Program-made: the position numbers and the translations under genes
Part shown: piece after piece, positions 1 through 64,000 of the stretch
Layout of the letters: every line of letters begins with the position of its first letter
How positions within the stretch are numbered: position 1 is the stretch's first letter
Notes under the pieces: model-generated
What the model was told of the DNA's origin: nothing
The model's input: the letters and a program-made list of their open reading frames with translations, nothing else
Database searches by the model: none
Assembly: GCA_902792085.1 (NCBI GenBank)
Contig: CADAYE010000004.1
Span: 1 to 64,000 of the forward strand
Source: an uncultured bacterium
GTDB taxonomy: Bacteria > Cyanobacteriota > Vampirovibrionia > Gastranaerophilales > Gastranaerophilaceae
Direction: 5' to 3'
Length of the DNA stretch: 64,000 nt

Positions 1-152
1 CCTCACCCGTTTTTCTAATGCTCATATTTCGCATTGAAAAACTACCCTCTCCCACCCAAAAATGTTGTGGGCGAGGGGAAAAATCAGAGGGAATTGAAAC
101 CTCACCCGTTTTTCTAATGCCCATATTTCGCATTGAAAAACTACCCTCTCCC
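1..152. repeat. 53-base direct repeat, two copies
   Basis: Bases 1-53 recur at 100-152 with one difference (ctcat versus cccat). Each copy begins CCTCACCCG and ends CTACCCTCTCCCA. The spacer carries GTGGGCGAGGGG, which can pair with the CCCTCTCCCAC end of the first copy, so each unit can form a hairpin. This is an extragenic palindromic repeat of unknown mobility, similar in composition to the palindrome at 12464-12505. Confidence 0.8.
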
Positions 153-430
153 AAGGGAATACAAAGCGAACCGACGAACTTGTGAGTTGTGTGACCCCAA
201 ATGCCGTATGGCTGAGGGATGGGGGAGGGGTTGATGAGCGCCGTTGTCCTTAGGCGCGCTAAGAGATTTTTGCAGACAGGCAAAAACACATATTACTGCG
301 TTAGCAGTCTTATGCCGCCGTAGGCGGTATTGTTCCATAGCGTGTTTTTCTTCTTGGTTGTTCGTCGCCTTAAATGTGACTTCGTGCCCTGCTTGTCTTA
401 CTCACGCAAGCCAACTCCGGTTTCCTCTCG

Positions 431-534
431 CAAAACAATTCACCGGATTGTTTTGCTCGGCAGAGTGCACTCTGCCGAGCAATCCGCTTTTTGGTTCGTT
501 TTTTCTTTTTGCTTCATGATAAAAAGAAAAAACG
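431..534. repeat. Cluster of strong inverted repeats
   Basis: Three inverted repeats overlap or follow one another. Bases 431-439 pair with 447-455 (9 bp). Bases 455-480 are a perfect 26-base palindrome centred on TGCA, extended by CGGATT (444-449) against AATCCG (481-486). Bases 497-510 pair perfectly with 521-534 (14 bp, 10-base loop, A/T-rich). The first two structures share bases and cannot form together. The third looks like a terminator-type hairpin, but no gene ends upstream of it. Confidence 0.75.
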
Positions 535-664
535 AGCATAACAAGAATGTCTTAGCGAGATATTCAGATAATATTATTTATGTAACAACCGTAATGACAT
601 CTTTCAGTATAATGATATGTAATTCCCTTAAATTATTTATTCTATAAACCAAAACTTGCAAAAC

Positions 665-700
665 TGCCCTATTTAATGTACCCTTTTGCTTGAGAGGGCA
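665..700 (+). promoter_or_regulatory. Leader hairpin over the ribosome binding site of the HEAT gene
   Basis: TGCCCT (665-670) is complementary to AGGGCA (695-700), and a second CCCT (681-684) can pair with the same AGGG (695-698). The target includes the GAGAGGG Shine-Dalgarno sequence (692-698) of the TTG-started gene at 706. The two pairings exclude each other and both hide the ribosome site. It may be a simple translational brake; I could not match it to a known riboswitch class. Confidence 0.35.
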
Positions 701-705
701 TAAAA

Positions 706-1665
706 TTGACCGATAATATTAACATTGATTTAGAGGATGTGGCTCAAAGTTGTAATCTCTATGACGGAGACAGTCAGGCTGTCATTCGTGCTATTGATAC
801 GCTAAAATCAAAGTATGATGATGAAGAACTTGTGTTAATTTATAATTATATGCTTTCAAAATCTCAAAATCCGGATGTTTTAATGTATCTTATCCGTTGT
901 TGTGATGTATACAGAAAATCATCAACACTTGAATATCTTGTAGATATTTTGCTTTTGAAAAATGTTTCTGGATGTGAGGATGATATAAAAGAAAAATTCT
1001 TAAATGTTCGTATAATGTGCGCAAAAGCCATTGGAAATATGAAAAACACCACTGTTGTGACTTCACTTTTGTATTGTCTTAATAATAAAAATGAAAATTA
1101 CAGGGTGCGTCTTGCATGCGCTGATGCGTTGGGTAAGATAGGAGATAAATATGCAGTTGCACCTTTGATTGAAGTTGTTAAAGACGAAGATGAAAAATCT
1201 GTTTATCTAAAAGAAGGCGCAACTGTTGCTCTGGGTTTATTAGGAGATGTGCGTGCGTTAGATCCGCTTGTAAGCATTATTGAAACAAAACAGGGCATTA
1301 TGGACAAATTTTCGTTTTTAAAAGAGCGAGCAATAGAGGCTCTTGATAAAATGGGATTTGGAGGAAATGACAGAGTATTCAGAGCATTAAAATCATCATT
1401 AACGGATGAATCTCCTTTAGTGAGAATTGATGCAATTGAAGCACTGATGAATAGTGAACACCCTCAGGCTTTTGATACGATAAAAAATGTACTTGAAAAT
1501 GACAATGATGAAGAAGTTAAAAAAAATGCGCTGATTGCATTATACAATATGTCAGACAGAGAAATTCTTGACAAAGTGGTATCTTCGCCAAAATATTCAG
1601 ATGCACTGAAAATGGCTGCAGTTGAAATAATTGATAAATATGAAAGTGACGAAAATGATGACTAA
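706..1665 (+). CDS. HEAT-repeat protein
   Basis: A 319-residue soluble protein made of tandem alpha-helical HEAT-like repeats, seen as recurring pieces of the form VRLACADALGKIGDKYAVAP, REGATVALGLLGD-like and VRIDAIEALMNSEHPQAF. Such proteins are scaffolds for protein binding; related repeats occur in PBS-lyase/phycobilisome-linker-type proteins of cyanobacteria, but no catalytic residues are visible. There is no signal peptide or membrane segment. The start is TTG at 706, chosen because GAGAGGG lies 7 bases upstream and no better ATG follows. It is the first gene of an operon with queC, whose ATG overlaps this gene's stop. The partner is unknown. Confidence 0.85.
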   Translation: MTDNINIDLEDVAQSCNLYDGDSQAVIRAIDTLKSKYDDEELVLIYNYMLSKSQNPDVLMYLIRCCDVYRKSSTLEYLVDILLLKNVSGCEDDIKEKFLNVRIMCAKAIGNMKNTTVVTSLLYCLNNKNENYRVRLACADALGKIGDKYAVAPLIEVVKDEDEKSVYLKEGATVALGLLGDVRALDPLVSIIETKQGIMDKFSFLKERAIEALDKMGFGGNDRVFRALKSSLTDESPLVRIDAIEALMNSEHPQAFDTIKNVLENDNDEEVKKNALIALYNMSDREILDKVVSSPKYSDALKMAAVEIIDKYESDENDD

Positions 1666-2323
1666 ATCAATAATATTATTATCAGGCGGATTAGATTCCC
1701 TTGTAAGTTTAGGATTGACAAAAGATAAACTAAATATTACCCTCGCTTTGACATTTGATTACGGGCAAAAATCGGTCAAAGACGAAATTTCTGCCTCTGA
1801 TAAAATTTGTAATTACTATAATTTAGAACATAAGGTAATAAAATTAGATTTTTTAAAAGAAATAACAAATACCTCTCTTGTATCGGATAGTGATGTGCCG
1901 ACAGGTGAAAATCCGCAGGATTTTAATGACAGTTCATCTGTCTGGGTACCGAACAGAAACGGATTATTTTTAAATATTGCAGGTGCTTATGCGGATTCTT
2001 ACGGCTTTGATAATATTATTATCGGAGCAAACAGCGAAGAAGCAAAGACTTTCAGCGATAATACAAAAGAGTTTATCGATGCGACAAATAATGAATTTGA
2101 GTATTCAACTAATGTTCATCCTAAAGTTGTTGCACCATTATTAAATTATGATAAAATTGATATAGTAAAGCAGGCTTTGATACATAACATTCCGCTTGAA
2201 CTGACGATGAGTTGTTATCAAAGCGGAGAGAAGCATTGCGGGATATGTGAATCTTGTGTAAGATTAAGGCATGCTCTTGAAGTTAACAACGCACGGGAAT
2301 ATATTCAAAAACTTTTTGGTTAA
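1658..2323 (+). CDS. queC: 7-cyano-7-deazaguanine synthase QueC
   Basis: QueC converts 7-carboxy-7-deazaguanine to preQ0 with ATP and ammonia, a step of queuosine tRNA modification. The PP-loop ATPase motif SGGLDS is at residues 9-14, and the C-terminal zinc site is present (C-x8-C-x2-C-x2-C in SCYQSGEKHCGICESC). The 221-residue length fits the family. An in-frame upstream TTG exists at 1631, but the ATG at 1658, overlapping the HEAT gene's stop, gives the normal family N-terminus MTKSIILLSGG; ATG 1655 is equally possible. queD, queE and queF are not in the window. Confidence 0.95.
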   Translation: MTKSIILLSGGLDSLVSLGLTKDKLNITLALTFDYGQKSVKDEISASDKICNYYNLEHKVIKLDFLKEITNTSLVSDSDVPTGENPQDFNDSSSVWVPNRNGLFLNIAGAYADSYGFDNIIIGANSEEAKTFSDNTKEFIDATNNEFEYSTNVHPKVVAPLLNYDKIDIVKQALIHNIPLELTMSCYQSGEKHCGICESCVRLRHALEVNNAREYIQKLFG

Positions 2324-2329
2324 TAGGAT

Positions 2330-2884
2330 ATGAAAACACTTTTTATAGATAATGAAATTAAATATATCGGCTCTCAACTTGCACCGCACTGGATTTATAA
2401 AAATTTTAAAATTCAGGGCGATGCAATAGTTGCATTTTGCGGAGAGTGTGAAGTCAAATTAACCGAAATGGTTGATATTGAAGATGTCATCAATAATGAA
2501 CCGATTTACAGCAAATACATGCTCAGTTTTATCACTGAACAATTTAATATTGAACTTGTGGAAGGTGTTTTAAGACAACGGTTATTAATGACAACCATCA
2601 AAGAAGTTTTGGAAAACAGAGGTTTTAAGGTTAAACGTGACGGAGATGATTTGTTTGTGAACGATAAAAAATTATCTGTTTCTATCGCAACAAAATCCTT
2701 AACATCTGTATTAATTCATACGGGTATAAATATACTTTCACAAGGCGCCCCGATTGAGGTATCGGGATTAGAAAGTGATTTGGGCATAAAAGATATAAAA
2801 GAATTTGCGCTTGAAGTTATGAAAAGGTATTCTGATGAAATTGATGATATAATACTTGCAAGCACAAAGGTTAGAGGTGTGTAA
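2330..2884 (+). CDS. DUF366 family protein
   Basis: A 184-residue protein that I recognise as the DUF366 family from its N-terminal pattern (IKYIGSQLAPHW, then GDAIVAFCGECEV) and a mid-protein segment with LRQRLLMTTIKEVLENRG. The family function is not known. It lies 6 bases after queC and its stop overlaps the next gene's start by one base, so it is translated in the same operon. A link to deazapurine metabolism is only inference from this position. No signal peptide or membrane segment is seen. Confidence 0.75.
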   Translation: MKTLFIDNEIKYIGSQLAPHWIYKNFKIQGDAIVAFCGECEVKLTEMVDIEDVINNEPIYSKYMLSFITEQFNIELVEGVLRQRLLMTTIKEVLENRGFKVKRDGDDLFVNDKKLSVSIATKSLTSVLIHTGINILSQGAPIEVSGLESDLGIKDIKEFALEVMKRYSDEIDDIILASTKVRGV

Positions 2885-3633
2885 TGTTAAAGAATACAAG
2901 CGGAGCAAAATCAAATAAAGATTCGTCAAATTCAGAGAAAGTTCATTTTTCTTATGATGAGTACAGACAGCAGGTTAATAAACGCTCTTATAAAGATTTA
3001 ACTGTGTTTATTTCTGTTCTTGTAATAGGGGTATTGATATTCTTGGGTTTTGCAAAGATACTTTCTCCGAATGTAGATGTAGGGATTGCGGATAATGAAG
3101 AATATGCCGAATTTGAGGATGAAACACCGCAGGGTTCTGTTGATGAACGGTTAAAACATTTGAGAGATGAAGATGATGCAAACGGTAAAAGTGATGGTAT
3201 GTTTTCCCCCGAACTTGATGAAAAGGTGGTATTACCAAAACAAATGAAAAAGACTGTCGGTGAAATGGAAGCCGAAATGCAGGATGCAAAAGTTCAGCAA
3301 CAAAAAGCAGAAGAACCTCATATCATAAAACAGACAGAAAAAGAAGATTCAACTCACAAGGCTCCTGTCGCTTTAAACCCGGAAACAAAAGCACCTGCTC
3401 CTGCTCAAGTACATACAAATTACAGAGTAGTTGTCGGGTATTATGCAACAGAAAAACAGGCAGAAGTTGCAAAATCAATTATTCAGGATGCGGGAATCGG
3501 TGTCAGTCCGATTGTTAAAAATATAGGCGGTTCTTATACTTTGCAGGTTGGAGTTTATTCAACACATGAAAAAGCACAACAACAGGTCAATAATCTTTTA
3601 AAGAGTAATTTCCCTGCAAGAATAGTTGAATAG
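2884..3633 (+). CDS. SPOR-domain membrane protein
   Basis: A 249-residue bitopic protein: a short cytoplasmic N-terminus, one membrane helix at about residues 40-60, an acidic and Gln/Glu-rich linker, and a C-terminal SPOR domain (about 178-249, starting YRVVVGYYATEKQAEVAKS and ending with the second repeat around LQVGVYSTHEKAQQQ). SPOR domains bind denuded septal peptidoglycan, so a role in cell division or envelope remodelling is likely (FtsN/DedD-like architecture). It is the last gene of the operon and is followed by a hairpin terminator. Confidence 0.88.
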   Translation: MLKNTSGAKSNKDSSNSEKVHFSYDEYRQQVNKRSYKDLTVFISVLVIGVLIFLGFAKILSPNVDVGIADNEEYAEFEDETPQGSVDERLKHLRDEDDANGKSDGMFSPELDEKVVLPKQMKKTVGEMEAEMQDAKVQQQKAEEPHIIKQTEKEDSTHKAPVALNPETKAPAPAQVHTNYRVVVGYYATEKQAEVAKSIIQDAGIGVSPIVKNIGGSYTLQVGVYSTHEKAQQQVNNLLKSNFPARIVE

Positions 3634-3656
3634 TACAATGTATTAAATGTAACCAA

Positions 3657-3686
3657 CAAAAAAAGACTACTTGTCGTAGTCTTTTG
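3657..3686. terminator. Bidirectional terminator
   Basis: AAAAGACTAC (3661-3670) pairs with GTAGTCTTTT (3676-3685) around a five-base loop, flanked by A and T runs on both sides. It can end the plus-strand operon and the minus-strand tRNA gene. Confidence 0.85.
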
Positions 3687-3691
3687 TTAAA

Positions 3692-3768
<77 letters not shown>

Positions 3769-4207
3769 TTATTTAGTTTATGTCTATATATTAATCGCTG
3801 ATTTTTTTTTTGCAATACTGATAATTACTTAATAATTATTTACAAACTCCAATCCCCTTTTATAGTAATAGTTTTACTTATAATAAAAATAATAAAAATA
3901 ATACTTTAGGATTAATTTTTGAGTATTAATGTTATTTAAATTAATCTTTTGGGATTAATACCGGTATAAAGAGTAATTAAAATTTGGAGGATTGTTAAAA
4001 TGAATACATCGAAACACATAAAGTCATTAAACAAATTGATAGACCCTGAAACGAGTTCAGGGTGACAAAAACAGTTAAACGTTTTCAAGATGCCCCTAAT
4101 AAACTCAAAAAATCATACAAATAATTGACATTAATCAAAAATATGTGTAATATAATCGTTAAGTGATACAAAAGTTATAGTATTAAAAAAAAGAAAGGTT
4201 ATGAACT
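3769..4207. other. Intergenic region with one short palindromic repeat
   Basis: Very A/T-rich sequence between the tRNA and the prepilin gene. It holds one copy of the CTGAA/TTCAG repeat family (4041-4067) and the leader of the prepilin gene with the AGAAAGG ribosome site near 4192-4198. No other gene is seen. Confidence 0.6.
4041..4067. repeat. CTGAA/TTCAG palindromic repeat, single copy
   Basis: AGACCCTGAAACGAGTTCAG followed by GGTGACA. This is an imperfect palindrome of the same family as the clusters at 19013-19193 and 19357-19471 and the copy inside the terminator at 22071-22125. Confidence 0.8.
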
Positions 4208-4972
4208 ATGAAAAAAGGTTTTACTTTAGCAGAAGTTTTAATCACATTAGGTATCATCGGTGTTGTAGCCGCAATGACTATTCCTACATTGATTCAAAAC
4301 ACAAACAGCGTAAAATTCGCATCTCAGTTTAAAAAATCAATTTCAACATTGTCACAGGCTGCTTTGATGGCTCAGGCTCAGTATGATGTTGATTATGCAG
4401 GTGCTAAAACAGCAAGTACTGCTGCTAATTGTGGCACAGATACAATTTCAAGTGGTGTTGAAGCGCAACAAACTATTTGTGGTATTTTGAATAACACATT
4501 GGCTGGTCAAACATTCTATGGTGCGTACGGTACAACTGCCGTTAAAGCAGCAAACGGTTCTACTGCTTATGCATTTACCAAAAAGGTATTGCCGGATAAA
4601 GCATGGTTAGTATATTCTTTGGCTGATGGATCTTATGTAGGCTTTGATCCTAGTGCGGTAAAATGCGGTTTAGGTGCAGGTAATATTTTGAATGCGACTG
4701 CATTACAACAGGCTTCAGGCTCAGGAAAGAATGCTGTTGCTGCAGGTGGTTTGGCAAACTGCTTAGGCTTTATCGATGTTAACGGACCTACCCCCCCAAA
4801 CGAGGAGGTAACTTGTAATACAGCGGGTGATACAAAATTAGATCCAAGTTCTAATTGCGATGTTGCAAAAACAGGTGCTCAAATCGGTGACGTTTATCCT
4901 ATCGTATTCCACGATGGTACTGTAGAACCTGCATCAAACGCAGCTAAAATGGTATTAACAAGAGGTAAATAA
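4208..4972 (+). CDS. Type IV prepilin-like protein
   Basis: A 254-residue prepilin. The leader is MKKG with cleavage expected before FTLAEVLITLGIIGVVAAMT, which carries the Glu at mature position 5 and the long hydrophobic helix typical of class III-signal proteins handled by prepilin peptidase. The globular part is rich in Ala, Thr and Gly, with several paired Cys near CGTDT, TICGIL, KCGLG, NCLGF and TCNTA. It is probably a pilus or pseudopilus subunit at the inner membrane or on the surface. The start is supported by AGAAAGG about 9 bases upstream. It stands alone with its own terminator; no assembly ATPase or PilC-type gene is nearby. Confidence 0.92.
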   Translation: MKKGFTLAEVLITLGIIGVVAAMTIPTLIQNTNSVKFASQFKKSISTLSQAALMAQAQYDVDYAGAKTASTAANCGTDTISSGVEAQQTICGILNNTLAGQTFYGAYGTTAVKAANGSTAYAFTKKVLPDKAWLVYSLADGSYVGFDPSAVKCGLGAGNILNATALQQASGSGKNAVAAGGLANCLGFIDVNGPTPPNEEVTCNTAGDTKLDPSSNCDVAKTGAQIGDVYPIVFHDGTVEPASNAAKMVLTRGK

Positions 4973-4997
4973 TAATTATTTACTTGTATAATTTTTT

Positions 4998-5032
4998 AAC
5001 AGAGAAGGACATTTGTTCTTCTCTGTTTTTTT
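4998..5032 (+). terminator. Terminator of the prepilin gene
   Basis: AACAGAGAAG (4998-5007) pairs with CTTCTCTGTT (5018-5027), followed by a T run to 5032. Confidence 0.88.
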
Positions 5033-5100
5033 GACATGATGCATGTCGTTGCGAGGAGGCAACGGATTGCCGACGAAGCAACCCAGCCTATAATACGGTT

Positions 5101-5139
5101 ATGAGCGTATCAAATCAATATTATGTATATTTTATTTAG
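5101..5139 (+). pseudogene. Remnant 5' end of a GIY-YIG gene (copy A)
   Basis: Reads M-S-V-S-N-Q-Y-Y-V-Y-F-I-stop. It corresponds to the first 12 codons of the intact nuclease at 5501 (MSEERQYYVYIL), and the preceding 60 bases also match. The remainder of the gene is missing. Confidence 0.75.
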
Positions 5140-5356
5140 ATTGTAAGTTAGGAGAAACACAACAATTAATAAATGCAGATTGTAGGGAACGTATGCGTGC
5201 CCATCTTTTTAAATGGCTGGATTGCCACGCCCTAACGGGCTCGCAATGACATGGTGTTACCGGATTGCTTCGCTACCGCTCGCAATGACATGATGCATGT
5301 CGTTGCGAGGAGGTCAAAGGATTGACCGACGAAGCAACCCAGCATATTATACGGTT

Positions 5357-5437
5357 ATGAGCGTATCAAATCAATATTATGTATATTTTATTTATTTAAA
5401 ACAGCTAAATTGCTTCGCTTCGCTCGCAATGACATAA
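5357..5437 (+). pseudogene. Remnant 5' end of a GIY-YIG gene (copy B)
   Basis: The same first 12 codons as copy A (MSVSNQYYVYFI). The frame then runs directly into the right-end repeat and stops at 5435-5437. It looks like an internal deletion that joins the left end to the right end of the element. Confidence 0.75.
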
Positions 5438-5500
5438 TGCATGTCGTTGCGAGGAGGGCAAAGGATTGACCGACGAAGCAACCCAGCCTATAATACGGTT

Positions 5501-5890
5501 ATGAGTGAAGAAAGACAATATTATGTTTATATTTTATTCAGTAAAAAGAATGGTACTCTATATGTTGGTGTAACTTCCGACCTTGTCAAAAGAGTTTGGC
5601 AACATAAGAATAAATTAGTCAAAGGATTTACCCAAAAATATAATGTAGATAAATTGGGGTATTATGAAGTATCTAATGATATTAATTCTGCAATAGCAAG
5701 AGAAAAGCAACTAAAAGGCGGTAGCCGACAGACAAAACTTGATTTGATAGAAATAAATAATCCGAATTGGAATGATTTATATTATGAAATAATATATCGC
5801 AATGACATGGCGTTACGGCTAAATTGCTTCACTTCGTTCGCAATGACATGGTGTTACCGGATTGCTTCGCTACCGATTGCAATGATATAA
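5501..5890 (+). CDS. Stand-alone GIY-YIG nuclease, repeat-associated
   Basis: A 129-residue protein; residues 1-98 form a GIY-YIG nuclease domain of the small UvrC/YhbQ-like class. The signature appears as YVYIL (residues 8-12) and LYVGVT, then the catalytic-type Arg in VKRVWQH, the metal-binding Glu in AIAREKQLKG, and the terminal NPNW. The last 30 residues, after YYEIIY, are read through the downstream repeat and are unlikely to be functional. ATG 5501 is chosen over the in-frame 5441 start because it matches the remnant copies and because upstream codons lie in the repeat. The nuclease may help move or maintain the surrounding repeats; that is inference. Confidence 0.85.
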   Translation: MSEERQYYVYILFSKKNGTLYVGVTSDLVKRVWQHKNKLVKGFTQKYNVDKLGYYEVSNDINSAIAREKQLKGGSRQTKLDLIEINNPNWNDLYYEIIYRNDMALRLNCFTSFAMTWCYRIASLPIAMI

Positions 5891-5953
5891 CTCATGTCGT
5901 TGCGAGGAGGTCAAAGGATTGACCGACGAAGCAACCCAGCCTATAATACGGTT

Positions 5954-5998
5954 ATGAGCGAAGAAAAACAATATTGTGTTTATATTTTATTTATTTAA
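5954..5998 (+). pseudogene. Remnant 5' end of a GIY-YIG gene (copy D)
   Basis: Reads MSEEKQYCVYILFI then stop. It is closer to the intact gene (MSEERQYYVYILFS) than copies A and B, so it is probably a younger truncation. Confidence 0.75.
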
Positions 5999-6063
5999 AA
6001 CTACTGGATTGCTTCGCTTCACTTGCAACGACATGATGTGACGGCAGGATTGCAGCGCCATAT

Positions 6064-6153
6064 CGGGCAGTTAACGGCTTCGCCGACACATTCAGGCTCA
6101 CAAGGCTCATTATTATTTTGCCTGTTCGCTTTGTATCGCAATGACATGGTACT
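6064..6153. repeat. 90-base interspersed repeat, copy 1
   Basis: Begins CGGGCAGTTAACGGCTTCGC and ends with CGCAATGACATG then a TACT-like tail. The same stretch is at 21161-21250 with only a few differences. It contains AGGCTCACAAGGCTC and the module GCCTGTTCGCTTTGTA. Confidence 0.88.
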
Positions 6154-6180
6154 ACGGTCGGATTGCTTTTATATTTATCC

Positions 6181-7293
6181 CTAATCCACATGACTTGTTA
6201 TCCCAATAGAGGCATTGTTATCAATATCAATAACATGTTTAATAATAGAATGGGCTGTTAAGAGCAGATAGGGATTAATTTCTGTAGTTTGTGACATGTT
6301 TACGCTTGCTTTTGCTTTGTCAGATGTTGGTTTAAAGTCTTTTTTTACTTCATAAGAGGTCAGAGTATCAACAGAATAATGCTTTTTATCGCTATCTAAA
6401 CGATTATCAAGTTCTTCTTTAGGGAAGTTTTCTCCGCATTGAATTGCAACCTGGACAGAATTTGAGGTTTCTAAATACAATGTAGCGACAACGGTTCCAT
6501 AATTTATTGTCGTAATTGTTACTGTCAAAATGCTGTCACTTTCGCTTGCACCTTCTTTTTGTGTAACCTCAAGTTCAAAATCAACCCCCTCTTTTAGCGG
6601 CAGCCATGGCAGATACAACATCAAAAGCAGTTTCATTGTTTTTGTTGGTTCGTTTTCTGCAGCTATTGCAATACTTTGGTTAATCAGTTTTGCCATTTCT
6701 TTTAACTGCGTGAGATCATTAATCCCCATTTGTGAAGCCTGTGTCATTGTCATAATGATTTTTGTAAGTGCATCTTTGCCGTTTGACTGTATCATTTGGG
6801 CAATTTGGTTCAGGTTAATCATTCCGTTAGACAGTATTTCAAGATTTTTTAAAGATGCCTGAAGTTGCGTGGACATTTGCTTATTAACAATTTCAGTCAT
6901 ATTTGTAAAATCAAGCCCCTGTAATTGTGCCAAAATTTGAGCCTGAAGTTGAGAAATTGAATTTCTCTGCGCTGCAAGTTGAGAGGAAAACATAGCATTA
7001 AATTGCCCTGTATTTAAACCTCTCTGCATCATATAAATAAACTCATTTATGTTTTTGGGTACTCCCATAAGGTCTTTTGCATAAATGGCGCGGTCAAGAC
7101 TTTTTAAGGTATTCATTTGAAGATTTTGAGTTTGTGCTAACTGCGGCTCAGGAACAACAGGCTTTGGAGTTGCAGGTGGTTGTGAATTCTGCGGTGCAGG
7201 CTGAGAACCTGCACGCTGATTAATAGCAGCCTGTCTTATTTGCTGCTGCCTTAAAGTGTTATTGTTAAATTGACCTATATTAAAATCTGCCAT
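6181..7293 (-). CDS. Uncharacterised Gln-rich protein, weakly FliK-like
   Basis: A 370-residue soluble protein. The N-terminal ~60 residues are Gln/Asn/Pro-rich. Residues ~80-220 are helical and Gln-rich (ISQLQAQILAQLQGLDF). Near residues 230-300 is a segment with the rhythm of a flagellar hook-length-control (FliK) C-terminal domain: LPLKEG, VTITTINYGTVVATLYLE and NSVQVAIQCGENFPKEEL. That resemblance is weak and by eye. There is no signal peptide and no Shine-Dalgarno sequence; an extended -10 promoter ends exactly 6 bases before the ATG (7300-7308), suggesting a leaderless mRNA. Its 3' end abuts the repeat cluster. I do not assign a function. Confidence 0.7.
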   Translation of the reverse strand: MADFNIGQFNNNTLRQQQIRQAAINQRAGSQPAPQNSQPPATPKPVVPEPQLAQTQNLQMNTLKSLDRAIYAKDLMGVPKNINEFIYMMQRGLNTGQFNAMFSSQLAAQRNSISQLQAQILAQLQGLDFTNMTEIVNKQMSTQLQASLKNLEILSNGMINLNQIAQMIQSNGKDALTKIIMTMTQASQMGINDLTQLKEMAKLINQSIAIAAENEPTKTMKLLLMLYLPWLPLKEGVDFELEVTQKEGASESDSILTVTITTINYGTVVATLYLETSNSVQVAIQCGENFPKEELDNRLDSDKKHYSVDTLTSYEVKKDFKPTSDKAKASVNMSQTTEINPYLLLTAHSIIKHVIDIDNNASIGITSHVD

Positions 7294-7299
7294 AAAACA

Positions 7300-7308
7300 A
7301 TTTTAACA
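7300..7308 (-). promoter_or_regulatory. Extended -10 promoter, probably leaderless
   Basis: On the minus strand TGTTAAAAT (TG-N-TAAAAT) is followed by six bases (TGTTTT) and then the ATG at 7293. A start of transcription 7 bases after the -10 would fall on the A of ATG. Confidence 0.5.
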
Positions 7309-7332
7309 ATTTTTCCCAAAATGTCTATATGT

Positions 7333-8310
7333 CTATTTCAAATTCGATATCGGTAAATAAGCCTGAGGATAACTGTAATCTTCCAAAAATCCTAAATTCT
7401 TATATAATCTCAATGCCTGAAGATTATTAGTTTCTGTTGTTGTATTTATCTCCGTTACATTAGACATAACTCTGTTATTTAAAATTTCATCCATTGAGCG
7501 CTTAAGCATAAGTGTTGATAACCCTTTGCCCTGATGTGTTTCTGTTACTCCGACAAGCGGAATATTTACAATAGAATTATTTGTTATGTTCATAAACGAA
7601 AAACCGACAGGCTGTTCATTGTATAACAATACACTTGTGGCTTCAGGTAAAAATTTTGCATAAACATCATTAACTACTTTAGAAATGATATCACTGCAAC
7701 CTGCTATTGTTCTAAATCTTGGGTCAAACAAAGCATCCGAACTGTCTTTAAACGATTCTTGAATTACTCCTACCGCTTCATTAAAGTATTTGTCATCCCA
7801 TCTCGCTACTCTGTAATTGGGCGGTAATTCAACCATTCTGGCTCTTGAAAATAATTCTTTTGATTCTGTTCCGTTCATTTTGAAACGTAAAACTTCAATT
7901 CCAACAAACTGAAAGCCTTCTCGGACAACCGTTCCTATTAAAGTTTTTTGATTTCCAAGCATCGGATAGCAGACAATTTTTTGTTTTCTGAGCGGTCTTG
8001 TCAATTCAAAGAATTTTAAAAGTAATTCTCTTGCATGTTCAAGATAATTTTCCTGCTCGGTACAATGAATTATATTTAATTCAATCGCTTCAGAAATTGC
8101 GGTTGTATACACTAAAAAACCTACCAATCGGTGGTTATCATATAGCACAATACATTCTATAAAACCTCTTTCAACTGAATCCAAAAATCCGTCATAATCT
8201 ATCGGCTCAAGTTCAAAATTATATTCAATTTTTGCTTTCGAACAAAAATCATCATAGATTATTTCAAAATTTTCATAATCTTCCGGCGTAATAAGTTTTG
8301 CGCTATACAT
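7333..8310 (-). CDS. Double GNAT-type acetyltransferase
   Basis: A 325-residue protein with two GNAT-like halves. The C-terminal half carries the acetyl-CoA loop and the following helix (VTETHQGKGLSTLMLKRSMD) and a typical end (NNLQALRLYKNLGFLEDYSY). The N-terminal half is more divergent. The substrate is unknown; the double-GNAT layout resembles mycothiol-synthase-type enzymes, but the identity is not established. The ATG at 8310 (MYSAKLITPEDYENF) is preferred to the longer frame because AAGGAG lies just upstream and overlaps the stop of ribBA, 10 bases away, which implies translational coupling. Confidence 0.85.
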   Translation of the reverse strand: MYSAKLITPEDYENFEIIYDDFCSKAKIEYNFELEPIDYDGFLDSVERGFIECIVLYDNHRLVGFLVYTTAISEAIELNIIHCTEQENYLEHARELLLKFFELTRPLRKQKIVCYPMLGNQKTLIGTVVREGFQFVGIEVLRFKMNGTESKELFSRARMVELPPNYRVARWDDKYFNEAVGVIQESFKDSSDALFDPRFRTIAGCSDIISKVVNDVYAKFLPEATSVLLYNEQPVGFSFMNITNNSIVNIPLVGVTETHQGKGLSTLMLKRSMDEILNNRVMSNVTEINTTTETNNLQALRLYKNLGFLEDYSYPQAYLPISNLK

Positions 8311-8320
8311 CAAAATCTCC

Positions 8321-9532
8321 TTATAATGTGTGGTGCATTCTTTCTTTTTTCGTTTCAAGATATCTTTTATTATACGGAGTAACTTCCGATTCTACTTTTA
8401 TTATATCGTTTATTTTTAATCCGTAACCCTCTAAACCGATGACTTTTTTAGGGTTGTTTGTTATCAAATTAAATTCCTTGTAGCCTAAATCACGAATAAT
8501 TTGCGCTCCGGTGCCGTAATCTCTTAAATCTGACTTAAATCCCAGAGAAATATTTGCTTCAATAGTATCTTGCCCCTGCTCCTGTAATTTGTATGCCTTA
8601 ATTTTGTTGCAAAGACCTATCCCTCGGCCTTCATGGTCAGTCAGATACACAACTGCACCTTTTCCGTAATCTTCAATATATCTTAAAGCATTATGTAATT
8701 GCGAGTTGCAGTCACATTTTAAACTGTGAAAAATATCTCCTGTTAAACACATACTATGCACTCTGACTGCAGGGATTTTGTCACTCCCGTCATCTTTTAC
8801 AAGTGCGACATGTTCGTGACCGTTTAATTGATTTTTGTATCCGATAAGTTTAAAATCTCCGTATTTTGTAGGTAAATCCGCTTCGGCCTCTCGTGTTACA
8901 AGTTGTTCTGAATTTAATCTGTATGCAATCAGTTGAGCAACCGTAATGAATTTTAAGTTGTATCTGTCTGCAAATTCTCGCAAATAATCGCGTCTTGCCA
9001 TGTGTCCGTCAGGAGCCATTACTTCACACATCAACCCTGCGCCAGTGTGGCCACAGATTTTTGCCAAATCAACGACTGCTTCTGTATGTCCAGTTCTTTC
9101 CAAAACTCCGCCCTGTCTTGCAACGCATGGAAACAAATGCCCCGGTCTGCGTAAGTCTGACGGAATCGCATCAGGTGCTATTGCAACTTCAACTGTCTTT
9201 GCTCTGTCATAAGCCGAAATTCCCGTTGTTACCCCATATTTTTCATCTGCATCAATACTAACTGTAAATGCGGTTTTCATTCCTTCGGTATTTTGATCAA
9301 CCATTTGAGGAAGTTCAAGTTTGTGCGCAATATCAGGTGAAATTGCTAAACAAATTAATCCTCTAACTTCAGATGCCAAAAAGTTTACTATTTCAGGAGT
9401 AACCATTTGTGCAGAAACTATAACATCTCCCTCATTTTCTCTGTCCTCATCATCAGCAACGATAATAGGTTTACCTGCTTTAAAATCTTCTATAGCATCT
9501 TCTATGCTGTCAAATCTGAATTTTTCTTCCAT
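8321..9532 (-). CDS. ribBA: Bifunctional DHBP synthase / GTP cyclohydrolase II
   Basis: A 403-residue RibBA giving both riboflavin precursors. The N-terminal half makes 3,4-dihydroxy-2-butanone 4-phosphate (DDEDRENEGD near residue 27; HTEAVVDLAKICG; CEVMAPDG). The C-terminal half is GTP cyclohydrolase II with zinc cysteines in CLTGDIFHSLKCDC and the GRGIGL and DLRDYGTGAQI motifs. The usual Glu of RVHSECLTGD is Met here (RVHSMCLTGD). The start overlaps the ribE stop by one base, so the two are co-translated. No FMN riboswitch is present upstream. Confidence 0.96.
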   Translation of the reverse strand: MEEKFRFDSIEDAIEDFKAGKPIIVADDEDRENEGDVIVSAQMVTPEIVNFLASEVRGLICLAISPDIAHKLELPQMVDQNTEGMKTAFTVSIDADEKYGVTTGISAYDRAKTVEVAIAPDAIPSDLRRPGHLFPCVARQGGVLERTGHTEAVVDLAKICGHTGAGLMCEVMAPDGHMARRDYLREFADRYNLKFITVAQLIAYRLNSEQLVTREAEADLPTKYGDFKLIGYKNQLNGHEHVALVKDDGSDKIPAVRVHSMCLTGDIFHSLKCDCNSQLHNALRYIEDYGKGAVVYLTDHEGRGIGLCNKIKAYKLQEQGQDTIEANISLGFKSDLRDYGTGAQIIRDLGYKEFNLITNNPKKVIGLEGYGLKINDIIKVESEVTPYNKRYLETKKERMHHTL

Positions 9533-10179
9533 TACACAAACCCGTTTTCTTTCAAAAATTCCATACTTATATTGCCATTTGTTTTATTATCATTTAATCC
9601 AAGTAATTTTTCAACATATTTCGCCAAAATATCCGTTTCTATATTTACACTGTCACCCAGTCTTAAATACCTTAATACTGTATTTTGATAAGTATGTGGG
9701 ATAACGGCTACGGTAAATATATTGTTTTGAACTTCCGCTACGGTAAGACTTATTCCGTTTATTGTGATGGAACCTTTATATACAACATATTTTGTCATTT
9801 CAAAAGGTATTTCAAATCTTAAATTGTAGAAATTAGATAATTTTTCGGTTGAAATAAGTTTGCCGGTACAGTCTATATGACCGCTTATTATATGACCGCC
9901 AAGCCTTGTATTAAGTGTCAATGCCCTTTCAAGATTTACATAATCGCCTTGTTTTGCGGAAGAAAAATTTGTTATATTTAAAGTTTCGTCACTTAGCATA
10001 ACCGTAAAAGATGAAGCGGTATATTCCGTTACAGTTTGACAAACCCCGTTTACACAAATACTGTCGCCGATATTGATATCTGATAATATCATCTTACATT
10101 CAACAACAAGCTTTGCACCGTTTGAAAGTGCATTGACACTTTTTATTGTACCTGTTTCTTCCACAATACCCGTAAACAT
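9532..10179 (-). CDS. ribE: Riboflavin synthase alpha chain
   Basis: A 215-residue trimeric enzyme that dismutates two 6,7-dimethyl-8-ribityllumazine molecules to riboflavin. It has two lumazine-binding halves: the first begins MFTGIVEETGTI, has GDSICVNGVCQTV and NTRLGGHIISGHID; the second has GSITINGISLTVAEV and IPHTYQNT. ATG 10179 is chosen because MFTGIVE is the invariant family start; the frame open to 10197 is too long. There is no Shine-Dalgarno sequence. An extended -10 ends 6 bases before the ATG, suggesting a leaderless transcript for ribE-ribBA-GNAT. ribD and ribH are not in the window. Confidence 0.95.
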   Translation of the reverse strand: MFTGIVEETGTIKSVNALSNGAKLVVECKMILSDINIGDSICVNGVCQTVTEYTASSFTVMLSDETLNITNFSSAKQGDYVNLERALTLNTRLGGHIISGHIDCTGKLISTEKLSNFYNLRFEIPFEMTKYVVYKGSITINGISLTVAEVQNNIFTVAVIPHTYQNTVLRYLRLGDSVNIETDILAKYVEKLLGLNDNKTNGNISMEFLKENGFV

Positions 10180-10185
10180 ATTATA

Positions 10186-10194
10186 AGAATAGCA
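10186..10194 (-). promoter_or_regulatory. Extended -10 promoter of ribE, probably leaderless
   Basis: TGCTATTCT on the minus strand, then six bases (TATAAT), then the ribE ATG. The six bases themselves resemble a -10 box, so the exact start could differ. Confidence 0.45.
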
Positions 10195-10214
10195 CAATAA
10201 TATTATTTTTGAAA

Positions 10215-12368
10215 TTATCTCAAACTTTCAGGAACAGCAATCGGTATTTGATCAGTTTTTGGCACAGGAGCCTGATTTTTCTTAAAGTTGTTATTTATAT
10301 CAGTTGTTGTGACAGGATTTGTATTCGGATTTTGTGGAGAATTTTTAACTGATTCAAGTGCTCTTTCTTTAAGTTCATTTGCTTCTTTTAAAAGTTCTTC
10401 TTCATCTTGTGTTTTTGTTGTTTCACTTTCAGCATTCTGTTCATCATCTGAATCAATTGGTTTTCCTTTGTCACTAAGAATAATTTCAGGATAGTTAAAA
10501 TCTTTTGCTCCGTATTTTTCGGTTGCTACAACCATTATGTCTTTCCATATTTTAGCAGGAATTGTACCGCCCGTTAGTCCGTGCATTTGTTTGTTGTTAT
10601 CATCACCAACCCAAACTCCGGTTACAATATTTGGAGTGTATCCGACAAAATAAGCATCTCGATAATCATCAGTTGTTCCAGTTTTGCCTGCTGCCGGTTT
10701 ACCAATATTTGCCCCCATGCCTGTACCGTTAGTAATAACGGTTTTCATCATTGCAGTCATTTCTGCTGCCGTATTTGAACTCAACTGATGAGAAGATTTA
10801 GTGCCTGACGCTCGATAAAGCACTCTACCTCTTGAATCTTCGACTCTTTCAATCGCATATGGCTCAACTACATAACCACCGTTTGCAAATGCTCCGTATG
10901 CTCTTACAAATTCAAACAGTTTAACACCATTTGAACCAAGAGAAATAGTATAGTCTTTTTCAAGCGGAGTAGTTATTCCCAAAACTCTTGCAAGTTGTAT
11001 AACCGAATGAACTCCTACTTCTCTTATTATTCTTGCCGCACACACATTTGACGACACCATCAAAGCCTTATATAAAGGTATTTTCCCACGGTATTTGTTG
11101 CCATAGTTTCTTGGTGACCATTTTGCAAGCGTAACCGGACTGTCATCAACTATGTCGTTCGGTGAAAATCCTTTTTCCATCGCAGTTGCATAAACTATCG
11201 GTTTAAATGCCGATCCAGGAGGTCTTATAGCCTGTGTAACCCTGTCATATTGGGACTCACCGTAATTTTTCCCACCGGCATAGACTAAAATTTTTCCGTC
11301 AACAGGACTGAATGAAAATACTGCTGCTTGTTGAGATTTTTTTGTCAATCCATAAGCCTTCATATTGGCAAGTATTGCTTCGTTTGCTTTTTCCTGTGCT
11401 TTGGAATCAAGTGTTGTTATAACTTTATAACCGCCATGAATAACTTCTGTTTCGTGAAATCCGAGTTTTTCAAGTTCCTGCATTACATAATCACTAAAAT
11501 ATGGTGCTTTATTTGCAGTGTATAGTTGAGGTATATCACTGAGTTTTATCTCCGCATCTACAGCCTTTTCATATTGTTCTTTTGTAATGTATTTCATTGT
11601 CAACATTCTTTTTAGAACCTGATTACGCCTTTGTTTAGCCAAATCTTTATTGTTGTAGGGGTTATAAACCGAAGGTGCTTGAGGTAATCCTGCAATAAGA
11701 GCAAGTTCAGGCAAAGTGAGCTGATTTAGTTTCTTGTTAAAATAAGTTTTTGCTGCTCCCGCAACTCCGTAAGAACCTGCACCAAGATATACATTATTAA
11801 GATACATTTCTAAAATTTTGTCTTTGGAAATAGTTTTTTCTATTCTTGTTGCAACTTCAAGTTCTTTAACTTTTCTTATTAATGTTCGCTCGTTAGATAA
11901 AAACAAAATTCTCGCAAGTTGTTGGGTTATTGTACTTGCCCCCTGAACAGCATGCATTGCCATAACATTTTGAAGTGATGAACGAACAATTCCGAAAAGG
12001 TCATAACCTCTGTGATGATAGAAGTTTTTATCTTCTGTTGCAATAATTGCATTTTTCAAATCTTCAGGTACATCTTTGAGTTCTACCTTGTCGTATGTAT
12101 AAGCGGTAAATGTTTTTATAATCTCCCCATCACCTGAATAAAATTTTGTAACGATGTTTGGTCTGAAATCTCTCAAATTTTCAATAGGCGGAAGCGACGA
12201 TAAATAAAGATTCAACGCAATAAACCCTGCTATTGCAAGTGCAGAACAGACAATTACAAACATTTTTAAATAGTTAAAAAAATTGTTTGGTCTATTTATC
12301 CTTTTTCGTTCTCTTGCAGGACCTTGTTCCGCTCTTTGTTTTTTATATGATTCATACGACCTTGACAT
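10215..12368 (-). CDS. Class A penicillin-binding protein (PBP1A type)
   Basis: A 717-residue bifunctional peptidoglycan synthase. It has a basic cytoplasmic N-terminus, one membrane helix (~residues 36-57), then a family 51 transglycosylase domain with the catalytic Glu at 112 (ATEDKNFYHHRG) and GASTITQQLARILF. The transpeptidase domain has SAFK (386-389), SSN (439-441) and KTGTTDDYRDAYFVG. The C-terminal tail (~650-717) is disordered and rich in Glu, Asn and Pro. The GGGAGAG ribosome site precedes the ATG. It polymerises and cross-links cell wall glycan at the inner membrane. Confidence 0.95.
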   Translation of the reverse strand: MSRSYESYKKQRAEQGPARERKRINRPNNFFNYLKMFVIVCSALAIAGFIALNLYLSSLPPIENLRDFRPNIVTKFYSGDGEIIKTFTAYTYDKVELKDVPEDLKNAIIATEDKNFYHHRGYDLFGIVRSSLQNVMAMHAVQGASTITQQLARILFLSNERTLIRKVKELEVATRIEKTISKDKILEMYLNNVYLGAGSYGVAGAAKTYFNKKLNQLTLPELALIAGLPQAPSVYNPYNNKDLAKQRRNQVLKRMLTMKYITKEQYEKAVDAEIKLSDIPQLYTANKAPYFSDYVMQELEKLGFHETEVIHGGYKVITTLDSKAQEKANEAILANMKAYGLTKKSQQAAVFSFSPVDGKILVYAGGKNYGESQYDRVTQAIRPPGSAFKPIVYATAMEKGFSPNDIVDDSPVTLAKWSPRNYGNKYRGKIPLYKALMVSSNVCAARIIREVGVHSVIQLARVLGITTPLEKDYTISLGSNGVKLFEFVRAYGAFANGGYVVEPYAIERVEDSRGRVLYRASGTKSSHQLSSNTAAEMTAMMKTVITNGTGMGANIGKPAAGKTGTTDDYRDAYFVGYTPNIVTGVWVGDDNNKQMHGLTGGTIPAKIWKDIMVVATEKYGAKDFNYPEIILSDKGKPIDSDDEQNAESETTKTQDEEELLKEANELKERALESVKNSPQNPNTNPVTTTDINNNFKKNQAPVPKTDQIPIAVPESLR

Positions 12369-12736
12369 GTTATTCTCTCCCTAATCAAGTGAGAACATTA
12401 TATCATGAAAAATAAAATTAGGTAATTATATAGGAGTTACCACAAAAATAAGTTAAAATCAGCACCCACCCCAACCCTCCCTCGTGAGGGAGGGTTGGGG
12501 TGGGTGATTCCCCGTTAGGGATATCCGTTTTGCCAAAATTTTGTGGGAAATAATATATAATTGCCTAAAATTAATATGTCAAAAATATAAATAAAAATAA
12601 GAACCGTATTTGTTATTCTTACTTTTACAATGGAAACTGACAGAAAATGTGCCAAGTTCCTATTTATTTGCCGGTGCAATAACCGGATTTTTTCAGAATA
12701 TTCAAAAACGGCTCTATATTTTGATATTATATATTA
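12369..12736. other. Intergenic region with a long palindrome
   Basis: Lies upstream of PBP1A and downstream of rpsA (both minus strand). It holds the palindrome at 12464-12505 and otherwise A/T-rich sequence. The frame at 12630-12986 is antisense to rpsA and is rejected. Confidence 0.6.
12464..12505. repeat. Perfect 20-bp-stem palindrome
   Basis: A 42-base inverted repeat: 20-bp arms beginning ACCCACCCCAACCC, with only a GT dinucleotide between them. It is much more GC-rich than its surroundings and is probably an extragenic palindromic repeat; it could also act as a barrier for transcription leaving rpsA. Confidence 0.9.
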
Positions 12737-13819
12737 CTATTCAGCAGTTTCTTCAGTTTCAGAAGGTTCTTTGCCAATATCTTTGATGCTCAAAGCAATT
12801 CTGTGTTCTTGCGGAGTGAATTTCTTAATAAGAACTTCTACGCTGTCACCAACTTTGAATCTGTTAAACGGATTAACATTTTCTTCAGCCATTTCAGAAA
12901 CAGGCAGTAATGCTTCAACCCCTGGGAAGATGTTAATAAATGCGCCAAAACCTGTAACTTTATTTACTGTACCTGTTATAACCTGACCTTCGCTGAATTG
13001 ACCTTCAATCTGCTGCCATGGATCTTCACCCATTCTCTTTAATGAAAGTGAAATTCTTTTTAATTCATTATCAATTTTGATAATTTTAACTTCCAAAGTT
13101 TCGCCTAAAGAAATAACATCTGACGGATGCTTAATTCTTGACCAGGAAATTTCGGAAATCGGTAACAAACCGTCAATACCGTTGATATCAATGAATGCAC
13201 CAAAATCTGCAATTCTTACGACTTCACCTTTTACAACCATATCTTCTTCAAGAGTTGAAAGAATATTATCAACAACCTGATCTCTTTGTTCAGCGATAGC
13301 CTGTCTTTGAGATAAGATAAGTTTGTTTTTCTTAGGATCTGCTTCTAAAACTTTAACTTCAATTTTTTGGTCTAATAAACCGTCAAACGGAGTACCTGTT
13401 CTTAATTGAGATGAAGGAATGAAACCTTTTAAATCAGCGATATCAACTAATACACCGCCTTTAACTACATTTACTACTTTTGCAAGAATAGTATCACCCT
13501 GAACTTTTGCATCATTAAGCTGAGCCCAAGCCTGAGCAAATGCAAGTCTTTTAAGTGACAATAACATTCCTTCTTCATCGGATTCTTCTTTAAGAACATA
13601 AAATTCTTTTACATCACCGATTTCAAGTGAACTGTCTTCTGATGACGGCAATTCTTTTTCAGGTAAAAATGCTTCGGTTTTAGTACCATGAACACTTACT
13701 AAATAACCGTCTTTTTCTTTTTTCAACACTGTACCTTCTACAATGTCTGCTACTGCGTGTGATTTTGAAAAACTTTCTTCAAGTAATTTTTCAAATTCGT
13801 CTAATGTTGCTGTTGTCAT
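12737..13819 (-). CDS. rpsA: 30S ribosomal protein S1
   Basis: A 360-residue S1 protein with four S1 RNA-binding beta-barrels at about residues 24-90, 105-175, 193-262 and 276-348. Typical pieces are GTVLKKEKDGYLVSVHGTKT, KGGVLVDIADLKGFIPSSQL, ADFGAFIDINGIDGLLPISE and GFGAFINIFPGVEALLPVSE. It is shorter than the six-repeat E. coli S1 and fits the shorter forms of cyanobacteria and Gram-positives. It helps mRNA bind the 30S subunit. A strong AAAGGAG site precedes the ATG. It lies 18 bases after ispH; this pairing is common, and the two are fused in some clostridia. Confidence 0.95.
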   Translation of the reverse strand: MTTATLDEFEKLLEESFSKSHAVADIVEGTVLKKEKDGYLVSVHGTKTEAFLPEKELPSSEDSSLEIGDVKEFYVLKEESDEEGMLLSLKRLAFAQAWAQLNDAKVQGDTILAKVVNVVKGGVLVDIADLKGFIPSSQLRTGTPFDGLLDQKIEVKVLEADPKKNKLILSQRQAIAEQRDQVVDNILSTLEEDMVVKGEVVRIADFGAFIDINGIDGLLPISEISWSRIKHPSDVISLGETLEVKIIKIDNELKRISLSLKRMGEDPWQQIEGQFSEGQVITGTVNKVTGFGAFINIFPGVEALLPVSEMAEENVNPFNRFKVGDSVEVLIKKFTPQEHRIALSIKDIGKEPSETEETAE

Positions 13820-13837
13820 TTTATTTTCTCCTTTTCT

Positions 13838-14704
13838 TTATTTCAACATTTTTATAACATCATCTATTATTTTTTGCGGAGTAGAAGCACCCGCCGTTAC
13901 TCCGATTTTTGGTGATTTTGCTACTATATCAGCATATTGTGAGAGTTCATCTGCCGTTTCAATATGAATTGTCGTTGTAAATTCTTTTGCAATATCTGCT
14001 AAATGAGTTGTATTTGCACTGTTTTTTGAACCGACAACAATCATTAAATCATTATTTTGTGCTAGTTCTTTTGCCTCTGCCTGACGCCTTGAGGTGCTTG
14101 GACAAATCGTATTTGCAATTTTTAACTCTTTAGAAATTGATGTTAAATATCCAATAATAGGATTTAGAGTTGCCAAAGTTTGAGTTGTCTGAACAACAAC
14201 TCCTATATTTTTATGTTCTTTCAATTCTGATTCGTATTTATTTAATTGTTTAACGCTATCTGCTACAATAACCTTATTCCCGTAAATCAAAGCATTTTCT
14301 TTTATTGCGCTGACTTCAGGATGTTCTTCTTTACCGACAATTACAAGATAATACCCTTCTTTTACAAGTTCAATTGCTTTTTGCTGAACTTTTTTTACAT
14401 CAGGACATGTCAAATCATATAATTCAAAACCTGCATTTTTAATATATTCAAATGTTTCGGGGCTTTCACCATGACTGCGGATAACACAGATACCTTCACC
14501 TTTTTCAGGCAAATTATCAAGCGAAATTATGCCAAAAGACTTTAATTCCTCAATAACATGAGAATTGTGTATAAGTTCGCCTAACACATAAACATTTTTA
14601 TCCGGATTTTCTGTTTTAATCTTTTTAACAGTATCAACAGCGCGTTTTACACCATAACAAAAACCCGCATATTTCGCTAATGTTATTTCTTTTGTAATAG
14701 TCAA
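13838..14704 (-). CDS. ispH: 4-hydroxy-3-methylbut-2-enyl diphosphate reductase
   Basis: The last enzyme of the MEP isoprenoid pathway; it reduces HMBPP to IPP and DMAPP with a 4Fe-4S cluster. The three cluster cysteines are at 16 (AGFCYGVKRAV), 100 (DLTCPDVKKVQ) and 201 (TICPSTSRRQAE). Other family landmarks are ELIHNSHVIEEL, RSHGESPE and the C-terminal TAGASTPQKIIDDVI. The 288-residue length is normal. The start is TTG at 14704; no in-frame ATG lies near, and the N-terminus is of normal length. It is co-transcribed with rpsA. Confidence 0.95.
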   Translation of the reverse strand: MTITKEITLAKYAGFCYGVKRAVDTVKKIKTENPDKNVYVLGELIHNSHVIEELKSFGIISLDNLPEKGEGICVIRSHGESPETFEYIKNAGFELYDLTCPDVKKVQQKAIELVKEGYYLVIVGKEEHPEVSAIKENALIYGNKVIVADSVKQLNKYESELKEHKNIGVVVQTTQTLATLNPIIGYLTSISKELKIANTICPSTSRRQAEAKELAQNNDLMIVVGSKNSANTTHLADIAKEFTTTIHIETADELSQYADIVAKSPKIGVTAGASTPQKIIDDVIKMLK

Positions 14705-14801
14705 TTAAATTGGCTTCTTTCAAGTGGACTCGGGGGTAAATATTAAAAATCTTCCGCCCTGTATAAAGATTACACCATAAAAGAATTATAAAATCAAGTA
14801 A

Positions 14802-17800
14802 TTAGCCCCAAAGTTCTCGTGGAACTCTTTTATCAATATCATATCTCATTGCAACTTTGTTGCTTGCCGTGCTCATATTACGATACAAGTTCGCAAAATA
14901 TCTGTCATCTCCCGGAACAGGTTGCGACATGTTTGCTGCAACTGTAGGAGCATCATCGCCCAATGCTTCATAGAACAAATTAAGTTCACGAGTATTTCCG
15001 ACTTTTGCCAAATCATACATTAAAACGGCTAATTGATGAGAGTCTGAATATTTAATTATATCTGCCTTTGCAATCCCACAATCCAGGAGCATATTTGAAT
15101 CAAGAGATTTGATAAGTCCGGGGTTCAGACGGCATAACTCTTTTATCAAAGATTTATCTGTAGAACGGTTGCGGATAAAACCGATTATAGTTGCGGTATC
15201 TTTTCTTGAAAGATACTGAACAAAATGTTTTTGAGCATCAGCACTTATTGTGCCTAACTCAGTATAAATCGTCGCTAAATCGCCGTTGCGAGCAGCACTT
15301 TTGAGTTTGTTAATTTTTTCGATAGGAATATTATATTTCTTTTCAAGTTGTTCCTGTTCTTCTATTTGAGCAAGAGTTTCTTTTGCAACTTGTTCTTCTG
15401 CTTTTTTCTGTTCTTGCGCACTTTTTGTTTCTGCTTCTTTTATAGCCTGAGAAATCTCGGCGTCTGTTTTTGCTTCTTTTGCAGCAAGTTCAGCCTGTTT
15501 TTGCGCTCTGACCTGCTGGTCATTTTGAATTTTATCAATTATATGCTGTAACCCATCAAGTGCCTTATCTCTCAATGCGATAGAATGTTCATACTGAAGT
15601 TGGGCAAGTTGTGTCCTCAACTGAGAAACAGTATTTGAATTTGCAGGAGAGATATTGACTTTTGTACTGCTTGCAGATGAAGCAGACGGTTTGGTTTGTG
15701 CAGAACCGCCTGATGATGAAGCAGTCGAAGTTTTGCTTGTTGAACTTGAATTATTATTTACCGGATTAGTTGTTGTTGTTGTTGGTTGAGAAGTTCTTGA
15801 TGAAGAATTTGTGCTGTCGGTTGAAGATGAATTTCTTTCATAAGAAGTTTGACCTGTTTCACGCGCAGTATTGATATTTTTTACCTCATCAGCACTGTAA
15901 CCGTTATTTTTTATAGCATTATCAAGATAGCTGCTATATTGACTTTTTACTGATGCATCAACAAATTGTTCTGCAGCTGCTAACCCCTCAGTAACGGCAG
16001 AGTCATTTATTTTCGATAAATATTGAACATCGTGCAATTGCTGTTCTGCAGTACCGGTAACAATATAAGATCTTGTAAATGCTGACTTACGCTCTTGTGG
16101 AACATTAATATCTGTTACCATGCTGTTACGATACGTGTCCTGCTGCTGTTGAGACCAATTTGTATGTATACCACGGTTAAAATCATCTGCAATTAAATTG
16201 TAAGCATTATCATTAAGGGCAAGTGTATATGCTTTGCCGTCTTCCGGAGTTAATATCTTAGTTGAAACTCCTGCTATTCCCTTAACGTCTGCAAGTTCTT
16301 CCTCTGTCCCATATTCAGTGATTCCGTTTGTTACATCCGCCGCAAATTTAGACTCCCTGCGGTTTAGTGAATTAATGAGGGTATTACGATTGAACAAACC
16401 GGCTTTTGATAATATTTCTGCTATTTCTTTTTTGCTACAGCCTTGCTTTAATAAGTAGTCTTGAATTAATTTTACACCAACATCATCCCTACCATCGCCA
16501 AGAATGCTTCTAAGTGCGGGATTACTTAAATTTTCTATCAACTTTTCTTTAGGTAACAAATGCCCTTTATCATCCATCAGTTGTTTCGATATGAATTTTT
16601 CAGGCGTCATCCCTAAAAGGCTTGCAACACCAACTAAACTTGTTGTATTAGCTTCTTGGTCAAGCATTTTTTTACCATCAGGCAAGCCTTCATCCATTTT
16701 TTTAGCATTTGAGTAAAACTCGTATAGTTGCTCTAGTGCTTTATTACCATCAATTTTACCGTCTTTTTTCATTTGCTCTAATACGGTAAGTATATCCTTC
16801 TCATGGATTTTTTTATTTGGATTATTCTCGCGTATTGTATTATAAATTTCCGCTTTTTGCAGAGCACGCTCAAATGCAAGCTTAGTCGTCTCATCATTTA
16901 TTTTATCTAATAACTTTTTATTTTTGGTGAGAACTTTTGCAATAAAAGCCTGTTGCTTATCTGTGTTCAATAGTGCATCAATAGAAGTACCCGAACTTTT
17001 AACTTCTTTAAATGCTGCCAATGCCAAAAGTTCAAGTGATTCTTTTTCACTATCTTCCAATTTTGTAATATCGACAGCAAACATCTTTTGTGTATATTCA
17101 CCTAATTTTTTTTGTATATATGATTTTTTTTCATCTTCGCTTTCTAATTTTTTATAATTAGGGTCAGTTTCTGTAAGAATTTTATCTATAATATTGTGTA
17201 ATTGTTCTTTTGGAGGCTTACTAGGGTCAATTTCAATATTGTTTAATAGCTTACTTAACTTTGTATCGGTTATTTGTGACAGTTTTTTATCAATTTCATC
17301 TTTCTTAAGGTTACATTTAGGATTGCCATTTGAACTTGGAGTTATAATCATAGAGCCATCAGAACCTGCATTTATTATTAATTTTGCAATATTCATATGC
17401 ATAACTGCGCGTTGAGCCGGAGTAATATTTGAGTCTAGCCCCATTTGCTCCCTAAAACTTTTTATAAGATTATCTCTATACTGTTTTTTAGCTTTCTCTG
17501 ATTTTAAATTTGCATATTTTGAATCATTTTCCATTAAATATTTATCGATCACTCTTGAATTCTTTTCATATGCAGTTCCTTCCTGAGAGTAGATGTCTTG
17601 ATATTCTTTTTGCTTCTGCTCAGCTCTGATTTCTGACTCCGTTTTAACTTTTTTGATACTTGCATCTACAGTATTTTTAGAAACATCAGAAGCGTCAGCG
17701 GCAGCAGCATCGGAGGGCTTCTCATAAGAATTTAATTCTGCTTCCGCAAGAGATAAAATTAGTTGTTCTTCCTGAGTTAAATCACCTTTTCTGCTTAGCA

Positions 17801-18119
17801 TTCCTCTTATTGCATCTAATTGCTCTTTTCGGGACAATTCAGCTAATTGGTCATTATTATTTTCAATATATTCATCTAAAACTTGCTTTGCTTTCGTTGC
17901 ATCAGTACCTTGAGATTGCTGAGAAACCTCTGAAGCATCGGTTGCAGGTTTGACTGAAACTGAGCCTGATGCAGAAGACGAACTTGCAACAGGCTCTGCA
18001 GCACCGGAAGTGAATACAGAATTAGGAGCTTGAGTCTGCGCAGGTGTAGGTGGCACAGAAACTGTTGACTGCACCGGCGGAGTTATATGCTTTCTTTGTA
18101 TTTCTTCTGGTCCGCTCAT
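14802..18119 (-). CDS. Large uncharacterised protein with Ser/Thr linker and coiled coil
   Basis: A 1105-residue protein that I do not recognise. The N-terminal ~90 residues are Pro/Ala/Ser/Thr-rich. Residues ~100-700 are mostly helical and charged. A Ser/Thr/Asn linker (~770-850) precedes a long coiled coil rich in Glu, Ala, Lys and Gln (around QKQAELAAKEAKTDAEISQA). The last ~180 residues are again helical, with repeat-like short helices. There is no signal peptide or membrane segment. The ATG at 18119 (MSGPEEIQRKHITPP) is preferred to the open frame at 18170. It pairs with the next gene upstream, also lineage-specific. A scaffold or a non-classically secreted protein is possible. Confidence 0.75.
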   Translation of the reverse strand: MSGPEEIQRKHITPPVQSTVSVPPTPAQTQAPNSVFTSGAAEPVASSSSASGSVSVKPATDASEVSQQSQGTDATKAKQVLDEYIENNNDQLAELSRKEQLDAIRGMLSRKGDLTQEEQLILSLAEAELNSYEKPSDAAAADASDVSKNTVDASIKKVKTESEIRAEQKQKEYQDIYSQEGTAYEKNSRVIDKYLMENDSKYANLKSEKAKKQYRDNLIKSFREQMGLDSNITPAQRAVMHMNIAKLIINAGSDGSMIITPSSNGNPKCNLKKDEIDKKLSQITDTKLSKLLNNIEIDPSKPPKEQLHNIIDKILTETDPNYKKLESEDEKKSYIQKKLGEYTQKMFAVDITKLEDSEKESLELLALAAFKEVKSSGTSIDALLNTDKQQAFIAKVLTKNKKLLDKINDETTKLAFERALQKAEIYNTIRENNPNKKIHEKDILTVLEQMKKDGKIDGNKALEQLYEFYSNAKKMDEGLPDGKKMLDQEANTTSLVGVASLLGMTPEKFISKQLMDDKGHLLPKEKLIENLSNPALRSILGDGRDDVGVKLIQDYLLKQGCSKKEIAEILSKAGLFNRNTLINSLNRRESKFAADVTNGITEYGTEEELADVKGIAGVSTKILTPEDGKAYTLALNDNAYNLIADDFNRGIHTNWSQQQQDTYRNSMVTDINVPQERKSAFTRSYIVTGTAEQQLHDVQYLSKINDSAVTEGLAAAEQFVDASVKSQYSSYLDNAIKNNGYSADEVKNINTARETGQTSYERNSSSTDSTNSSSRTSQPTTTTTNPVNNNSSSTSKTSTASSSGGSAQTKPSASSASSTKVNISPANSNTVSQLRTQLAQLQYEHSIALRDKALDGLQHIIDKIQNDQQVRAQKQAELAAKEAKTDAEISQAIKEAETKSAQEQKKAEEQVAKETLAQIEEQEQLEKKYNIPIEKINKLKSAARNGDLATIYTELGTISADAQKHFVQYLSRKDTATIIGFIRNRSTDKSLIKELCRLNPGLIKSLDSNMLLDCGIAKADIIKYSDSHQLAVLMYDLAKVGNTRELNLFYEALGDDAPTVAANMSQPVPGDDRYFANLYRNMSTASNKVAMRYDIDKRVPRELWG

Positions 18120-18211
18120 TTTACACTTGCTTTCAAATAATTCATACGTATAATTATTGAAAAACGTCAATTAATATTTTTTTTCAATTACTCACAAAAT
18201 TGTTACATTTA

Positions 18212-18952
18212 TTAATAGAAAATAGTTTTCATTCTGGTTCTATTATTTGTTTCAGTAAAAGGGATTAAAGTTGCATTATTCCAAGAACTATTATTATCCA
18301 AAAGTTTTTGCAATTCTTGCGCACTTTTATCATCAATTCGCATTTCACTTCTCATTGCTCTGGTTTCGTTCCCATCATTATCCAACAATGTCTCATATAC
18401 TCTTATTGTATAAAATTCTTTCCCATCACCGGTGTTATGATAAATTAACTGCTCTATTTTAGGAGGCTCTGTATACTTGCTTTTTGCAACTTTACCACCC
18501 TTTTGAATGAGAAAAACATGAGTTACATCACGTTGGTAATCATAACCGGCATTTTTTGTTGTAGCAAAGAGCATGTCAAACTCAGCCAAAGGCATTGTTC
18601 CATGTATTACCTTTTTGATATCATAGAAATTCAAGCTTGCCCAGCCAAATGGCGGAGTGTCCTGCTTGGGCTGCTGTATCTCCGGGCTAACAATATAACT
18701 CAACTTTTCGGCTGAATTTGTTTCAGGCATAATCATTACAATCTGATTCGGACTATCCGTTTCAGGCATTGTAGGAATTTTACTGTTCAATGTCGCAGGA
18801 TTCATCGCAAGTAACACTATTACAGGCACTTTTGCCAAATCAGATGCTCTGTTTGAACTCACTGCAGGCACATTTTCATGCACTCTTTGCTTTTCGCCAA
18901 ACGAAAAGTTATTACTTCTAAAACCTAAATTACTGACCGCTTCTACTTTCAT
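18212..18952 (-). CDS. Uncharacterised protein
   Basis: A 247-residue protein without a recognised domain. The N-terminus (MKVEAVSNLGFRSNNFSFGE) is followed by one hydrophobic stretch (VPVIVLLAMNPATLN), a Pro-rich segment, and a C-terminal alpha/beta part with RDVTHVFLIQKGG and EFYTIRVYETLLD. The hydrophobic stretch is short for a membrane helix. The ATG at 18952 with upstream GGGGTG is preferred to the GTG at 18961. It lies 92 bases upstream of the 1105-residue gene on the same strand, so the two may be co-transcribed. Function unknown. Confidence 0.7.
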   Translation of the reverse strand: MKVEAVSNLGFRSNNFSFGEKQRVHENVPAVSSNRASDLAKVPVIVLLAMNPATLNSKIPTMPETDSPNQIVMIMPETNSAEKLSYIVSPEIQQPKQDTPPFGWASLNFYDIKKVIHGTMPLAEFDMLFATTKNAGYDYQRDVTHVFLIQKGGKVAKSKYTEPPKIEQLIYHNTGDGKEFYTIRVYETLLDNDGNETRAMRSEMRIDDKSAQELQKLLDNNSSWNNATLIPFTETNNRTRMKTIFY

Positions 18953-19012
18953 CTTTTTCACCCCATTTTATTTAATTATCCTGATGTTTCAGGCTTGTAT
19001 TATTAAATTGAT

Positions 19013-19193
19013 AGATTCTGAATCGAGTTCAGAATGACATTTTTGTTTTTTCTGTCACCCTGAATTTAGTTCAGGGTCTTTTATTGATAAGATTCTGAAA
19101 CAAGTTCAGAATGACATTTTTGTTTTTTCTGTCACCCTGAATTCAGTTCAGGGTCTTATTATTGATAGATTCTGAAACCAGTTCAGAATGACA
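19013..19193. repeat. CTGAA/TTCAG repeat array, 77-base period
   Basis: Five alternating palindromic units: forward units begin at 19013, 19090 and 19167 (GATTCTGAA, then AGTTCAGAATGACA), exactly 77 bases apart. Between them are inverted units (TGTCACCCTGAAT, then AGTTCAGGGTCT) at about 19052 and 19129. Spacers (TTTTTGTTTTTT) are identical. Confidence 0.9.
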
Positions 19194-19356
19194 ACTATAA
19201 ATTATATCAGTCGTTTTGAAATTTGTAAATTAGTATATACAAATTTCATATATCTTTACGATATCCTGACCATAAGATTATAAAACACAAAATTATTTTT
19301 TTTGCTACTTTGTTGTTTATTATTTATTTTTATAAAATGATATGTTGATTAATTGA

Positions 19357-19471
19357 AAAGATGCTGAAACAAGGTCATGATGACTGTTTGTGGTGTTTGT
19401 CACCATGAATTTAGTTCAGGGTCATTTTATTATCAAATTGAAAAGATGCTGAAACAAGTTCAGCATGACAG
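19357..19471. repeat. CTGAA/TTCAG repeat array, degenerate
   Basis: Forward-inverted-forward arrangement as in the larger array: AGATGCTGAAACAAGGTCAT, then TGTCACCATGAATTTAG with TTCAGGGTC, then AGATGCTGAAACAAGTTCAG. Its sequence differs from the 19013 array at several bases. Confidence 0.85.
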
Positions 19472-19477
19472 GTTTAA

Positions 19478-21016
19478 TTATAAATTAATCAGCCGTTCGC
19501 ACTCTTTTATTAAAAAATCTTTACCGGGCATTGTTTCAATAAAATCCCACGGTAAAATCTTGTTATAATCATAATTTTGGGTAACATAATAATCTGTATC
19601 AATTTTCAAATCTTTAGCACTTTTTTTGAATGCGCCGAGTTTTCCGCCCTGTTTGTAAACTTCAATTATAAAATCTGTTAAATTTTCATCCCCACGAGAA
19701 AGCAAAGCCTGCCAATAATCCCATTTTGCGCTTGATATTACCGCCTGAATTCCAAGTTTATGCAACTGTTTACGTAAATAGTCAGATTTTTTCTCAAGTG
19801 TTTTTTCATCCTCTCTGCCAAACCACTGAAACGGAGTATTTGCCTTTGGCACAAATGTTGAAAAGCCAAACGAAATATTAAAACCTTTAAACTTTTCTTT
19901 AATTCGCTTTGATAAATTCACAAGTTCTTCAATATCTTCCCATGTTTCAGTTGGCAGACCAATCATTCCGTAAAATTTTATCCCTTTCAGCCCGCAATTT
20001 TGGGCAACCTCAAGGGCTTTAAATATTTGTTCCTCCGTTAAGTGTTTATTTATTACCCGTCTTAACCTTTCGCTTCCTGCTTCAATTGCAAGAGTAAGGT
20101 TATTTTGTCCCGCATTAACAAGAGTTTGGACTATTTCAGGAGTAAAAGAATCCACTCTTAAAGATGAAATTCCCATTTCAATTTTTTCACCGTTTTTAAT
20201 TTTTTCTCCGACATAACCGCAAATTTTGTTAAAATCAGGATGTGCAGTGATTTGTGCGCCTAACAGGGCAATTTTATTTGTATATTTTAAACCTAAATCT
20301 ATGGTTTCAATAATTTTTTTATAGTCCACAAAGCGAATCGGCATATTCATATACGATGCAAGACAAAAACCGCACCGATTTGCGCAACCTCTTTCGACTT
20401 CGAGTATAAATGTATTTTTGAAAAACGCATTTTCACTGATTATCGGAGTATAAATACATTCAGAAAGTTTTTTTGTCACCTTAACAACCTTATCATTTAT
20501 TTTGGGAACATATATGCCGTTAATCTTTGAAAGTTGTTCAAGTTTTTGCGATTTTGTAAGATTTTTATTTTCAACGCAAAATCTGACAACATCAAGATTT
20601 ATATCTTCACCATCCCCAATTACCAAAAAATCAAAAATATTTTTATACGGTTCAGGGTTTGATGTAACAACAGGACCTCCTGCAAAAATTAAAGGTACAT
20701 TTTCGCTTCTGTCAGATGATTTGAAAGGAAATTTATTTTTATCAAGAAAAGATAATATATGAATAAAATCCATATCAAAAGTAAAAGAAAAGCCAATTAA
20801 ATCAACTTTTTCACGCATAATTTGTGTGGTTTTTGAATCCGAATAAACCCGCTCAATATTAACATCATTCATCATGTCAATCGCACGATAAAGCCACAAA
20901 TAACCCAATGACGACAGTGCAAACGACTCAGGTCCGGGGAAAACAAACCACATATTAAAATCGTAATTTTTATTTATATTTCGCTCGTATAAAAATTTTT
21001 CAGACGGATTGTTCAA
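19478..21016 (-). CDS. B12-binding-type radical SAM protein
   Basis: A 512-residue enzyme. The N-terminal ~180 residues form a cobalamin-binding-like Rossmann domain (LIGFSFTFDMDF, PLIFAGGPVVTSNPEPY, DFLVIGDGED). The radical SAM core follows, with the cluster motif CANRCGFC and later IEAGSERLRRVINK and KFYGMIGLPTETWEDI. This is the TIGR03960-like group often paired with TIGR03936 proteins; the reaction is not known. The start is TTG at 21016 with GGAG at 21027-21024, 7 bases away. It sits alone between two repeat clusters. Confidence 0.88.
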   Translation of the reverse strand: MNNPSEKFLYERNINKNYDFNMWFVFPGPESFALSSLGYLWLYRAIDMMNDVNIERVYSDSKTTQIMREKVDLIGFSFTFDMDFIHILSFLDKNKFPFKSSDRSENVPLIFAGGPVVTSNPEPYKNIFDFLVIGDGEDINLDVVRFCVENKNLTKSQKLEQLSKINGIYVPKINDKVVKVTKKLSECIYTPIISENAFFKNTFILEVERGCANRCGFCLASYMNMPIRFVDYKKIIETIDLGLKYTNKIALLGAQITAHPDFNKICGYVGEKIKNGEKIEMGISSLRVDSFTPEIVQTLVNAGQNNLTLAIEAGSERLRRVINKHLTEEQIFKALEVAQNCGLKGIKFYGMIGLPTETWEDIEELVNLSKRIKEKFKGFNISFGFSTFVPKANTPFQWFGREDEKTLEKKSDYLRKQLHKLGIQAVISSAKWDYWQALLSRGDENLTDFIIEVYKQGGKLGAFKKSAKDLKIDTDYYVTQNYDYNKILPWDFIETMPGKDFLIKECERLINL

Positions 21017-21400
21017 ATTCAGACTCCAAAAATTGCAAAATAATTATATACAATATTACGGTATATATTGTCGTTGCGAGGAGGCAATGGCTTGCCGATA
21101 AAGTAATCCGGTTATTTCATTGTTATCAACAAATTAAACGGCTGGATTGCTTTGCCCTAACGGGCAGTTAACGGCTTCGCCGACACATACAGGCTCACAA
21201 GGCTCATTATTATTTCGCCTGTTCGCTTTGTATCGCAATGACATGCTACTGTATAGTATATAATTACAAATAATTATAACATGAAAAGTTTAAAGTTTAT
21301 TTTGTTTGTGATATGATTTGATGTATATAATAAAAGGCTGGATTATTGCTACGCCCTATCAGGCTCGCAATGACAGGTATGACAGAAAGAGGTAAAAATT
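21017..21400. other. Intergenic region with mobile palindromic repeats
   Basis: A left-end copy of the GIY-YIG-associated repeat (about 21071-21110, TGTCGTTGCGAGGAGGCAAT), a right-end-type piece at 21140-21160, the 90-base module at 21161-21250, and a last right-end copy at 21336-21375 just before nusB. No gene is seen; no GIY-YIG start remnant is present here. Confidence 0.7.
21161..21250. repeat. 90-base interspersed repeat, copy 2
   Basis: Nearly identical to 6064-6153: CGGGCAGTTAACGGCTTCGC through GCCTGTTCGCTTTGTA to CGCAATGACATG. Confidence 0.88.
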
Positions 21401-22060
21401 ATGCAAGCCCGCAGAGCAGCAAGAGAATTAGCATTCATATTATTTTCACAGTTTGATGAAAAAATTTCAAATTACACAAAAGAAAATATGGATGACATTA
21501 TAATTAAATCAATAAGACTTTTAATAAGCAGTTCAAATGAAGAATTGAAAACATCTTTAGGCGCACTTATTGATATGAAAAACAGAATCGAAGACTACGA
21601 AGCTGAACACGATACTAATCTGAACAGACCGATGGGCGCATCAAACATTGCAGTTCCGATTGTAATGACATCTGAAATGGTAGAAAAAATTGATTCAATG
21701 ATTGATGTTGCGGAAAAAGCCATTTTAGGCCTTGAGATTGCTGAATTTACAGCACTTGATTCTCAGCCGGAAGTTAAAGATTTTGCGGTAAAAATTGCAC
21801 AGACTTACAGAGATAACAATCAAAAAATTGATCAAATTATCAGGGATTATGCAAAAGGCTGGGATTTTGACAGATTAGTAAAAATGGACAAAGACATTTT
21901 GCGTATTTCAATTTGCGAACTTTTGTTTATAAAAGAATCTCCGATGAAAGTTGTTGTAGATGAGGCAGTTGAACTTGCAAAAAAATATTCAACAGACGAT
22001 TCGGCATCATTTGTCAACGGAATTTTAGCAAAAGTCATTGTTGATAACGGAATTAAGTAA
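21401..22060 (+). CDS. nusB: Transcription antitermination factor NusB
   Basis: A 219-residue NusB. The N-terminal RRAARELAFILFSQFD and the C-terminal WDFDRLVKMDKDILRISICE, VVVDEAVELAKKYSTDDSAS and FVNGILAKV are diagnostic. It is longer than the ~140-residue E. coli protein because of an insertion around residues 50-110; long forms also occur in cyanobacteria. It acts with NusA, NusE and NusG in rRNA antitermination. AAGAGGT precedes the ATG. It is monocistronic and converges with trxB across a nested hairpin. Confidence 0.9.
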   Translation: MQARRAARELAFILFSQFDEKISNYTKENMDDIIIKSIRLLISSSNEELKTSLGALIDMKNRIEDYEAEHDTNLNRPMGASNIAVPIVMTSEMVEKIDSMIDVAEKAILGLEIAEFTALDSQPEVKDFAVKIAQTYRDNNQKIDQIIRDYAKGWDFDRLVKMDKDILRISICELLFIKESPMKVVVDEAVELAKKYSTDDSASFVNGILAKVIVDNGIK

Positions 22061-22070
22061 AGATAAATAA

Positions 22071-22125
22071 AATAAACGAATTTTAAGATTCTGAAGTAAA
22101 TTCAGAATGACAAAATTCGTTTATT
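22071..22125. terminator. Bidirectional terminator with a palindromic repeat in its loop
   Basis: A perfect 14-bp outer stem (22071-22084 with 22112-22125, AATAAACGAATTTT) encloses an 8-bp inner stem, ATTCTGAA (22088-22095) with TTCAGAAT (22101-22108), which is a CTGAA/TTCAG family repeat. It separates convergent nusB and trxB. Confidence 0.85.
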
Positions 22126-22137
22126 ATTAATTTATAT

Positions 22138-23076
22138 CTATACTGTAACTTCTTTTAGTGCCTGAACATACTTTGTTGCATAAACCGCACCAATTGCCCC
22201 GTCAGATGCTGCAGTAATAACCTGTCTTAACGGAGTATTACGAACATCTCCGACAGCATAAACACCTTCTAAAGATGTTTTCATAGTTTCGTCAGTCAAG
22301 ATAAATCCTCTTGCATCCTGTTCGATTTGACCGTTAATATTATCTACATTGGGTAACATTCCGATATATGGGAAGACACCGTCAGTTTTTAAATTTGTAA
22401 CATTATTTGTTTTTACATTTTTAATAACAAGGTGAGTAACCAAATCTTCTCCGCAAACTTCTTCTACAACACTATCCCAGACAAATTCGATTTTGTCGTT
22501 TTTAAATGCTCTTTCCTGAATGATTTTATCTGCGCGAAGTTCGTTTCTACGGTGGATAATATAAACTTTTGATGCAAATTTAGTAAGATACATAGCTTCT
22601 TCAACCGCAGAATTCCCACCACCGACAACAGCGACAACTTTGTCTTGATAAAATGAACCATCACAAACAGCACAGTAACTAACCCCCCTGCCAATGTATT
22701 CAATTTCACCTTTAACACCAAGTTTCATTGGTTTTGCTCCCGTTGCAATAATAACGGATTTAGCCTTAAAAATACCTTCCTTTGTAGTTATAACTTTTGG
22801 ATTTGAAACTAAATCAACAGACTCAATTTCCTGCATAGGAAATTTTTGAACCCCGAACATATCTGCATGCTCTTCAAATTTTTCCATCAAATCAAATCCG
22901 CCAATTTTTTTCATCCCGGGATAATTTTCAAGTTCAAGATAATTTGACGGCTGACCGCCTAACATGCTTACATCAATTATCGCTGTGCTTGCTGCCCCTC
23001 TTGCACTGTATAATGCGGCACTGAAACCCGCAGGGCCTCCCCCTAAAATCACTACATCAAAATCATAAGTTTCCAT
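22138..23076 (-). CDS. trxB: Thioredoxin reductase
   Basis: A 312-residue low-molecular-weight NADPH-thioredoxin reductase. It has the FAD motif GGGPAG (12-17), the redox disulfide CAVC (135-138), an NADPH motif GGGNSAVEEA, and the C-terminal FAD-binding piece GVYAVGDVRNTPLRQVITAA. It keeps thioredoxin reduced in the cytoplasm. The gene upstream, 21 bases away on the same strand, encodes a small exported protein, so the two may share a transcript. Confidence 0.95.
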   Translation of the reverse strand: METYDFDVVILGGGPAGFSAALYSARGAASTAIIDVSMLGGQPSNYLELENYPGMKKIGGFDLMEKFEEHADMFGVQKFPMQEIESVDLVSNPKVITTKEGIFKAKSVIIATGAKPMKLGVKGEIEYIGRGVSYCAVCDGSFYQDKVVAVVGGGNSAVEEAMYLTKFASKVYIIHRRNELRADKIIQERAFKNDKIEFVWDSVVEEVCGEDLVTHLVIKNVKTNNVTNLKTDGVFPYIGMLPNVDNINGQIEQDARGFILTDETMKTSLEGVYAVGDVRNTPLRQVITAASDGAIGAVYATKYVQALKEVTV

Positions 23077-23097
23077 TATATATAGTCCTCACTTCCC

Positions 23098-23577
23098 CTA
23101 ATCTTGTACTATACCGCCTCCGATTTTTTCTCCTTTAATTTTATACTTTGCGGATTCGGTTTTTACTATTTTACCACCAACATAAGTATCTATTTTAATG
23201 TAATCGTAACCTTCAAAATAATCGCCGTCAATATATATATCGGCTTTATCCGTCAGTTTTTTCTTACCGTAATTTCCGTTTTTGGTAAAGATAACATGCC
23301 TTTGGTCAGAATCCTCAACATTAATCTCTGCTTTTGCGCCATTGAACATGTTATATAAAGTTATGACGTTGCCTGTGCATGACAAGTTCCACATATCTAA
23401 ACTTTTTTCTTTAAAAATATCAGAATTTTTATCAACTCTTTGTGATGTAACTCTCCATGTCCCGTAAAAAGATTTTGGAACCATTGTAACAGAACCTGTT
23501 AACAAGGTTGGTTGCTGCGCCATGGTATTACAAACTCCAAAAAATAACAGGAAAAATAGTACAAATAATTTCTTCAT
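23098..23577 (-). CDS. Small exported protein of unknown function
   Basis: A 159-residue protein with a clear signal peptide (MKKLFVLFFLLFFGVCNTMA, cleavage probably before QQPTLL). The mature part is beta-rich (GTWRVTSQRVDKNSD, CTGNVITLYNMFNGAKAEIN, YDYIKIDTYVGGKIVKTESA), suggesting a small lipocalin- or barrel-like periplasmic protein. FGVC is a poor lipobox, so a lipoprotein is less likely. ATG 23577 is chosen as the signal-peptide start; the frame open to 23661 only adds improbable residues. Function unknown. Confidence 0.75.
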   Translation of the reverse strand: MKKLFVLFFLLFFGVCNTMAQQPTLLTGSVTMVPKSFYGTWRVTSQRVDKNSDIFKEKSLDMWNLSCTGNVITLYNMFNGAKAEINVEDSDQRHVIFTKNGNYGKKKLTDKADIYIDGDYFEGYDYIKIDTYVGGKIVKTESAKYKIKGEKIGGGIVQD

Positions 23578-23748
23578 ATAAATATTTTTAATGAAATATT
23601 GTAATTTGTCATCATTCAACTGATACAAAATTAAATAATAATTGTAACGATATATTAACAAAGGATATAAATTATTAAAGATTTAATAAAAATAAGCCGA
23701 CAAAAAGAATAATAAAACTATAAGGAAAATTGAAAGGACTGTATTACA

Positions 23749-25920
23749 ATGGGATTGGCAGCATCACAAGCAAGATTATTGACCATAACTGCAAGACTCG
23801 CAGACAATGAATTGCGCTCGCAGACCATTAATAATGCTAAAATGCGCCTTGCAACCCAAAGTGCGCAAGCAAGTGATGAATATGTTTCGGCCTTAAATAA
23901 TGCCCAAATGATGTTTTCTAATGTAGGAACAGACGGTTTAACACAAAAACAGGCATTGACATTTAACGCGTTAACACAATACAGTCAATACAATACTCAA
24001 TATGGCATCGTGAATTCTGCAGGAATGATTATGGTCAGCGAAGAAGATGCTGCAATATTTAAAAATACAAGTAATAATCTTGAAGAATTTTTGAAAGCAC
24101 ATGGTCTTGAATGGGAAACAACATTTTTCGATGAAACAAGCGGCAATTTAGCAAAAAAAATTCAGGATTTCTACGGTACAGGCTCTTATCAGTATCTTGG
24201 AAATTTGTTCAGTGGAATGTCAAATGAAGAGATGAAACAACTGTATCTTGATTCTTTAAGCGAAAAATCTTCTATTGAAAAACTTAACTATCAAAAAGCA
24301 GCGCGAAATTACTATACTGAAGTGCTTTCTCTATATAAAAATGCTGCACCTGAATTACGTCAGGAAATTTTAGACCCTACAAACAGTGATATTAATGAAG
24401 AAAATATCGCAAATGCAATAGCAGGATTGAGAAATCATGCTCCGGATTCAGATGGAACAACATCATCATGGGTAAAAAGAGAATTACTTGGCGGTAATAA
24501 AGAAATAAATGATGGTATAATAGATAATGACATAGATGGCGGTGCAAAATTTGCATTGAATTATCTTACGGGAAATAATCCTTCAGGACAAAACTATTTA
24601 AACAATGGTTACGAAGATAAACTCCGAAAAACCGTAGTTTCATTAACAGATAGTACCCGAATCCCCGGGAATGCGGGTTTCGCCACAGAAACAACACAGA
24701 TTGTAAAGGAAGATTTAGGTCAAAAAGAATATAAAAAACCAGGGGGAGATGTAGGCTATTACGATCAGGGTATTCAATATACATTTGGTTCTGACCCTAC
24801 TTTCACTATTATTGTAGGCGCTCAGGAAATAACAAATACCGTTTATAATACTCCGGGAGATCCGAATAGTGGAGTCGCTTATGAAGAGGTAAGTAGTCCG
24901 ACAAATAGTATAACCTGTAGTGACCCCAACTATACACTCCCTGTTGTATCCGGGCTTCGTATTACAACAAGTACTGGTGATGAACGTAAAACAAATTTTG
25001 AAGATCATACAGTACGAAGTAATATTATAAATCAAATATATAAAGAAGAAATAGGCGTAGGAGTTACTGAATACAGATATGTAAATATATATGAAGATGA
25101 CCCAAGCCACACTCCTGAGTATTATGTATGCAAGGTTCCTATTGGTGCGAGTGCAACAAAAGAATCTGTTTACAAACAATTAGCAGCATGGTATCTTGAA
25201 TGTGTACTTGATACCGAAGCCGCATTTAACTACTATAATTATGCCGCTGGGAACACTGATGCTCTCACGTTACAAGGCTATAATAATGCAATGGCAGACT
25301 TTAGTGTTTACGGTGTTTCAGTTTCTATCCCGGATCAAGCAAATTGTCTTATTGATTTCAATGAAATGGTAAAGGTTCAAGGGTTGACAAGAAACGGCGT
25401 AAACGCATACATGAAAAGTGTATTGGATTCATATATGGCGGATTTGATGCTTGATGTTCTCGGGGAGCCGAAATATGCATGGGTTGATAAAAATGATCCT
25501 GCAAATGTTGGTAATGCTGATGCAAAAGCTCAGTGGCTGACAAACTTATTCAACAGGATGCAAAAAGGTTACAAAGTTTTAGAAAACGGGCTTGCGAAAT
25601 CTCAAGAATGGCTTGAATATGCATTTGAAAGCGGTCTTGTATCTATGGAACAGGTTGACCTTTCTCGCAATTGGATTTCAATGGATTACAAATCCTGCTC
25701 TAACATTTATGAAGAAACAGATAACTCTGCTAAGGTATCAAAAGCCGAAGCAAAATATAACAGAGCAATGAATGATATTAAACAAAAAGACGGTATGTTT
25801 GACCTTCAACTAAAAAATATTGATACTGAACATTCCGCGCTGCAGACCGAATACGATGTAATTAAAGATGTAATGAAAAAGAATATAGAAAGGACAATGA
25901 AATTCGACCAAAACGGATAA
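23749..25920 (+). CDS. Large protein with conserved helical ends, possible export substrate
   Basis: A 723-residue protein that I cannot name. The N-terminus is MGLAASQARLLTITARLADN followed by a helix with NNAKMRLATQSAQASDEYVS. The last ~60 residues are a coiled coil (SKAEAKYNRAMNDIKQKD through ALQTEYDVIKDVMKKNIERT). The middle is variable, beta-rich and Asn/Thr-rich. Helical, signal-peptide-free ends around a variable centre resemble flagellar axial proteins (FlgK/FlgL/flagellin style) or type III-like substrates; this is shape analogy only. GAAAGGA precedes the ATG. A bidirectional terminator follows. Confidence 0.75.
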   Translation: MGLAASQARLLTITARLADNELRSQTINNAKMRLATQSAQASDEYVSALNNAQMMFSNVGTDGLTQKQALTFNALTQYSQYNTQYGIVNSAGMIMVSEEDAAIFKNTSNNLEEFLKAHGLEWETTFFDETSGNLAKKIQDFYGTGSYQYLGNLFSGMSNEEMKQLYLDSLSEKSSIEKLNYQKAARNYYTEVLSLYKNAAPELRQEILDPTNSDINEENIANAIAGLRNHAPDSDGTTSSWVKRELLGGNKEINDGIIDNDIDGGAKFALNYLTGNNPSGQNYLNNGYEDKLRKTVVSLTDSTRIPGNAGFATETTQIVKEDLGQKEYKKPGGDVGYYDQGIQYTFGSDPTFTIIVGAQEITNTVYNTPGDPNSGVAYEEVSSPTNSITCSDPNYTLPVVSGLRITTSTGDERKTNFEDHTVRSNIINQIYKEEIGVGVTEYRYVNIYEDDPSHTPEYYVCKVPIGASATKESVYKQLAAWYLECVLDTEAAFNYYNYAAGNTDALTLQGYNNAMADFSVYGVSVSIPDQANCLIDFNEMVKVQGLTRNGVNAYMKSVLDSYMADLMLDVLGEPKYAWVDKNDPANVGNADAKAQWLTNLFNRMQKGYKVLENGLAKSQEWLEYAFESGLVSMEQVDLSRNWISMDYKSCSNIYEETDNSAKVSKAEAKYNRAMNDIKQKDGMFDLQLKNIDTEHSALQTEYDVIKDVMKKNIERTMKFDQNG

Positions 25921-25940
25921 AATAAAATTTAGAAATAGAA

Positions 25941-25973
25941 AAGAAACAGGCAGTTATACCTGTTTCTTTTTGT
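25941..25973. terminator. Bidirectional terminator
   Basis: AAGAAACAGG (25941-25950) pairs with CCTGTTTCTT (25959-25968), flanked by A and T runs. It serves the upstream plus-strand gene and minus-strand valS. Confidence 0.88.
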
Positions 25974-25990
25974 TAGTAACAAAAACACAA

Positions 25991-28633
25991 TTAGCCTTTT
26001 AAAGACGAAATGAGTTCATTTATAGATTCTTCCTGCATTTTTATTTCTGCAATTCTCGCATTTGTTTGTTCAACAAGTTCTGCCGGAGCATTTGAAACAA
26101 ATTTAGGATTATTTATTCTGCCTTCTAATGATTTTCTTTCACCTGCAAGTTTTTCAAGTTTTTTATTTTGACGCGCAATTTCCTGTTCAAAATCAATGAG
26201 ATTTTCAAGCGGAATAACTATTTTTGAAGCAGAAACAACTGCACTTGCAGATTTTTTAGCGTTAACTTCTCCGTCAACATAGGTAATATTTTCAACCTTT
26301 GCCATACGCTTTACATAACTTTCAATTTCTTTGAATATCGGCTTTTCATCAGCAGAAGCATGTATTTCAATATCAAAATTTAATGAAAGCGGAATATTGA
26401 AACTTTGTCTTACATTTCTTAAAGACGAAATCGTTTCAAATACAAGTTCCATCTCTTTTGCTTCTTTAGGATATGCCAAGGATTCATCATAAACAGGATA
26501 AGGTGCAAGCATAATAGCCTTTATATCCGTAGATTTCGGAATTAATTGCCATACTTTTTCCGTAATATGCGGCATAATAGGATGTAAAAGTCTCAATGAC
26601 ATATCAAGAACATATCTTAAAACTCTTTGTGTATTAAGTTTAAGTTCAGAATTTTGCAACTGAATTTTGGCAATCTCAACATACCAGTCACAATATGAAT
26701 TCCAGAAGAAATCATAAAGAACATGAGCAGTTTCACCGATTCTGTAATTTTTGATATCTTCATTGACTTCTTTTGCAACACTGTTTAATTTGTCTAATAT
26801 CCATTTATCAGCAATAGTCAAGTTATTAAAATCAATTTCGTTGTTATCAACACCCTCAAGATTCATTAAGACAAATCTTGACGCATTCCAAATTTTATTT
26901 GCAAAATTTCTGCCGTACTCAAAGCGTTCATCACTTATTTTTATATCCTGACCGCCGTAAGTACAAAGAGAAGTCATTGTAAATCTCAATGCATCACACC
27001 CGTATTTATCAATAATTACAACAGGATCAATTGTGTTGCCTTTTGATTTTGACATCTTTTGCCCTTTTTCATCACGAATTAAGCCGTGTATATATACGGT
27101 AGAAAACGGTGCTTTGCCTGTAAATTCAAGTCCCATTGTAATCATTCTTGCAACCCAGAAGAAAATAATATCAAAACCGGTTACAAGAGTTGTTGTCGGG
27201 TAGAATTTTTTAAAATCATCACTGTCGGTATTTGGCCACCCCATTGTACTAAACGGCCACAAACCGGATGAAAACCAAGTATCAAGAACATCTGTTTCCT
27301 GCTCCCAAAGTTCGGGGTTTGGATTTTCTTTTGCTACAATCATTTCACCTGTCTTTTTATTGTGATATGCAGGAATTTGATGCCCCCACCACAATTGACG
27401 GGAAATACACCAATCTCTGATATTTTCCATCCAGCCTAAATAGTTCTTTTCCCATCTTTCAGGTATAAATTTTATTCTGCCGTCATGAACTGCCTTAATT
27501 GCTTCTTGCGCTAAAGGTTTCATTTTTACAAACCATTGTTCCGAAAGTAGTGGTTCAATAGTAGTTCCGCAACGCTGACATTTCCCGACATTATGTTCAT
27601 GGTCTTTTGTTCTTAACAAGAAATTTTGATATGATAAATCACCAATTATCGCTTTTCTTGCCTCATATCTGTCAAGCCCGTGATATTTATGAGGTACTTC
27701 ACCGCAGGCAATCATTTTTGCTTCTTCATCTATAACCCAAATAGGCTTTAACCCGTGTCGTTTACCTACTTCATAGTCGTTAGGGTCATGAGCAGGAGTA
27801 ATTTTTACCGCACCGGTACCAAAGTTTCTGTCAACATATTCATCTGCTATAATCGGAATTTCTCTGCCTGAAAGCGGAACAACAACCGTTTTACCGACAA
27901 GTTCCGAATACTTTTTATCATCAGGATGAACTGCTATTGCAACATCTCCAAAAATTGTTTCAGGTCTTGTCGTTGCAACAATTATTGCTCCTGATTCATT
28001 TTTTAAAGGATAAGAAATTTCCCATAAATGTCCTTGTTCTGTTGCATATTCTGTTTCTACATCAGAAATTGCACTGCGGCAGCGAGGACACCAATTTACA
28101 ATGTATTTACCTTTATATATCAATCCTTTTTCATAAAGGCGGACAAATACCTCTTTAACAGCATCAGAACAACCTTCATCAAATGTGAATCTTTCTCTTG
28201 TTCTGTCAAAAGATGCGCCAAGTCGTTTGCATTGATCTAAAATTCTTGATTTGTGTGCATTTGCCCATTCCCAAGTTTTTTCTAAAAACTTATCACGTCC
28301 TAAATCATACCTTGAAAGTCCCTGCTCTCTTAATTGTTTTTCAACAACATTTTGAGTTGCAATCCCTGCATGGTCGGTTCCGGGGACCCAAAGTGTTTCA
28401 AAACCGCTCATTCTGTGATAACGAACAAGAATATCCTGTAATGTTTCATCTAATGCGTGCCCCATGTGTAACACCCCTGTTACATTTGGAGGTGGAATTA
28501 CAATAGAGTAAGGTTCTTTTTGACTGTGAGCATCTGCTTTAAAAAATCCATTGTCTTCCCAAAATTTATAAATACTTTCTTCTGTTTCTTTGGCATTGTA
28601 AACAGTAGGTAAATCCTGAATTGTTGTAGTCAT
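25991..28633 (-). CDS. valS: Valine-tRNA ligase
   Basis: An 880-residue class Ia synthetase charging tRNA-Val. HIGH box HMGH at 56-59 (PPPNVTGVLHMGHALDETLQ); KMSKS box in GQKMSKSKGNTIDP near residue 528. The editing domain includes TTRPETIFGDVAIAVHP and the zinc-type segments around CPRCRSAISDVE and CQRCGTTIEP. The C-terminal coiled-coil arm (QEIARQNKKLEKLAGERKSL) is typical of ValRS. AAGAGG precedes the ATG. A tRNA-Val gene is in this window at 53654. Confidence 0.97.
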   Translation of the reverse strand: MTTTIQDLPTVYNAKETEESIYKFWEDNGFFKADAHSQKEPYSIVIPPPNVTGVLHMGHALDETLQDILVRYHRMSGFETLWVPGTDHAGIATQNVVEKQLREQGLSRYDLGRDKFLEKTWEWANAHKSRILDQCKRLGASFDRTRERFTFDEGCSDAVKEVFVRLYEKGLIYKGKYIVNWCPRCRSAISDVETEYATEQGHLWEISYPLKNESGAIIVATTRPETIFGDVAIAVHPDDKKYSELVGKTVVVPLSGREIPIIADEYVDRNFGTGAVKITPAHDPNDYEVGKRHGLKPIWVIDEEAKMIACGEVPHKYHGLDRYEARKAIIGDLSYQNFLLRTKDHEHNVGKCQRCGTTIEPLLSEQWFVKMKPLAQEAIKAVHDGRIKFIPERWEKNYLGWMENIRDWCISRQLWWGHQIPAYHNKKTGEMIVAKENPNPELWEQETDVLDTWFSSGLWPFSTMGWPNTDSDDFKKFYPTTTLVTGFDIIFFWVARMITMGLEFTGKAPFSTVYIHGLIRDEKGQKMSKSKGNTIDPVVIIDKYGCDALRFTMTSLCTYGGQDIKISDERFEYGRNFANKIWNASRFVLMNLEGVDNNEIDFNNLTIADKWILDKLNSVAKEVNEDIKNYRIGETAHVLYDFFWNSYCDWYVEIAKIQLQNSELKLNTQRVLRYVLDMSLRLLHPIMPHITEKVWQLIPKSTDIKAIMLAPYPVYDESLAYPKEAKEMELVFETISSLRNVRQSFNIPLSLNFDIEIHASADEKPIFKEIESYVKRMAKVENITYVDGEVNAKKSASAVVSASKIVIPLENLIDFEQEIARQNKKLEKLAGERKSLEGRINNPKFVSNAPAELVEQTNARIAEIKMQEESINELISSLKG

Positions 28634-28766
28634 ATCTTTTCCTCTTTTAATTGTTTATATTAAAAGATTATCACAAAAATAAAATATGTTACGCATTATT
28701 GAAGTAATTGAAATAGAAAAAAAAATATGTTATAATTAAATAAACACAGCGGATATGGGATTACGG

Positions 28767-30554
28767 ATGACACAAACAAATAAAAAAACTGCATTTACAC
28801 TTGCAGAAGTTATGATTGTACTTTTGGTACTTACTATATTATTTGCCGCTTTTGCTCCTTTTGTAACAAAAAGAAGAAGAAATGCTGCTTCAAAACAAGA
28901 GTTTTGGATGTGGTCAAGCCGTAACTATATGGCCGGACCAATGAATACATACTACAAACCGATTTCTGATAATTATTCAGGCGGCATATATATAGGTACA
29001 ACTCCCGATTCGGAAAATGATATTAATTCATCTTATACTCCGATATCTAAACTTGTTATTCGTTCCGGATATATTGCAAATAACACTATACAAAGACAAC
29101 TACAACTAAGATACGGAAGAAATAACTATGAAGATCCTGGGCAGTTGGCAGCAACATTTATTGCCGATAATACAAATTTGTTATTTGGTGCTAATTTCCC
29201 TATGCTTCAAAAAAAAGAAAGCGATGAAACATATCCGAGTAACAATGTTGCATTTGGTTTTAATGCAATGAATGGTATAAAAGATTATAAAAATATTAAT
29301 TCAAAAGCAGATAACAACACTGCTTTTGGTAATGATTCGTTACCAAATACATTCGGTGATGATAATACAGCAATTGGTGCCAGAACCGGATATTCAAACC
29401 TTGCAGGAATTGGAAATACATTTATTGGATATGATAGCGGAACTAAAACAGAGTCAAATTACAATACTTTGGTCGGTTACTCATCCCAAGCGCAAGTAGG
29501 AAGTTACAATACTTTTGTAGGGGCTAATACGGGAAATGTTGGGGGATTGCTTGAAGATAGCACTTCTGATTTTCAATATAATGTTGCTGCAGGGTATAAA
29601 GCATTAAGTAGTCTAACATCCGGCAAATATAATGTTGCAATCGGCTCCGGGGCATTAGGTGCTCTTACAACAGGGAGCTACAATACTGCAATAGGATACA
29701 ATGCATGCGCAGGTATTACAGGGCAGTCATACAAAACATGCATCGGTGCAAATTCAGGACCTGCTTCAGATACTCCTGTAAATAGAGAACTTGCATTTGA
29801 CCAAAATGATGCAACCCCCAGAACATATATAGGTTCTAATCCTAATCTTAATAATAAAAATAACTTTTTGACTGACAGTACTTGGAAATCTTCAGGAAGA
29901 TACGGCGGAGATGCTGTTTTAGAAATTCATAATTCCGGGGGCTATGGAAATAACAAACTGATTAACAACCCTGTAATTCAGTCGAATGCAACAACAATAA
30001 TTAACGGAAACCTCATTGTGAGAGGAAAAACTTATCTGACAATGGGCAATATACTTTACCCGTTCTACTATCAGAATAATATTTTCGGAACAAATAAAGA
30101 TGTAAATTGTGCCGCAAATCAAGTTACTTATAATTTTTCTAATGCCGGAGAATGTGCAACACTTGAACCTATAACAAGTGACAGAAGATTAAAAAATATC
30201 TTATCAAAAAATACTAACGGATTAGATAAAATAAAACAATTAAAAGTTTATAACTACAAATTTAAAAATGACAAAAAACAAAAGCGTCATGTCGGAGTAA
30301 TAGCACAAGATTTGGAAAAAGTTTTTCCTAATTCGGTCTTTGAAGGTGACGACGGTTTTCTTAAAATTAAACTCGATGAAATGTTTTATGCTGTAATTAA
30401 TTCAATTAAAGAGTTAAACGATAGGATTGTTTCATTGGTAAAAAGTGTTGTTTCACTTGAAAAAGAGATAACAGACACCGAAAAAGAGAATGCTAAACTT
30501 AAATCACAGGTTGAGTTGCTGACAACAAGAGTAAACAAATTGAAAAATAAATAA
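28767..30554 (+). CDS. Prepilin-anchored fibre protein with S74 chaperone domain (A)
   Basis: A 595-residue chimera. The N-terminal class III signal (KKTA, cleavage before FTLAEVMIVLLVLTILFAAF) is followed by a beta-rich neck with KLVIRSGY and QLQLRYG. YadA-like head repeats follow (NTAFGNDS, NTAIGARTG, NTFIGYDSG, NTLVGYSS, NTFVGANTG, NVAIGSGAL, NTAIGYNA). A shared shoulder (VLEIHN, NGNLIVRGKTY) leads to a C-terminal peptidase S74 domain with SDRRLK, the self-cleavage Ser at 471, and HVGVIAQDLEKVFPN, then a coiled coil. ATG 28755 is possible; 28767 fits better. S74 domains fold trimeric phage fibres and release themselves. Paralogues lie at 32087 and 34208. Confidence 0.88.
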   Translation: MTQTNKKTAFTLAEVMIVLLVLTILFAAFAPFVTKRRRNAASKQEFWMWSSRNYMAGPMNTYYKPISDNYSGGIYIGTTPDSENDINSSYTPISKLVIRSGYIANNTIQRQLQLRYGRNNYEDPGQLAATFIADNTNLLFGANFPMLQKKESDETYPSNNVAFGFNAMNGIKDYKNINSKADNNTAFGNDSLPNTFGDDNTAIGARTGYSNLAGIGNTFIGYDSGTKTESNYNTLVGYSSQAQVGSYNTFVGANTGNVGGLLEDSTSDFQYNVAAGYKALSSLTSGKYNVAIGSGALGALTTGSYNTAIGYNACAGITGQSYKTCIGANSGPASDTPVNRELAFDQNDATPRTYIGSNPNLNNKNNFLTDSTWKSSGRYGGDAVLEIHNSGGYGNNKLINNPVIQSNATTIINGNLIVRGKTYLTMGNILYPFYYQNNIFGTNKDVNCAANQVTYNFSNAGECATLEPITSDRRLKNILSKNTNGLDKIKQLKVYNYKFKNDKKQKRHVGVIAQDLEKVFPNSVFEGDDGFLKIKLDEMFYAVINSIKELNDRIVSLVKSVVSLEKEITDTEKENAKLKSQVELLTTRVNKLKNK

Positions 30555-30640
30555 CTTTATTTGTAATAAAACTTTGTAATAATGCTAAATTTATTTGAAT
30601 AAATTAAGCGTTTAGTTTACACTATATACAAAGTAGCGTA

Positions 30641-30690
30641 GTGCCGGGTCGGAATTAAAAACCTTACCGGCGAAATAGAAATTAAGGAGA
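30641..30690 (+). promoter_or_regulatory. Candidate pseudoknot riboswitch of metK
   Basis: Stem 1 pairs GCCGG (30643-30647) with CCGGC (30667-30671). Directly before its 3' strand, CCUUA (30662-30666) is perfectly complementary to UAAGG (30683-30687), which is part of the metK AAGGAG ribosome site (30684-30689). The result is an H-type pseudoknot with no bases between the stems and an A-rich 11-base crossing loop (30672-30682). The same topology is used by SAM-II and preQ1 riboswitches. A TATACA box near 30626 would start the RNA just upstream. It does not match a SAM-riboswitch consensus I can recall. Confidence 0.5.
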
Positions 30691-30697
30691 ATGAAAA

Positions 30698-31972
30698 ATG
30701 AGTGGAAAAAACTTTTTATTTACCTCAGAGTCCGTAACAGAAGGACACCCTGACAAAGTATGCGATCAGATTTCGGATGCGATTTTAGACGAATTTTTAT
30801 CTAAAGATAACCGTTCAAGAGTAGCGGCAGAAACTACAGTAACAACGGGTATGGCTTTAATTTGCGGGGAAATTACTGCAGATTGCTATGTAGATATTCC
30901 TGAAGTTGTAAGAAACACTATCAGAAATATCGGTTATACAGGAACTTGTTCCGGCGGATTTGATGCAGATACTTGTGCAGTATTAACAAGCATTGATGAA
31001 CAATCGACAGATATCGGAAACGGAGTCAATAAAGCATTTGAATCACGCTCAAACAATGCAGATACATCCATTATTGAAACTGAAGAACTTGGAGCCGGTG
31101 ACCAAGGGATTATGTTTGGTTATGCTTGTAACGAAACACCTGAACTTATGCCTTTGCCAATCAGTTTGGCTCATAAATTATCATACAGACTTGCTCAGGT
31201 CAGAAAACAAGGACTTGTGGATTATTTAAGACCTGACGGGAAATCTCAGGTAACTGTTGAATACAAAAACGGCAAACCGTACAGAATACATACTGTTCTT
31301 CTTTCAACCCAGCATAATCCAAGCATAAACGGAATTGCTGACAATGAAAAAGTGCAGGAAATAATTAAAAACGACCTTAAAAGACTCGTTATTGACTATG
31401 TATTTGAATCATGTAATATAAAACCTGATGCAGATACAATCATTTTAATCAATCCATCAGGAAGATTTGTAATCGGCGGACCACAAGGAGATTCAGGATT
31501 AACAGGAAGAAAAATTATCGTCGATACTTATGGCGGATATTCAAGACACGGCGGTGGGGCATTTTCCGGGAAAGACCCAACAAAAGTTGATCGTTCTGCT
31601 GCTTATGCATCTCGTTATGTGGCTAAAAATATTGTCGCATCCGGTTTGGCTGAAAAATGCGAAATAGAACTTGCCTATGCAATCGGTGTTGCAGAGCCTT
31701 TGTCTATTATGGTTGATACATTTGGAACAGGCAAAGTTTCTGATGAAGAACTGTCTGCGCTTGTCTCAAAAACATTTGACCTAACTCCTGCCGGGATTAT
31801 CAATAAATTTGATTTGAGAAATCTGCCAAAGAAAAATGGCGGAAAATTCTACCAATTACTTGCAGCGTATGGTCACATGGGCAGAACAGATATAAATGTT
31901 CCTTGGGAATTGACAGACAAAGCGGATGAACTTAAACAGAAAGCAACATCCTGCGGTTTAGGCTGCATATAA
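30698..31972 (+). CDS. metK: S-adenosylmethionine synthase
   Basis: A 424-residue enzyme making SAM from methionine and ATP. Motifs: [20 protein letters not shown] (N-terminal ATP site), [13 protein letters not shown], and [20 protein letters not shown]. Length and order are normal. The strong AAGGAG site lies 8 bases before the ATG and is a pairing target of the leader pseudoknot, so translation may be sensitive to SAM. It is monocistronic, with a bidirectional terminator after it. It stands between the two groups of S74 fibre genes. Confidence 0.97.
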
Positions 31973-31990
31973 TAAATATAATTTATATTT

Positions 31991-32031
31991 AAAAAAAAGC
32001 GAAATGACTTATAACCATTTCGCTTTTTTTT
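31991..32031. terminator. Bidirectional terminator
   Basis: AAAAAAAAGCGAAATG (31991-32006) pairs with CATTTCGCTTTTTTTT (32016-32031) around a nine-base loop. It serves metK and the minus-strand fibre operon. Confidence 0.93.
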
Positions 32032-32086
32032 GTTATGAAATATAAACTCATAAACTTTAATGTAAGAGTGTGTATTAAACTGCATT

Positions 32087-34201
32087 TTACTTCTCTAATT
32101 TATCAAGTTCTTTTGATAAAATAATCAATTTATCTTTCAAGATTTTATTTTCTTTTTTCAAAATTACAATTCGTTCAATATCAGTTTTAACTCTTTTTGC
32201 TAAATCTGAAATCTTTTCATACAATTCTTTAACAGAATTTATGGCAGAATAAAACATTTCATCTCTGCGTATTTTATAATATCCCTTATCGTCTTTTGAA
32301 ACGGCATCAGGGAATATTCGTTTCAAGTCTTGAGCAATAACGCCAACCTGATGAACTTTTTGTTTATCATTTTTAAAAGTAAAATTATAAATTTTAAGTT
32401 TTGATAAAAATTCTAATCCTTTTTCAAATGGCTGACCGACGTTTTTAAGCCTTAAATCACTTGTCACCCCGTTGGACAAATTATCTGTTCTCCTTATCCC
32501 GGTAGGTGTAAGTATAGGACAACATGAACCACCCGTAATCAACTGCGTAACAACTGAATCTGTACCACCTTCAGTAAGATTACGAGCGCCATCAAGTTCA
32601 ATATTTGCGGATGTATATGCTGTATCGTTATAAGAAGAACCGCATATGTGCGGCGAGTGCCCCCAAAAATAATTGTACCCGCCAAAAGAATTATCTAAAA
32701 TATTGTTGTAATTTTTAAATGCCAAATATGACCAATCATAAGAATCTCGTCCTGAATTTGAAGAAGTTGAACAGGAATAATTGCAAATACAGTGCTCCCT
32801 ACCGGTATAGGCTTCACGCATATAATTATCATCATTTTTAATTCTTTGGGTAAATTCGCTTCCGTCATAGCCTATCAATGGTTTATGCGCCAAAGCAGAT
32901 TCTTTGTACAACTTATAACCCATTAAAGATATTGTATTTGCATAAGTGTCTACAGATGCATTAGGTCTCATAGGAAATGGGGAACGCCCAACCATATATG
33001 TCTGACCTCTGACAATCAAATTGCCGTTTACCACAACTGATGAATCCCCTAATTTGGGTGCTCCACTGATATCGTTCGGGTATGGATATTTACTGTTCGA
33101 AGTTGTAAGATTATGAACCTCTAAAGTTGCGGCACCTCCAAAAGCAGAAGTTGGTCTGCCGATAAGAACTCGTTCTTTTGTATCAGTAAAAAATGATTGT
33201 GCTGTTGAGCTCATATTTGTGGTATCAACACCATAACCGCCAATGCATGTTGTATATTTAGATGATGGACCTATACCTTTGCAAGCATTATAACCGATTG
33301 CGGTATTGTATTTGAAATTTGAATAAGAATCATCGGCCGGGTTTGCTGAAAGCAATGCTCCGTAACCTATTGCGGTGTTATAATCTCCTCCGGCATTGGA
33401 GCTGTCCCCTATTGCAACATTATAATCGCCTTTAACATTGATATTATTGCCTACTGCGGTTGTATAATTACTTACACTTGATTTTGACGAAGTATTATTA
33501 CCTATTACAGTATTATAATTCCCTGTTGCAGCATTATAAGAATTGTACCCAACAAAAACATTACCATTACCTGTCGTAAGACTTGCCCCCGCACTGACAC
33601 CAACCGCAGTATTTGCACTACCCGTTGTTAAACTTTTCAGTGTATTATACCCAAATGCAGTATTGTATATACCGGAAGTAACAGAATCTAAAGCATCTCT
33701 GCCTAAAGCGGTATTTCCCATAGCCCCGCTACCTATTTGCATTGCGGTAATATCATTCAAATTAGGCTGAACATAAGTAAAACTTAAGTTGTCATAATTT
33801 CCTCCCAACAACAAATTTGTATTGCCCGCAAAGAGATACCCTTTTTTATCTCCGTCATATCTAAACTCAATCTGTTTTTGAAGTTTATTGCCGTTAATTT
33901 TATTTCCCGAACGAATAATAAGTTTTGAATACGGCTGATAAGTCCTTCTGATATCTTCCAAATCAATTGGAGTGATACCAATAAGAGTTTGTTGGAGCAT
34001 AGAACGAATCGGAGCATCAGTATAAATATCATTCGTATTACTTGCGCCTACAGATCCCCAAACATTATCAAGCGCAATATTTGAATATCTTGATGTGAAA
34101 ATAGGAGCGACAGCAGCAAGAACAACAGTCATAACTGCCATTATGACCATAAGTTCCGCAAGTGTAAATGCGGTTATCAGTTTAGTTTTTACCGCTTTCA
34201 T
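32087..34201 (-). CDS. Prepilin-anchored fibre protein with S74 chaperone domain (B)
   Basis: A 704-residue paralogue of the 28767 protein. Leader MKAVKTKLITA with cleavage before FTLAELMVIMAVMTVVLAAV; neck KLIIRSGN, QIEFRYDG, NTNLLLGG; head repeats (NTALGRDAL, NTAFGYNTL, NTAVGVSAG, NVFVGYNSY, NTVIGNNT, NVAIGDSS, NTAIGYGAL). Shoulder LEVHN and NGNLIVRGQTY; then an extra ~150-residue Cys- and Tyr-rich insert (around EHCICNYSCSTSSN). The S74 domain starts at Ser581 (SDLRLK) with QVGVIAQDLKRIFPDAVS, and a final coiled coil follows. It follows fibre gene C by 6 bases in one operon. Confidence 0.88.
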   Translation of the reverse strand: MKAVKTKLITAFTLAELMVIMAVMTVVLAAVAPIFTSRYSNIALDNVWGSVGASNTNDIYTDAPIRSMLQQTLIGITPIDLEDIRRTYQPYSKLIIRSGNKINGNKLQKQIEFRYDGDKKGYLFAGNTNLLLGGNYDNLSFTYVQPNLNDITAMQIGSGAMGNTALGRDALDSVTSGIYNTAFGYNTLKSLTTGSANTAVGVSAGASLTTGNGNVFVGYNSYNAATGNYNTVIGNNTSSKSSVSNYTTAVGNNINVKGDYNVAIGDSSNAGGDYNTAIGYGALLSANPADDSYSNFKYNTAIGYNACKGIGPSSKYTTCIGGYGVDTTNMSSTAQSFFTDTKERVLIGRPTSAFGGAATLEVHNLTTSNSKYPYPNDISGAPKLGDSSVVVNGNLIVRGQTYMVGRSPFPMRPNASVDTYANTISLMGYKLYKESALAHKPLIGYDGSEFTQRIKNDDNYMREAYTGREHCICNYSCSTSSNSGRDSYDWSYLAFKNYNNILDNSFGGYNYFWGHSPHICGSSYNDTAYTSANIELDGARNLTEGGTDSVVTQLITGGSCCPILTPTGIRRTDNLSNGVTSDLRLKNVGQPFEKGLEFLSKLKIYNFTFKNDKQKVHQVGVIAQDLKRIFPDAVSKDDKGYYKIRRDEMFYSAINSVKELYEKISDLAKRVKTDIERIVILKKENKILKDKLIILSKELDKLEK

Positions 34202-34207
34202 TTATTC

Positions 34208-35941
34208 CTATTTCCTTTCAAGTTTTTTTATTCGTTTTTCTAACACCAAAATTTGTTTATTTATATCCTGATGCTCTTTCTTTATACCTAAAATATCTTT
34301 GTTCGCTTTTACAATTTTTGACGATATATCTTCAAGTTTTTGCGCAAGTTCTTTTACGGCATTGATAAGAGCATAAAACATATCTTCAATTCTGATTTTT
34401 AAATACCCTTTTTTATCTTTTGATACCGCATCAGGAAATACTTTTTGAAGGTCTTGAGCAATAACACCGACCTGAGGAGTTTTTTCATCATTTTTATAAG
34501 TATAATTATATGGTCTGAGTTTTAATATTTTGTTAAGCCCGTCATTGTTCAGAGTTATTGCAGTTTTCAATCGTCTGTCAGACGATACTACATTTGCACA
34601 CCCGTTACCGTTCGGATACCCGTCAGAAGTAGAACAATTACCGCCTTTTATCAGCATATTAACAGATTTTGGGTTAGATCGGGTCAGTTCTTTACATACA
34701 TAATTATTATAGTTTAAGATACTTTGATATGCATCATTACTGCAACGGTAATATGCTGTTTCCGCACCGCCGGTTTGGGTATCAGTAAAGACATTATAAG
34801 AAACTCTGCCGTTTTCATCAGACGGATAAAAATTACCTCTTACAACAAGATTTGAATTTATAACAACATTTCCGTAGGTTTGAGAATCTATTGTATTGTT
34901 ATGTACCTCAAGTATCGAACGACCTGAAAAACCTCTTGTATTGTTTGATTGAGGTTTACCGCCTATAAAAATGTGTTCGTCTGAATCTGTATTAAAAACA
35001 GACGGAGTATTATTTGTTGATACTCCGGAATTATACCCGATACATACTCTTGAACCGTCATTTGCCCCTGATATCGAGCTACACGCACCGTAACCTATTG
35101 CAGTCATTGCTTTTACGGCAGTGTCACCTTTTGTATATACCCCGTAACCGACAATCGTGTTATATGAAGCAGTTGCCCCGGGGAAAACAGAACCGACAAT
35201 TGTGTTATAAGACGCAGATGCTGAATTGAAGCCGTTTCCTGTGTATGCACCTAAAAATACATTGTGAGAACCCTCAGAACCTTCTTTATTCATCGCATTG
35301 TATCCAATAACAACATTATTCTTAGTTTTTGTTCCGCTACCTGCATTTGAACCGACAAAAATACCATACTCAGAACCTTTTTGAGATGCATTATGTCCAA
35401 CAGCAGTTACTTGTATCGAGTTAGACTCAGCAAGTCTCATAGCGCCACTGCCTAATACAGAAAAGAAATTGGCATGGGTACCTTTTAATAATAAATTAGA
35501 AAGACCATATATTGTTGAATTTCCATTTTCATAAGGAGTTATATCCGTACCAAATATAAGATTTGATGTACCCACATACAAATTTGCGGCATTTACCCCC
35601 CTTCCTTGTTCTTTAGGACTTTTAGAATATCTAAACTGCATCTGTGGCTGATAGTCATACGGATCTGTGCCTGAAGCAACAACAAGTTTTCCTGCATTGT
35701 CATCTGCGGTCGTCGGAACCATACCCATATAGACGCTTGAAGTCCATGTTTCGTTTCCGGGGTCAAAATAAGCATTTTTTTCAGCGTCACCCGCTACAAA
35801 ATTCCAAATAGATTCTGTTTCGTGAGTTTCTGCTATATGTCTTTTGGTTACAATAGGAGCCATTGCGGCAAATAAAAGAGCAATAACAACGAGTACTATT
35901 AATAACTCTGTTAAAGAAAATGCCCTTATCCCTGTTTTCAT
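34208..35941 (-). CDS. Prepilin-anchored fibre protein with S74 chaperone domain (C)
   Basis: A 577-residue paralogue, first gene of the two-gene fibre operon. Leader MKTGIRA with cleavage before FSLTELLIVLVVIALLFAAM; neck KLVVASGT, QMQFRYSK, TSNLIFGT; head repeats less regular (VTAVGHNAS, GIFVGSNAG, NVVIGYNAM, NVFLGAYTG, NTIVGSVF, NTIVGYGV, MTAIGYGAC). Shoulder LEVHN and NSNLVVRGNFY; S74 domain from Ser454 (SDRRLK) with QVGVIAQDLQKVFPDAVS; closing coiled coil. ATG 35941 gives the normal short leader; the longer frame to 36001 would hide the signal. A promoter-like TGTTATAAT lies near 35990. Confidence 0.87.
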   Translation of the reverse strand: MKTGIRAFSLTELLIVLVVIALLFAAMAPIVTKRHIAETHETESIWNFVAGDAEKNAYFDPGNETWTSSVYMGMVPTTADDNAGKLVVASGTDPYDYQPQMQFRYSKSPKEQGRGVNAANLYVGTSNLIFGTDITPYENGNSTIYGLSNLLLKGTHANFFSVLGSGAMRLAESNSIQVTAVGHNASQKGSEYGIFVGSNAGSGTKTKNNVVIGYNAMNKEGSEGSHNVFLGAYTGNGFNSASASYNTIVGSVFPGATASYNTIVGYGVYTKGDTAVKAMTAIGYGACSSISGANDGSRVCIGYNSGVSTNNTPSVFNTDSDEHIFIGGKPQSNNTRGFSGRSILEVHNNTIDSQTYGNVVINSNLVVRGNFYPSDENGRVSYNVFTDTQTGGAETAYYRCSNDAYQSILNYNNYVCKELTRSNPKSVNMLIKGGNCSTSDGYPNGNGCANVVSSDRRLKTAITLNNDGLNKILKLRPYNYTYKNDEKTPQVGVIAQDLQKVFPDAVSKDKKGYLKIRIEDMFYALINAVKELAQKLEDISSKIVKANKDILGIKKEHQDINKQILVLEKRIKKLERK

Positions 35942-36047
35942 CCTCAAAAATAACTCCAAAAAATGCCTATACTTATACATAATATTATAACACATTAGCA
36001 ATAATCATTCAATATAATTAACAATTTGTGATATTATTTTAATAGTC

Positions 36048-37439
36048 ATGAAAAACATTTCAGTAAAATGGTTTATTTGCATAATAATTATCTTGGGAAA
36101 TTTTTTAGGGATGTTGGATTCAACAACTGTTCAACTTGCACTCTATCCGATTTCGCGAGGACTTAATATTACTCTGACAGAGGTTCAATGGATAATTATT
36201 GCTTATATGCTTGTTATGACAGTATTTTTGCCTTTCTTTGGCAAAATAGGTGACCTTTACCCTAAAAATAAGGTTTATGCGACAGGATTTTTTACATTTG
36301 CTCTCGGCGCAATATTATGCACAATTTCTCCCAATTTTGGTCTGATAATCATATCAAGATGTATTGAGGCTTTAGGGGCATCAATTATGATGGCTAACGG
36401 ACCTGCGGTTATAGCAACATTATTTCACGGGAAAAACAGAGGAAAAGCATTAGGTATAAATGGTTCACTTGTTGCAATAGGAGGAATGTTAGGACCGGCG
36501 GTCGGAGGTTTGATGATAAATTATTTCGGCTGGCGCACTATATTTGTTCCGTCCATTCCTGTTTCGTTAGTTTGCGGCTATTTTGCACTAAAAATGGTAC
36601 CTTCCTACATAAGACGAAAAGAACTAAAATTTGATTACAAAGGATTTTTATACTTCGGAATATCACTACTGTCGCTTTTACTTGCCATTTCGCAGGGGCA
36701 CAGTTGGGGCTGGAAATCTCTTCAGATAATTATGCTTGGTATTTTAACACTTCTATTCGGCGGATTATTCTACTTTAGAGATAAAAAAATATCTTATCCG
36801 ATGATTAATTTTAAGATGTTTAAAATAAAGCCGTTCACATTTGGAAATATCGCAGTGATGATGTCATATATGACAATGTTTACCAATGCAATATTATTGC
36901 CGTTATTTTTGCAGGGGATATTAAAATATGACGCATTTACAACAGGTCTTTTAATTTTGCCTTATTCTGTTGCATCGGCAACTGTTGCACCTTTTGCCGG
37001 TGCATATTCGGGACTTCATGGAAGCAAAATATTGACAAGAATCGGTCCGTCCGTTTATATATTTGCACTTTTAATTTTTACAACTTTCGGACTAAAAACT
37101 CAAATGTGGCAAATTGTTTTGGCATCTGTCATAATGGGCATTGGCAACGGACTTTTTCAATCCCCGTCTAATAATGCTATTATCACAAGTGTTAAAACAA
37201 ATGAACTCGGCGTTGCAAGTGGTATTTTATCACTTGCAAGAAATTTGGGAAACATATTAGGCGTTGCGATAACAATTACCCTATTTGAAAGTTTTAGGAA
37301 TCACTTTGCAATAAATGGAGAACAAAATGCATTTTTACAGTCTTATCACACTACTATGCTGTTTGGTATTTTGTTTGGTATAATTTGTCTTTCTTGTTCT
37401 ATTATTGCATATCACGACAGTAAAGCATCAAATTCATAA
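36048..37439 (+). CDS. MFS drug-efflux-type transporter (DHA2 family)
   Basis: A 463-residue membrane protein with about 14 helices, resembling EmrB/QacA-type proton-driven exporters. The start of helix 1 has the family motif LGMLDSTTVQLALYPIS; motif A is GKIGDLYPKNKVY after helix 2, and helix 5 has the GPAVGGLMINYFGWR motif. The substrate is unknown. No EmrA-type adaptor or outer membrane channel is adjacent. There is no Shine-Dalgarno sequence; an extended -10 (TGATATTAT) lies 10 bases before the ATG, so the leader is very short. Confidence 0.92.
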   Translation: MKNISVKWFICIIIILGNFLGMLDSTTVQLALYPISRGLNITLTEVQWIIIAYMLVMTVFLPFFGKIGDLYPKNKVYATGFFTFALGAILCTISPNFGLIIISRCIEALGASIMMANGPAVIATLFHGKNRGKALGINGSLVAIGGMLGPAVGGLMINYFGWRTIFVPSIPVSLVCGYFALKMVPSYIRRKELKFDYKGFLYFGISLLSLLLAISQGHSWGWKSLQIIMLGILTLLFGGLFYFRDKKISYPMINFKMFKIKPFTFGNIAVMMSYMTMFTNAILLPLFLQGILKYDAFTTGLLILPYSVASATVAPFAGAYSGLHGSKILTRIGPSVYIFALLIFTTFGLKTQMWQIVLASVIMGIGNGLFQSPSNNAIITSVKTNELGVASGILSLARNLGNILGVAITITLFESFRNHFAINGEQNAFLQSYHTTMLFGILFGIICLSCSIIAYHDSKASNS

Positions 37440-37519
37440 AATATATTGAAAATTTAAATTTACCATATTATTATATAAGTGTAAAATTTACACTAAACAA
37501 TTTATGAATGGCGGAAATT

Positions 37520-39313
37520 ATGACAGAAAATAATATTAGAAATATAGCAATAATCGCGCATGTTGACCATGGCAAAACAACACTTGTTGATTGTCTGTTG
37601 AAACAGGCAGGAGTATTTAGAGAAAATCAGCATGTTGAAGAACGAGTTTTAGATTCAAATGATTTGGAAAGAGAAAGAGGTATTACAATCCTTTCCAAAA
37701 ACATTGCAATTGATTACAAAGACACAAAAATCAATGTTGTTGATACTCCGGGGCACGCCGACTTCGGCGGTGAAGTTGAACGAGTTTTGGGTATGGTTGA
37801 CGGTGCACTTTTAATCGTTGATGCTGCGGAAGGTCCTATGCCGCAAACAAGATTTGTACTTTCTAAAGCGCTTGAATTAGGATTAAAAATTATTGTTGTA
37901 ATAAATAAAATAGATAAACCTGCCGCTGAACCGTTAACAGCATTAGATAAGGTATTTGATTTATTCACAGAATTAACTGACAGAGCAGATTTGATTGATT
38001 TTCCGTTTATTTTCGCAAGCAGTTTAAACGGTTTTGCAATAAAAGAACTTGAAGACGAACCAAAAGACATGGTTCCGCTTTTAGACTGTATATTAGAAAA
38101 TATCTCCGCACCCGAAGGGGATTCAACAAAACCATTTCAATTCAGAGCAACAACATTAGATTATAACGAATATGTTGGCAGAATAGTAATCGGCAGAATT
38201 GCTCAAGGGGTTGTTCGCAGTCAGGATACTGTTTGTTGGATTCAGGCTGACGGAACTCAATCAAAAGGAAAAATTACAAAACTTTTCGGTTTTCATGACT
38301 TAGGCAGGGTTGAAATTCAGGAAGCAAAAGCGGGGGATATTGTCGGAATTGCAGGATTTAGTGATATTCAAATTGGGGAAACATTATGCGATAGCGAAAA
38401 TCCTCAGGCTTTGCCGTTAATTAAGGTTGATGAACCAACTTTACAGATGAATTTTTCTGTAAATGACAGCCCATTTGCAGGGCAGGAAGGTAAGTTTGTT
38501 ACTTCAAGACAATTAAGAAAAAGACTTTACACCGAACTTGAAAAAAATGTAAGTTTGAGGGTTGAAGATACAGATTCAACAGACTGCTTCAAAGTTTCCG
38601 GACGAGGAGAACTTCATTTGAGTATTCTTATCGAAACTATGCGCCGTGAGGGGTATGAATTTGCAGTATCTAAACCTGAAGTAATTTTTAAAACTATAAA
38701 CGGTGAACAATGCGAACCTTATGAAAATTTAATAGTAGATGTCCCTGATGAATATGCAGGTTCTGCAATTGAAAGACTTTCAAATCGTAAAGGTGAAATG
38801 AAAGATATGAAGTCTGCAAAAGGTAGAACGCATTTGACATTTCACATACCTGCAAGGGGTTTAATCGGGTTCAGAAATGAATTTATAAGAATGACAAGAG
38901 GTGAAGGTATAATGTACCATACATTCCTTCATTACAGGCCTTACGCAGGTGATATAAGCCGTCAGAGGTGCGGTTCAATAATTGCCCATGAACAGGGAGA
39001 GGCAATACCTTATGCTCTTGCTCAATTTGAGGACAGAGGGGTATTTTTCGTAACTCCTAAAACAAAAGTTTATCGCGGAATGATTATCGGCGAGGGCAAC
39101 AGACCTCAGGATATTGTCGTAAATATCTGCAAAACCAAAAAATTAACGAACATGAGAAGTTCTACGGCGGATGTTATGGTTACATTGCAGGCTCCAAGAA
39201 TTTTATCTCTTGAAGAAGCGTTAGAATATATCACTGACGACGAACTTGTAGAAATTACGCCTGAAAATATCAGACTTCGCAAAGCAGACCTAAACAGAAA
39301 GATTTATAACTAA
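37520..39313 (+). CDS. typA: Ribosome-associated GTPase TypA/BipA
   Basis: A 597-residue translational GTPase of the EF-G fold. G1 is AHVDHGKTT, G2 in ERGITI, G3 DTPGHADFGG, G4 NKID; then the beta-barrel domain, the EF-G domains III and V (SGRGELHLSILIETMRREG, GLIGFRNEFI) and the BipA-specific C-terminal domain. It assists 50S assembly and growth under stress. ATG 37520 (MTENNIRNIAIIAHV) is preferred to 37508, having GCGGAA just upstream. Its stop abuts that of convergent dnaX with no base between. Confidence 0.95.
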   Translation: MTENNIRNIAIIAHVDHGKTTLVDCLLKQAGVFRENQHVEERVLDSNDLERERGITILSKNIAIDYKDTKINVVDTPGHADFGGEVERVLGMVDGALLIVDAAEGPMPQTRFVLSKALELGLKIIVVINKIDKPAAEPLTALDKVFDLFTELTDRADLIDFPFIFASSLNGFAIKELEDEPKDMVPLLDCILENISAPEGDSTKPFQFRATTLDYNEYVGRIVIGRIAQGVVRSQDTVCWIQADGTQSKGKITKLFGFHDLGRVEIQEAKAGDIVGIAGFSDIQIGETLCDSENPQALPLIKVDEPTLQMNFSVNDSPFAGQEGKFVTSRQLRKRLYTELEKNVSLRVEDTDSTDCFKVSGRGELHLSILIETMRREGYEFAVSKPEVIFKTINGEQCEPYENLIVDVPDEYAGSAIERLSNRKGEMKDMKSAKGRTHLTFHIPARGLIGFRNEFIRMTRGEGIMYHTFLHYRPYAGDISRQRCGSIIAHEQGEAIPYALAQFEDRGVFFVTPKTKVYRGMIIGEGNRPQDIVVNICKTKKLTNMRSSTADVMVTLQAPRILSLEEALEYITDDELVEITPENIRLRKADLNRKIYN

Positions 39314-41158
39314 TTATTCAATAATTTTGCCGTCAAAAAGGTCAATAACCATATTTACATTATCGGAATGAAAACCGGCATCTTCCCTTTGTGCAGAATG
39401 ATTCGGTGAAACTTTTTCTGTTGATGTATTTATATCAGAAGTGGCTTCTTTTGATTGTTCAATTGCATCTTTTACAACTTCTTCCGGTTCATTTATTTCA
39501 GGTATCAATTTTTTTTTAGTTGCAGGTTCAGGCTCAGATTCGGAGGGCAAACTTTCTGCTGATAGTTTGTCATCATCTGCATTTGGTTTGCGCAAAACAA
39601 TTTTAGGTTTTGAGCCAAAAACCGCAGCGGAAGCAGATTCTAAAAGAGACATTCTGTCCGCTTCATCCCTGAAACGATTTAACCAACTGTCACTTTTTAT
39701 TGCGATAATTACTTCTTCTGGAGTTAGTTTAACAGGTTTTGCATACTGTTTTAAAATTGCTCTTGATGCAAAAGTCTGAATATTATCCAAAAATTTAATC
39801 CATAAGTTTTTTAATTCCGCATTATCTGATTTTGAGGAAACATTTTTAACGGGTTGAGTTATTTCGGTTTTCTCTTTAGGTGGGATAGTTATCTGCATGA
39901 TAGGCTCTTGTTTTGCAGGTTTTACTTCCTCTTTTTTCTCTGCCATTTTATTAACAGGCATTGGAGGAGTATTATACACATGTGCAGGTTTTACCGCCTG
40001 TCCTGATTCAAGTTGTTGCAACCTTGTTTGTATATCTTCGAGTTTTGTATTTTCTGTCAAATTTGCCATATCCAAAATTGCAACATCAAGCCACAATTTT
40101 GGGTTTGTAGTCAATTTTAATTCTCTTATATAAGAAGCACATTTATCAATTAATGACACAATTTGATGAGTTTCAATATCGTTTAAACAGCCGGACAATT
40201 TTTTAATCTGTTCCTCATTTAACTGAATAACTCCCGTGAATAATTTTGAATCAGCGGATTTCATAATTAACGCATTTCTTAAATATTCCAAAAAATTTGA
40301 TAATATCTGACTCGGTTCATTACCCTGATTATAAATATTATTCAAAACTTCAAGAGAAGAATTTGAATCGGATTTAATTACACATTCAAATAATTTGGTC
40401 AAATCATCAAAAGATAATCTGCCCAAAAGTCTGTTAATATCATCAACATCGATTGCTTCTTTTGATGAATTCAGAACACTTAACTGATCTAACAATGCGA
40501 TAGAATCTCTCATTCCGCCTGCAGAATTTGAAGCAATATAATTAAGTGCATCATCTGTTATATTAATTTTTTCACTGTCAGAAATAAATCTTAAATGTTT
40601 AGAAATATCATCTGTTGTAATGCGCTTAAAATCAAATCTTTGGCAGCGGCTTTTTATGGTATCAAGAACTTTATGCACTTCCGTTGTAGCAAGAATAAAA
40701 ATAACATTTGCAGGCGGTTCTTCAAGAGTCTTTAGCAAAGCATTGAACGCAGTCGGAGTAAGCATATGAACTTCGTCTATAATATAGATTTTATAACGGC
40801 TGTGAACAGGTGCCATCGCTACATTTTGGATAATTTCTTCAGCATCGCTAACAGAACGGTTACTTGCAGCGTCAATTTCAATTACATCAATCGGAATAGA
40901 TTTTGTTATGTTTGTGCAATTCTCGCATTCGTTACAGGGTGAAATTGTAGGACCTTTTTCGCAGTTTAATGATTTTGCAAAAATACGAGCAGTAGAAGTT
41001 TTACCTGTACCACGAGGACCCGTAAAAAGATACGCATGAGAAATTCTGTCAGATTCAATAGCATTGGTCAAAGCCTTTTTGACATGAGATTGTCCGACTA
41101 TTTCTTCCAATTTTTGCGGTCTGTATTTTCTGTATAAAGGTACATAACTTTTATTCAT
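39314..41158 (-). CDS. dnaX: DNA polymerase III subunit gamma/tau
   Basis: A 614-residue clamp-loader ATPase. Walker A GPRGTGKT (47-54), zinc cysteines C66, C75, C78 and C81 (CEKGP...CNECENC), Walker B/DEAD-like IIDEVHMLT, SRC box KSRCQRFDFKR and sensor 2 SAGGMRDSIALLDQL. Domains IV-V (~370-614) are Pro/Glu/Lys-rich and tau-like. ATG 41158 (MNKSYVPLYRKYRP) is the family start. There is no clear Shine-Dalgarno sequence; an extended -10 (TGTTATAAT) ends 9 bases upstream, so the leader would be about 3 bases. Confidence 0.95.
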   Translation of the reverse strand: MNKSYVPLYRKYRPQKLEEIVGQSHVKKALTNAIESDRISHAYLFTGPRGTGKTSTARIFAKSLNCEKGPTISPCNECENCTNITKSIPIDVIEIDAASNRSVSDAEEIIQNVAMAPVHSRYKIYIIDEVHMLTPTAFNALLKTLEEPPANVIFILATTEVHKVLDTIKSRCQRFDFKRITTDDISKHLRFISDSEKINITDDALNYIASNSAGGMRDSIALLDQLSVLNSSKEAIDVDDINRLLGRLSFDDLTKLFECVIKSDSNSSLEVLNNIYNQGNEPSQILSNFLEYLRNALIMKSADSKLFTGVIQLNEEQIKKLSGCLNDIETHQIVSLIDKCASYIRELKLTTNPKLWLDVAILDMANLTENTKLEDIQTRLQQLESGQAVKPAHVYNTPPMPVNKMAEKKEEVKPAKQEPIMQITIPPKEKTEITQPVKNVSSKSDNAELKNLWIKFLDNIQTFASRAILKQYAKPVKLTPEEVIIAIKSDSWLNRFRDEADRMSLLESASAAVFGSKPKIVLRKPNADDDKLSAESLPSESEPEPATKKKLIPEINEPEEVVKDAIEQSKEATSDINTSTEKVSPNHSAQREDAGFHSDNVNMVIDLFDGKIIE

Positions 41159-41257
41159 GATAATGTTATTATAACAAAGCAAAATAATTTATACAATAAA
41201 TCTCAAAATAATTTTGCCCTCTTATAGGGGGAAATGCCGAAGGCAAAGGGGGTTTTA

Positions 41258-42151
41258 ATGTACATAATTAAACCAAATAAACTCAAAAAAGATGATACAA
41301 TAGCAATAATTGCGCCTGCGGGGAATGTTGAAGAAGATAAAATCCTAAATTCTATCAAATATTTTAAAAGTTTGGGATATAAAATCAGGTTAGGGAAAAA
41401 TATTTTCAAATCTGACAGATACCTTGCAGGGAGCGACAATGAGCGACTTGACGATTTACATAATGCCTTTGAAGATAAAGAAGTAAATGCAATATTTTGT
41501 GCAAGAGGCGGCTATGGCACAATAAGATTAATCAATAAAATTAATTATGAACTAATAAGAAATAATCCAAAAATTTTCTGTGGATATTCTGATATTACGG
41601 CATTATCGCTGATGTTTTTCAAAAGGTCAGGGCTGATAACTTTTTCTGCTCCAATGCCAAAAGGTGATTTTCAGCCTGAAAAACTTGATGAATTTACGGT
41701 TTCAAATTTTTGGAGCACTCTCGAAAATTGTGATATAAAAATAACTGCGCCTGAACTAAAAACTTATAAATGCGGTGATGCAAGAGGGATTATTTGGGGC
41801 GGAAATCTTGCAACTGTTTGTTCGTTATGCGGATTAGATTTTATTCCAGATGAAAATTTTATATTTTTTGCGGAAGATTTAAATGAACCTGTTTATAAAA
41901 TCGACCGCTCATTCAGACAACTTTTGAATATTGATAAATTTAAGCAAAATGTTTGTGCCATTGTATTGGGCGACTTTTTAGGTATAGACGAATACAAAGA
42001 ACAACTTGATATTTTATTTAATGAAATTGCGCAGGAACTAAATATTCCTGTTTATGGCGGCTATCAAATCACTCATGCCAAAACAAAAGTTACCGTTCCG
42101 ATAGGCGCTATTGGGCAATTTAATGACGGAGTATTAGAAATAAGGTATTAA
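41258..42151 (+). CDS. LD-carboxypeptidase (peptidase S66)
   Basis: A 298-residue muramoyltetrapeptide carboxypeptidase-like enzyme that trims the terminal D-Ala from recycled or mature muropeptides. The nucleophile Ser is in CGYSDITALS, preceded by FCARGGYGTIR; the Glu is in FAEDLNEPVYKIDRSFRQLL and the His in GYQITHAKTKVTVPIGA. No signal peptide, so it is probably cytoplasmic and used in wall recycling. ATG 41258 has GGGGG just upstream and is preferred to 41234, whose codons lie in a short palindromic piece (41220-41255). Confidence 0.92.
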   Translation: MYIIKPNKLKKDDTIAIIAPAGNVEEDKILNSIKYFKSLGYKIRLGKNIFKSDRYLAGSDNERLDDLHNAFEDKEVNAIFCARGGYGTIRLINKINYELIRNNPKIFCGYSDITALSLMFFKRSGLITFSAPMPKGDFQPEKLDEFTVSNFWSTLENCDIKITAPELKTYKCGDARGIIWGGNLATVCSLCGLDFIPDENFIFFAEDLNEPVYKIDRSFRQLLNIDKFKQNVCAIVLGDFLGIDEYKEQLDILFNEIAQELNIPVYGGYQITHAKTKVTVPIGAIGQFNDGVLEIRY

Positions 42152-42284
42152 ACAAACTACCCTATCAGACTGTATAAATTGCTAATGTTTTAATGCAATC
42201 AAATATAAATAATCTTCTATGAGTTCGTTTTTTAAAGGTTTTTGTTTATAAAGCAAAAACTTGAACAACACAAGGAGGTTAAAA

Positions 42285-44249
42285 ATGTCAATTAAAAAAC
42301 TAACTGCGGCAGCGGCGATTGCTGTTGGAATAGCAACATGTTCCTTGAATAGTGCAATGGCTGCCTGCCCGTGTACACAAAATGAGGCTTTGCCTGTTGT
42401 AACAGGACCGTCTGATTGTGCAAAACCGCAATGTAATAAATGCAAACGCGCAAAAGCAGATTGCGGCTGCAAAAAGAAAAAGGCATGTCCTGTTAAAACA
42501 CCATGTAATGACGAAATCAGTTGTGACAAACCTGCTGTTCCGTCAACAGCATTGTGTCCTCAATCAGGAAAACCTGACAGTTCTCAAATGAAACAGGTCT
42601 ATGGTTATCCTCAGGCAATTTACGGTACTAACAATTATGTAGGTGAACCTGCAAACTCAATTTTCTCAACAGAAACAGCAATGAAAGGTTGCCCTGCATC
42701 AAGATTGAGTTCTGAAATTTCAGGAACTACAATTTCAACTCAAACCGAAAGTCAAATCACTGGTGCGGCTGCATCTATGCCATGCTTAAACGAATTACCG
42801 AGATGTAACAACGGTGTAAGCGTGAATATGGGTGAAAATAAAGGCTGCCCGATTGATTTCAAATCAGCAAATTCAATTAATGCTGTAAAAAAGTCATTAG
42901 TCCCTTATACTATTAAAGAAAATATTACAGGCGCAGCCGCTCCTGCATTCACAGGCGGTATGTTCCCTGATGTTCCAAACGGTTATTGGGCATCTTGCGA
43001 TATTGATAAATTGGCGATTAACAATGTTGTTGTCGGTTATCCTGACGGAATGTTCAAACCAAACAAAAACATTTCTCGTGCCGAATTTGCGACTATGCTT
43101 GTTAAAGGGTTTAATATGTGTCCTGACGGACATACAACTTCAAAATTCTCTGATGTTTCAACAAGTAATTGGGCAAATCCTGCTATCGCAAAAGCCGTTG
43201 ACGAAGACTTGTTAAGAGGCTATCCAAACCATACCTTCAAACCTCACAACCATGTTACAAGAGTAGAAGCATTAACTTCAATCTCAAAGGGTATGACTTG
43301 TGATATAGATTCTTGCAAGGCAGACCAAATTTTAAGTAAATACGCTGACGGGAATAAAGTTCCTAACTGGGCAAGAATACCTGTTGCAAAATCGCTTCAA
43401 AACGGTGCTTTAAGCGATAGCCCTAACCCAAATATGATTATGCCAAATCGTGATGCAACAAGGGCAGAAATTGCTTCAATGATGCAAAATACAAGAGTTG
43501 CACTTGGCTATGATAAAAATCCTATGACTGCAAACAACATTTGTCCTGCATGTCCGATAGAGAAAAAAGCATTACTTGAACAGGAAGAAATAGTTAAAAT
43601 TCCAACATTAAAATTGTCTATGATTGACCAGGTTAATGCAAAATCATCCCATGTAGGTCAATATTTCAGAGCAAACACTTTAGAAGATGTGACAATAAAC
43701 GGTGTTAAATATCCTTGCGGCTCAACAGTAACAGGTCAGGTCGTTGAAGTTATCAGACCGTCAGGATGTAACAAAGGTGCATTAAAACTTGCATTTACAA
43801 GTATTACAAACGGCAAATGTAAAACTAAATTACCAAAACAAATTTTGCAGGCTCAGGTAAATAAACAGAAAAACCTTAATCCTGTTGCGAGATTAGTTCA
43901 GATGCCGTTTACTTGGACAGGCTCACTTATCGGTATTGTAGGCAGAACTGCAGGCGGTATATTGACTAATGTCGGTAACGCAGCCGAAAATGTCACAAAT
44001 GATGCCGGTTATGTATTAGGTCACGGTTTTTCAGGTCAATTTGGTGCCGCAGCAAGAAGTCTTGGCGACGGCTTGTATGAAACAGTCAAAGCACCGGTTG
44101 ATGTGACAAGAACTGCCGTATCAGGTACAATGGGCTTATTCCAGACAACAGGCGATGAATTTGCATATCTTGTAGACCCGAGAGGTTACAAAATCTCTGC
44201 GGTTAACCCAAGAGAACACATAACAATTGCCTTTGGTTGTAATGAATAG
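42285..44249 (+). CDS. SLH-domain envelope protein, Cys-rich
   Basis: A 654-residue exported protein. Signal peptide 1-26 (ends NSAMA), then a Cys/Lys-rich segment (CNKCKRAKADCGCKKKKACP) and Cys-containing pieces to ~200. Three SLH repeats follow at about 226-276 (FPDVPNGYWA, VGYPDGMFKPNKNISRAEFA), 287-337 (FSDVSTSNWA, RGYPNHTFKP) and 353-402 (RATRAEIASMM-like end). The C-terminal part (~430-654) has a beta domain and Gly/Ala helices. SLH repeats bind cell-wall polymers, so this may link peptidoglycan to the outer membrane as in cyanobacteria. A perfect AAGGAGGT site suggests high expression. ATG 42285 restores a normal signal peptide. Confidence 0.9.
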   Translation: MSIKKLTAAAAIAVGIATCSLNSAMAACPCTQNEALPVVTGPSDCAKPQCNKCKRAKADCGCKKKKACPVKTPCNDEISCDKPAVPSTALCPQSGKPDSSQMKQVYGYPQAIYGTNNYVGEPANSIFSTETAMKGCPASRLSSEISGTTISTQTESQITGAAASMPCLNELPRCNNGVSVNMGENKGCPIDFKSANSINAVKKSLVPYTIKENITGAAAPAFTGGMFPDVPNGYWASCDIDKLAINNVVVGYPDGMFKPNKNISRAEFATMLVKGFNMCPDGHTTSKFSDVSTSNWANPAIAKAVDEDLLRGYPNHTFKPHNHVTRVEALTSISKGMTCDIDSCKADQILSKYADGNKVPNWARIPVAKSLQNGALSDSPNPNMIMPNRDATRAEIASMMQNTRVALGYDKNPMTANNICPACPIEKKALLEQEEIVKIPTLKLSMIDQVNAKSSHVGQYFRANTLEDVTINGVKYPCGSTVTGQVVEVIRPSGCNKGALKLAFTSITNGKCKTKLPKQILQAQVNKQKNLNPVARLVQMPFTWTGSLIGIVGRTAGGILTNVGNAAENVTNDAGYVLGHGFSGQFGAAARSLGDGLYETVKAPVDVTRTAVSGTMGLFQTTGDEFAYLVDPRGYKISAVNPREHITIAFGCNE

Positions 44250-44267
44250 TAGTAGATATACTGCAAT

Positions 44268-44302
44268 AAAAAACGGGTGTGAAATCTTCATGCCCGTTTT
44301 TT
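44268..44302. terminator. Terminator of the SLH gene
   Basis: AAAAAACGGG (44268-44277) pairs with CCCGTTTTTT (44293-44302), with further partial pairing inside the loop (TGAA/TTCA). The A run also makes it usable from the minus strand for the phosphatase gene. Confidence 0.9.
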
Positions 44303-44333
44303 GATTAGTAATATATAAAAATAATACTAAAAT

Positions 44334-44951
44334 TTACAACGGGACATGGTCACAATATACAAGGCTTGCCCAATTTTCAAAGTAACTGATTTGTGTCACG
44401 CTTCCTGTTCTTATATAAATTTTTAGTAATTTATCAGCAGATATATCCAATGCTCCGCAAATTGCAGCCTGTATAACATCAGGATGCGTAACAATTATAA
44501 TTCTGTTTCCGTTATTTTTTTCAACTAAATCATCAATAACAGATTTAATTCTCTTTATAAAATCAGGTGTACTTTCACCAGCATCTCCGCTTTCAAGATT
44601 AGCAAGCACCTGTGATACCCCGTCAGGATACCTATCTAAAATTTGAGAGTATGTTAATCCGTTCCACTCTCCGCATTTGCGAGATGTTAAATCATCCACT
44701 GTTACATATTCCTGCTTAAAAAGTTTTGCAACAATTTCTGCAGTTTGTTGAGTTCTAACAGAGGGGGAAGTATATATCACATCATTTTTTATACCTCTGT
44801 CTTTAAGATACTGAACTACATTTTCTGTTTCTTCAATACCTAAATCCGACAAAGGCGGATAATTCGGATTATCCGAAAATCTACCTTCTTCAGAATATAT
44901 TGTCGCTCCATGGCTGACAAATGTAATTTTACATCTTCTGTTAAAATACAT
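44334..44951 (-). CDS. Histidine phosphatase family protein, altered RHG motif
   Basis: A 205-residue protein of the phosphoglycerate mutase / CobC-like fold. The N-terminal motif, normally RHG, is SHG (FVSHGATIYSEEG). Other landmarks are PPLSDLGIEETE, YTSPSVRTQQTAEIVAKLF, KCGEWNGL and the second histidine in IIVTHPDVIQAAICGAL (usually THG). The phosphate-binding Arg of the first motif and the Gly after the second His are therefore missing, so activity may be reduced or changed. The substrate is unknown. An AGAGGT site and an upstream TGCTATAAT promoter are visible. Confidence 0.85.
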   Translation of the reverse strand: MYFNRRCKITFVSHGATIYSEEGRFSDNPNYPPLSDLGIEETENVVQYLKDRGIKNDVIYTSPSVRTQQTAEIVAKLFKQEYVTVDDLTSRKCGEWNGLTYSQILDRYPDGVSQVLANLESGDAGESTPDFIKRIKSVIDDLVEKNNGNRIIIVTHPDVIQAAICGALDISADKLLKIYIRTGSVTQISYFENWASLVYCDHVPL

Positions 44952-45030
44952 ATTATTTACCTCTTTTAATATTTTAATATTATAGCATAGTTTTTATTTT
45001 TGCGGTAGTATAAAGAAAAAGGAGTATTTT

Positions 45031-45528
45031 ATGAAGGGTAAGGCTTTTAAATTCGGAGATAACATTTCAACAGATCATATTGCGCCGGGGAGATTGTATC
45101 ATTTGCGTTCAGATTTAAATGAGTTTGCAAAACATGTACTTGAAGATGCAGATGAAACCTTTGCTTCAAGAATGAGTAAAGGTGATTTTGTTGTTGCCGG
45201 TAATAATTTTGGGTTAGGTTCTTCAAGAGAACATGCTCCCCGTATTATGAAAATTGCAGGTGTTGGTGCTGTTTTAGCAAAGTCATTTGCCAGAATTTTT
45301 TACCGCAATGCTATAAATATCGGACTTTTGGCTATTGAGTGTGATACTGATGCAATTGATGACGGTGATGAACTTGAACTTGATGTTGAAAAAGGTATTA
45401 TTACTGATTTAACAAATGGCGCAATTATTCAGATTGAACCGCTCCCGCCTGTTATGATAAAACTTCTTAATGATGGCGGACTTGTTGAACATATTAAGAA
45501 AAACGGTGATTTCAAACTGACTGACTAA
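45031..45528 (+). CDS. leuD: 3-isopropylmalate dehydratase small subunit
   Basis: A 165-residue aconitase-family small subunit. GKAFKFGDNISTDHIAPGR, the swivelling-domain motif FGLGSSREHAP and AKSFARIFYRNAINIGL are typical of LeuD (isomerising 2- and 3-isopropylmalate in leucine synthesis); homoaconitase or methylmalate dehydratase small subunits look alike. The large subunit leuC is not adjacent, unlike in most genomes. AAGGAG precedes the ATG. Confidence 0.9.
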   Translation: MKGKAFKFGDNISTDHIAPGRLYHLRSDLNEFAKHVLEDADETFASRMSKGDFVVAGNNFGLGSSREHAPRIMKIAGVGAVLAKSFARIFYRNAINIGLLAIECDTDAIDDGDELELDVEKGIITDLTNGAIIQIEPLPPVMIKLLNDGGLVEHIKKNGDFKLTD

Positions 45529-45615
45529 TTGACATCAATTTTTTAATTTCTTAATATATTTGTGATTTTAATAAATTAGATATATTCTAAAATTATACAG
45601 ACAAAGGGGACTAAT

Positions 45616-46911
45616 ATGAATATACAGGAAAAAACCGAATCTATAAATTCAGTTATAAGAAATATTGCTGAATTTATTCAGGTGCATCAGGATATAAAAG
45701 ATGATTTTAACGAGTATTTGCGTACTATAGGTCAAACTTCAACAAGCGGCATATCTTTTCAGTCTGCATGTTTTAGTTATATTCTTGAAAGAAACATAGG
45801 TGAAGATTATAAAAGTATTCCGGAGTTGTATTTGGAAAACAATAAAAATCTTGATAAGGACTCAAAAAAAATTGTTGAAGCAATGCAGGATTCCATATCT
45901 TCGGTTTTTGAAATTAAAAGAGTTACCAAAACAGGATTTGACTTTTTAAATATTGTCAATGAAAAACGCTATATGGTTACTTCTTTAATGAAAATGACAG
46001 CCTTTAGAGGTATAGGCGTTGGCAGTTTTATTATTGCAAGAATTGTAAAAATTGATGGTGATGACTATTTACTTGAAATTTCAGGTGTATTACCGTCAAC
46101 AAGAAAAAATGATGCTTATCGTTTTGCAGTCGCAAAAATAATAGAAAATCCAGAACTTGTTTATCTTGATAATCCCGAAAAACAAAAAGAGATTGAAAAA
46201 GATGTTGCGGATATATATGACAAGTTTATCGAATTCTTTGACGGTAAAACAGAGATTGTTACAACTAATAAAAATGCAGATGAATTAATTGGTATTTTTA
46301 ATGATTTTGCAGAAGAAGGTAAAAAGTCAGATTACGAAAAACTTATAACCGAGCCAAAAGAGTATAAATATTTTCATGTTCAGGAATTTAACAATTCATA
46401 TGACAATTTTTTGGAAAATTCTTTGGGCGGTTTTTCTTCTCATCAGGAAGAATATGATGTAGGTATTATTTACGATAAAGAATTGGGGCTTTATGCAGTT
46501 CCTTTCTACGGGACATTCAATAAAATATTTGAAGTTAAGGACTATACAAAAATTACCAATTACGATGAATGTATAAAATATTTCTTAAGGAACGACAAAT
46601 ATAGCGCAAATTTGATAAGAACTGTTGCCGAAAAACACAAAAACTTTATGGAAATAGTAAATGCAGTTTTAGGTAAAAATTTGTCATTAGACGATTTATT
46701 GCGTAAATACAAAAGAAGGTATTTGACCAATAAAATTATGTCATCTACTACTGTGTTATATCGTTCTAATGCATTTTCAAGTACACTTGGTATTATTGAA
46801 GAAGAGGAAAATAAACCTGAAATAGATTTATCTCAAAAAATAGGCAGAAACGACCCTTGTCCTTGCGGCAGCGGTAAAAAATTTAAAAAATGCTGTGGTG
46901 CAAATTTATAA
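45616..46911 (+). CDS. SEC-C motif protein
   Basis: A 431-residue soluble protein. The last 25 residues are a SEC-C zinc motif ([19 protein letters not shown], the same fold as the SecA C-terminus), which binds zinc and often ribosomes or SecB-like partners. The preceding ~400 residues are a helical and beta domain that I do not recognise ([15 protein letters not shown]-like and [18 protein letters not shown] segments). AAAGGGG lies before the ATG. recN follows after 6 bases, so the two are probably co-transcribed. Role unknown. Confidence 0.8.
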
Positions 46912-46917
46912 AACCCT

Positions 46918-48570
46918 ATGATTAAACAGTTACGACTTAAAAATTATATACTTATTGATGAACTCAGCGCCAATTTTGATAAAGGCCTAAATGTTATTAC
47001 AGGTGAAACAGGTGCCGGCAAGAGTATTTTACTCAATGCAATTGATTTGGTTTTTTCAAACAGAGTTTCAAAAGAAGTAATTAAAACAGGTTGTGATAAG
47101 GCCGTAATTGAGGTTACACTTGAGAGTACACACAATTTGTTAAAAGAACTTTTTTCTCAAAACTGTATTGATGATTTGGGCTCTGAAATTGAGATTTCAA
47201 AAGAAATAACTCAAAACGGTGTGCGTTCAAGAATAAACGGGACACTCGTTAATCAGGAACTTTTAAAGAATTTGCGCGCATTGATTGTGGATATACATTC
47301 TCAACATCAAACTTATACCTTTTTACAACCGCAATACCACATAAATCTTCTTGATTCTTACGCAAAAGAGTTTTATGGGCAAATATTACAGGATTACAAG
47401 AAAGATTTTGATAAGTATAATGATTTGACAAAACAACTTGAAATTGCTAAAACAAGTGCTAATGCAACTGAATCTCAAATTGAATTTTTAAAATTTCAAA
47501 TTGACGAAATTGAACAGGCTCAAATAACTTCTGAAACTGAAGATAAAGAACTCGAAAATGAACTTGAAATATTAAATAATGCTGAAAAATTAAAAGAGTT
47601 AACAGGTGGAGCATATTGGGCGATTAATGGTGACGATGGTTCAATTTTGGAGACATTAGCTAAAATTAAAACTGATTTATCAAAAGCATCAGGTTTTGAC
47701 TCGAAACTTGAGGAAGTTTGCTCTGATTTTAACGGAGTAAGTGAAAATTTGAGAGAGATTTCATCTTTTTTAAGGGATTATTCACAAAATCTTGATAATG
47801 ACACTCAAAGACTCAATGATATCCAGGAAAGACTTTTTCTTCTTGATAAATTAAAACGCAAATACGGCGGCGATTTAGCAGGTGTTTTGCTTGCGTATAA
47901 CAATGCAGCAGAGGAACTTTCAAAAATTGAATATTCTACAAAAAATATTGAGAAGTTAGAAGCAGAAATAGAACAAATGAGAGCGCATTTATATAAAATT
48001 GCAAATGAGATTAGCGAATACAGAAAGAACTATGCGGCAGTGTTATCTTCGCTTATACAGGAAAAATTAATACTTTTAGAATTGCCAAAAGCAAAATTTT
48101 TGATTTCTGTAACTGAAAAACCTCTGTGCAGTGACGGAATTGATAATGTCGAATTCATGATTTCAACTAATGTTTCCGAGGATTTAAAACCGCTTGCAAA
48201 AGTAGCTTCAGGCGGTGAAATTTCAAGAGTAATGCTTGCTATAAAATCAATATTTGCCCAAAATGATGATATTGATACGGTAATTTTTGATGAAATTGAC
48301 ACAGGAATTTCGGGACATGCTGCTCAAAGCGTTGCTGAGGAAATCGAACAACTTTCAAAATCACATCAGGTTATTGTTATTACTCATCAACCGATTATTG
48401 CTTCCAAAGCAGATAAACATTTTTACGTAAGAAAATCTCAACAAGATGAAACAAAAGTAGAAGTCTATGTTCTGACAGGTGAAAACCGCGTCAAAGCGAT
48501 TGCTGAACTTGCCGGCGGAGATATAAGCGAGCAATCCGTTGAATTTGCAAAATCTCTTTTAACAAAATAA
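46918..48570 (+). CDS. recN: DNA repair protein RecN
   Basis: A 550-residue SMC-like ATPase of double-strand break repair. Walker A GETGAGKSILLNAI is at about residues 29-42; a long two-part coiled coil follows, then the ABC signature ASGGEISRVMLAIKSIF and Walker B with D-loop (VIFDEIDTGISGHAAQ). The H-loop is VIVITHQPIIASKAD. Length is typical. No separate ribosome site is visible; translation is likely coupled to the SEC-C gene 6 bases upstream. Confidence 0.96.
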   Translation: MIKQLRLKNYILIDELSANFDKGLNVITGETGAGKSILLNAIDLVFSNRVSKEVIKTGCDKAVIEVTLESTHNLLKELFSQNCIDDLGSEIEISKEITQNGVRSRINGTLVNQELLKNLRALIVDIHSQHQTYTFLQPQYHINLLDSYAKEFYGQILQDYKKDFDKYNDLTKQLEIAKTSANATESQIEFLKFQIDEIEQAQITSETEDKELENELEILNNAEKLKELTGGAYWAINGDDGSILETLAKIKTDLSKASGFDSKLEEVCSDFNGVSENLREISSFLRDYSQNLDNDTQRLNDIQERLFLLDKLKRKYGGDLAGVLLAYNNAAEELSKIEYSTKNIEKLEAEIEQMRAHLYKIANEISEYRKNYAAVLSSLIQEKLILLELPKAKFLISVTEKPLCSDGIDNVEFMISTNVSEDLKPLAKVASGGEISRVMLAIKSIFAQNDDIDTVIFDEIDTGISGHAAQSVAEEIEQLSKSHQVIVITHQPIIASKADKHFYVRKSQQDETKVEVYVLTGENRVKAIAELAGGDISEQSVEFAKSLLTK

Positions 48571-48669
48571 ACATGTAAATTATTGTTAAAATAATGATTT
48601 TATTTTTTTTATAATGGCAATTTTTGATATTTTCATGATTTATAGGATTTGTAAAATAAAGGATTTTAT

Positions 48670-49926
48670 ATGTTAATTACATCTTTACCCCGAATAAATT
48701 ATTATGATAATAATAACCTCATGCAATCGCAACGAAACGAGTTGCGTTTAAAACCTCAATTATGTGCAGACACTGTTTCATTTTGTGCAAGACCACCAAA
48801 GTTTGATAATTCATTTTTTATGGATGCTTTGGGCAGAGGCTATGATAGTGCAGAGCCAAGTCTGATTGCTAAAGCAAAAGAATTTCATGGTTCTCTAAAA
48901 AAAGTAGTTGAGAAACTTAAAGCGTTTGGTTTTGAGTATGATGAGTCTTATAATTCTGCTTGCCCTTTAAAAAAGAAAAAATCAGTTCTTGATAAATATG
49001 AAAGGCAGGGAAATGCGCAAGATATAATTCGTGGAACGCTATATTGGCAAGACCAGCAAGATGTTATGGCTTTCAAAAAATTTCTTGAAGAAATGAAAGA
49101 CGAAGGTTGGATTCTTGCACCGCTCCGAAAAGTTGACAAAGAAACCGGTGATTTTGTAAAAAACAAAAATGGCAGCATTATAAAATTCCCTGATTTGGAA
49201 ATAAGGCAAGAAGGTATAACTGCAGAATCGCTGGCGCCGTTAGGTGAATATATGCAAAGGGCTGAAATTTCACGGCCAAGGGAATCAACTTATGCTGATT
49301 GGCAAATGAGGTTTATTTCGACAAAAGAAAAAGGGATGAAAGAAGGTCGCCAAGACTGTGAAGTTATCTTCTTATATGGCCCAAAATATAAAGATGCAAA
49401 GGAAATTGAACATAAATATGTTTATGAACCGATAAGAAAGATGAAAAAACTCCACGTAGATATGGATCCTGAACATCATCCAAAAGGAACTGCAGGAAAT
49501 CTGATTGCAAGTAATTTTAAAGAAATTCAGAAAAGACTTGTGCAATTCATTTCTCAGCCCCTGTTTGTAAATGCTTTTAATGCAGATTTAAAAATTAAAG
49601 ATGCAGAAAAATTACCTGTTGAAATAAGTAAGGCATATTCTCATTTGATTCTTAACTATGCAAAGAGTATTCAAAAATCCCTTCCGAGTTATTATACACA
49701 GATAACAAAAGAACTACTCAAAGATGAACAAGTAATTGCATCTATTAAAAATTCTCCGTCATATCAGTTCAGAGAAGATAAAACAATATCTCCAAAAGAA
49801 ATCAAAGAAGTAAAAAGTGAAATAAAATCAAAACTTATTGATTGGAAAGAAAAAGATACTGAGCGTATAGTTGGAGTATTGGAAGATTTAAGGCAAACTT
49901 TAGATAAATTTGCCGTTAAAGACTAA
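48670..49926 (+). CDS. Uncharacterised protein, faint RelA/SpoT-like pattern
   Basis: A 418-residue protein that I cannot place firmly. The middle third has the order of a RelA/SpoT-type nucleotidyltransferase: NAQDIIRGTLYWQDQQDVMA, then ADWQMRFISTKEKG, then CEVIFLYGPKYKDAKEIEHK, where the family has a DI-x-RI strand, a YRS segment and an E-x-Q-RT strand with EH-K. The key residues are not clearly conserved. The N-terminus (RINYYDNNN through DTVSFCARPPKF) looks disordered; no signal peptide. The C-terminal ~150 residues are helical. Its stop overlaps that of convergent rlmD by 4 bases. Confidence 0.65.
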   Translation: MLITSLPRINYYDNNNLMQSQRNELRLKPQLCADTVSFCARPPKFDNSFFMDALGRGYDSAEPSLIAKAKEFHGSLKKVVEKLKAFGFEYDESYNSACPLKKKKSVLDKYERQGNAQDIIRGTLYWQDQQDVMAFKKFLEEMKDEGWILAPLRKVDKETGDFVKNKNGSIIKFPDLEIRQEGITAESLAPLGEYMQRAEISRPRESTYADWQMRFISTKEKGMKEGRQDCEVIFLYGPKYKDAKEIEHKYVYEPIRKMKKLHVDMDPEHHPKGTAGNLIASNFKEIQKRLVQFISQPLFVNAFNADLKIKDAEKLPVEISKAYSHLILNYAKSIQKSLPSYYTQITKELLKDEQVIASIKNSPSYQFREDKTISPKEIKEVKSEIKSKLIDWKEKDTERIVGVLEDLRQTLDKFAVKD

Positions 49927-51269
49927 ACTTCAATAATAACAACATTTTCAATGTGATATGTATGACAAAACATGTCAAACGGTTGAACTGATTTGATAGT
50001 ACAACCGTTGTCTTTAAGGATTTTTAAATCCCTTGCAAGAGTGGCAGGATTGCAAGATACATAAATAATATGCCCTTTGCAAAGTTCCATTGCATATGAT
50101 AAAGAGTCAGGGGTACAGCCCTTTCTTGGCGGATCAAGAATAACAATATCAAATTTCTGCTTTTGTTTTTTAAAAAAATCTTCCGCATCACCGCCATAAA
50201 TATCAATATTTGATATATTATTCATTTCTGCGGTGTCTTTTGCAAGTTCGACTGATTTTAGATTTTCTTCAATACTTACAACTTTTTTTGCTACATCCGA
50301 CAAACAAATACCAATGGCGCTTATTCCTGCATAGGCATCTAATATAGCAGGTTTATGGTAATTTGCGTTAATAAAATCTTTTATATAGTTGAAAATATTT
50401 TGCGCACTTTTTGGGTTAACTTGAAAAAAAGTTTCGGCACCGATATGAAAAGTATTACCACACATATTTTCTTCAATATAATTTTTACCGCATACACATT
50501 GAGTTTTGTTTCCCAATATAACATTTGTGCGCTTTGTATTGATGTTCACGCAAACTCCGACAACCTGTTCAAAACTGTCATATAATTTTTGAGCAAGAAT
50601 ACCAATATTTTTCGTTAAATCTCCGTTTAGGACAAGAGTAACAAGACAATTTTGATTTTCTGCGGAATGGCGTATAACAACATGTCTTAAAATTCCTGTG
50701 TGTTCTTTCTCATTGTATCCGCTTATTTTTAATTCCTGTGCTTTGTTTCTTATAAAATCAATTATCTTATCACAGATTTCCGGTTGAATAGGACAATATT
50801 TTATATTAACAATATCGTGGGTTGAAGGTTTATAATATCCTGCAAGTATCCTTTTTGAATTTTTTGTCTGTGAAATAGGATACTGAATTTTATGTCTGTA
50901 ATTTTTAATATCAGGACTTGGTATTACTTTGGGTACCTCAATATCAATATTGCCGATTGAGTGTAGGACATCTTTTACAATTTCACTCTTAATTTCAAGT
51001 TGGTAATCGTAATCTATAAACTGAATCTGACATGCGCCGCATATTTTTTGCATTGGGCAAAACGGAGTAACACGATGTTTTGAGGGCTCAATAATTTCGA
51101 TAAGTTCTCCGTTTGCAAAATTTTTATTTACTTTAACAATTTTTATTTTAACTTTGTCTTGCGGACAGGTATCAGGTACAAACACAACAAAACCGTCAAT
51201 TCGTGCGATACCTGAACCTGTACTTGACAGTTTTTCAATATGTACTTCGTAAATTTCACCTGTATTCAT
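49923..51269 (-). CDS. 23S rRNA (uracil-5-)-methyltransferase, RlmD/RumA type
   Basis: A 448-residue TrmA/RlmD-family enzyme that makes 5-methyluridine in RNA with SAM. N-terminal TRAM domain (VHIEKLSSTGSGIARIDGFV), iron-sulfur cysteines in CPMQKICGACQ plus a later Cys, SAM site DAYAGISAIGICL, catalytic VILDPPRKGCTPDSL and YVSCNPATLARDLKIL with the nucleophile Cys. RlmD versus RlmC or a tRNA target cannot be settled from sequence alone. There is no Shine-Dalgarno sequence; an extended -10 ends 6 bases before the ATG. Confidence 0.92.
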   Translation of the reverse strand: MNTGEIYEVHIEKLSSTGSGIARIDGFVVFVPDTCPQDKVKIKIVKVNKNFANGELIEIIEPSKHRVTPFCPMQKICGACQIQFIDYDYQLEIKSEIVKDVLHSIGNIDIEVPKVIPSPDIKNYRHKIQYPISQTKNSKRILAGYYKPSTHDIVNIKYCPIQPEICDKIIDFIRNKAQELKISGYNEKEHTGILRHVVIRHSAENQNCLVTLVLNGDLTKNIGILAQKLYDSFEQVVGVCVNINTKRTNVILGNKTQCVCGKNYIEENMCGNTFHIGAETFFQVNPKSAQNIFNYIKDFINANYHKPAILDAYAGISAIGICLSDVAKKVVSIEENLKSVELAKDTAEMNNISNIDIYGGDAEDFFKKQKQKFDIVILDPPRKGCTPDSLSYAMELCKGHIIYVSCNPATLARDLKILKDNGCTIKSVQPFDMFCHTYHIENVVIIEV

Positions 51270-51275
51270 ACAAAA

Positions 51276-51284
51276 ATTTTATCA
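51276..51284 (-). promoter_or_regulatory. Extended -10 promoter, probably leaderless
   Basis: TGATAAAAT on the minus strand, then six bases (TTTTGT), then the ATG at 51269. Transcription should begin at the A of the start codon. Confidence 0.5.
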
Positions 51285-51346
51285 TGAATAAATATTAACA
51301 AAATTTTTTAGTCATGGTATTATGTATGTAATTTTAAGGGGTATTT

Positions 51347-52234
51347 ATGAGAAAATTATTTATAACTTTATTATTTTTGGTACCGTTTATGTCAGGATGT
51401 GCAAAAATTGATTCTAATCTTACAATAAATAATAATAAGTCTGCACAATTTGAAGTGCGTATGACATCTGATAAAAATGCCCGACCGCTTGAGATTGCAA
51501 CTATGAACACTAATATTAAGCGATTTACTGATAAGGATTACTCAATTAATGATGAATCTACTTATAAAAAAATAAAAGTAACAGCGGTTAAAAAAGTTAA
51601 AAACCTTACAAAACAGGATTTGGATTTATCATCACTCGGTTTTGTTACAAAACTTCCGTCAGGAAGGTTTATTGATGTTAACCATAACTTTTTTGTTACT
51701 TCATACAATATTCACATGGTTTATAACCTTGCAGGTCAGAAAAATAAGGTTCTTTATGTCAAAGATATAAAAAAGAATAATAAAAATGCATTGGGTTTGA
51801 TACCGGAATATTTGCAAAAATATGGTGACAGTGTAGAAAATCCGGTGAATAGTATGAATATTGATACCAGTAGGGCTGATTTTATAGAAAATTTTGACCA
51901 AAATCTAATAAGTGACACTGAAATTAAAAATTATAAAACCGAAGAAATTGAAGTTAAAGATGACTACAAGTTATTTGATATAAACAATCTTGGTTCAAGA
52001 TTCACGATTACATTGCCGTCTTTTGCATCTTATAATAATGCGCAAAAAATTGAAAATGGTGTATATGTTTGGAATTTGAATACTGATAAACCTATTGAGA
52101 TTAAACTTCAGTATGTTGTATATAGCGGTTTTGCTATAGGTTTTCTGTTCTTGGCAGGAATATTATTCTTAATTTATATTGCAAGGCGTATTCACCGTCA
52201 TGATACTCTTAAAAGAATAGGTAATAATAATTAG
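51347..52234 (+). CDS. Lipoprotein, LppM-like, with C-terminal membrane helix
   Basis: A 295-residue lipoprotein: lipobox FMSGC at residues ~14-18 after a short signal, a beta-rich domain beginning AKIDSNLTINNNKSAQFEVR, and a C-terminal membrane helix (GFAIGFLFLAGILFLIYIA) with a basic tail. This layout is like the LppM / cyanobacterial DUF3153 group; assignment is by architecture and the first strand only. It is held at the inner membrane at both ends. AAGGGG precedes the ATG. It converges with the XRE gene, 4 bases away. Confidence 0.75.
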   Translation: MRKLFITLLFLVPFMSGCAKIDSNLTINNNKSAQFEVRMTSDKNARPLEIATMNTNIKRFTDKDYSINDESTYKKIKVTAVKKVKNLTKQDLDLSSLGFVTKLPSGRFIDVNHNFFVTSYNIHMVYNLAGQKNKVLYVKDIKKNNKNALGLIPEYLQKYGDSVENPVNSMNIDTSRADFIENFDQNLISDTEIKNYKTEEIEVKDDYKLFDINNLGSRFTITLPSFASYNNAQKIENGVYVWNLNTDKPIEIKLQYVVYSGFAIGFLFLAGILFLIYIARRIHRHDTLKRIGNNN

Positions 52235-52238
52235 TGCA

Positions 52239-52454
52239 TTACTTAAAAATTTCATTAATTGTAATTCCTAATGAATTACAGATGTTTACAATTTTTTTTA
52301 TTGTAAGATTTTGTTCTCCTCGTTCAATTTTCCCAATGTAATTAACATGTACATTGGTAAGTTCTGCAAATGCTTCTTGCGAAAGCCTTTTTTTAGTTCT
52401 TTCTATACGAAAATTATGTCCTATTTTTCTTAAAACATTTGTATAATCTTCCAT
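52239..52454 (-). CDS. XRE-family helix-turn-helix regulator
   Basis: A 71-residue, single-domain Cro/CI-type DNA-binding protein. The helix-turn-helix is RLSQEAFAELTNVHVNYIGK followed by IERGEQNLTIKKIVNICNSL. It has no ligand domain. It is divergent from the acyltransferase gene; the 62-base gap has paired operator-like sequences, so it probably represses itself and/or the acyltransferase. Confidence 0.9.
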   Translation of the reverse strand: MEDYTNVLRKIGHNFRIERTKKRLSQEAFAELTNVHVNYIGKIERGEQNLTIKKIVNICNSLGITINEIFK

Positions 52455-52463
52455 ACAGAGATG

Positions 52464-52503
52464 GTATACTATTATACATGTTTATTCTATACTATTATAA
52501 TAG
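52464..52503. promoter_or_regulatory. Operator-like repeats between XRE and acyltransferase genes
   Basis: TATACTATTATA occurs at 52465-52476 and again at 52488-52499, 23 bases apart, near two helical turns. The first copy is inside an inverted repeat (GTATA, 4 bases, TATAC; 52464-52477), and the second overlaps the palindrome CTATTATAATAG (52492-52503). Both copies include -10-like sequence, so a bound regulator would block promoters on either strand. Confidence 0.5.
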
Positions 52504-52516
52504 TGGATTATATAAC

Positions 52517-53596
52517 ATGAAAAAATACTATTACAATATTGATTTTTTAAGATGTATGTTATGCATAAGTGTATTAATTGTGCATTTTCGCAAGGTTTTA
52601 CTTTTGAATCCTGACTTTAAAAATATTATGGTATATAAAATTTTATTAGAAATAAGGGGCAATTCTCTTTGTGTAGATTGTTTTTTTGTTCTTAGCGGAT
52701 TTTTTATGTTTTTGACCACAGATTTTGGACAAACAATCATTAATTTTATTAGAAAAAAATTAGTAAGATTGCTCCCATTAGTAATATTTGCAACTATACC
52801 TTCGTTGCTTGGATATTGTATTTATAAGCAAACATTCACTTTCATTTTTGATGATATTTGGATATTATTTATGTTACAATGTGTTGGATTTACAAGAAAA
52901 ATAATTACCTTAGGAAACACTTGGTTTGTATCAGTTTTATTTTGGGTTTCTTGTTTCTATTTTTATTTATATAAAATCACAGATAAGAAAATTTTTAATT
53001 TTATAACAGCGTGTATGGTTTATTTTTGCTATATATTTTATGTAAATTCATATTTAGTAAATTATAAGAGTCCGTTTTATACTGCTGATATATTTAATTA
53101 TGGTGTAATTCGTGGTCTTGCAGGTATTGGATCTGGTTATTTTATTTACACTTTATACCAAAGTATTGCTAAAAAATCAGCAGCTGATATTATACCAACT
53201 TCAAAAAAAATATTATATACAATTATAGAAACTATATTATTCATTTTTATTTTAGTTAATTTGTTATATAGAAACATCACTTTTGGAAATCATTTATTAG
53301 TAATCCTAAGTTTTTTATTTATTATTATTTTATTTCTTATGAAAAAGGGCTTTCTCTCCAATTTATTAAATAAGAAAATATTCCAATTTTTAGGTCGTTA
53401 TACATATTCTATATACATCACTCATGTATTAGTTCGTGATTTCTGCAAATATATTGTTTATAAACATCCTGACATTACATTCAGACATCCAGTTCTATGC
53501 GTTATTATTAGTATGATAACAGTAGTAGCAGTCGGAATATTTGGGTACCATTTTATTGAAAAGCCGGCAACAAAATATTTTAAATTAAACAAATAA
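52517..53596 (+). CDS. Acyltransferase 3 family membrane protein
   Basis: A 359-residue protein with about ten membrane helices of the OafA/YrhL/NolX-like acyltransferase 3 family. The N-terminal signature is IDFLRCMLCISVLIVHF, with the active-site His at the end of helix 1; later landmarks are CFFVLSGFFMFL, GNTWFVSVLFWV and FLGRYTYSIYITHVLV. It transfers acetyl or other acyl groups to envelope sugars. It is more A/T-rich than most neighbours, and its neighbours are unrelated, so acquisition by transfer is possible. ATG 52517 starts the conserved region. A terminator and tRNA-Val follow. Confidence 0.9.
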   Translation: MKKYYYNIDFLRCMLCISVLIVHFRKVLLLNPDFKNIMVYKILLEIRGNSLCVDCFFVLSGFFMFLTTDFGQTIINFIRKKLVRLLPLVIFATIPSLLGYCIYKQTFTFIFDDIWILFMLQCVGFTRKIITLGNTWFVSVLFWVSCFYFYLYKITDKKIFNFITACMVYFCYIFYVNSYLVNYKSPFYTADIFNYGVIRGLAGIGSGYFIYTLYQSIAKKSAADIIPTSKKILYTIIETILFIFILVNLLYRNITFGNHLLVILSFLFIIILFLMKKGFLSNLLNKKIFQFLGRYTYSIYITHVLVRDFCKYIVYKHPDITFRHPVLCVIISMITVVAVGIFGYHFIEKPATKYFKLNK

Positions 53597-53625
53597 TTTT
53601 AACATTCGAGTCTTTTGCCCACAAA

Positions 53626-53650
53626 AAAAAGAACCTATATGGTTCTTTTT
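53626..53650. terminator. Bidirectional terminator
   Basis: AAAAAGAACC (53626-53635) pairs with GGTTCTTTTT (53641-53650) around a five-base loop. It serves the acyltransferase (plus) and tRNA-Val (minus). Confidence 0.9.
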
Positions 53651-53653
53651 AAG

Positions 53654-53729
53654 TGGTGGGCGTTATAAGACTCGAACTTATGACCCTCTCCTTGTAAGGG
53701 AGACGCTCTACCAACTGAGCTAAACGCCC
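53654..53729 (-). tRNA. tRNA-Val (TAC)
   Basis: A 76-nt cloverleaf with encoded CCA. The 7-bp acceptor stem is GGGCGTT with AACGCCC; the anticodon loop CTTACAA sits in a 5-bp stem (TCTCC/GGAGA), giving anticodon TAC for valine GTA codons. The T-loop is TTCGAGT. Confidence 0.96.
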
Positions 53730-53886
53730 TTATGACTATTTATTTTTCAGCAAACGCTAAATCCTTTAACAAGTTTTATCGTAGCAAAAACATTTTTTGC
53801 TGTCAAGCGATAAATGTTATGGAACTTTTTGTATAAATGTTCGTCAATATAATTGGAAGTTTGATAATAGTGTAGAGGAGAGGGTT

Positions 53887-54795
53887 ATGACCACAGAACT
53901 TATGGAAGAGTATGAAAAATTAAATCTTGATGATGACGGGAATAAATACTTTGACAATGTTGTATTTGAGGATGATATTCTTCAGGATTATTTAAAAGAC
54001 ATTAGTAAATTCAAGTTATTAAAAACTAATCAGGAAAAGGAGTTGGGAAGATTAATTAAAGAGCAAAAGGACAACAATGCGATGAAAAAACTTGTTCAGG
54101 CAAATCTGCGCCTTGTAGTGAGTATAGCAAAAAAATACACAGGGCGCGGTGTTCTTTTTATGGATTTGGTACAAGAAGGGTCGATAGGATTAATGAGGGC
54201 TGCTGAGAAATTTGATTACAAAAAAAATTTTAAATTTTCAACTTATGCAACATGGTGGATTAAACAGGCTATCGCAAGAGCAATTGCGAATAATTCAAAA
54301 ACAATAAGAATCCCTGTTCACATGTCTGATAAGATAAAAAAACTTAAGTTCGCACAATGTTACTTACATGACAAGTTTGACAGACCGCCAACAGATGAGG
54401 AACTGTGCGAGTTTATGGATATAAATGAAAAACAACTTCTAAAAATAAAACATTCAATAAATTTAGAACCATTAAGCCTTGAAACTGCCGTGACAGATGA
54501 TTTGAATTTAGGAGATTTTGTTGAAGATAGCAGCCATCTTCAGCCTGATGAGTGTGTTAATAATTCATATTTATATTCAGGTATGGGGGATTTGTTAAAT
54601 ATTCTCACTCCAAAGGAAAGAGAGATTATTATTCAGCGTTTTGGCATAGAAAATGATAAACCGAAAACATTACTTGAGGTCGGACATAATTTGGGATATT
54701 CAAAAGAGAGGATAAGACAACTTGAAAATCTTGCATTACTTAAAATGCGTCAAAATCCAGCAACAAAGCATTTTAAAGAGTTTATTAAAGATTAA
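53887..54795 (+). CDS. RNA polymerase sigma factor, group 2 (RpoD-like)
   Basis: A 302-residue sigma-70 lacking region 1.1. Region 1.2 is [17 protein letters not shown]; regions 2.1-2.4 are [20 protein letters not shown] and [20 protein letters not shown] then [12 protein letters not shown]; region 3 [12 protein letters not shown]; region 4 [15 protein letters not shown] and [18 protein letters not shown]. The -10-reading segment is close to that of RpoD, so it should read similar promoters. It resembles cyanobacterial group 2 sigmas. GAGGAGAGGG precedes ATG 53887; the open frame from 53797 is too long. The stop overlaps the next, convergent gene by 4 bases. Confidence 0.92.
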
Positions 54796-55628
54796 AAGAC
54801 AAAATCATCTAAATCAAAATCTCTAAACTTTTTATTATTATCATTATCTAATTCCTTGCGTATGTGCGGATCGGATAGATGTTCCAATGCATTAGGAACA
54901 AATTTTGTCGGAGCATCTTCCGATTTATTTTTAGGAATGTTAAATGTTCTTACATCTTTTGGGAAAAAGCGCATATAGACATTTTGACTGATGTTTTTTG
55001 ATATAATTTCATACGAATACTGTTTAATTTTTTCTAACTGTGATAATGCTTGAGTTTGATTGTTTGCACTATAATATCCAAAACTGTCAGACACATTTTT
55101 ATTATATTTCCCGCTCCACATTACAAGTGAATTTACACAGTCTAACAATACTGCAGATGTTTTAAGTTCAAACGGATATGTGATTTTGAAAGCGGTAGCA
55201 ATTTCAAGAGTGTCCCACAGATTTCGTCTTAACTGAGTTTTATCATTTATTGTATATGTGTCAATTACAAGTATTGATTTTACATTAAATTCCTTTGCCA
55301 AATCGTTAAAAGATGTAAAATTAATTTTATCTTTTTGGTTATATTCGTTCAGGGCTTTTAATGTTTTATCTTTCAGCTGATAATTCGAATTTAATTTGTG
55401 GCGAACCTCATAAAGTGTTTTCACATTAATATTTTTATATTCTTTTAAATTTGAAATAACATCTTCAGCCACGATATTTGATGCTTCCGGAAAGCAAAAG
55501 TAGTTGTCGCATACTGTCATTATGTCAGTCGGAAGAACAAGTAAATCAAACTGAACGGCATGCACTTTTAATGCCGAAAAAACAAGAAAAATAAATATAA
55601 AAAAAAGTTTGATAATCTTCTTATTCAT
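54792..55628 (-). CDS. Exported protein of unknown function
   Basis: A 278-residue protein with a signal peptide ([20 protein letters not shown], cleavage near KVHA). The start of the mature part ([52 protein letters not shown]) has the strand-helix order of CsgG/GNA1162-like periplasmic domains, where a strand with VLP is followed by a helix and a disfavoured-L region; this is a weak resemblance. The C-terminal ~60 residues are charged and disordered. No lipobox. TGCTATAAT lies 9 bases before the ATG, back to back with the wecG promoter. Confidence 0.7.
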
Positions 55629-55661
55629 TACATTAAAATTATAGCATAATTATCTCTGATG

Positions 55662-55670
55662 TGGTATAAT
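55662..55670 (+). promoter_or_regulatory. Extended -10 promoter of the WecG/TagA gene, probably leaderless
   Basis: TGGTATAAT, then six bases (ATCTAT), then the ATG at 55677. No Shine-Dalgarno sequence exists. No clear -35 box; the TG motif would compensate. Confidence 0.55.
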
Positions 55671-55676
55671 ATCTAT

Positions 55677-56393
55677 ATGGAAAGAAATACAGTTGATATT
55701 TTGGGATATGGAGTCGATACTTTTTCATTTGATAATGCAGTGGATTATATCGTTAATAATCATGGACAAATTGTAACAATAAACCCCGAAATGATTGAGT
55801 GTGCTGACAAAGACAATAATTTCAGAACTATAATAAACAATGCGGAAATGGTTGTACCTGACGGAATCGGTATTCAGTTGGGATTAAAGATTTTAGGCAA
55901 AAATGTAAAAAGAATCCCCGGTATTGATTTAGGAAAAGCACTTTTAATTCGCGCAAATAATCTTAATAAATCAGTCGCTTTTGTAGGCGCAAAACCTAAA
56001 GTTATTGAAAATGCGGTAATAAATATTAAATCAGAATTACCTAATCTTAATATTGTATATCAACATGACGGTTATTTTTCAGATGCAAATGTTATTATCA
56101 ACGAATTACAGGAAAAACAACCTGATTTTGTTCTTGTCGCATTGGGTTCGCCTAAGCAGGAATTTTTTATAAGTGAACTGAAAGGGCTGTTACCAAATGC
56201 TGTTATGATAGGTCTTGGCGGAAGTTTTGATGTTTGGGCAGGAATGGTAAACAGAGCCCCGAAAATATATCAAAAACTTGGTCTTGAGTGGCTATATCGT
56301 ACAATATCAGAACCAAGAAGAATTAAAAGAATTTTTCCTTCGTTACCGTTTTTTGTGTTAAAAGTTGTAAAAGAAAGGATGATTGGGAGATAA
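55677..56393 (+). CDS. WecG/TagA/CpsF family glycosyltransferase
   Basis: A 239-residue GT26 enzyme that adds a sugar (N-acetylmannosamine or its uronic acid in known members) to a lipid-linked precursor of surface polymers. Motifs: NPEMIECADKDNNF, VVPDGIGIQLGLK, RIPGIDLGKALL, ALGSPKQEFFISEL, GLGGSFDVWAG and the C-terminal RAPKIYQKLGLEWLYRTISE. Cytoplasmic face of the membrane. The first gene of an apparent operon with the transketolase half (2-base gap) and more. ATG 55677 is the family start. Confidence 0.92.
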   Translation: MERNTVDILGYGVDTFSFDNAVDYIVNNHGQIVTINPEMIECADKDNNFRTIINNAEMVVPDGIGIQLGLKILGKNVKRIPGIDLGKALLIRANNLNKSVAFVGAKPKVIENAVINIKSELPNLNIVYQHDGYFSDANVIINELQEKQPDFVLVALGSPKQEFFISELKGLLPNAVMIGLGGSFDVWAGMVNRAPKIYQKLGLEWLYRTISEPRRIKRIFPSLPFFVLKVVKERMIGR

Positions 56394-56395
56394 TT

Positions 56396-57220
56396 ATGTT
56401 ATCCGAATTAGAAATAAATGAATTAAAGAATTATTGCAAAGAAAGCAGACGCAATATTATTGATATGGTATATTCCGCTCAATCAGGTCATATTGGTGGT
56501 TCGCTTTCATCATGTGAACTTTTGACTGTTTTGTTTCACAAGTGCATGAACAATGTTTTGGATTGGAAAGAATCACCTTCTTATGAAACAAGAGACAGAT
56601 TTGTTCTTTCAAAAGGACATATATCACCTTTATTATATTCCGTTATGGCGCAAATCGGATATATAGATAGAGAAGAATTAAAAACTTTTCGTAAATTAGG
56701 TACAAGACTTCAGGGGCATCCTACAACTGTTTTGCCTGGAATTGAAATTCCGACAGGTTCATTGGGGCAGGGTTTGTCATTTGCATGTGGAATTGCAATG
56801 TCTTTAAAACTTGATAATAATCCTGCAAATGTGTTTGTTTTGTTAGGTGATGGTGAAACTCAGGAAGGTAATGTATGGGAAGCATTTATGCAGGGCGCTC
56901 ACAGAAATCTGAATAATCTTGTGGCAATTATAGACCGAAACATGCTTCAAATTGATGGTAATACAGAAAATGTTATGGCGCTTGGAGATTTATCAGCGAA
57001 ATTAACATCTTTTGGTTGGAATGTTATAGAAATTGACGGTCATGATATTGAACAAATATATGAAACAATCGAAAATGCAAAAAAGTCAGACAAACCTTCT
57101 GTAATAATTGCTAACACAATTAAAGGCAAAGGTGTAAGTTTTATGGAAAATAACCCGGGCTGGCATGGTACTGCACCAAAAGAACCTGATTATCTCAAAG
57201 CAATGGAAGAACTTAAGTAA
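56396..57220 (+). CDS. Transketolase, N-terminal subunit
   Basis: A 274-residue TPP-binding half of a split transketolase. It has SKGHISPLLYSVMAQ, GHPTTVLPGIEIPTGSLGQG and the thiamine diphosphate site GDGETQEGNVWEAFMQGAHR with IIDRNMLQIDG. The C-terminal (pyrimidine/Tkt-C) subunit is needed for the pentose phosphate reaction and is normally next to it; here the following gene is a prepilin, so the partner must be elsewhere. GGGAGA precedes the ATG; 2 bases separate it from the glycosyltransferase gene. Confidence 0.93.
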   Translation: MLSELEINELKNYCKESRRNIIDMVYSAQSGHIGGSLSSCELLTVLFHKCMNNVLDWKESPSYETRDRFVLSKGHISPLLYSVMAQIGYIDREELKTFRKLGTRLQGHPTTVLPGIEIPTGSLGQGLSFACGIAMSLKLDNNPANVFVLLGDGETQEGNVWEAFMQGAHRNLNNLVAIIDRNMLQIDGNTENVMALGDLSAKLTSFGWNVIEIDGHDIEQIYETIENAKKSDKPSVIIANTIKGKGVSFMENNPGWHGTAPKEPDYLKAMEELK

Positions 57221-57244
57221 TTATATACTTTCTGGGGGTATTTA

Positions 57245-59380
57245 ATGAGGGATATAACTAAAAAACTTAAAAATGCTTTTACACTTATGGAAATAGGCAT
57301 AAGTCTATTAATTGTGAGTATTTTAGTAATGTTGTGTATTCCTATTGTTGTAAATCAGACTAAAAAGACTGATGAATTTGCATATTATATGGCATTTAAG
57401 ACTGTTGAAAAAATGGCGTCTCAAATTGTCGCGTTTGGAGATCCTGAAGGTGTTATTGACCCTGATGCAGGTGCATACAATCTTTATACTCCTTTAAAAA
57501 CAAAAAATTATGTTGCAAACTTACAAAATGATTTATCAAAGTTTTTTATTCCAAAAGCACATGCAGCAATACAAACATCTGAAATCGTATCATTTCCGAG
57601 TTATGAGTACGATTATGTAAGAGTTTGTCTTGGAAATCCGAATGTTGTAAAAGATTATGATGTTTATGCAGGTAATACATGGTCTGATACTGAAATACAA
57701 TCTGTTCAAAATGAAACGCTTTGTAAGAATTTATTTGGAACTAATGATTTTATAAAAAAAAGATTTATGTGTTCTAATATGTCTGTTGCAGATATAAAAG
57801 ATATGCTTTCAAAAACAACTATGAGTGCTAAAGATTATTGTAAGTGGCTTGCTCAAAATTGTACAGGCGCATATATGTGTAATTCAGACAAAAAAGATTG
57901 TTATAAAGAAGTACTTTTAACTCAAACTTCTAATATTGCTTCATATGGGGAATGTATAATAAGTGTAAATGATCCTGACTTGGATTACACTCAACCGATA
58001 CTGGAAGTTGGAAGTGATGAAACAGTTACAAACTTTATAACTTGCAATCAGTATGGGTTTACAAACATGGTTAATAATGCAACAAGTACTGCAATTTTCT
58101 GTCAGTGTGATCAAAACTATCCTGTTAGAGCAGTAAATAACAGCAATATTTGTTGTCCTACACCTGAAGAAGGCAAATTTCCTTATTATGCTTCTGTGGA
58201 TGTTCCTTGTCTGAATTGCAGTTATGGTGCTTTTAATGAAAAAACAAGAACATGTTGCCCTCAAAATTCAACATATAGCGCTTCATTAGGGAAATGCGTA
58301 TGCTCTGAGGGATATACACCAAATGATGATAATACAATTTGTAGTATTTCCGATTCAAGATGCCCTGCAGGTTCGCATCTTGTCGATAATACTTGTATAA
58401 CTAATTCTCCAATTGTTAGTGCAAAAAGATTCTGCGAATTAGTTTCGTATAACTGGAATGTTTCAACGCATAATTGTGATAAATTCAAAGATGATGACGG
58501 AGTGGCTTATTATGAGGATTTATATAAAGCTATAACGAAAAGTAACACACCATATCTTTCTTCAAAAGCTGTTGTCGGTGCTTTTAATGAAGTTGAGCCG
58601 AATATAATTTTTGCAAACGGATTGAGAATGTGGATATTATCGGACAAGTCTGCTTCAATTGCGGGTTTATCATACAATCCTGATGATTATGAGCCTAAAG
58701 TTAATATATGCAGATATAAAGCAGATGCTGACGAAACATCATGTTCAGCCGAAACTGACTTTTATTGTAAAAATGATGAAAAATGTTTTTCTGTTGACTC
58801 TGGTAACGGTTCACAAAAACTCAAAGATTCAAGGAATTGCTGCTCAACTGCCGATTTTTCTGATTTAGTCAACCTATATGAAGGTAAAGGTTATCTTAAA
58901 GACTCAAGAACATATGCAATTAATGGCTTTACAGTATTTATTGATATAAATGGCACAAAAGATAATGATGAAATGGGTAAAGGTGGTACACTATGGAAAG
59001 ATGTATTCCCGTTTTATGTAAGTTCAAATGGGCATGTTTATCCTGCATATCCTCTAAACGCTGCAAAAGCAAGTGCAGATAAGTCAGACAGCGCATCATT
59101 GTTTCAAGGGGGCAACAGTTCGGCTTTGAGTGCGGATGTATTCTACTATGATGTAATTGATGGTAAAAGAAAAAAAATAAATGTTTATCCGTCTATACCT
59201 TATGCCAGAGCATTATGTTTGTCAATGGAAATAAGTGCTTTTACTCCGTACTGCCAAAACCTTGGTTCGAAATTCAGAGACAGTCATACACCTATTGATA
59301 ATTTTATATATTCTGATGATAACCCGTGTTACAAGCACAGGTGTTTTGTAAAACTTAAAAATAAGGTTAAATTCTTATAG
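57245..59380 (+). CDS. Large Cys-rich prepilin-like protein with EGF-like segment
   Basis: A 711-residue protein with a class III signal: MRDITKKLKNA, cleavage before FTLMEIGISLLIVSILVMLC. It continues like a pseudopilin (long helix to ~60). Residues ~240-420 are densely Cys-rich in the pattern of EGF/TNFR-type modules (CPQNSTYSASLGKCVCSEGY, CPAGSHLVDNTC); CC pairs recur (ICCPTPEEG, TCCPQNS, NCCSTADF). The rest is a large domain without a recognised family, containing VFIDINGTKDNDE. It is probably a surface-exposed, disulfide-stabilised minor pilin or adhesin. GGGGG precedes the ATG. Confidence 0.85.
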   Translation: MRDITKKLKNAFTLMEIGISLLIVSILVMLCIPIVVNQTKKTDEFAYYMAFKTVEKMASQIVAFGDPEGVIDPDAGAYNLYTPLKTKNYVANLQNDLSKFFIPKAHAAIQTSEIVSFPSYEYDYVRVCLGNPNVVKDYDVYAGNTWSDTEIQSVQNETLCKNLFGTNDFIKKRFMCSNMSVADIKDMLSKTTMSAKDYCKWLAQNCTGAYMCNSDKKDCYKEVLLTQTSNIASYGECIISVNDPDLDYTQPILEVGSDETVTNFITCNQYGFTNMVNNATSTAIFCQCDQNYPVRAVNNSNICCPTPEEGKFPYYASVDVPCLNCSYGAFNEKTRTCCPQNSTYSASLGKCVCSEGYTPNDDNTICSISDSRCPAGSHLVDNTCITNSPIVSAKRFCELVSYNWNVSTHNCDKFKDDDGVAYYEDLYKAITKSNTPYLSSKAVVGAFNEVEPNIIFANGLRMWILSDKSASIAGLSYNPDDYEPKVNICRYKADADETSCSAETDFYCKNDEKCFSVDSGNGSQKLKDSRNCCSTADFSDLVNLYEGKGYLKDSRTYAINGFTVFIDINGTKDNDEMGKGGTLWKDVFPFYVSSNGHVYPAYPLNAAKASADKSDSASLFQGGNSSALSADVFYYDVIDGKRKKINVYPSIPYARALCLSMEISAFTPYCQNLGSKFRDSHTPIDNFIYSDDNPCYKHRCFVKLKNKVKFL

Positions 59381-59390
59381 TGAGGTTTGT

Positions 59391-59834
59391 GTGATTACAG
59401 ATAAACTTGAAAATATTGATATATATTGTAACATCCCAAATTCTGCAAAAGATTTTATAAAATGTCTTACCAAAAGTGCTAAATTAGGGCGTGTAAATTT
59501 ATCAAATGATATTTATGTAAATATTGAAACATACAAAACAAAAATGCCGGCAGATGCACAATTTGAAGCACATAATAAATATATAGATATTCAAATTATT
59601 TTAAAAGGGAATGAATTGATATCATATACTGACAAATCAATATTAACCGTTAAAACGCATTACAATGAAGAAAAAGACATTACCTTTTATTCTGAAGCCG
59701 TAAATGATTATCCATATATAAAATTAGACGGTTCAAATTTTGTTATGTTGTTTCCGCATGAGGCACATGCGCCGCAAATTTGTGACGAAAGCCCATCAGA
59801 AGTAAAAAAAGTCGTAATAAAAATTAAAGTTTAA
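59391..59834 (+). CDS. YhcH/YjgK/YiaL family protein
   Basis: A 147-residue cupin-like protein of the YhcH/YiaL family, linked to sugar metabolism (sialic acid or beta-galactoside-related in known cases; exact role uncertain). Motifs: FEAHNKYIDIQIILKGNELI and LFPHEAHAPQICDESPSEVK then KVVIKIKV. Metal-binding residues appear kept (the two His and Glu). The start is GTG at 59391 with TGAGGT just before it, 10 bases after the prepilin stop. The stop abuts that of convergent miaA. Confidence 0.88.
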   Translation: MITDKLENIDIYCNIPNSAKDFIKCLTKSAKLGRVNLSNDIYVNIETYKTKMPADAQFEAHNKYIDIQIILKGNELISYTDKSILTVKTHYNEEKDITFYSEAVNDYPYIKLDGSNFVMLFPHEAHAPQICDESPSEVKKVVIKIKV

Positions 59835-60701
59835 TTATTTTTTTAATTTTTCCGGATAAACATCCCATTTAATTTCCGGATTTTTTCTAAACCAGGTAAG
59901 TTGGCGTTTTGCATAATTTCTCGTATTTTTTTTCAAAAGTTCTATACTTTCATCAAGAGTAAGGGTGCCATCAAGATATGCGGTTATCTCTTTATATCCA
60001 ATCGTATTTATAATATTGTATGCTCTGCCATACTTATTCAGCAAACATTTTGTTTCATTAATAAGCCCCATTTCAAGCATTTTATCCACCCTGTTATTAA
60101 TTCGCTGATACAAGACTTCACGCTCAAAGTTTTTACCTATCCATTGAACTTCATATTCACTTTGAGATTTACCTCTTGTGAGCTCAAGATTTTTGCCGGT
60201 TAAATATATAATTTCCAATGCTCTTATAATTTTCTTTTTATCATGAGAATCAATGCTTTCAGCCCCTTTTAAATCTATTTCTTTTAGTTTGGCATAAAGT
60301 TCTTCTGTTGAACGTTTTTCTAAATTTATTCTTAACTCTTTATCAGGATTCATATCGGGTAAATCAAAGCCTTTTAGTAATATATCAATGTATAATCCGG
60401 TTCCTCCGAGAATTATTGGAACTTTGCCACGACTTGAAATATCCTTTATAATATCAGCGGCCTGTTTTTTAAATAATCCTGCAGAATAATCAAATGTAGG
60501 TTCAACTATATCAATCATATAGTGAGGAATGCCCTGCATTTCATCTTTTGTTGGTTTTGCAGCACCAATATCAAAACCTTTGTAAACAATTCTTGAATCT
60601 GCTGATATAATTTCACCATTTATTTCCTTTGCGAGTTCTACTCCATAAGCACTTTTACCACTTGCTGTAGGTCCAACAACAGCGATAACTTTAATTCTCA
60701 T
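59835..60701 (-). CDS. miaA: tRNA dimethylallyltransferase
   Basis: A 288-residue enzyme that adds a dimethylallyl group to A37 of tRNAs reading U-starting codons, using DMAPP (made through IspH). The P-loop is GPTASGKS (about residues 9-16), followed by ADSRIVYKGFDIGAAKPTKD, PHYMIDIVEP, GGTGLYIDILLKG and IGYKEITAYLDG, and a closing NTRNYAKRQLTWFRK. ATG 60701 (MRIKVIAVVG) is the best start; ATG 60719 is possible. The start lies 11 bases inside the upstream membrane protein gene, implying coupled translation. Confidence 0.95.
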   Translation of the reverse strand: MRIKVIAVVGPTASGKSAYGVELAKEINGEIISADSRIVYKGFDIGAAKPTKDEMQGIPHYMIDIVEPTFDYSAGLFKKQAADIIKDISSRGKVPIILGGTGLYIDILLKGFDLPDMNPDKELRINLEKRSTEELYAKLKEIDLKGAESIDSHDKKKIIRALEIIYLTGKNLELTRGKSQSEYEVQWIGKNFEREVLYQRINNRVDKMLEMGLINETKCLLNKYGRAYNIINTIGYKEITAYLDGTLTLDESIELLKKNTRNYAKRQLTWFRKNPEIKWDVYPEKLKK

Positions 60702-61428
60702 CGATGAATTTTTTTTCATAATAACCAAATACCAATAATACTGAATACAATATGAAATAATATGCGCTTAAGAGTAAAAAGAAGTATAAAAAAGGATATA
60801 TTTGACTATTCACTAATAATAAATCAATTAGTGACAAAATACTGCAAATTAAAATATAAGGAATAACCATTTTAGGGCAAATTATAAACGCTTTTTTTAC
60901 GGCATTTAAAAGAGAAATAAAAGGATTTTTATAGGAATAAACAATTTCCGGTATCCAAAATATGAAAAAGTATCCTATTACATACACGACAAAAATACTA
61001 ATAACTGAAATTAAATCATATTGGTCTTTAATCTTGCTTGTATAAGCATAAAATAATAAAATCATTTTAATAATATTGAATACAAAACAACTTGCAACAA
61101 CGACCAAAATTGGCAAAAAGAACTTTCCTATACCTTTTATAAGGCAAGAAAATAATTTTGTTAAAGCAGTGAGCCTGTCAGTATCAAACAGAAAGGTCTT
61201 TTTTGAAAATTGCAGTGTTTTCTTAACCATATAAAACCATCCGGCAAAACATCCGCTTATAAAGACCCATAGCGTTATATAGAAAAATAAATAACTTGAA
61301 ATTGATGACAAACTGTATTGGTTTGATTCAATATACCATTGGAGCACAATAAAAAATAAAACCATAGGCGTAGCAAGGATAATACAATCATTTGTCCGTT
61401 TAAAATTTTCAATTAGAAATTTAAACAT
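60691..61428 (-). CDS. Membrane protein of unknown function
   Basis: A 245-residue protein with about six membrane helices (near residues 17-33, 43-62, 95-125, 138-160, 185-205 and 215-238). No family is recognised. It is co-transcribed with gcvPB, a CoA-activase-like gene (18 bases upstream) and miaA. An AGGAG site precedes the ATG. Confidence 0.75.
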   Translation of the reverse strand: MFKFLIENFKRTNDCIILATPMVLFFIVLQWYIESNQYSLSSISSYLFFYITLWVFISGCFAGWFYMVKKTLQFSKKTFLFDTDRLTALTKLFSCLIKGIGKFFLPILVVVASCFVFNIIKMILLFYAYTSKIKDQYDLISVISIFVVYVIGYFFIFWIPEIVYSYKNPFISLLNAVKKAFIICPKMVIPYILICSILSLIDLLLVNSQIYPFLYFFLLLSAYYFILYSVLLVFGYYEKKFIDEN

Positions 61429-61446
61429 TATAATTTACTCCTAATT

Positions 61447-62595
61447 TTATAAAACAGTCTGATTTTGTTCAGCAGATACTGATTGAAGTTTTCTCTTTCT
61501 TCTGCGCATTAAATCAACAAAAGCCTCAATTCTTGTAACATATCCCGCTTTTCCTGTTTGTTCGTCCATAATAAGTGCTAAAATCGGAATATCACAATCC
61601 TCTCTCATTGCAGGAAAAATATTTTGAGACATAATTTCAGGCATACAAGTGAAGGGACTTAGATGAATAATACCATCAGCACCTCTTTCTTGTGCATAAA
61701 CAACATCTGATACACATTCCAAAGAATCTCCGCCTATATCTCTCATAAGATATGGTTTTGCAAGCCTAAAAGCCCTTTGCAAATGCGTTTCACCTTTTCT
61801 TAATATTTTTGGAATTATTGCATCTTTTAAAAAACTTGTCAAAGTCAAGCTTCTTCTGACTTGTACCCCCATTCTGCCTAATTCTCTTTCAATATTTTGG
61901 TTCGAAAACTCATCATTTACAATATAAATTTCTCCGGTTATATCAACATACAACACATCTTTTTTAGGATTAATTTCAACCTTCTTCATTTCTTCATTGA
62001 TAAGTTTTCTTGCTTTATTTAAACCTGCAATAGTATCATTTTCATCAATAATTTTAAGAGCATTTTTGTAATGTTTTTCTGCATCTCCAAAATGTATTTC
62101 TCTTGCTCTGCAGTATGATAGTTTAGTTTCAAGACTATCAAGCATAAATGTTTTAATCATAGCAATCAAAATTGCTCGAGTAAACAGAAACATATTATTA
62201 GTACCGCTGACAGTTTTTAAGTAGTTATACATTCCTTTTATGCCGTCATATAGTTGCATTTCAACATATTTTGCTTCATAACCCAAATCTTTAAGGGCAT
62301 TTGAAATACATTTACCATATTCGCCCAAACGACAACACCCCGGAGATGTAATCATTGAAACATAATCCGCACCGCCTTCAATCGCTTCAATAAAATTACC
62401 CAAAATAAGTTTATAAGGAATACAAATTGCTTCAGGAGAATGTTTTGTCCCTAAAGACAATGTTCTTTTACTTGTATAAGGTTCAACATACGGTTCACAG
62501 CCTATAATTCTTAACGCTGCTGACCACGCATAACTTACTGTTCCCATGTGAGGAAACGATACTTTTTTCTTAATTTTTGTATTGTTATCTGACAT
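61447..62595 (-). CDS. CoA-activase / 2-hydroxyacyl-CoA dehydratase-like protein
   Basis: A 382-residue protein of the group annotated as acyl-CoA dehydratase activase-related (HgdB-like half without the ASKHA domain). Landmarks are KVSFPHMGTVSYAW, KHSPEAICIPYKLILGNF, the Cys-rich SPGCCRLGEYGKC, YVDITGEIYIVND and HLSPFTCMPEIMSQN. The cysteines probably hold an iron-sulfur cluster. The known family drives radical dehydration of hydroxyacyl-CoA, but stand-alone members of this group have no settled reaction. AGGA lies within the end of gcvPB, 2 bases away. Confidence 0.82.
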   Translation of the reverse strand: MSDNNTKIKKKVSFPHMGTVSYAWSAALRIIGCEPYVEPYTSKRTLSLGTKHSPEAICIPYKLILGNFIEAIEGGADYVSMITSPGCCRLGEYGKCISNALKDLGYEAKYVEMQLYDGIKGMYNYLKTVSGTNNMFLFTRAILIAMIKTFMLDSLETKLSYCRAREIHFGDAEKHYKNALKIIDENDTIAGLNKARKLINEEMKKVEINPKKDVLYVDITGEIYIVNDEFSNQNIERELGRMGVQVRRSLTLTSFLKDAIIPKILRKGETHLQRAFRLAKPYLMRDIGGDSLECVSDVVYAQERGADGIIHLSPFTCMPEIMSQNIFPAMREDCDIPILALIMDEQTGKAGYVTRIEAFVDLMRRRKRKLQSVSAEQNQTVL

Positions 62596-62597
62596 AT

Positions 62598-64000
62598 TTA
62601 TCCTTTAAAATTCAAGTCCGGATGCCGTGCGGCTGTAACTTCATCAATTTTTTTGACCGGTGTTGTATGCGGAGCATCAAGAACTTTTTGCGGATTGATT
62701 TTACATTCATTTGCAATTTCAATCATTGTATTTACAAATTCATCAAGAACCTCTTTATTTTCAGATTCTGTAGGTTCAATCATAATAGCCTCATGAACAA
62801 TTAACGGGAAATAAACTGTCGGAGGGTGTGTATTACCGTCCATTAACGCTTTTGCAATATGCAGGGTCGAAACCCCGTTTTCTTCCTTTTGGTTTTCTCC
62901 TGTTATGACAAATTCATGCATACAAGGTTCATCATAAGGCAAATTATAGTATTTTTTTAATTTTTCTTTAAGATAGTTTGCATTTAGAACAGCATTTTCG
63001 GTGGCATTTTTCAGGTTTTTGCCCATCATGAGTATATAAGCATACGCTCTTACCAAAACTCCGAAATTTCCGCAATAATCTTTTACACTGCCAATTGAAT
63101 GTTTTATATTGTAATTTCTGAAATATTTATTACCGTCAAAATCAATGACAGGTTTTGGCAAATAATCTTTTAATTTATCAACTACTGCAACAACACCTGC
63201 TCCCGGTCCTCCACCGCCATGCGGAGTAGAAAATGTTTTGTGTAAATTAAGGTGAACTACATCAAATCCCATAAGTTTTGGGTTAGTATAACCCATGATT
63301 GCATTGAAATTAGCCCCGTCATAATAAAGTAAAGAACCGTTAGCATGCATTATATCTGAAATTTCTTTAACATTTTCCTCAAATATACCAAGAGTATTGG
63401 GGTTAGTCATCATAATTGCCGCAACATCTTCATCTAAAACAGATTTTAGTGAATCAATATCTACCTGACCTTTATCATTTGACTTGATTTCAACAATATC
63501 AAATCCTGCCATTTTGGCACTTGCAGGGTTTGTTCCATGTGCACTGTCAGGAATAATTACTTTTGTTCTGGTTTCACCGATTGTATCAAAGTATTTTTTT
63601 ACAATCATCATTCCCGTAAGTTCACCATGCGCACCAGCAGATGGCTGTAAAGTAAGCGCATCCATACCTGTAATTTCTTTTAAAGCATTCCCAAGGTTAT
63701 ACATAAGTTTTAACGAACCTTGGGCAAAATCATCATCAGTATCAGGATGAATATCAAAACCTTCAAGAGATGACAAAAATTCATTAACCTTCGGGTTATA
63801 CTTCATTGTACAGGAGCCTAAAGGATAAAAACCTTTCTCAATACAAAAATTCATATCTGACAATTTTTTATAATGACGCATTACATCAAGTTCAGAAAGT
63901 TGAGGAAGACTTACTCTTCCGCTTCTCAACAAATTATTGGGCAGAAAGTCAATTTTTTTTGTTTCGTTTACCAAATTTATACCATCTGCGTTATTACTTT
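62598..64000 (-). CDS. gcvPB: Glycine dehydrogenase (decarboxylating) subunit 2, partial
   Basis: The beta half of the split P-protein of the glycine cleavage system, a PLP enzyme. Motifs: PQLSELDVMRHYKKLSDMN, GFYPLGSCTMKYNP, PSAGAHGELTGMMIVKKYF and the PLP lysine in HLNLHKTFSTPHGGGG. The frame stays open to the window end; a TTG at 63974 is possible, but the family normally has about 50 residues before PELSELD, and here the open frame upstream still fits, so the start is probably beyond the window. The A half (gcvPA) is expected just upstream, outside the window. Confidence 0.93.
   Translation of the reverse strand, partial: SNNADGINLVNETKKIDFLPNNLLRSGRVSLPQLSELDVMRHYKKLSDMNFCIEKGFYPLGSCTMKYNPKVNEFLSSLEGFDIHPDTDDDFAQGSLKLMYNLGNALKEITGMDALTLQPSAGAHGELTGMMIVKKYFDTIGETRTKVIIPDSAHGTNPASAKMAGFDIVEIKSNDKGQVDIDSLKSVLDEDVAAIMMTNPNTLGIFEENVKEISDIMHANGSLLYYDGANFNAIMGYTNPKLMGFDVVHLNLHKTFSTPHGGGGPGAGVVAVVDKLKDYLPKPVIDFDGNKYFRNYNIKHSIGSVKDYCGNFGVLVRAYAYILMMGKNLKNATENAVLNANYLKEKLKKYYNLPYDEPCMHEFVITGENQKEENGVSTLHIAKALMDGNTHPPTVYFPLIVHEAIMIEPTESENKEVLDEFVNTMIEIANECKINPQKVLDAPHTTPVKKIDEVTAARHPDLNFKG

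Follow-up and report, generated by a model that had tools for sequence, protein, structure and literature searches.

A modular prepilin with a cysteine-rich, probably disulfide-tied insert at a conserved locus in a genus of Gastranaerophilaceae

The window analyzed here is a 64,000-nucleotide stretch of DNA from an uncultured bacterium of the Gastranaerophilaceae (contig CADAYE010000004.1, positions 1 to 64,000), and it carries an open reading frame for a modular prepilin of 711 residues in a row of same-strand genes (Table 1). The gaps between the glycosyltransferase gene (wecG), the transketolase half (tktN), the pilin gene, and yhcH are 2, 24, and 10 bases, so cotranscription is likely; a promoter scan returned sites no more numerous than in shuffled sequence. 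All 24 of the genus loci that were read have the same gene order: orf278, then wecG > tktN > pilin > yhcH, then miaA, orf245, and hgdC. The 19 loci read in other genera are more varied: six have a pilin directly after tktN (299, 307, 309, 328, 336, and 560 aa), two have it ahead of wecG (443 aa in one, 705 aa with 53 Cys in the other), four have no pilin, and seven have the transketolase C-terminal half (tktC) in the pilin's place. The original prediction described the setting as odd. The glycosyltransferase and the transketolase half are indeed present, and the setting can be explained as a rearranged wecG-tktN-tktC operon, since those seven other-genus genomes hold the three genes together and the tktC of the window's genome lies elsewhere, on another contig beside ftsE/ftsX-like genes (names read from the sequences, unscored). 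The wecG-tktN-tktC arrangement is likely the older state.

Table 1. Positions of the modular prepilin gene, its parts, and its conserved neighbors in the window
Feature	Position	Strand	Basis or remark
WecG/TagA/CpsF glycosyltransferase, conserved neighbor	55659..56393	+	Pfam, locus comparison
Transketolase N-terminal half, conserved neighbor	56396..57220	+	C-terminal half at G000:C6
GGGGG, probable ribosome binding site, 6 bases before ATG	57234..57238	+	Read from sequence
Modular prepilin gene, 711 aa, start codon ATG	57245..59380	+	ORF, genus search, alignment
Class III leader MRDITKKLKNA, residues 1-11	57245..57277	+	Cleavage inferred from motif
Alpha-1 helix region, hydrophobic, residues 12-65, common to short orthologues	57278..57439	+	Alignment
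Insert, about residues 66-395	57440..58429	+	Largely lacking in pilins of 260-336 aa
Tightly spaced Cys modules, residues 286-390	58100..58414	+	Alignment, Cys columns, paired loss, AF2
C-terminal pilin core, residues 391-711	58415..59377	+	Alignment, profile matches
Second Cys-bearing insertion in core, about residues 476-556	58670..58912	+	Largely gaps in short orthologues
Family motif GFTVFIDING...LWKDVFPFYVSSNGHVYPAYPL, residues 561-604	58925..59056	+	Common to other genera's prepilins
YhcH/YjgK/YiaL family protein, conserved neighbor	59391..59834	+	Pfam, locus comparison

The N terminus of the protein, MRDITKKLKNA/FTLMEIGISLLIVSILVMLCIPI, fits the class III pattern of type IV pilins, with a short charged leader, G or A at position -1, and a hydrophobic stretch with Glu5. 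Among the 34 rows available for counting the signal, 3 are cut by contig ends, and all 31 relatives with an intact N terminus carry [GA]F[TS]xxE, with residue -1 being G in 18 and A in 13. The originally predicted prepilin of 711 residues, class III signal included, is borne out. The NCBIfam ComGC N-terminal model matches the protein with an E value of 1.6e-6, which is under the model's cut-off; Pfam N_methyl is absent from the window protein's matches at E ≤ 1 and is listed for 19 of 30 family members. In a PDB profile search the N terminus matched geopilin and PilA.

Genes for T2SSE, T2SSF, and a secretin (PilB, PilC, and secretin) are adjacent in the genome, which also has another three T2SSE proteins that score above the cut-off and 16 N_methyl matches. 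A prepilin peptidase is encoded about 8 kb downstream of the pilin gene; against Peptidase_A24, whose cut-off is 26.5 bits, it scores only 20.5 (17.6 in a second scoring), though it matches A24_N_bact clearly (E 2.1e-34). Apart from the T2SSE gene next to the secretin, the genome has T2SSE frames of 360 and 374 aa, the size of the retraction ATPase PilT, and judging by that size they are presumably PilT. A neighboring set of T2SSE, T2SSF, and secretin genes is, on its own, compatible with either a pilus or type II secretion, and since the leader resembles ComGC/GspG models and GspK offers a precedent for an extra domain inside the pilin chain (available text of PMC8179133), the protein might instead be a minor pseudopilin of such a system, with an insert that is periplasmic or recognizes secreted cargo. 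We consider this unlikely, because of the PilT-sized frames and because the insert varies strongly among members, which would be unusual if the cargo were fixed. The extra domain of GspK also differs in kind, as it is alpha-helical and set into the beta-sheet, in contrast to the disulfide-rich array here (available text of PMC8179133).

The original prediction proposed looking for the same fusion in related gut genomes, and a protein search (E ≤ 1e-5) with the 711-aa pilin gave matches in 39 of the 46 genomes of the genus. Thirty of these 39 are represented in alignment A1 and 34 in a larger alignment, with G009, G014, G033, G036, and G039 left out of the alignments. Profile searches matched 146 of 288 genomes in the taxonomic family and 69 of 244 in the phylum, all 69 of which share one family label; among the matches listed, full-length ones all come from the same genus, and those from other genera cover mainly the first 60 to 140 positions or about positions 540 to 700. 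Compared with PDB entries, ribosomal protein S1 scored best against long bacterial bS1 and not against the chloroplast protein, which lends no support to a Gastranaerophilales-type (Melainabacteria) lineage, and neither S1 nor the sigma factor singled out a phylum. Seven genus genomes have no match. In six of them (G029, G031, G032, G035, G037, and G040) the site is empty, with yhcH following tktN; the seventh, G011, is 66% complete and has no tktN hit and 3 prepilin signals. In a FastTree tree of wecG, tktN, and yhcH (44 tips, topology only), the six empty-site genomes occur at two positions within the genus, consistent with two losses. The absence was not put down to loss of the pilus system as a whole, an explanation that was rejected because the seven matchless genomes retain 3 to 12 prepilin signals; the six with an empty site keep 5 to 12, and the pilus system can thus do without the 711-aa pilin.

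The bounds of the insert were set by alignment to the short pilins at the same locus and to L073, a 260-aa pilin frame from a different locus. At this locus in other genera, the pilins L156, L157, L158, L161, L166, and L160 share with the 711-aa protein the site between tktN and yhcH, alpha-1, and the C-terminal core motif; five of them differ in having 299 to 336 aa and 6 to 10 Cys, whereas L160 has 560 aa and 26 Cys. A small Cys motif occupies the insert's place in the 336-aa pilin. Since the short pilins at this locus are without most of the insert, the Cys-rich segment was built into a pilin frame, and by sequence comparison it grew within that frame in this genus. Cys-rich inserts with different repeats are found in another genus, g7 (L064-L074 and L162), and these are probably of independent origin. 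L162 (genome G194) is a 705-aa prepilin with 53 Cys in the open frame, and its insert holds an array of short repeats, each with two Cys, of the CWDGSxxxxxSxCP type.

Mean pairwise identity is 24% and 35% in the insert, against 60% in alpha-1 and 55% in residues 561 to 711. The N-terminal part of the insert, residues 66 to 262, is poorly conserved, and the Cys-rich modules follow at 263 to 390. Across 31 members, region 66-262 spans anywhere from 59 to 382 residues, and this wide variation in length is what might be expected if the insert were a structural spacer or protective stalk without a ligand of its own; disulfide-tied hairpins form stiff rods, which would also suit such a role. Region 263-390, however, keeps a length of 110 to 146 residues and conserves GY, CPxG, and N positions in addition to its Cys, more than a spacer would need, and a spacer or stalk therefore seems improbable to us.

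The protein contains 35 Cys, 34 of them beyond residue 60. The motifs quoted in the original prediction are present, but the "~180 residues" given for the Cys segment is too short, as the Cys run from residue 128 to 411 with a second block at 489-533. Nineteen Cys columns are invariant, being kept in 30 of 30 aligned members (33 to 86% identity), which exceeds what chance would give, and the six Cys of the second insertion (C489, C500, C508, C514, C532, and C533) are each invariant in 30 of 30. After residue 60, 30 of the 31 full-length members have an even number of Cys, and the numbers range from 28 to 36; the lone exception is L034, which has 31. Three members cut by contig ends (L020, L030, and L037) were omitted from the parity and pairing counts. 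Several columns are gained or lost together, with a phi of 1.0: 176/206 (both in 22, neither in 9, mixed 0), 212/219 (both in 6, neither in 25), 288/303 and 325/337 (each with both in 28 and neither in 3), and 307/324, found in relatives only (both in 12, neither in 19). The pair 304/322 has a phi of 0.85 with 2 mixed rows of 31, and the pair 397/411 is lost jointly in a single row and so carries little weight. These rows share ancestry and are nonindependent, and invariant Cys carry no pairing information.

A Cys content this high could also serve to bind metal or perform redox chemistry. The even Cys number and the paired loss fit disulfides rather than either of these, and the genome encodes a dedicated oxidase, a VKOR-DsbA fusion, in line with the DsbA-type oxidation genes that the original prediction had suggested checking for; we regard a metal or redox role as very improbable. 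Going by the alignment, all extracytoplasmic Cys of the 711-aa pilin are most likely in disulfides.

The segment had been called EGF/TNFR-like. No domain in Pfam or NCBIfam is above cut-off in the window protein, and no Pfam EGF model passes, EGF_Teneurin reaching 10.7 of 24.3 bits. Among 30 family members, 6 have a cEGF match, at best with E 2.2e-4, and one or two match other EGF models. The full-length AlphaFold (AF2) model was poor, its mean pLDDT of 39 being too low to show the globular head, built on an antiparallel beta-sheet, that follows alpha-1 in type IV pilins; residues 262 to 414, modeled from six sequences, gave a mean pLDDT of 70 (about 87 to 92 for 292-341) and a series of short strands. 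Matches to known folds were weak. The top Foldseek rows for this model are EGF, TNFR, and furin-like proteins, none at E ≤ 1e-3 and with TM scores near 0.2; the best is the EGF protein Pfs25 (E 2.5e-3, TM 0.18), and TNFR1 matches at E 0.053. VIA-align against 672 chains returned a single row at Z ≥ 2, a granulin (Z 2.6). Naming a fold for residues 262 to 414 was therefore rejected, the matches from both programs being too weak, and families outside these listings may also fit.

The granulin row and a PDB profile match of positions 355-380 to the insect metalloproteinase inhibitor IMPI alpha (E 0.83), which we take to be a TIL domain, would be in keeping with Cys modules that are protease inhibitor-like or granulin-like, directed for example against protozoan or host proteases, but both matches are at noise level and we give this possibility very little credence. 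EGF modules pair their Cys in the order 1-3, 2-4, 5-6. In the 711-aa pilin, paired loss indicates mostly neighboring pairs instead (288/303, 304/322, and 325/337), with one interleaved set, 304/322 with 307/324, in a subset of members; Cys 338 to 384 are invariant or nearly so and thus uninformative on pairing. What the segment does have in common with EGF, TNFR, and granulin modules is tightly spaced Cys in predicted short beta-hairpins. Because the EGF models stay under cut-off in the window protein and the structure matches are weak, we do not file it as EGF; alignment and modeling suggest an array of hairpins tied by disulfides, broadly similar in kind to EGF, TNFR, and granulin modules. 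The disulfide-rich insert of the original prediction is therefore supported, and its EGF modules are not established.

Pilins with adhesive modules grafted onto them are known, as in PilB and PilC of Streptococcus sanguinis (available text of PMC8179133 and PMC9934059). Like the 711-aa protein, these have a class III signal, a small pilin part, and a bulky extra module, and they are far above the usual pilin size; they differ in that the module, a vWA or lectin domain, is C-terminal to the pilin part, whereas here a Cys-rich insert with no curated domain model lies between alpha-1 and the C-terminal core. As far as the available text of PMC8179133 goes, modular pilins consist of a pilin part plus an extra module, which is what we find with the insert at about 66-395. 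The search described there was for extra domains that a database signature identifies as nonspecific to pili; the window protein has none over cut-off in Pfam or NCBIfam. That source also counts modular pilins whose modules are without signatures, so the missing signature makes for a weaker filing rather than a weaker likeness. In open-licence literature we found no report of EGF-like, Cys-rich prepilins or of type IV pilins with an EGF-like domain, and print may differ. Across the sequences compared, the disulfide-rich modular pilin is real and genus-wide, its insertion being visible against the shorter same-locus pilins.

The reading we favor, and hold to be somewhat probable, is that the gene product is a modular minor pilin whose disulfide-rich insert is a binding arm presented by a filament, most likely at or near its tip. 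Sequence comparison shows the class III motif, the inserted architecture, the conserved paired Cys, and the genes for export, filament, and oxidation; filament incorporation, tip position, adhesion, and a ligand are what we infer from the analysis as a whole. The encoded prepilin peptidase would cut the class III leader, and alpha-1 would hold the subunit in the membrane and later in a type IV filament, with the C-terminal core making the predicted pilin head. The VKOR-DsbA fusion enzyme would oxidize the insert between alpha-1 and the core, and the oxidized insert could then project as a protease-resistant arm, putatively from the tip, and contact a particle, a microbe, or a host surface. The "host- or prey-contact minor pilin" originally predicted would be one form of this reading and is plausible by analogy with the S. 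sanguinis PilB and PilC.

An architecture with an inserted disulfide module would be an addition to the catalogue of modular pilins. Natural controls are at hand in the same-locus pilins of other genera that are without most of the insert and in the six empty-site genomes of the genus, and the gain of binding modules by pilins becomes testable. The finding also draws attention to a lineage of gut bacteria whose disulfide-rich prepilins have multiplied. We tentatively consider, while doubting it more than not, that pilins here are scaffolds displaying a recognition repertoire that is built from disulfides and has evolved repeatedly, a species-specific, receptor-like surface array; this idea draws on arrays of Cys modules between alpha-1 and the core in at least two genera, on a companion prepilin with 2,481 residues and 254 Cys, and on a 2.2-Mb genome with as many as 149 prepilin signals.

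The 2,481-residue prepilin is an open frame at L086:3139-10581 (G000:C19) and consists mostly of CC-rich repeats behind a pilin-like head. It is matched in 40 of 46 genus genomes (E ≤ 1e-10), in many to the head only; the six without a match (G011, G029, G031, G032, G035, and G040) all belong to the seven in which the 711-aa pilin had no match either. In G023, an open frame of 26,118 residues beside a relative of the giant prepilin was rejected as a gene, since N bases account for 24,000 of these residues, translated as X. A 487-residue prepilin frame at L087:2205-3665 (G000:C29) has 28 Cys, many of them in its CC-rich C-terminal half. Contigs C17, C26, and C32 of G000 (L093, L089, and L092) have near-identical prepilin N termini at their ends, which suggests that repeated prepilin genes break the assembly. 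N_methyl matches number 149 in G005, 114 in G229, 111 in G054, 93 in G038, 88 in G007, and 84 in G066, in genomes of 1.8 to 2.2 Mb. Three more outsized prepilins lie in the window, at 28755-30554 (+), 32087-34201 (-), and 34208-36001 (-), with 599, 704, and 597 aa; by eye their repeats resemble YadA heads, and each scores above the Pfam cut-off for Peptidase_S74, an intramolecular chaperone domain (E 8.6e-18, 6.6e-14, and 3.1e-17, respectively). The pilin-S74 architecture is mentioned in the available text of PMC8179133. At 42261-44249 (+) the window also encodes a protein that has an S-layer homology domain (SLH E 7.8e-27) and is Cys-rich in its N-terminal region.
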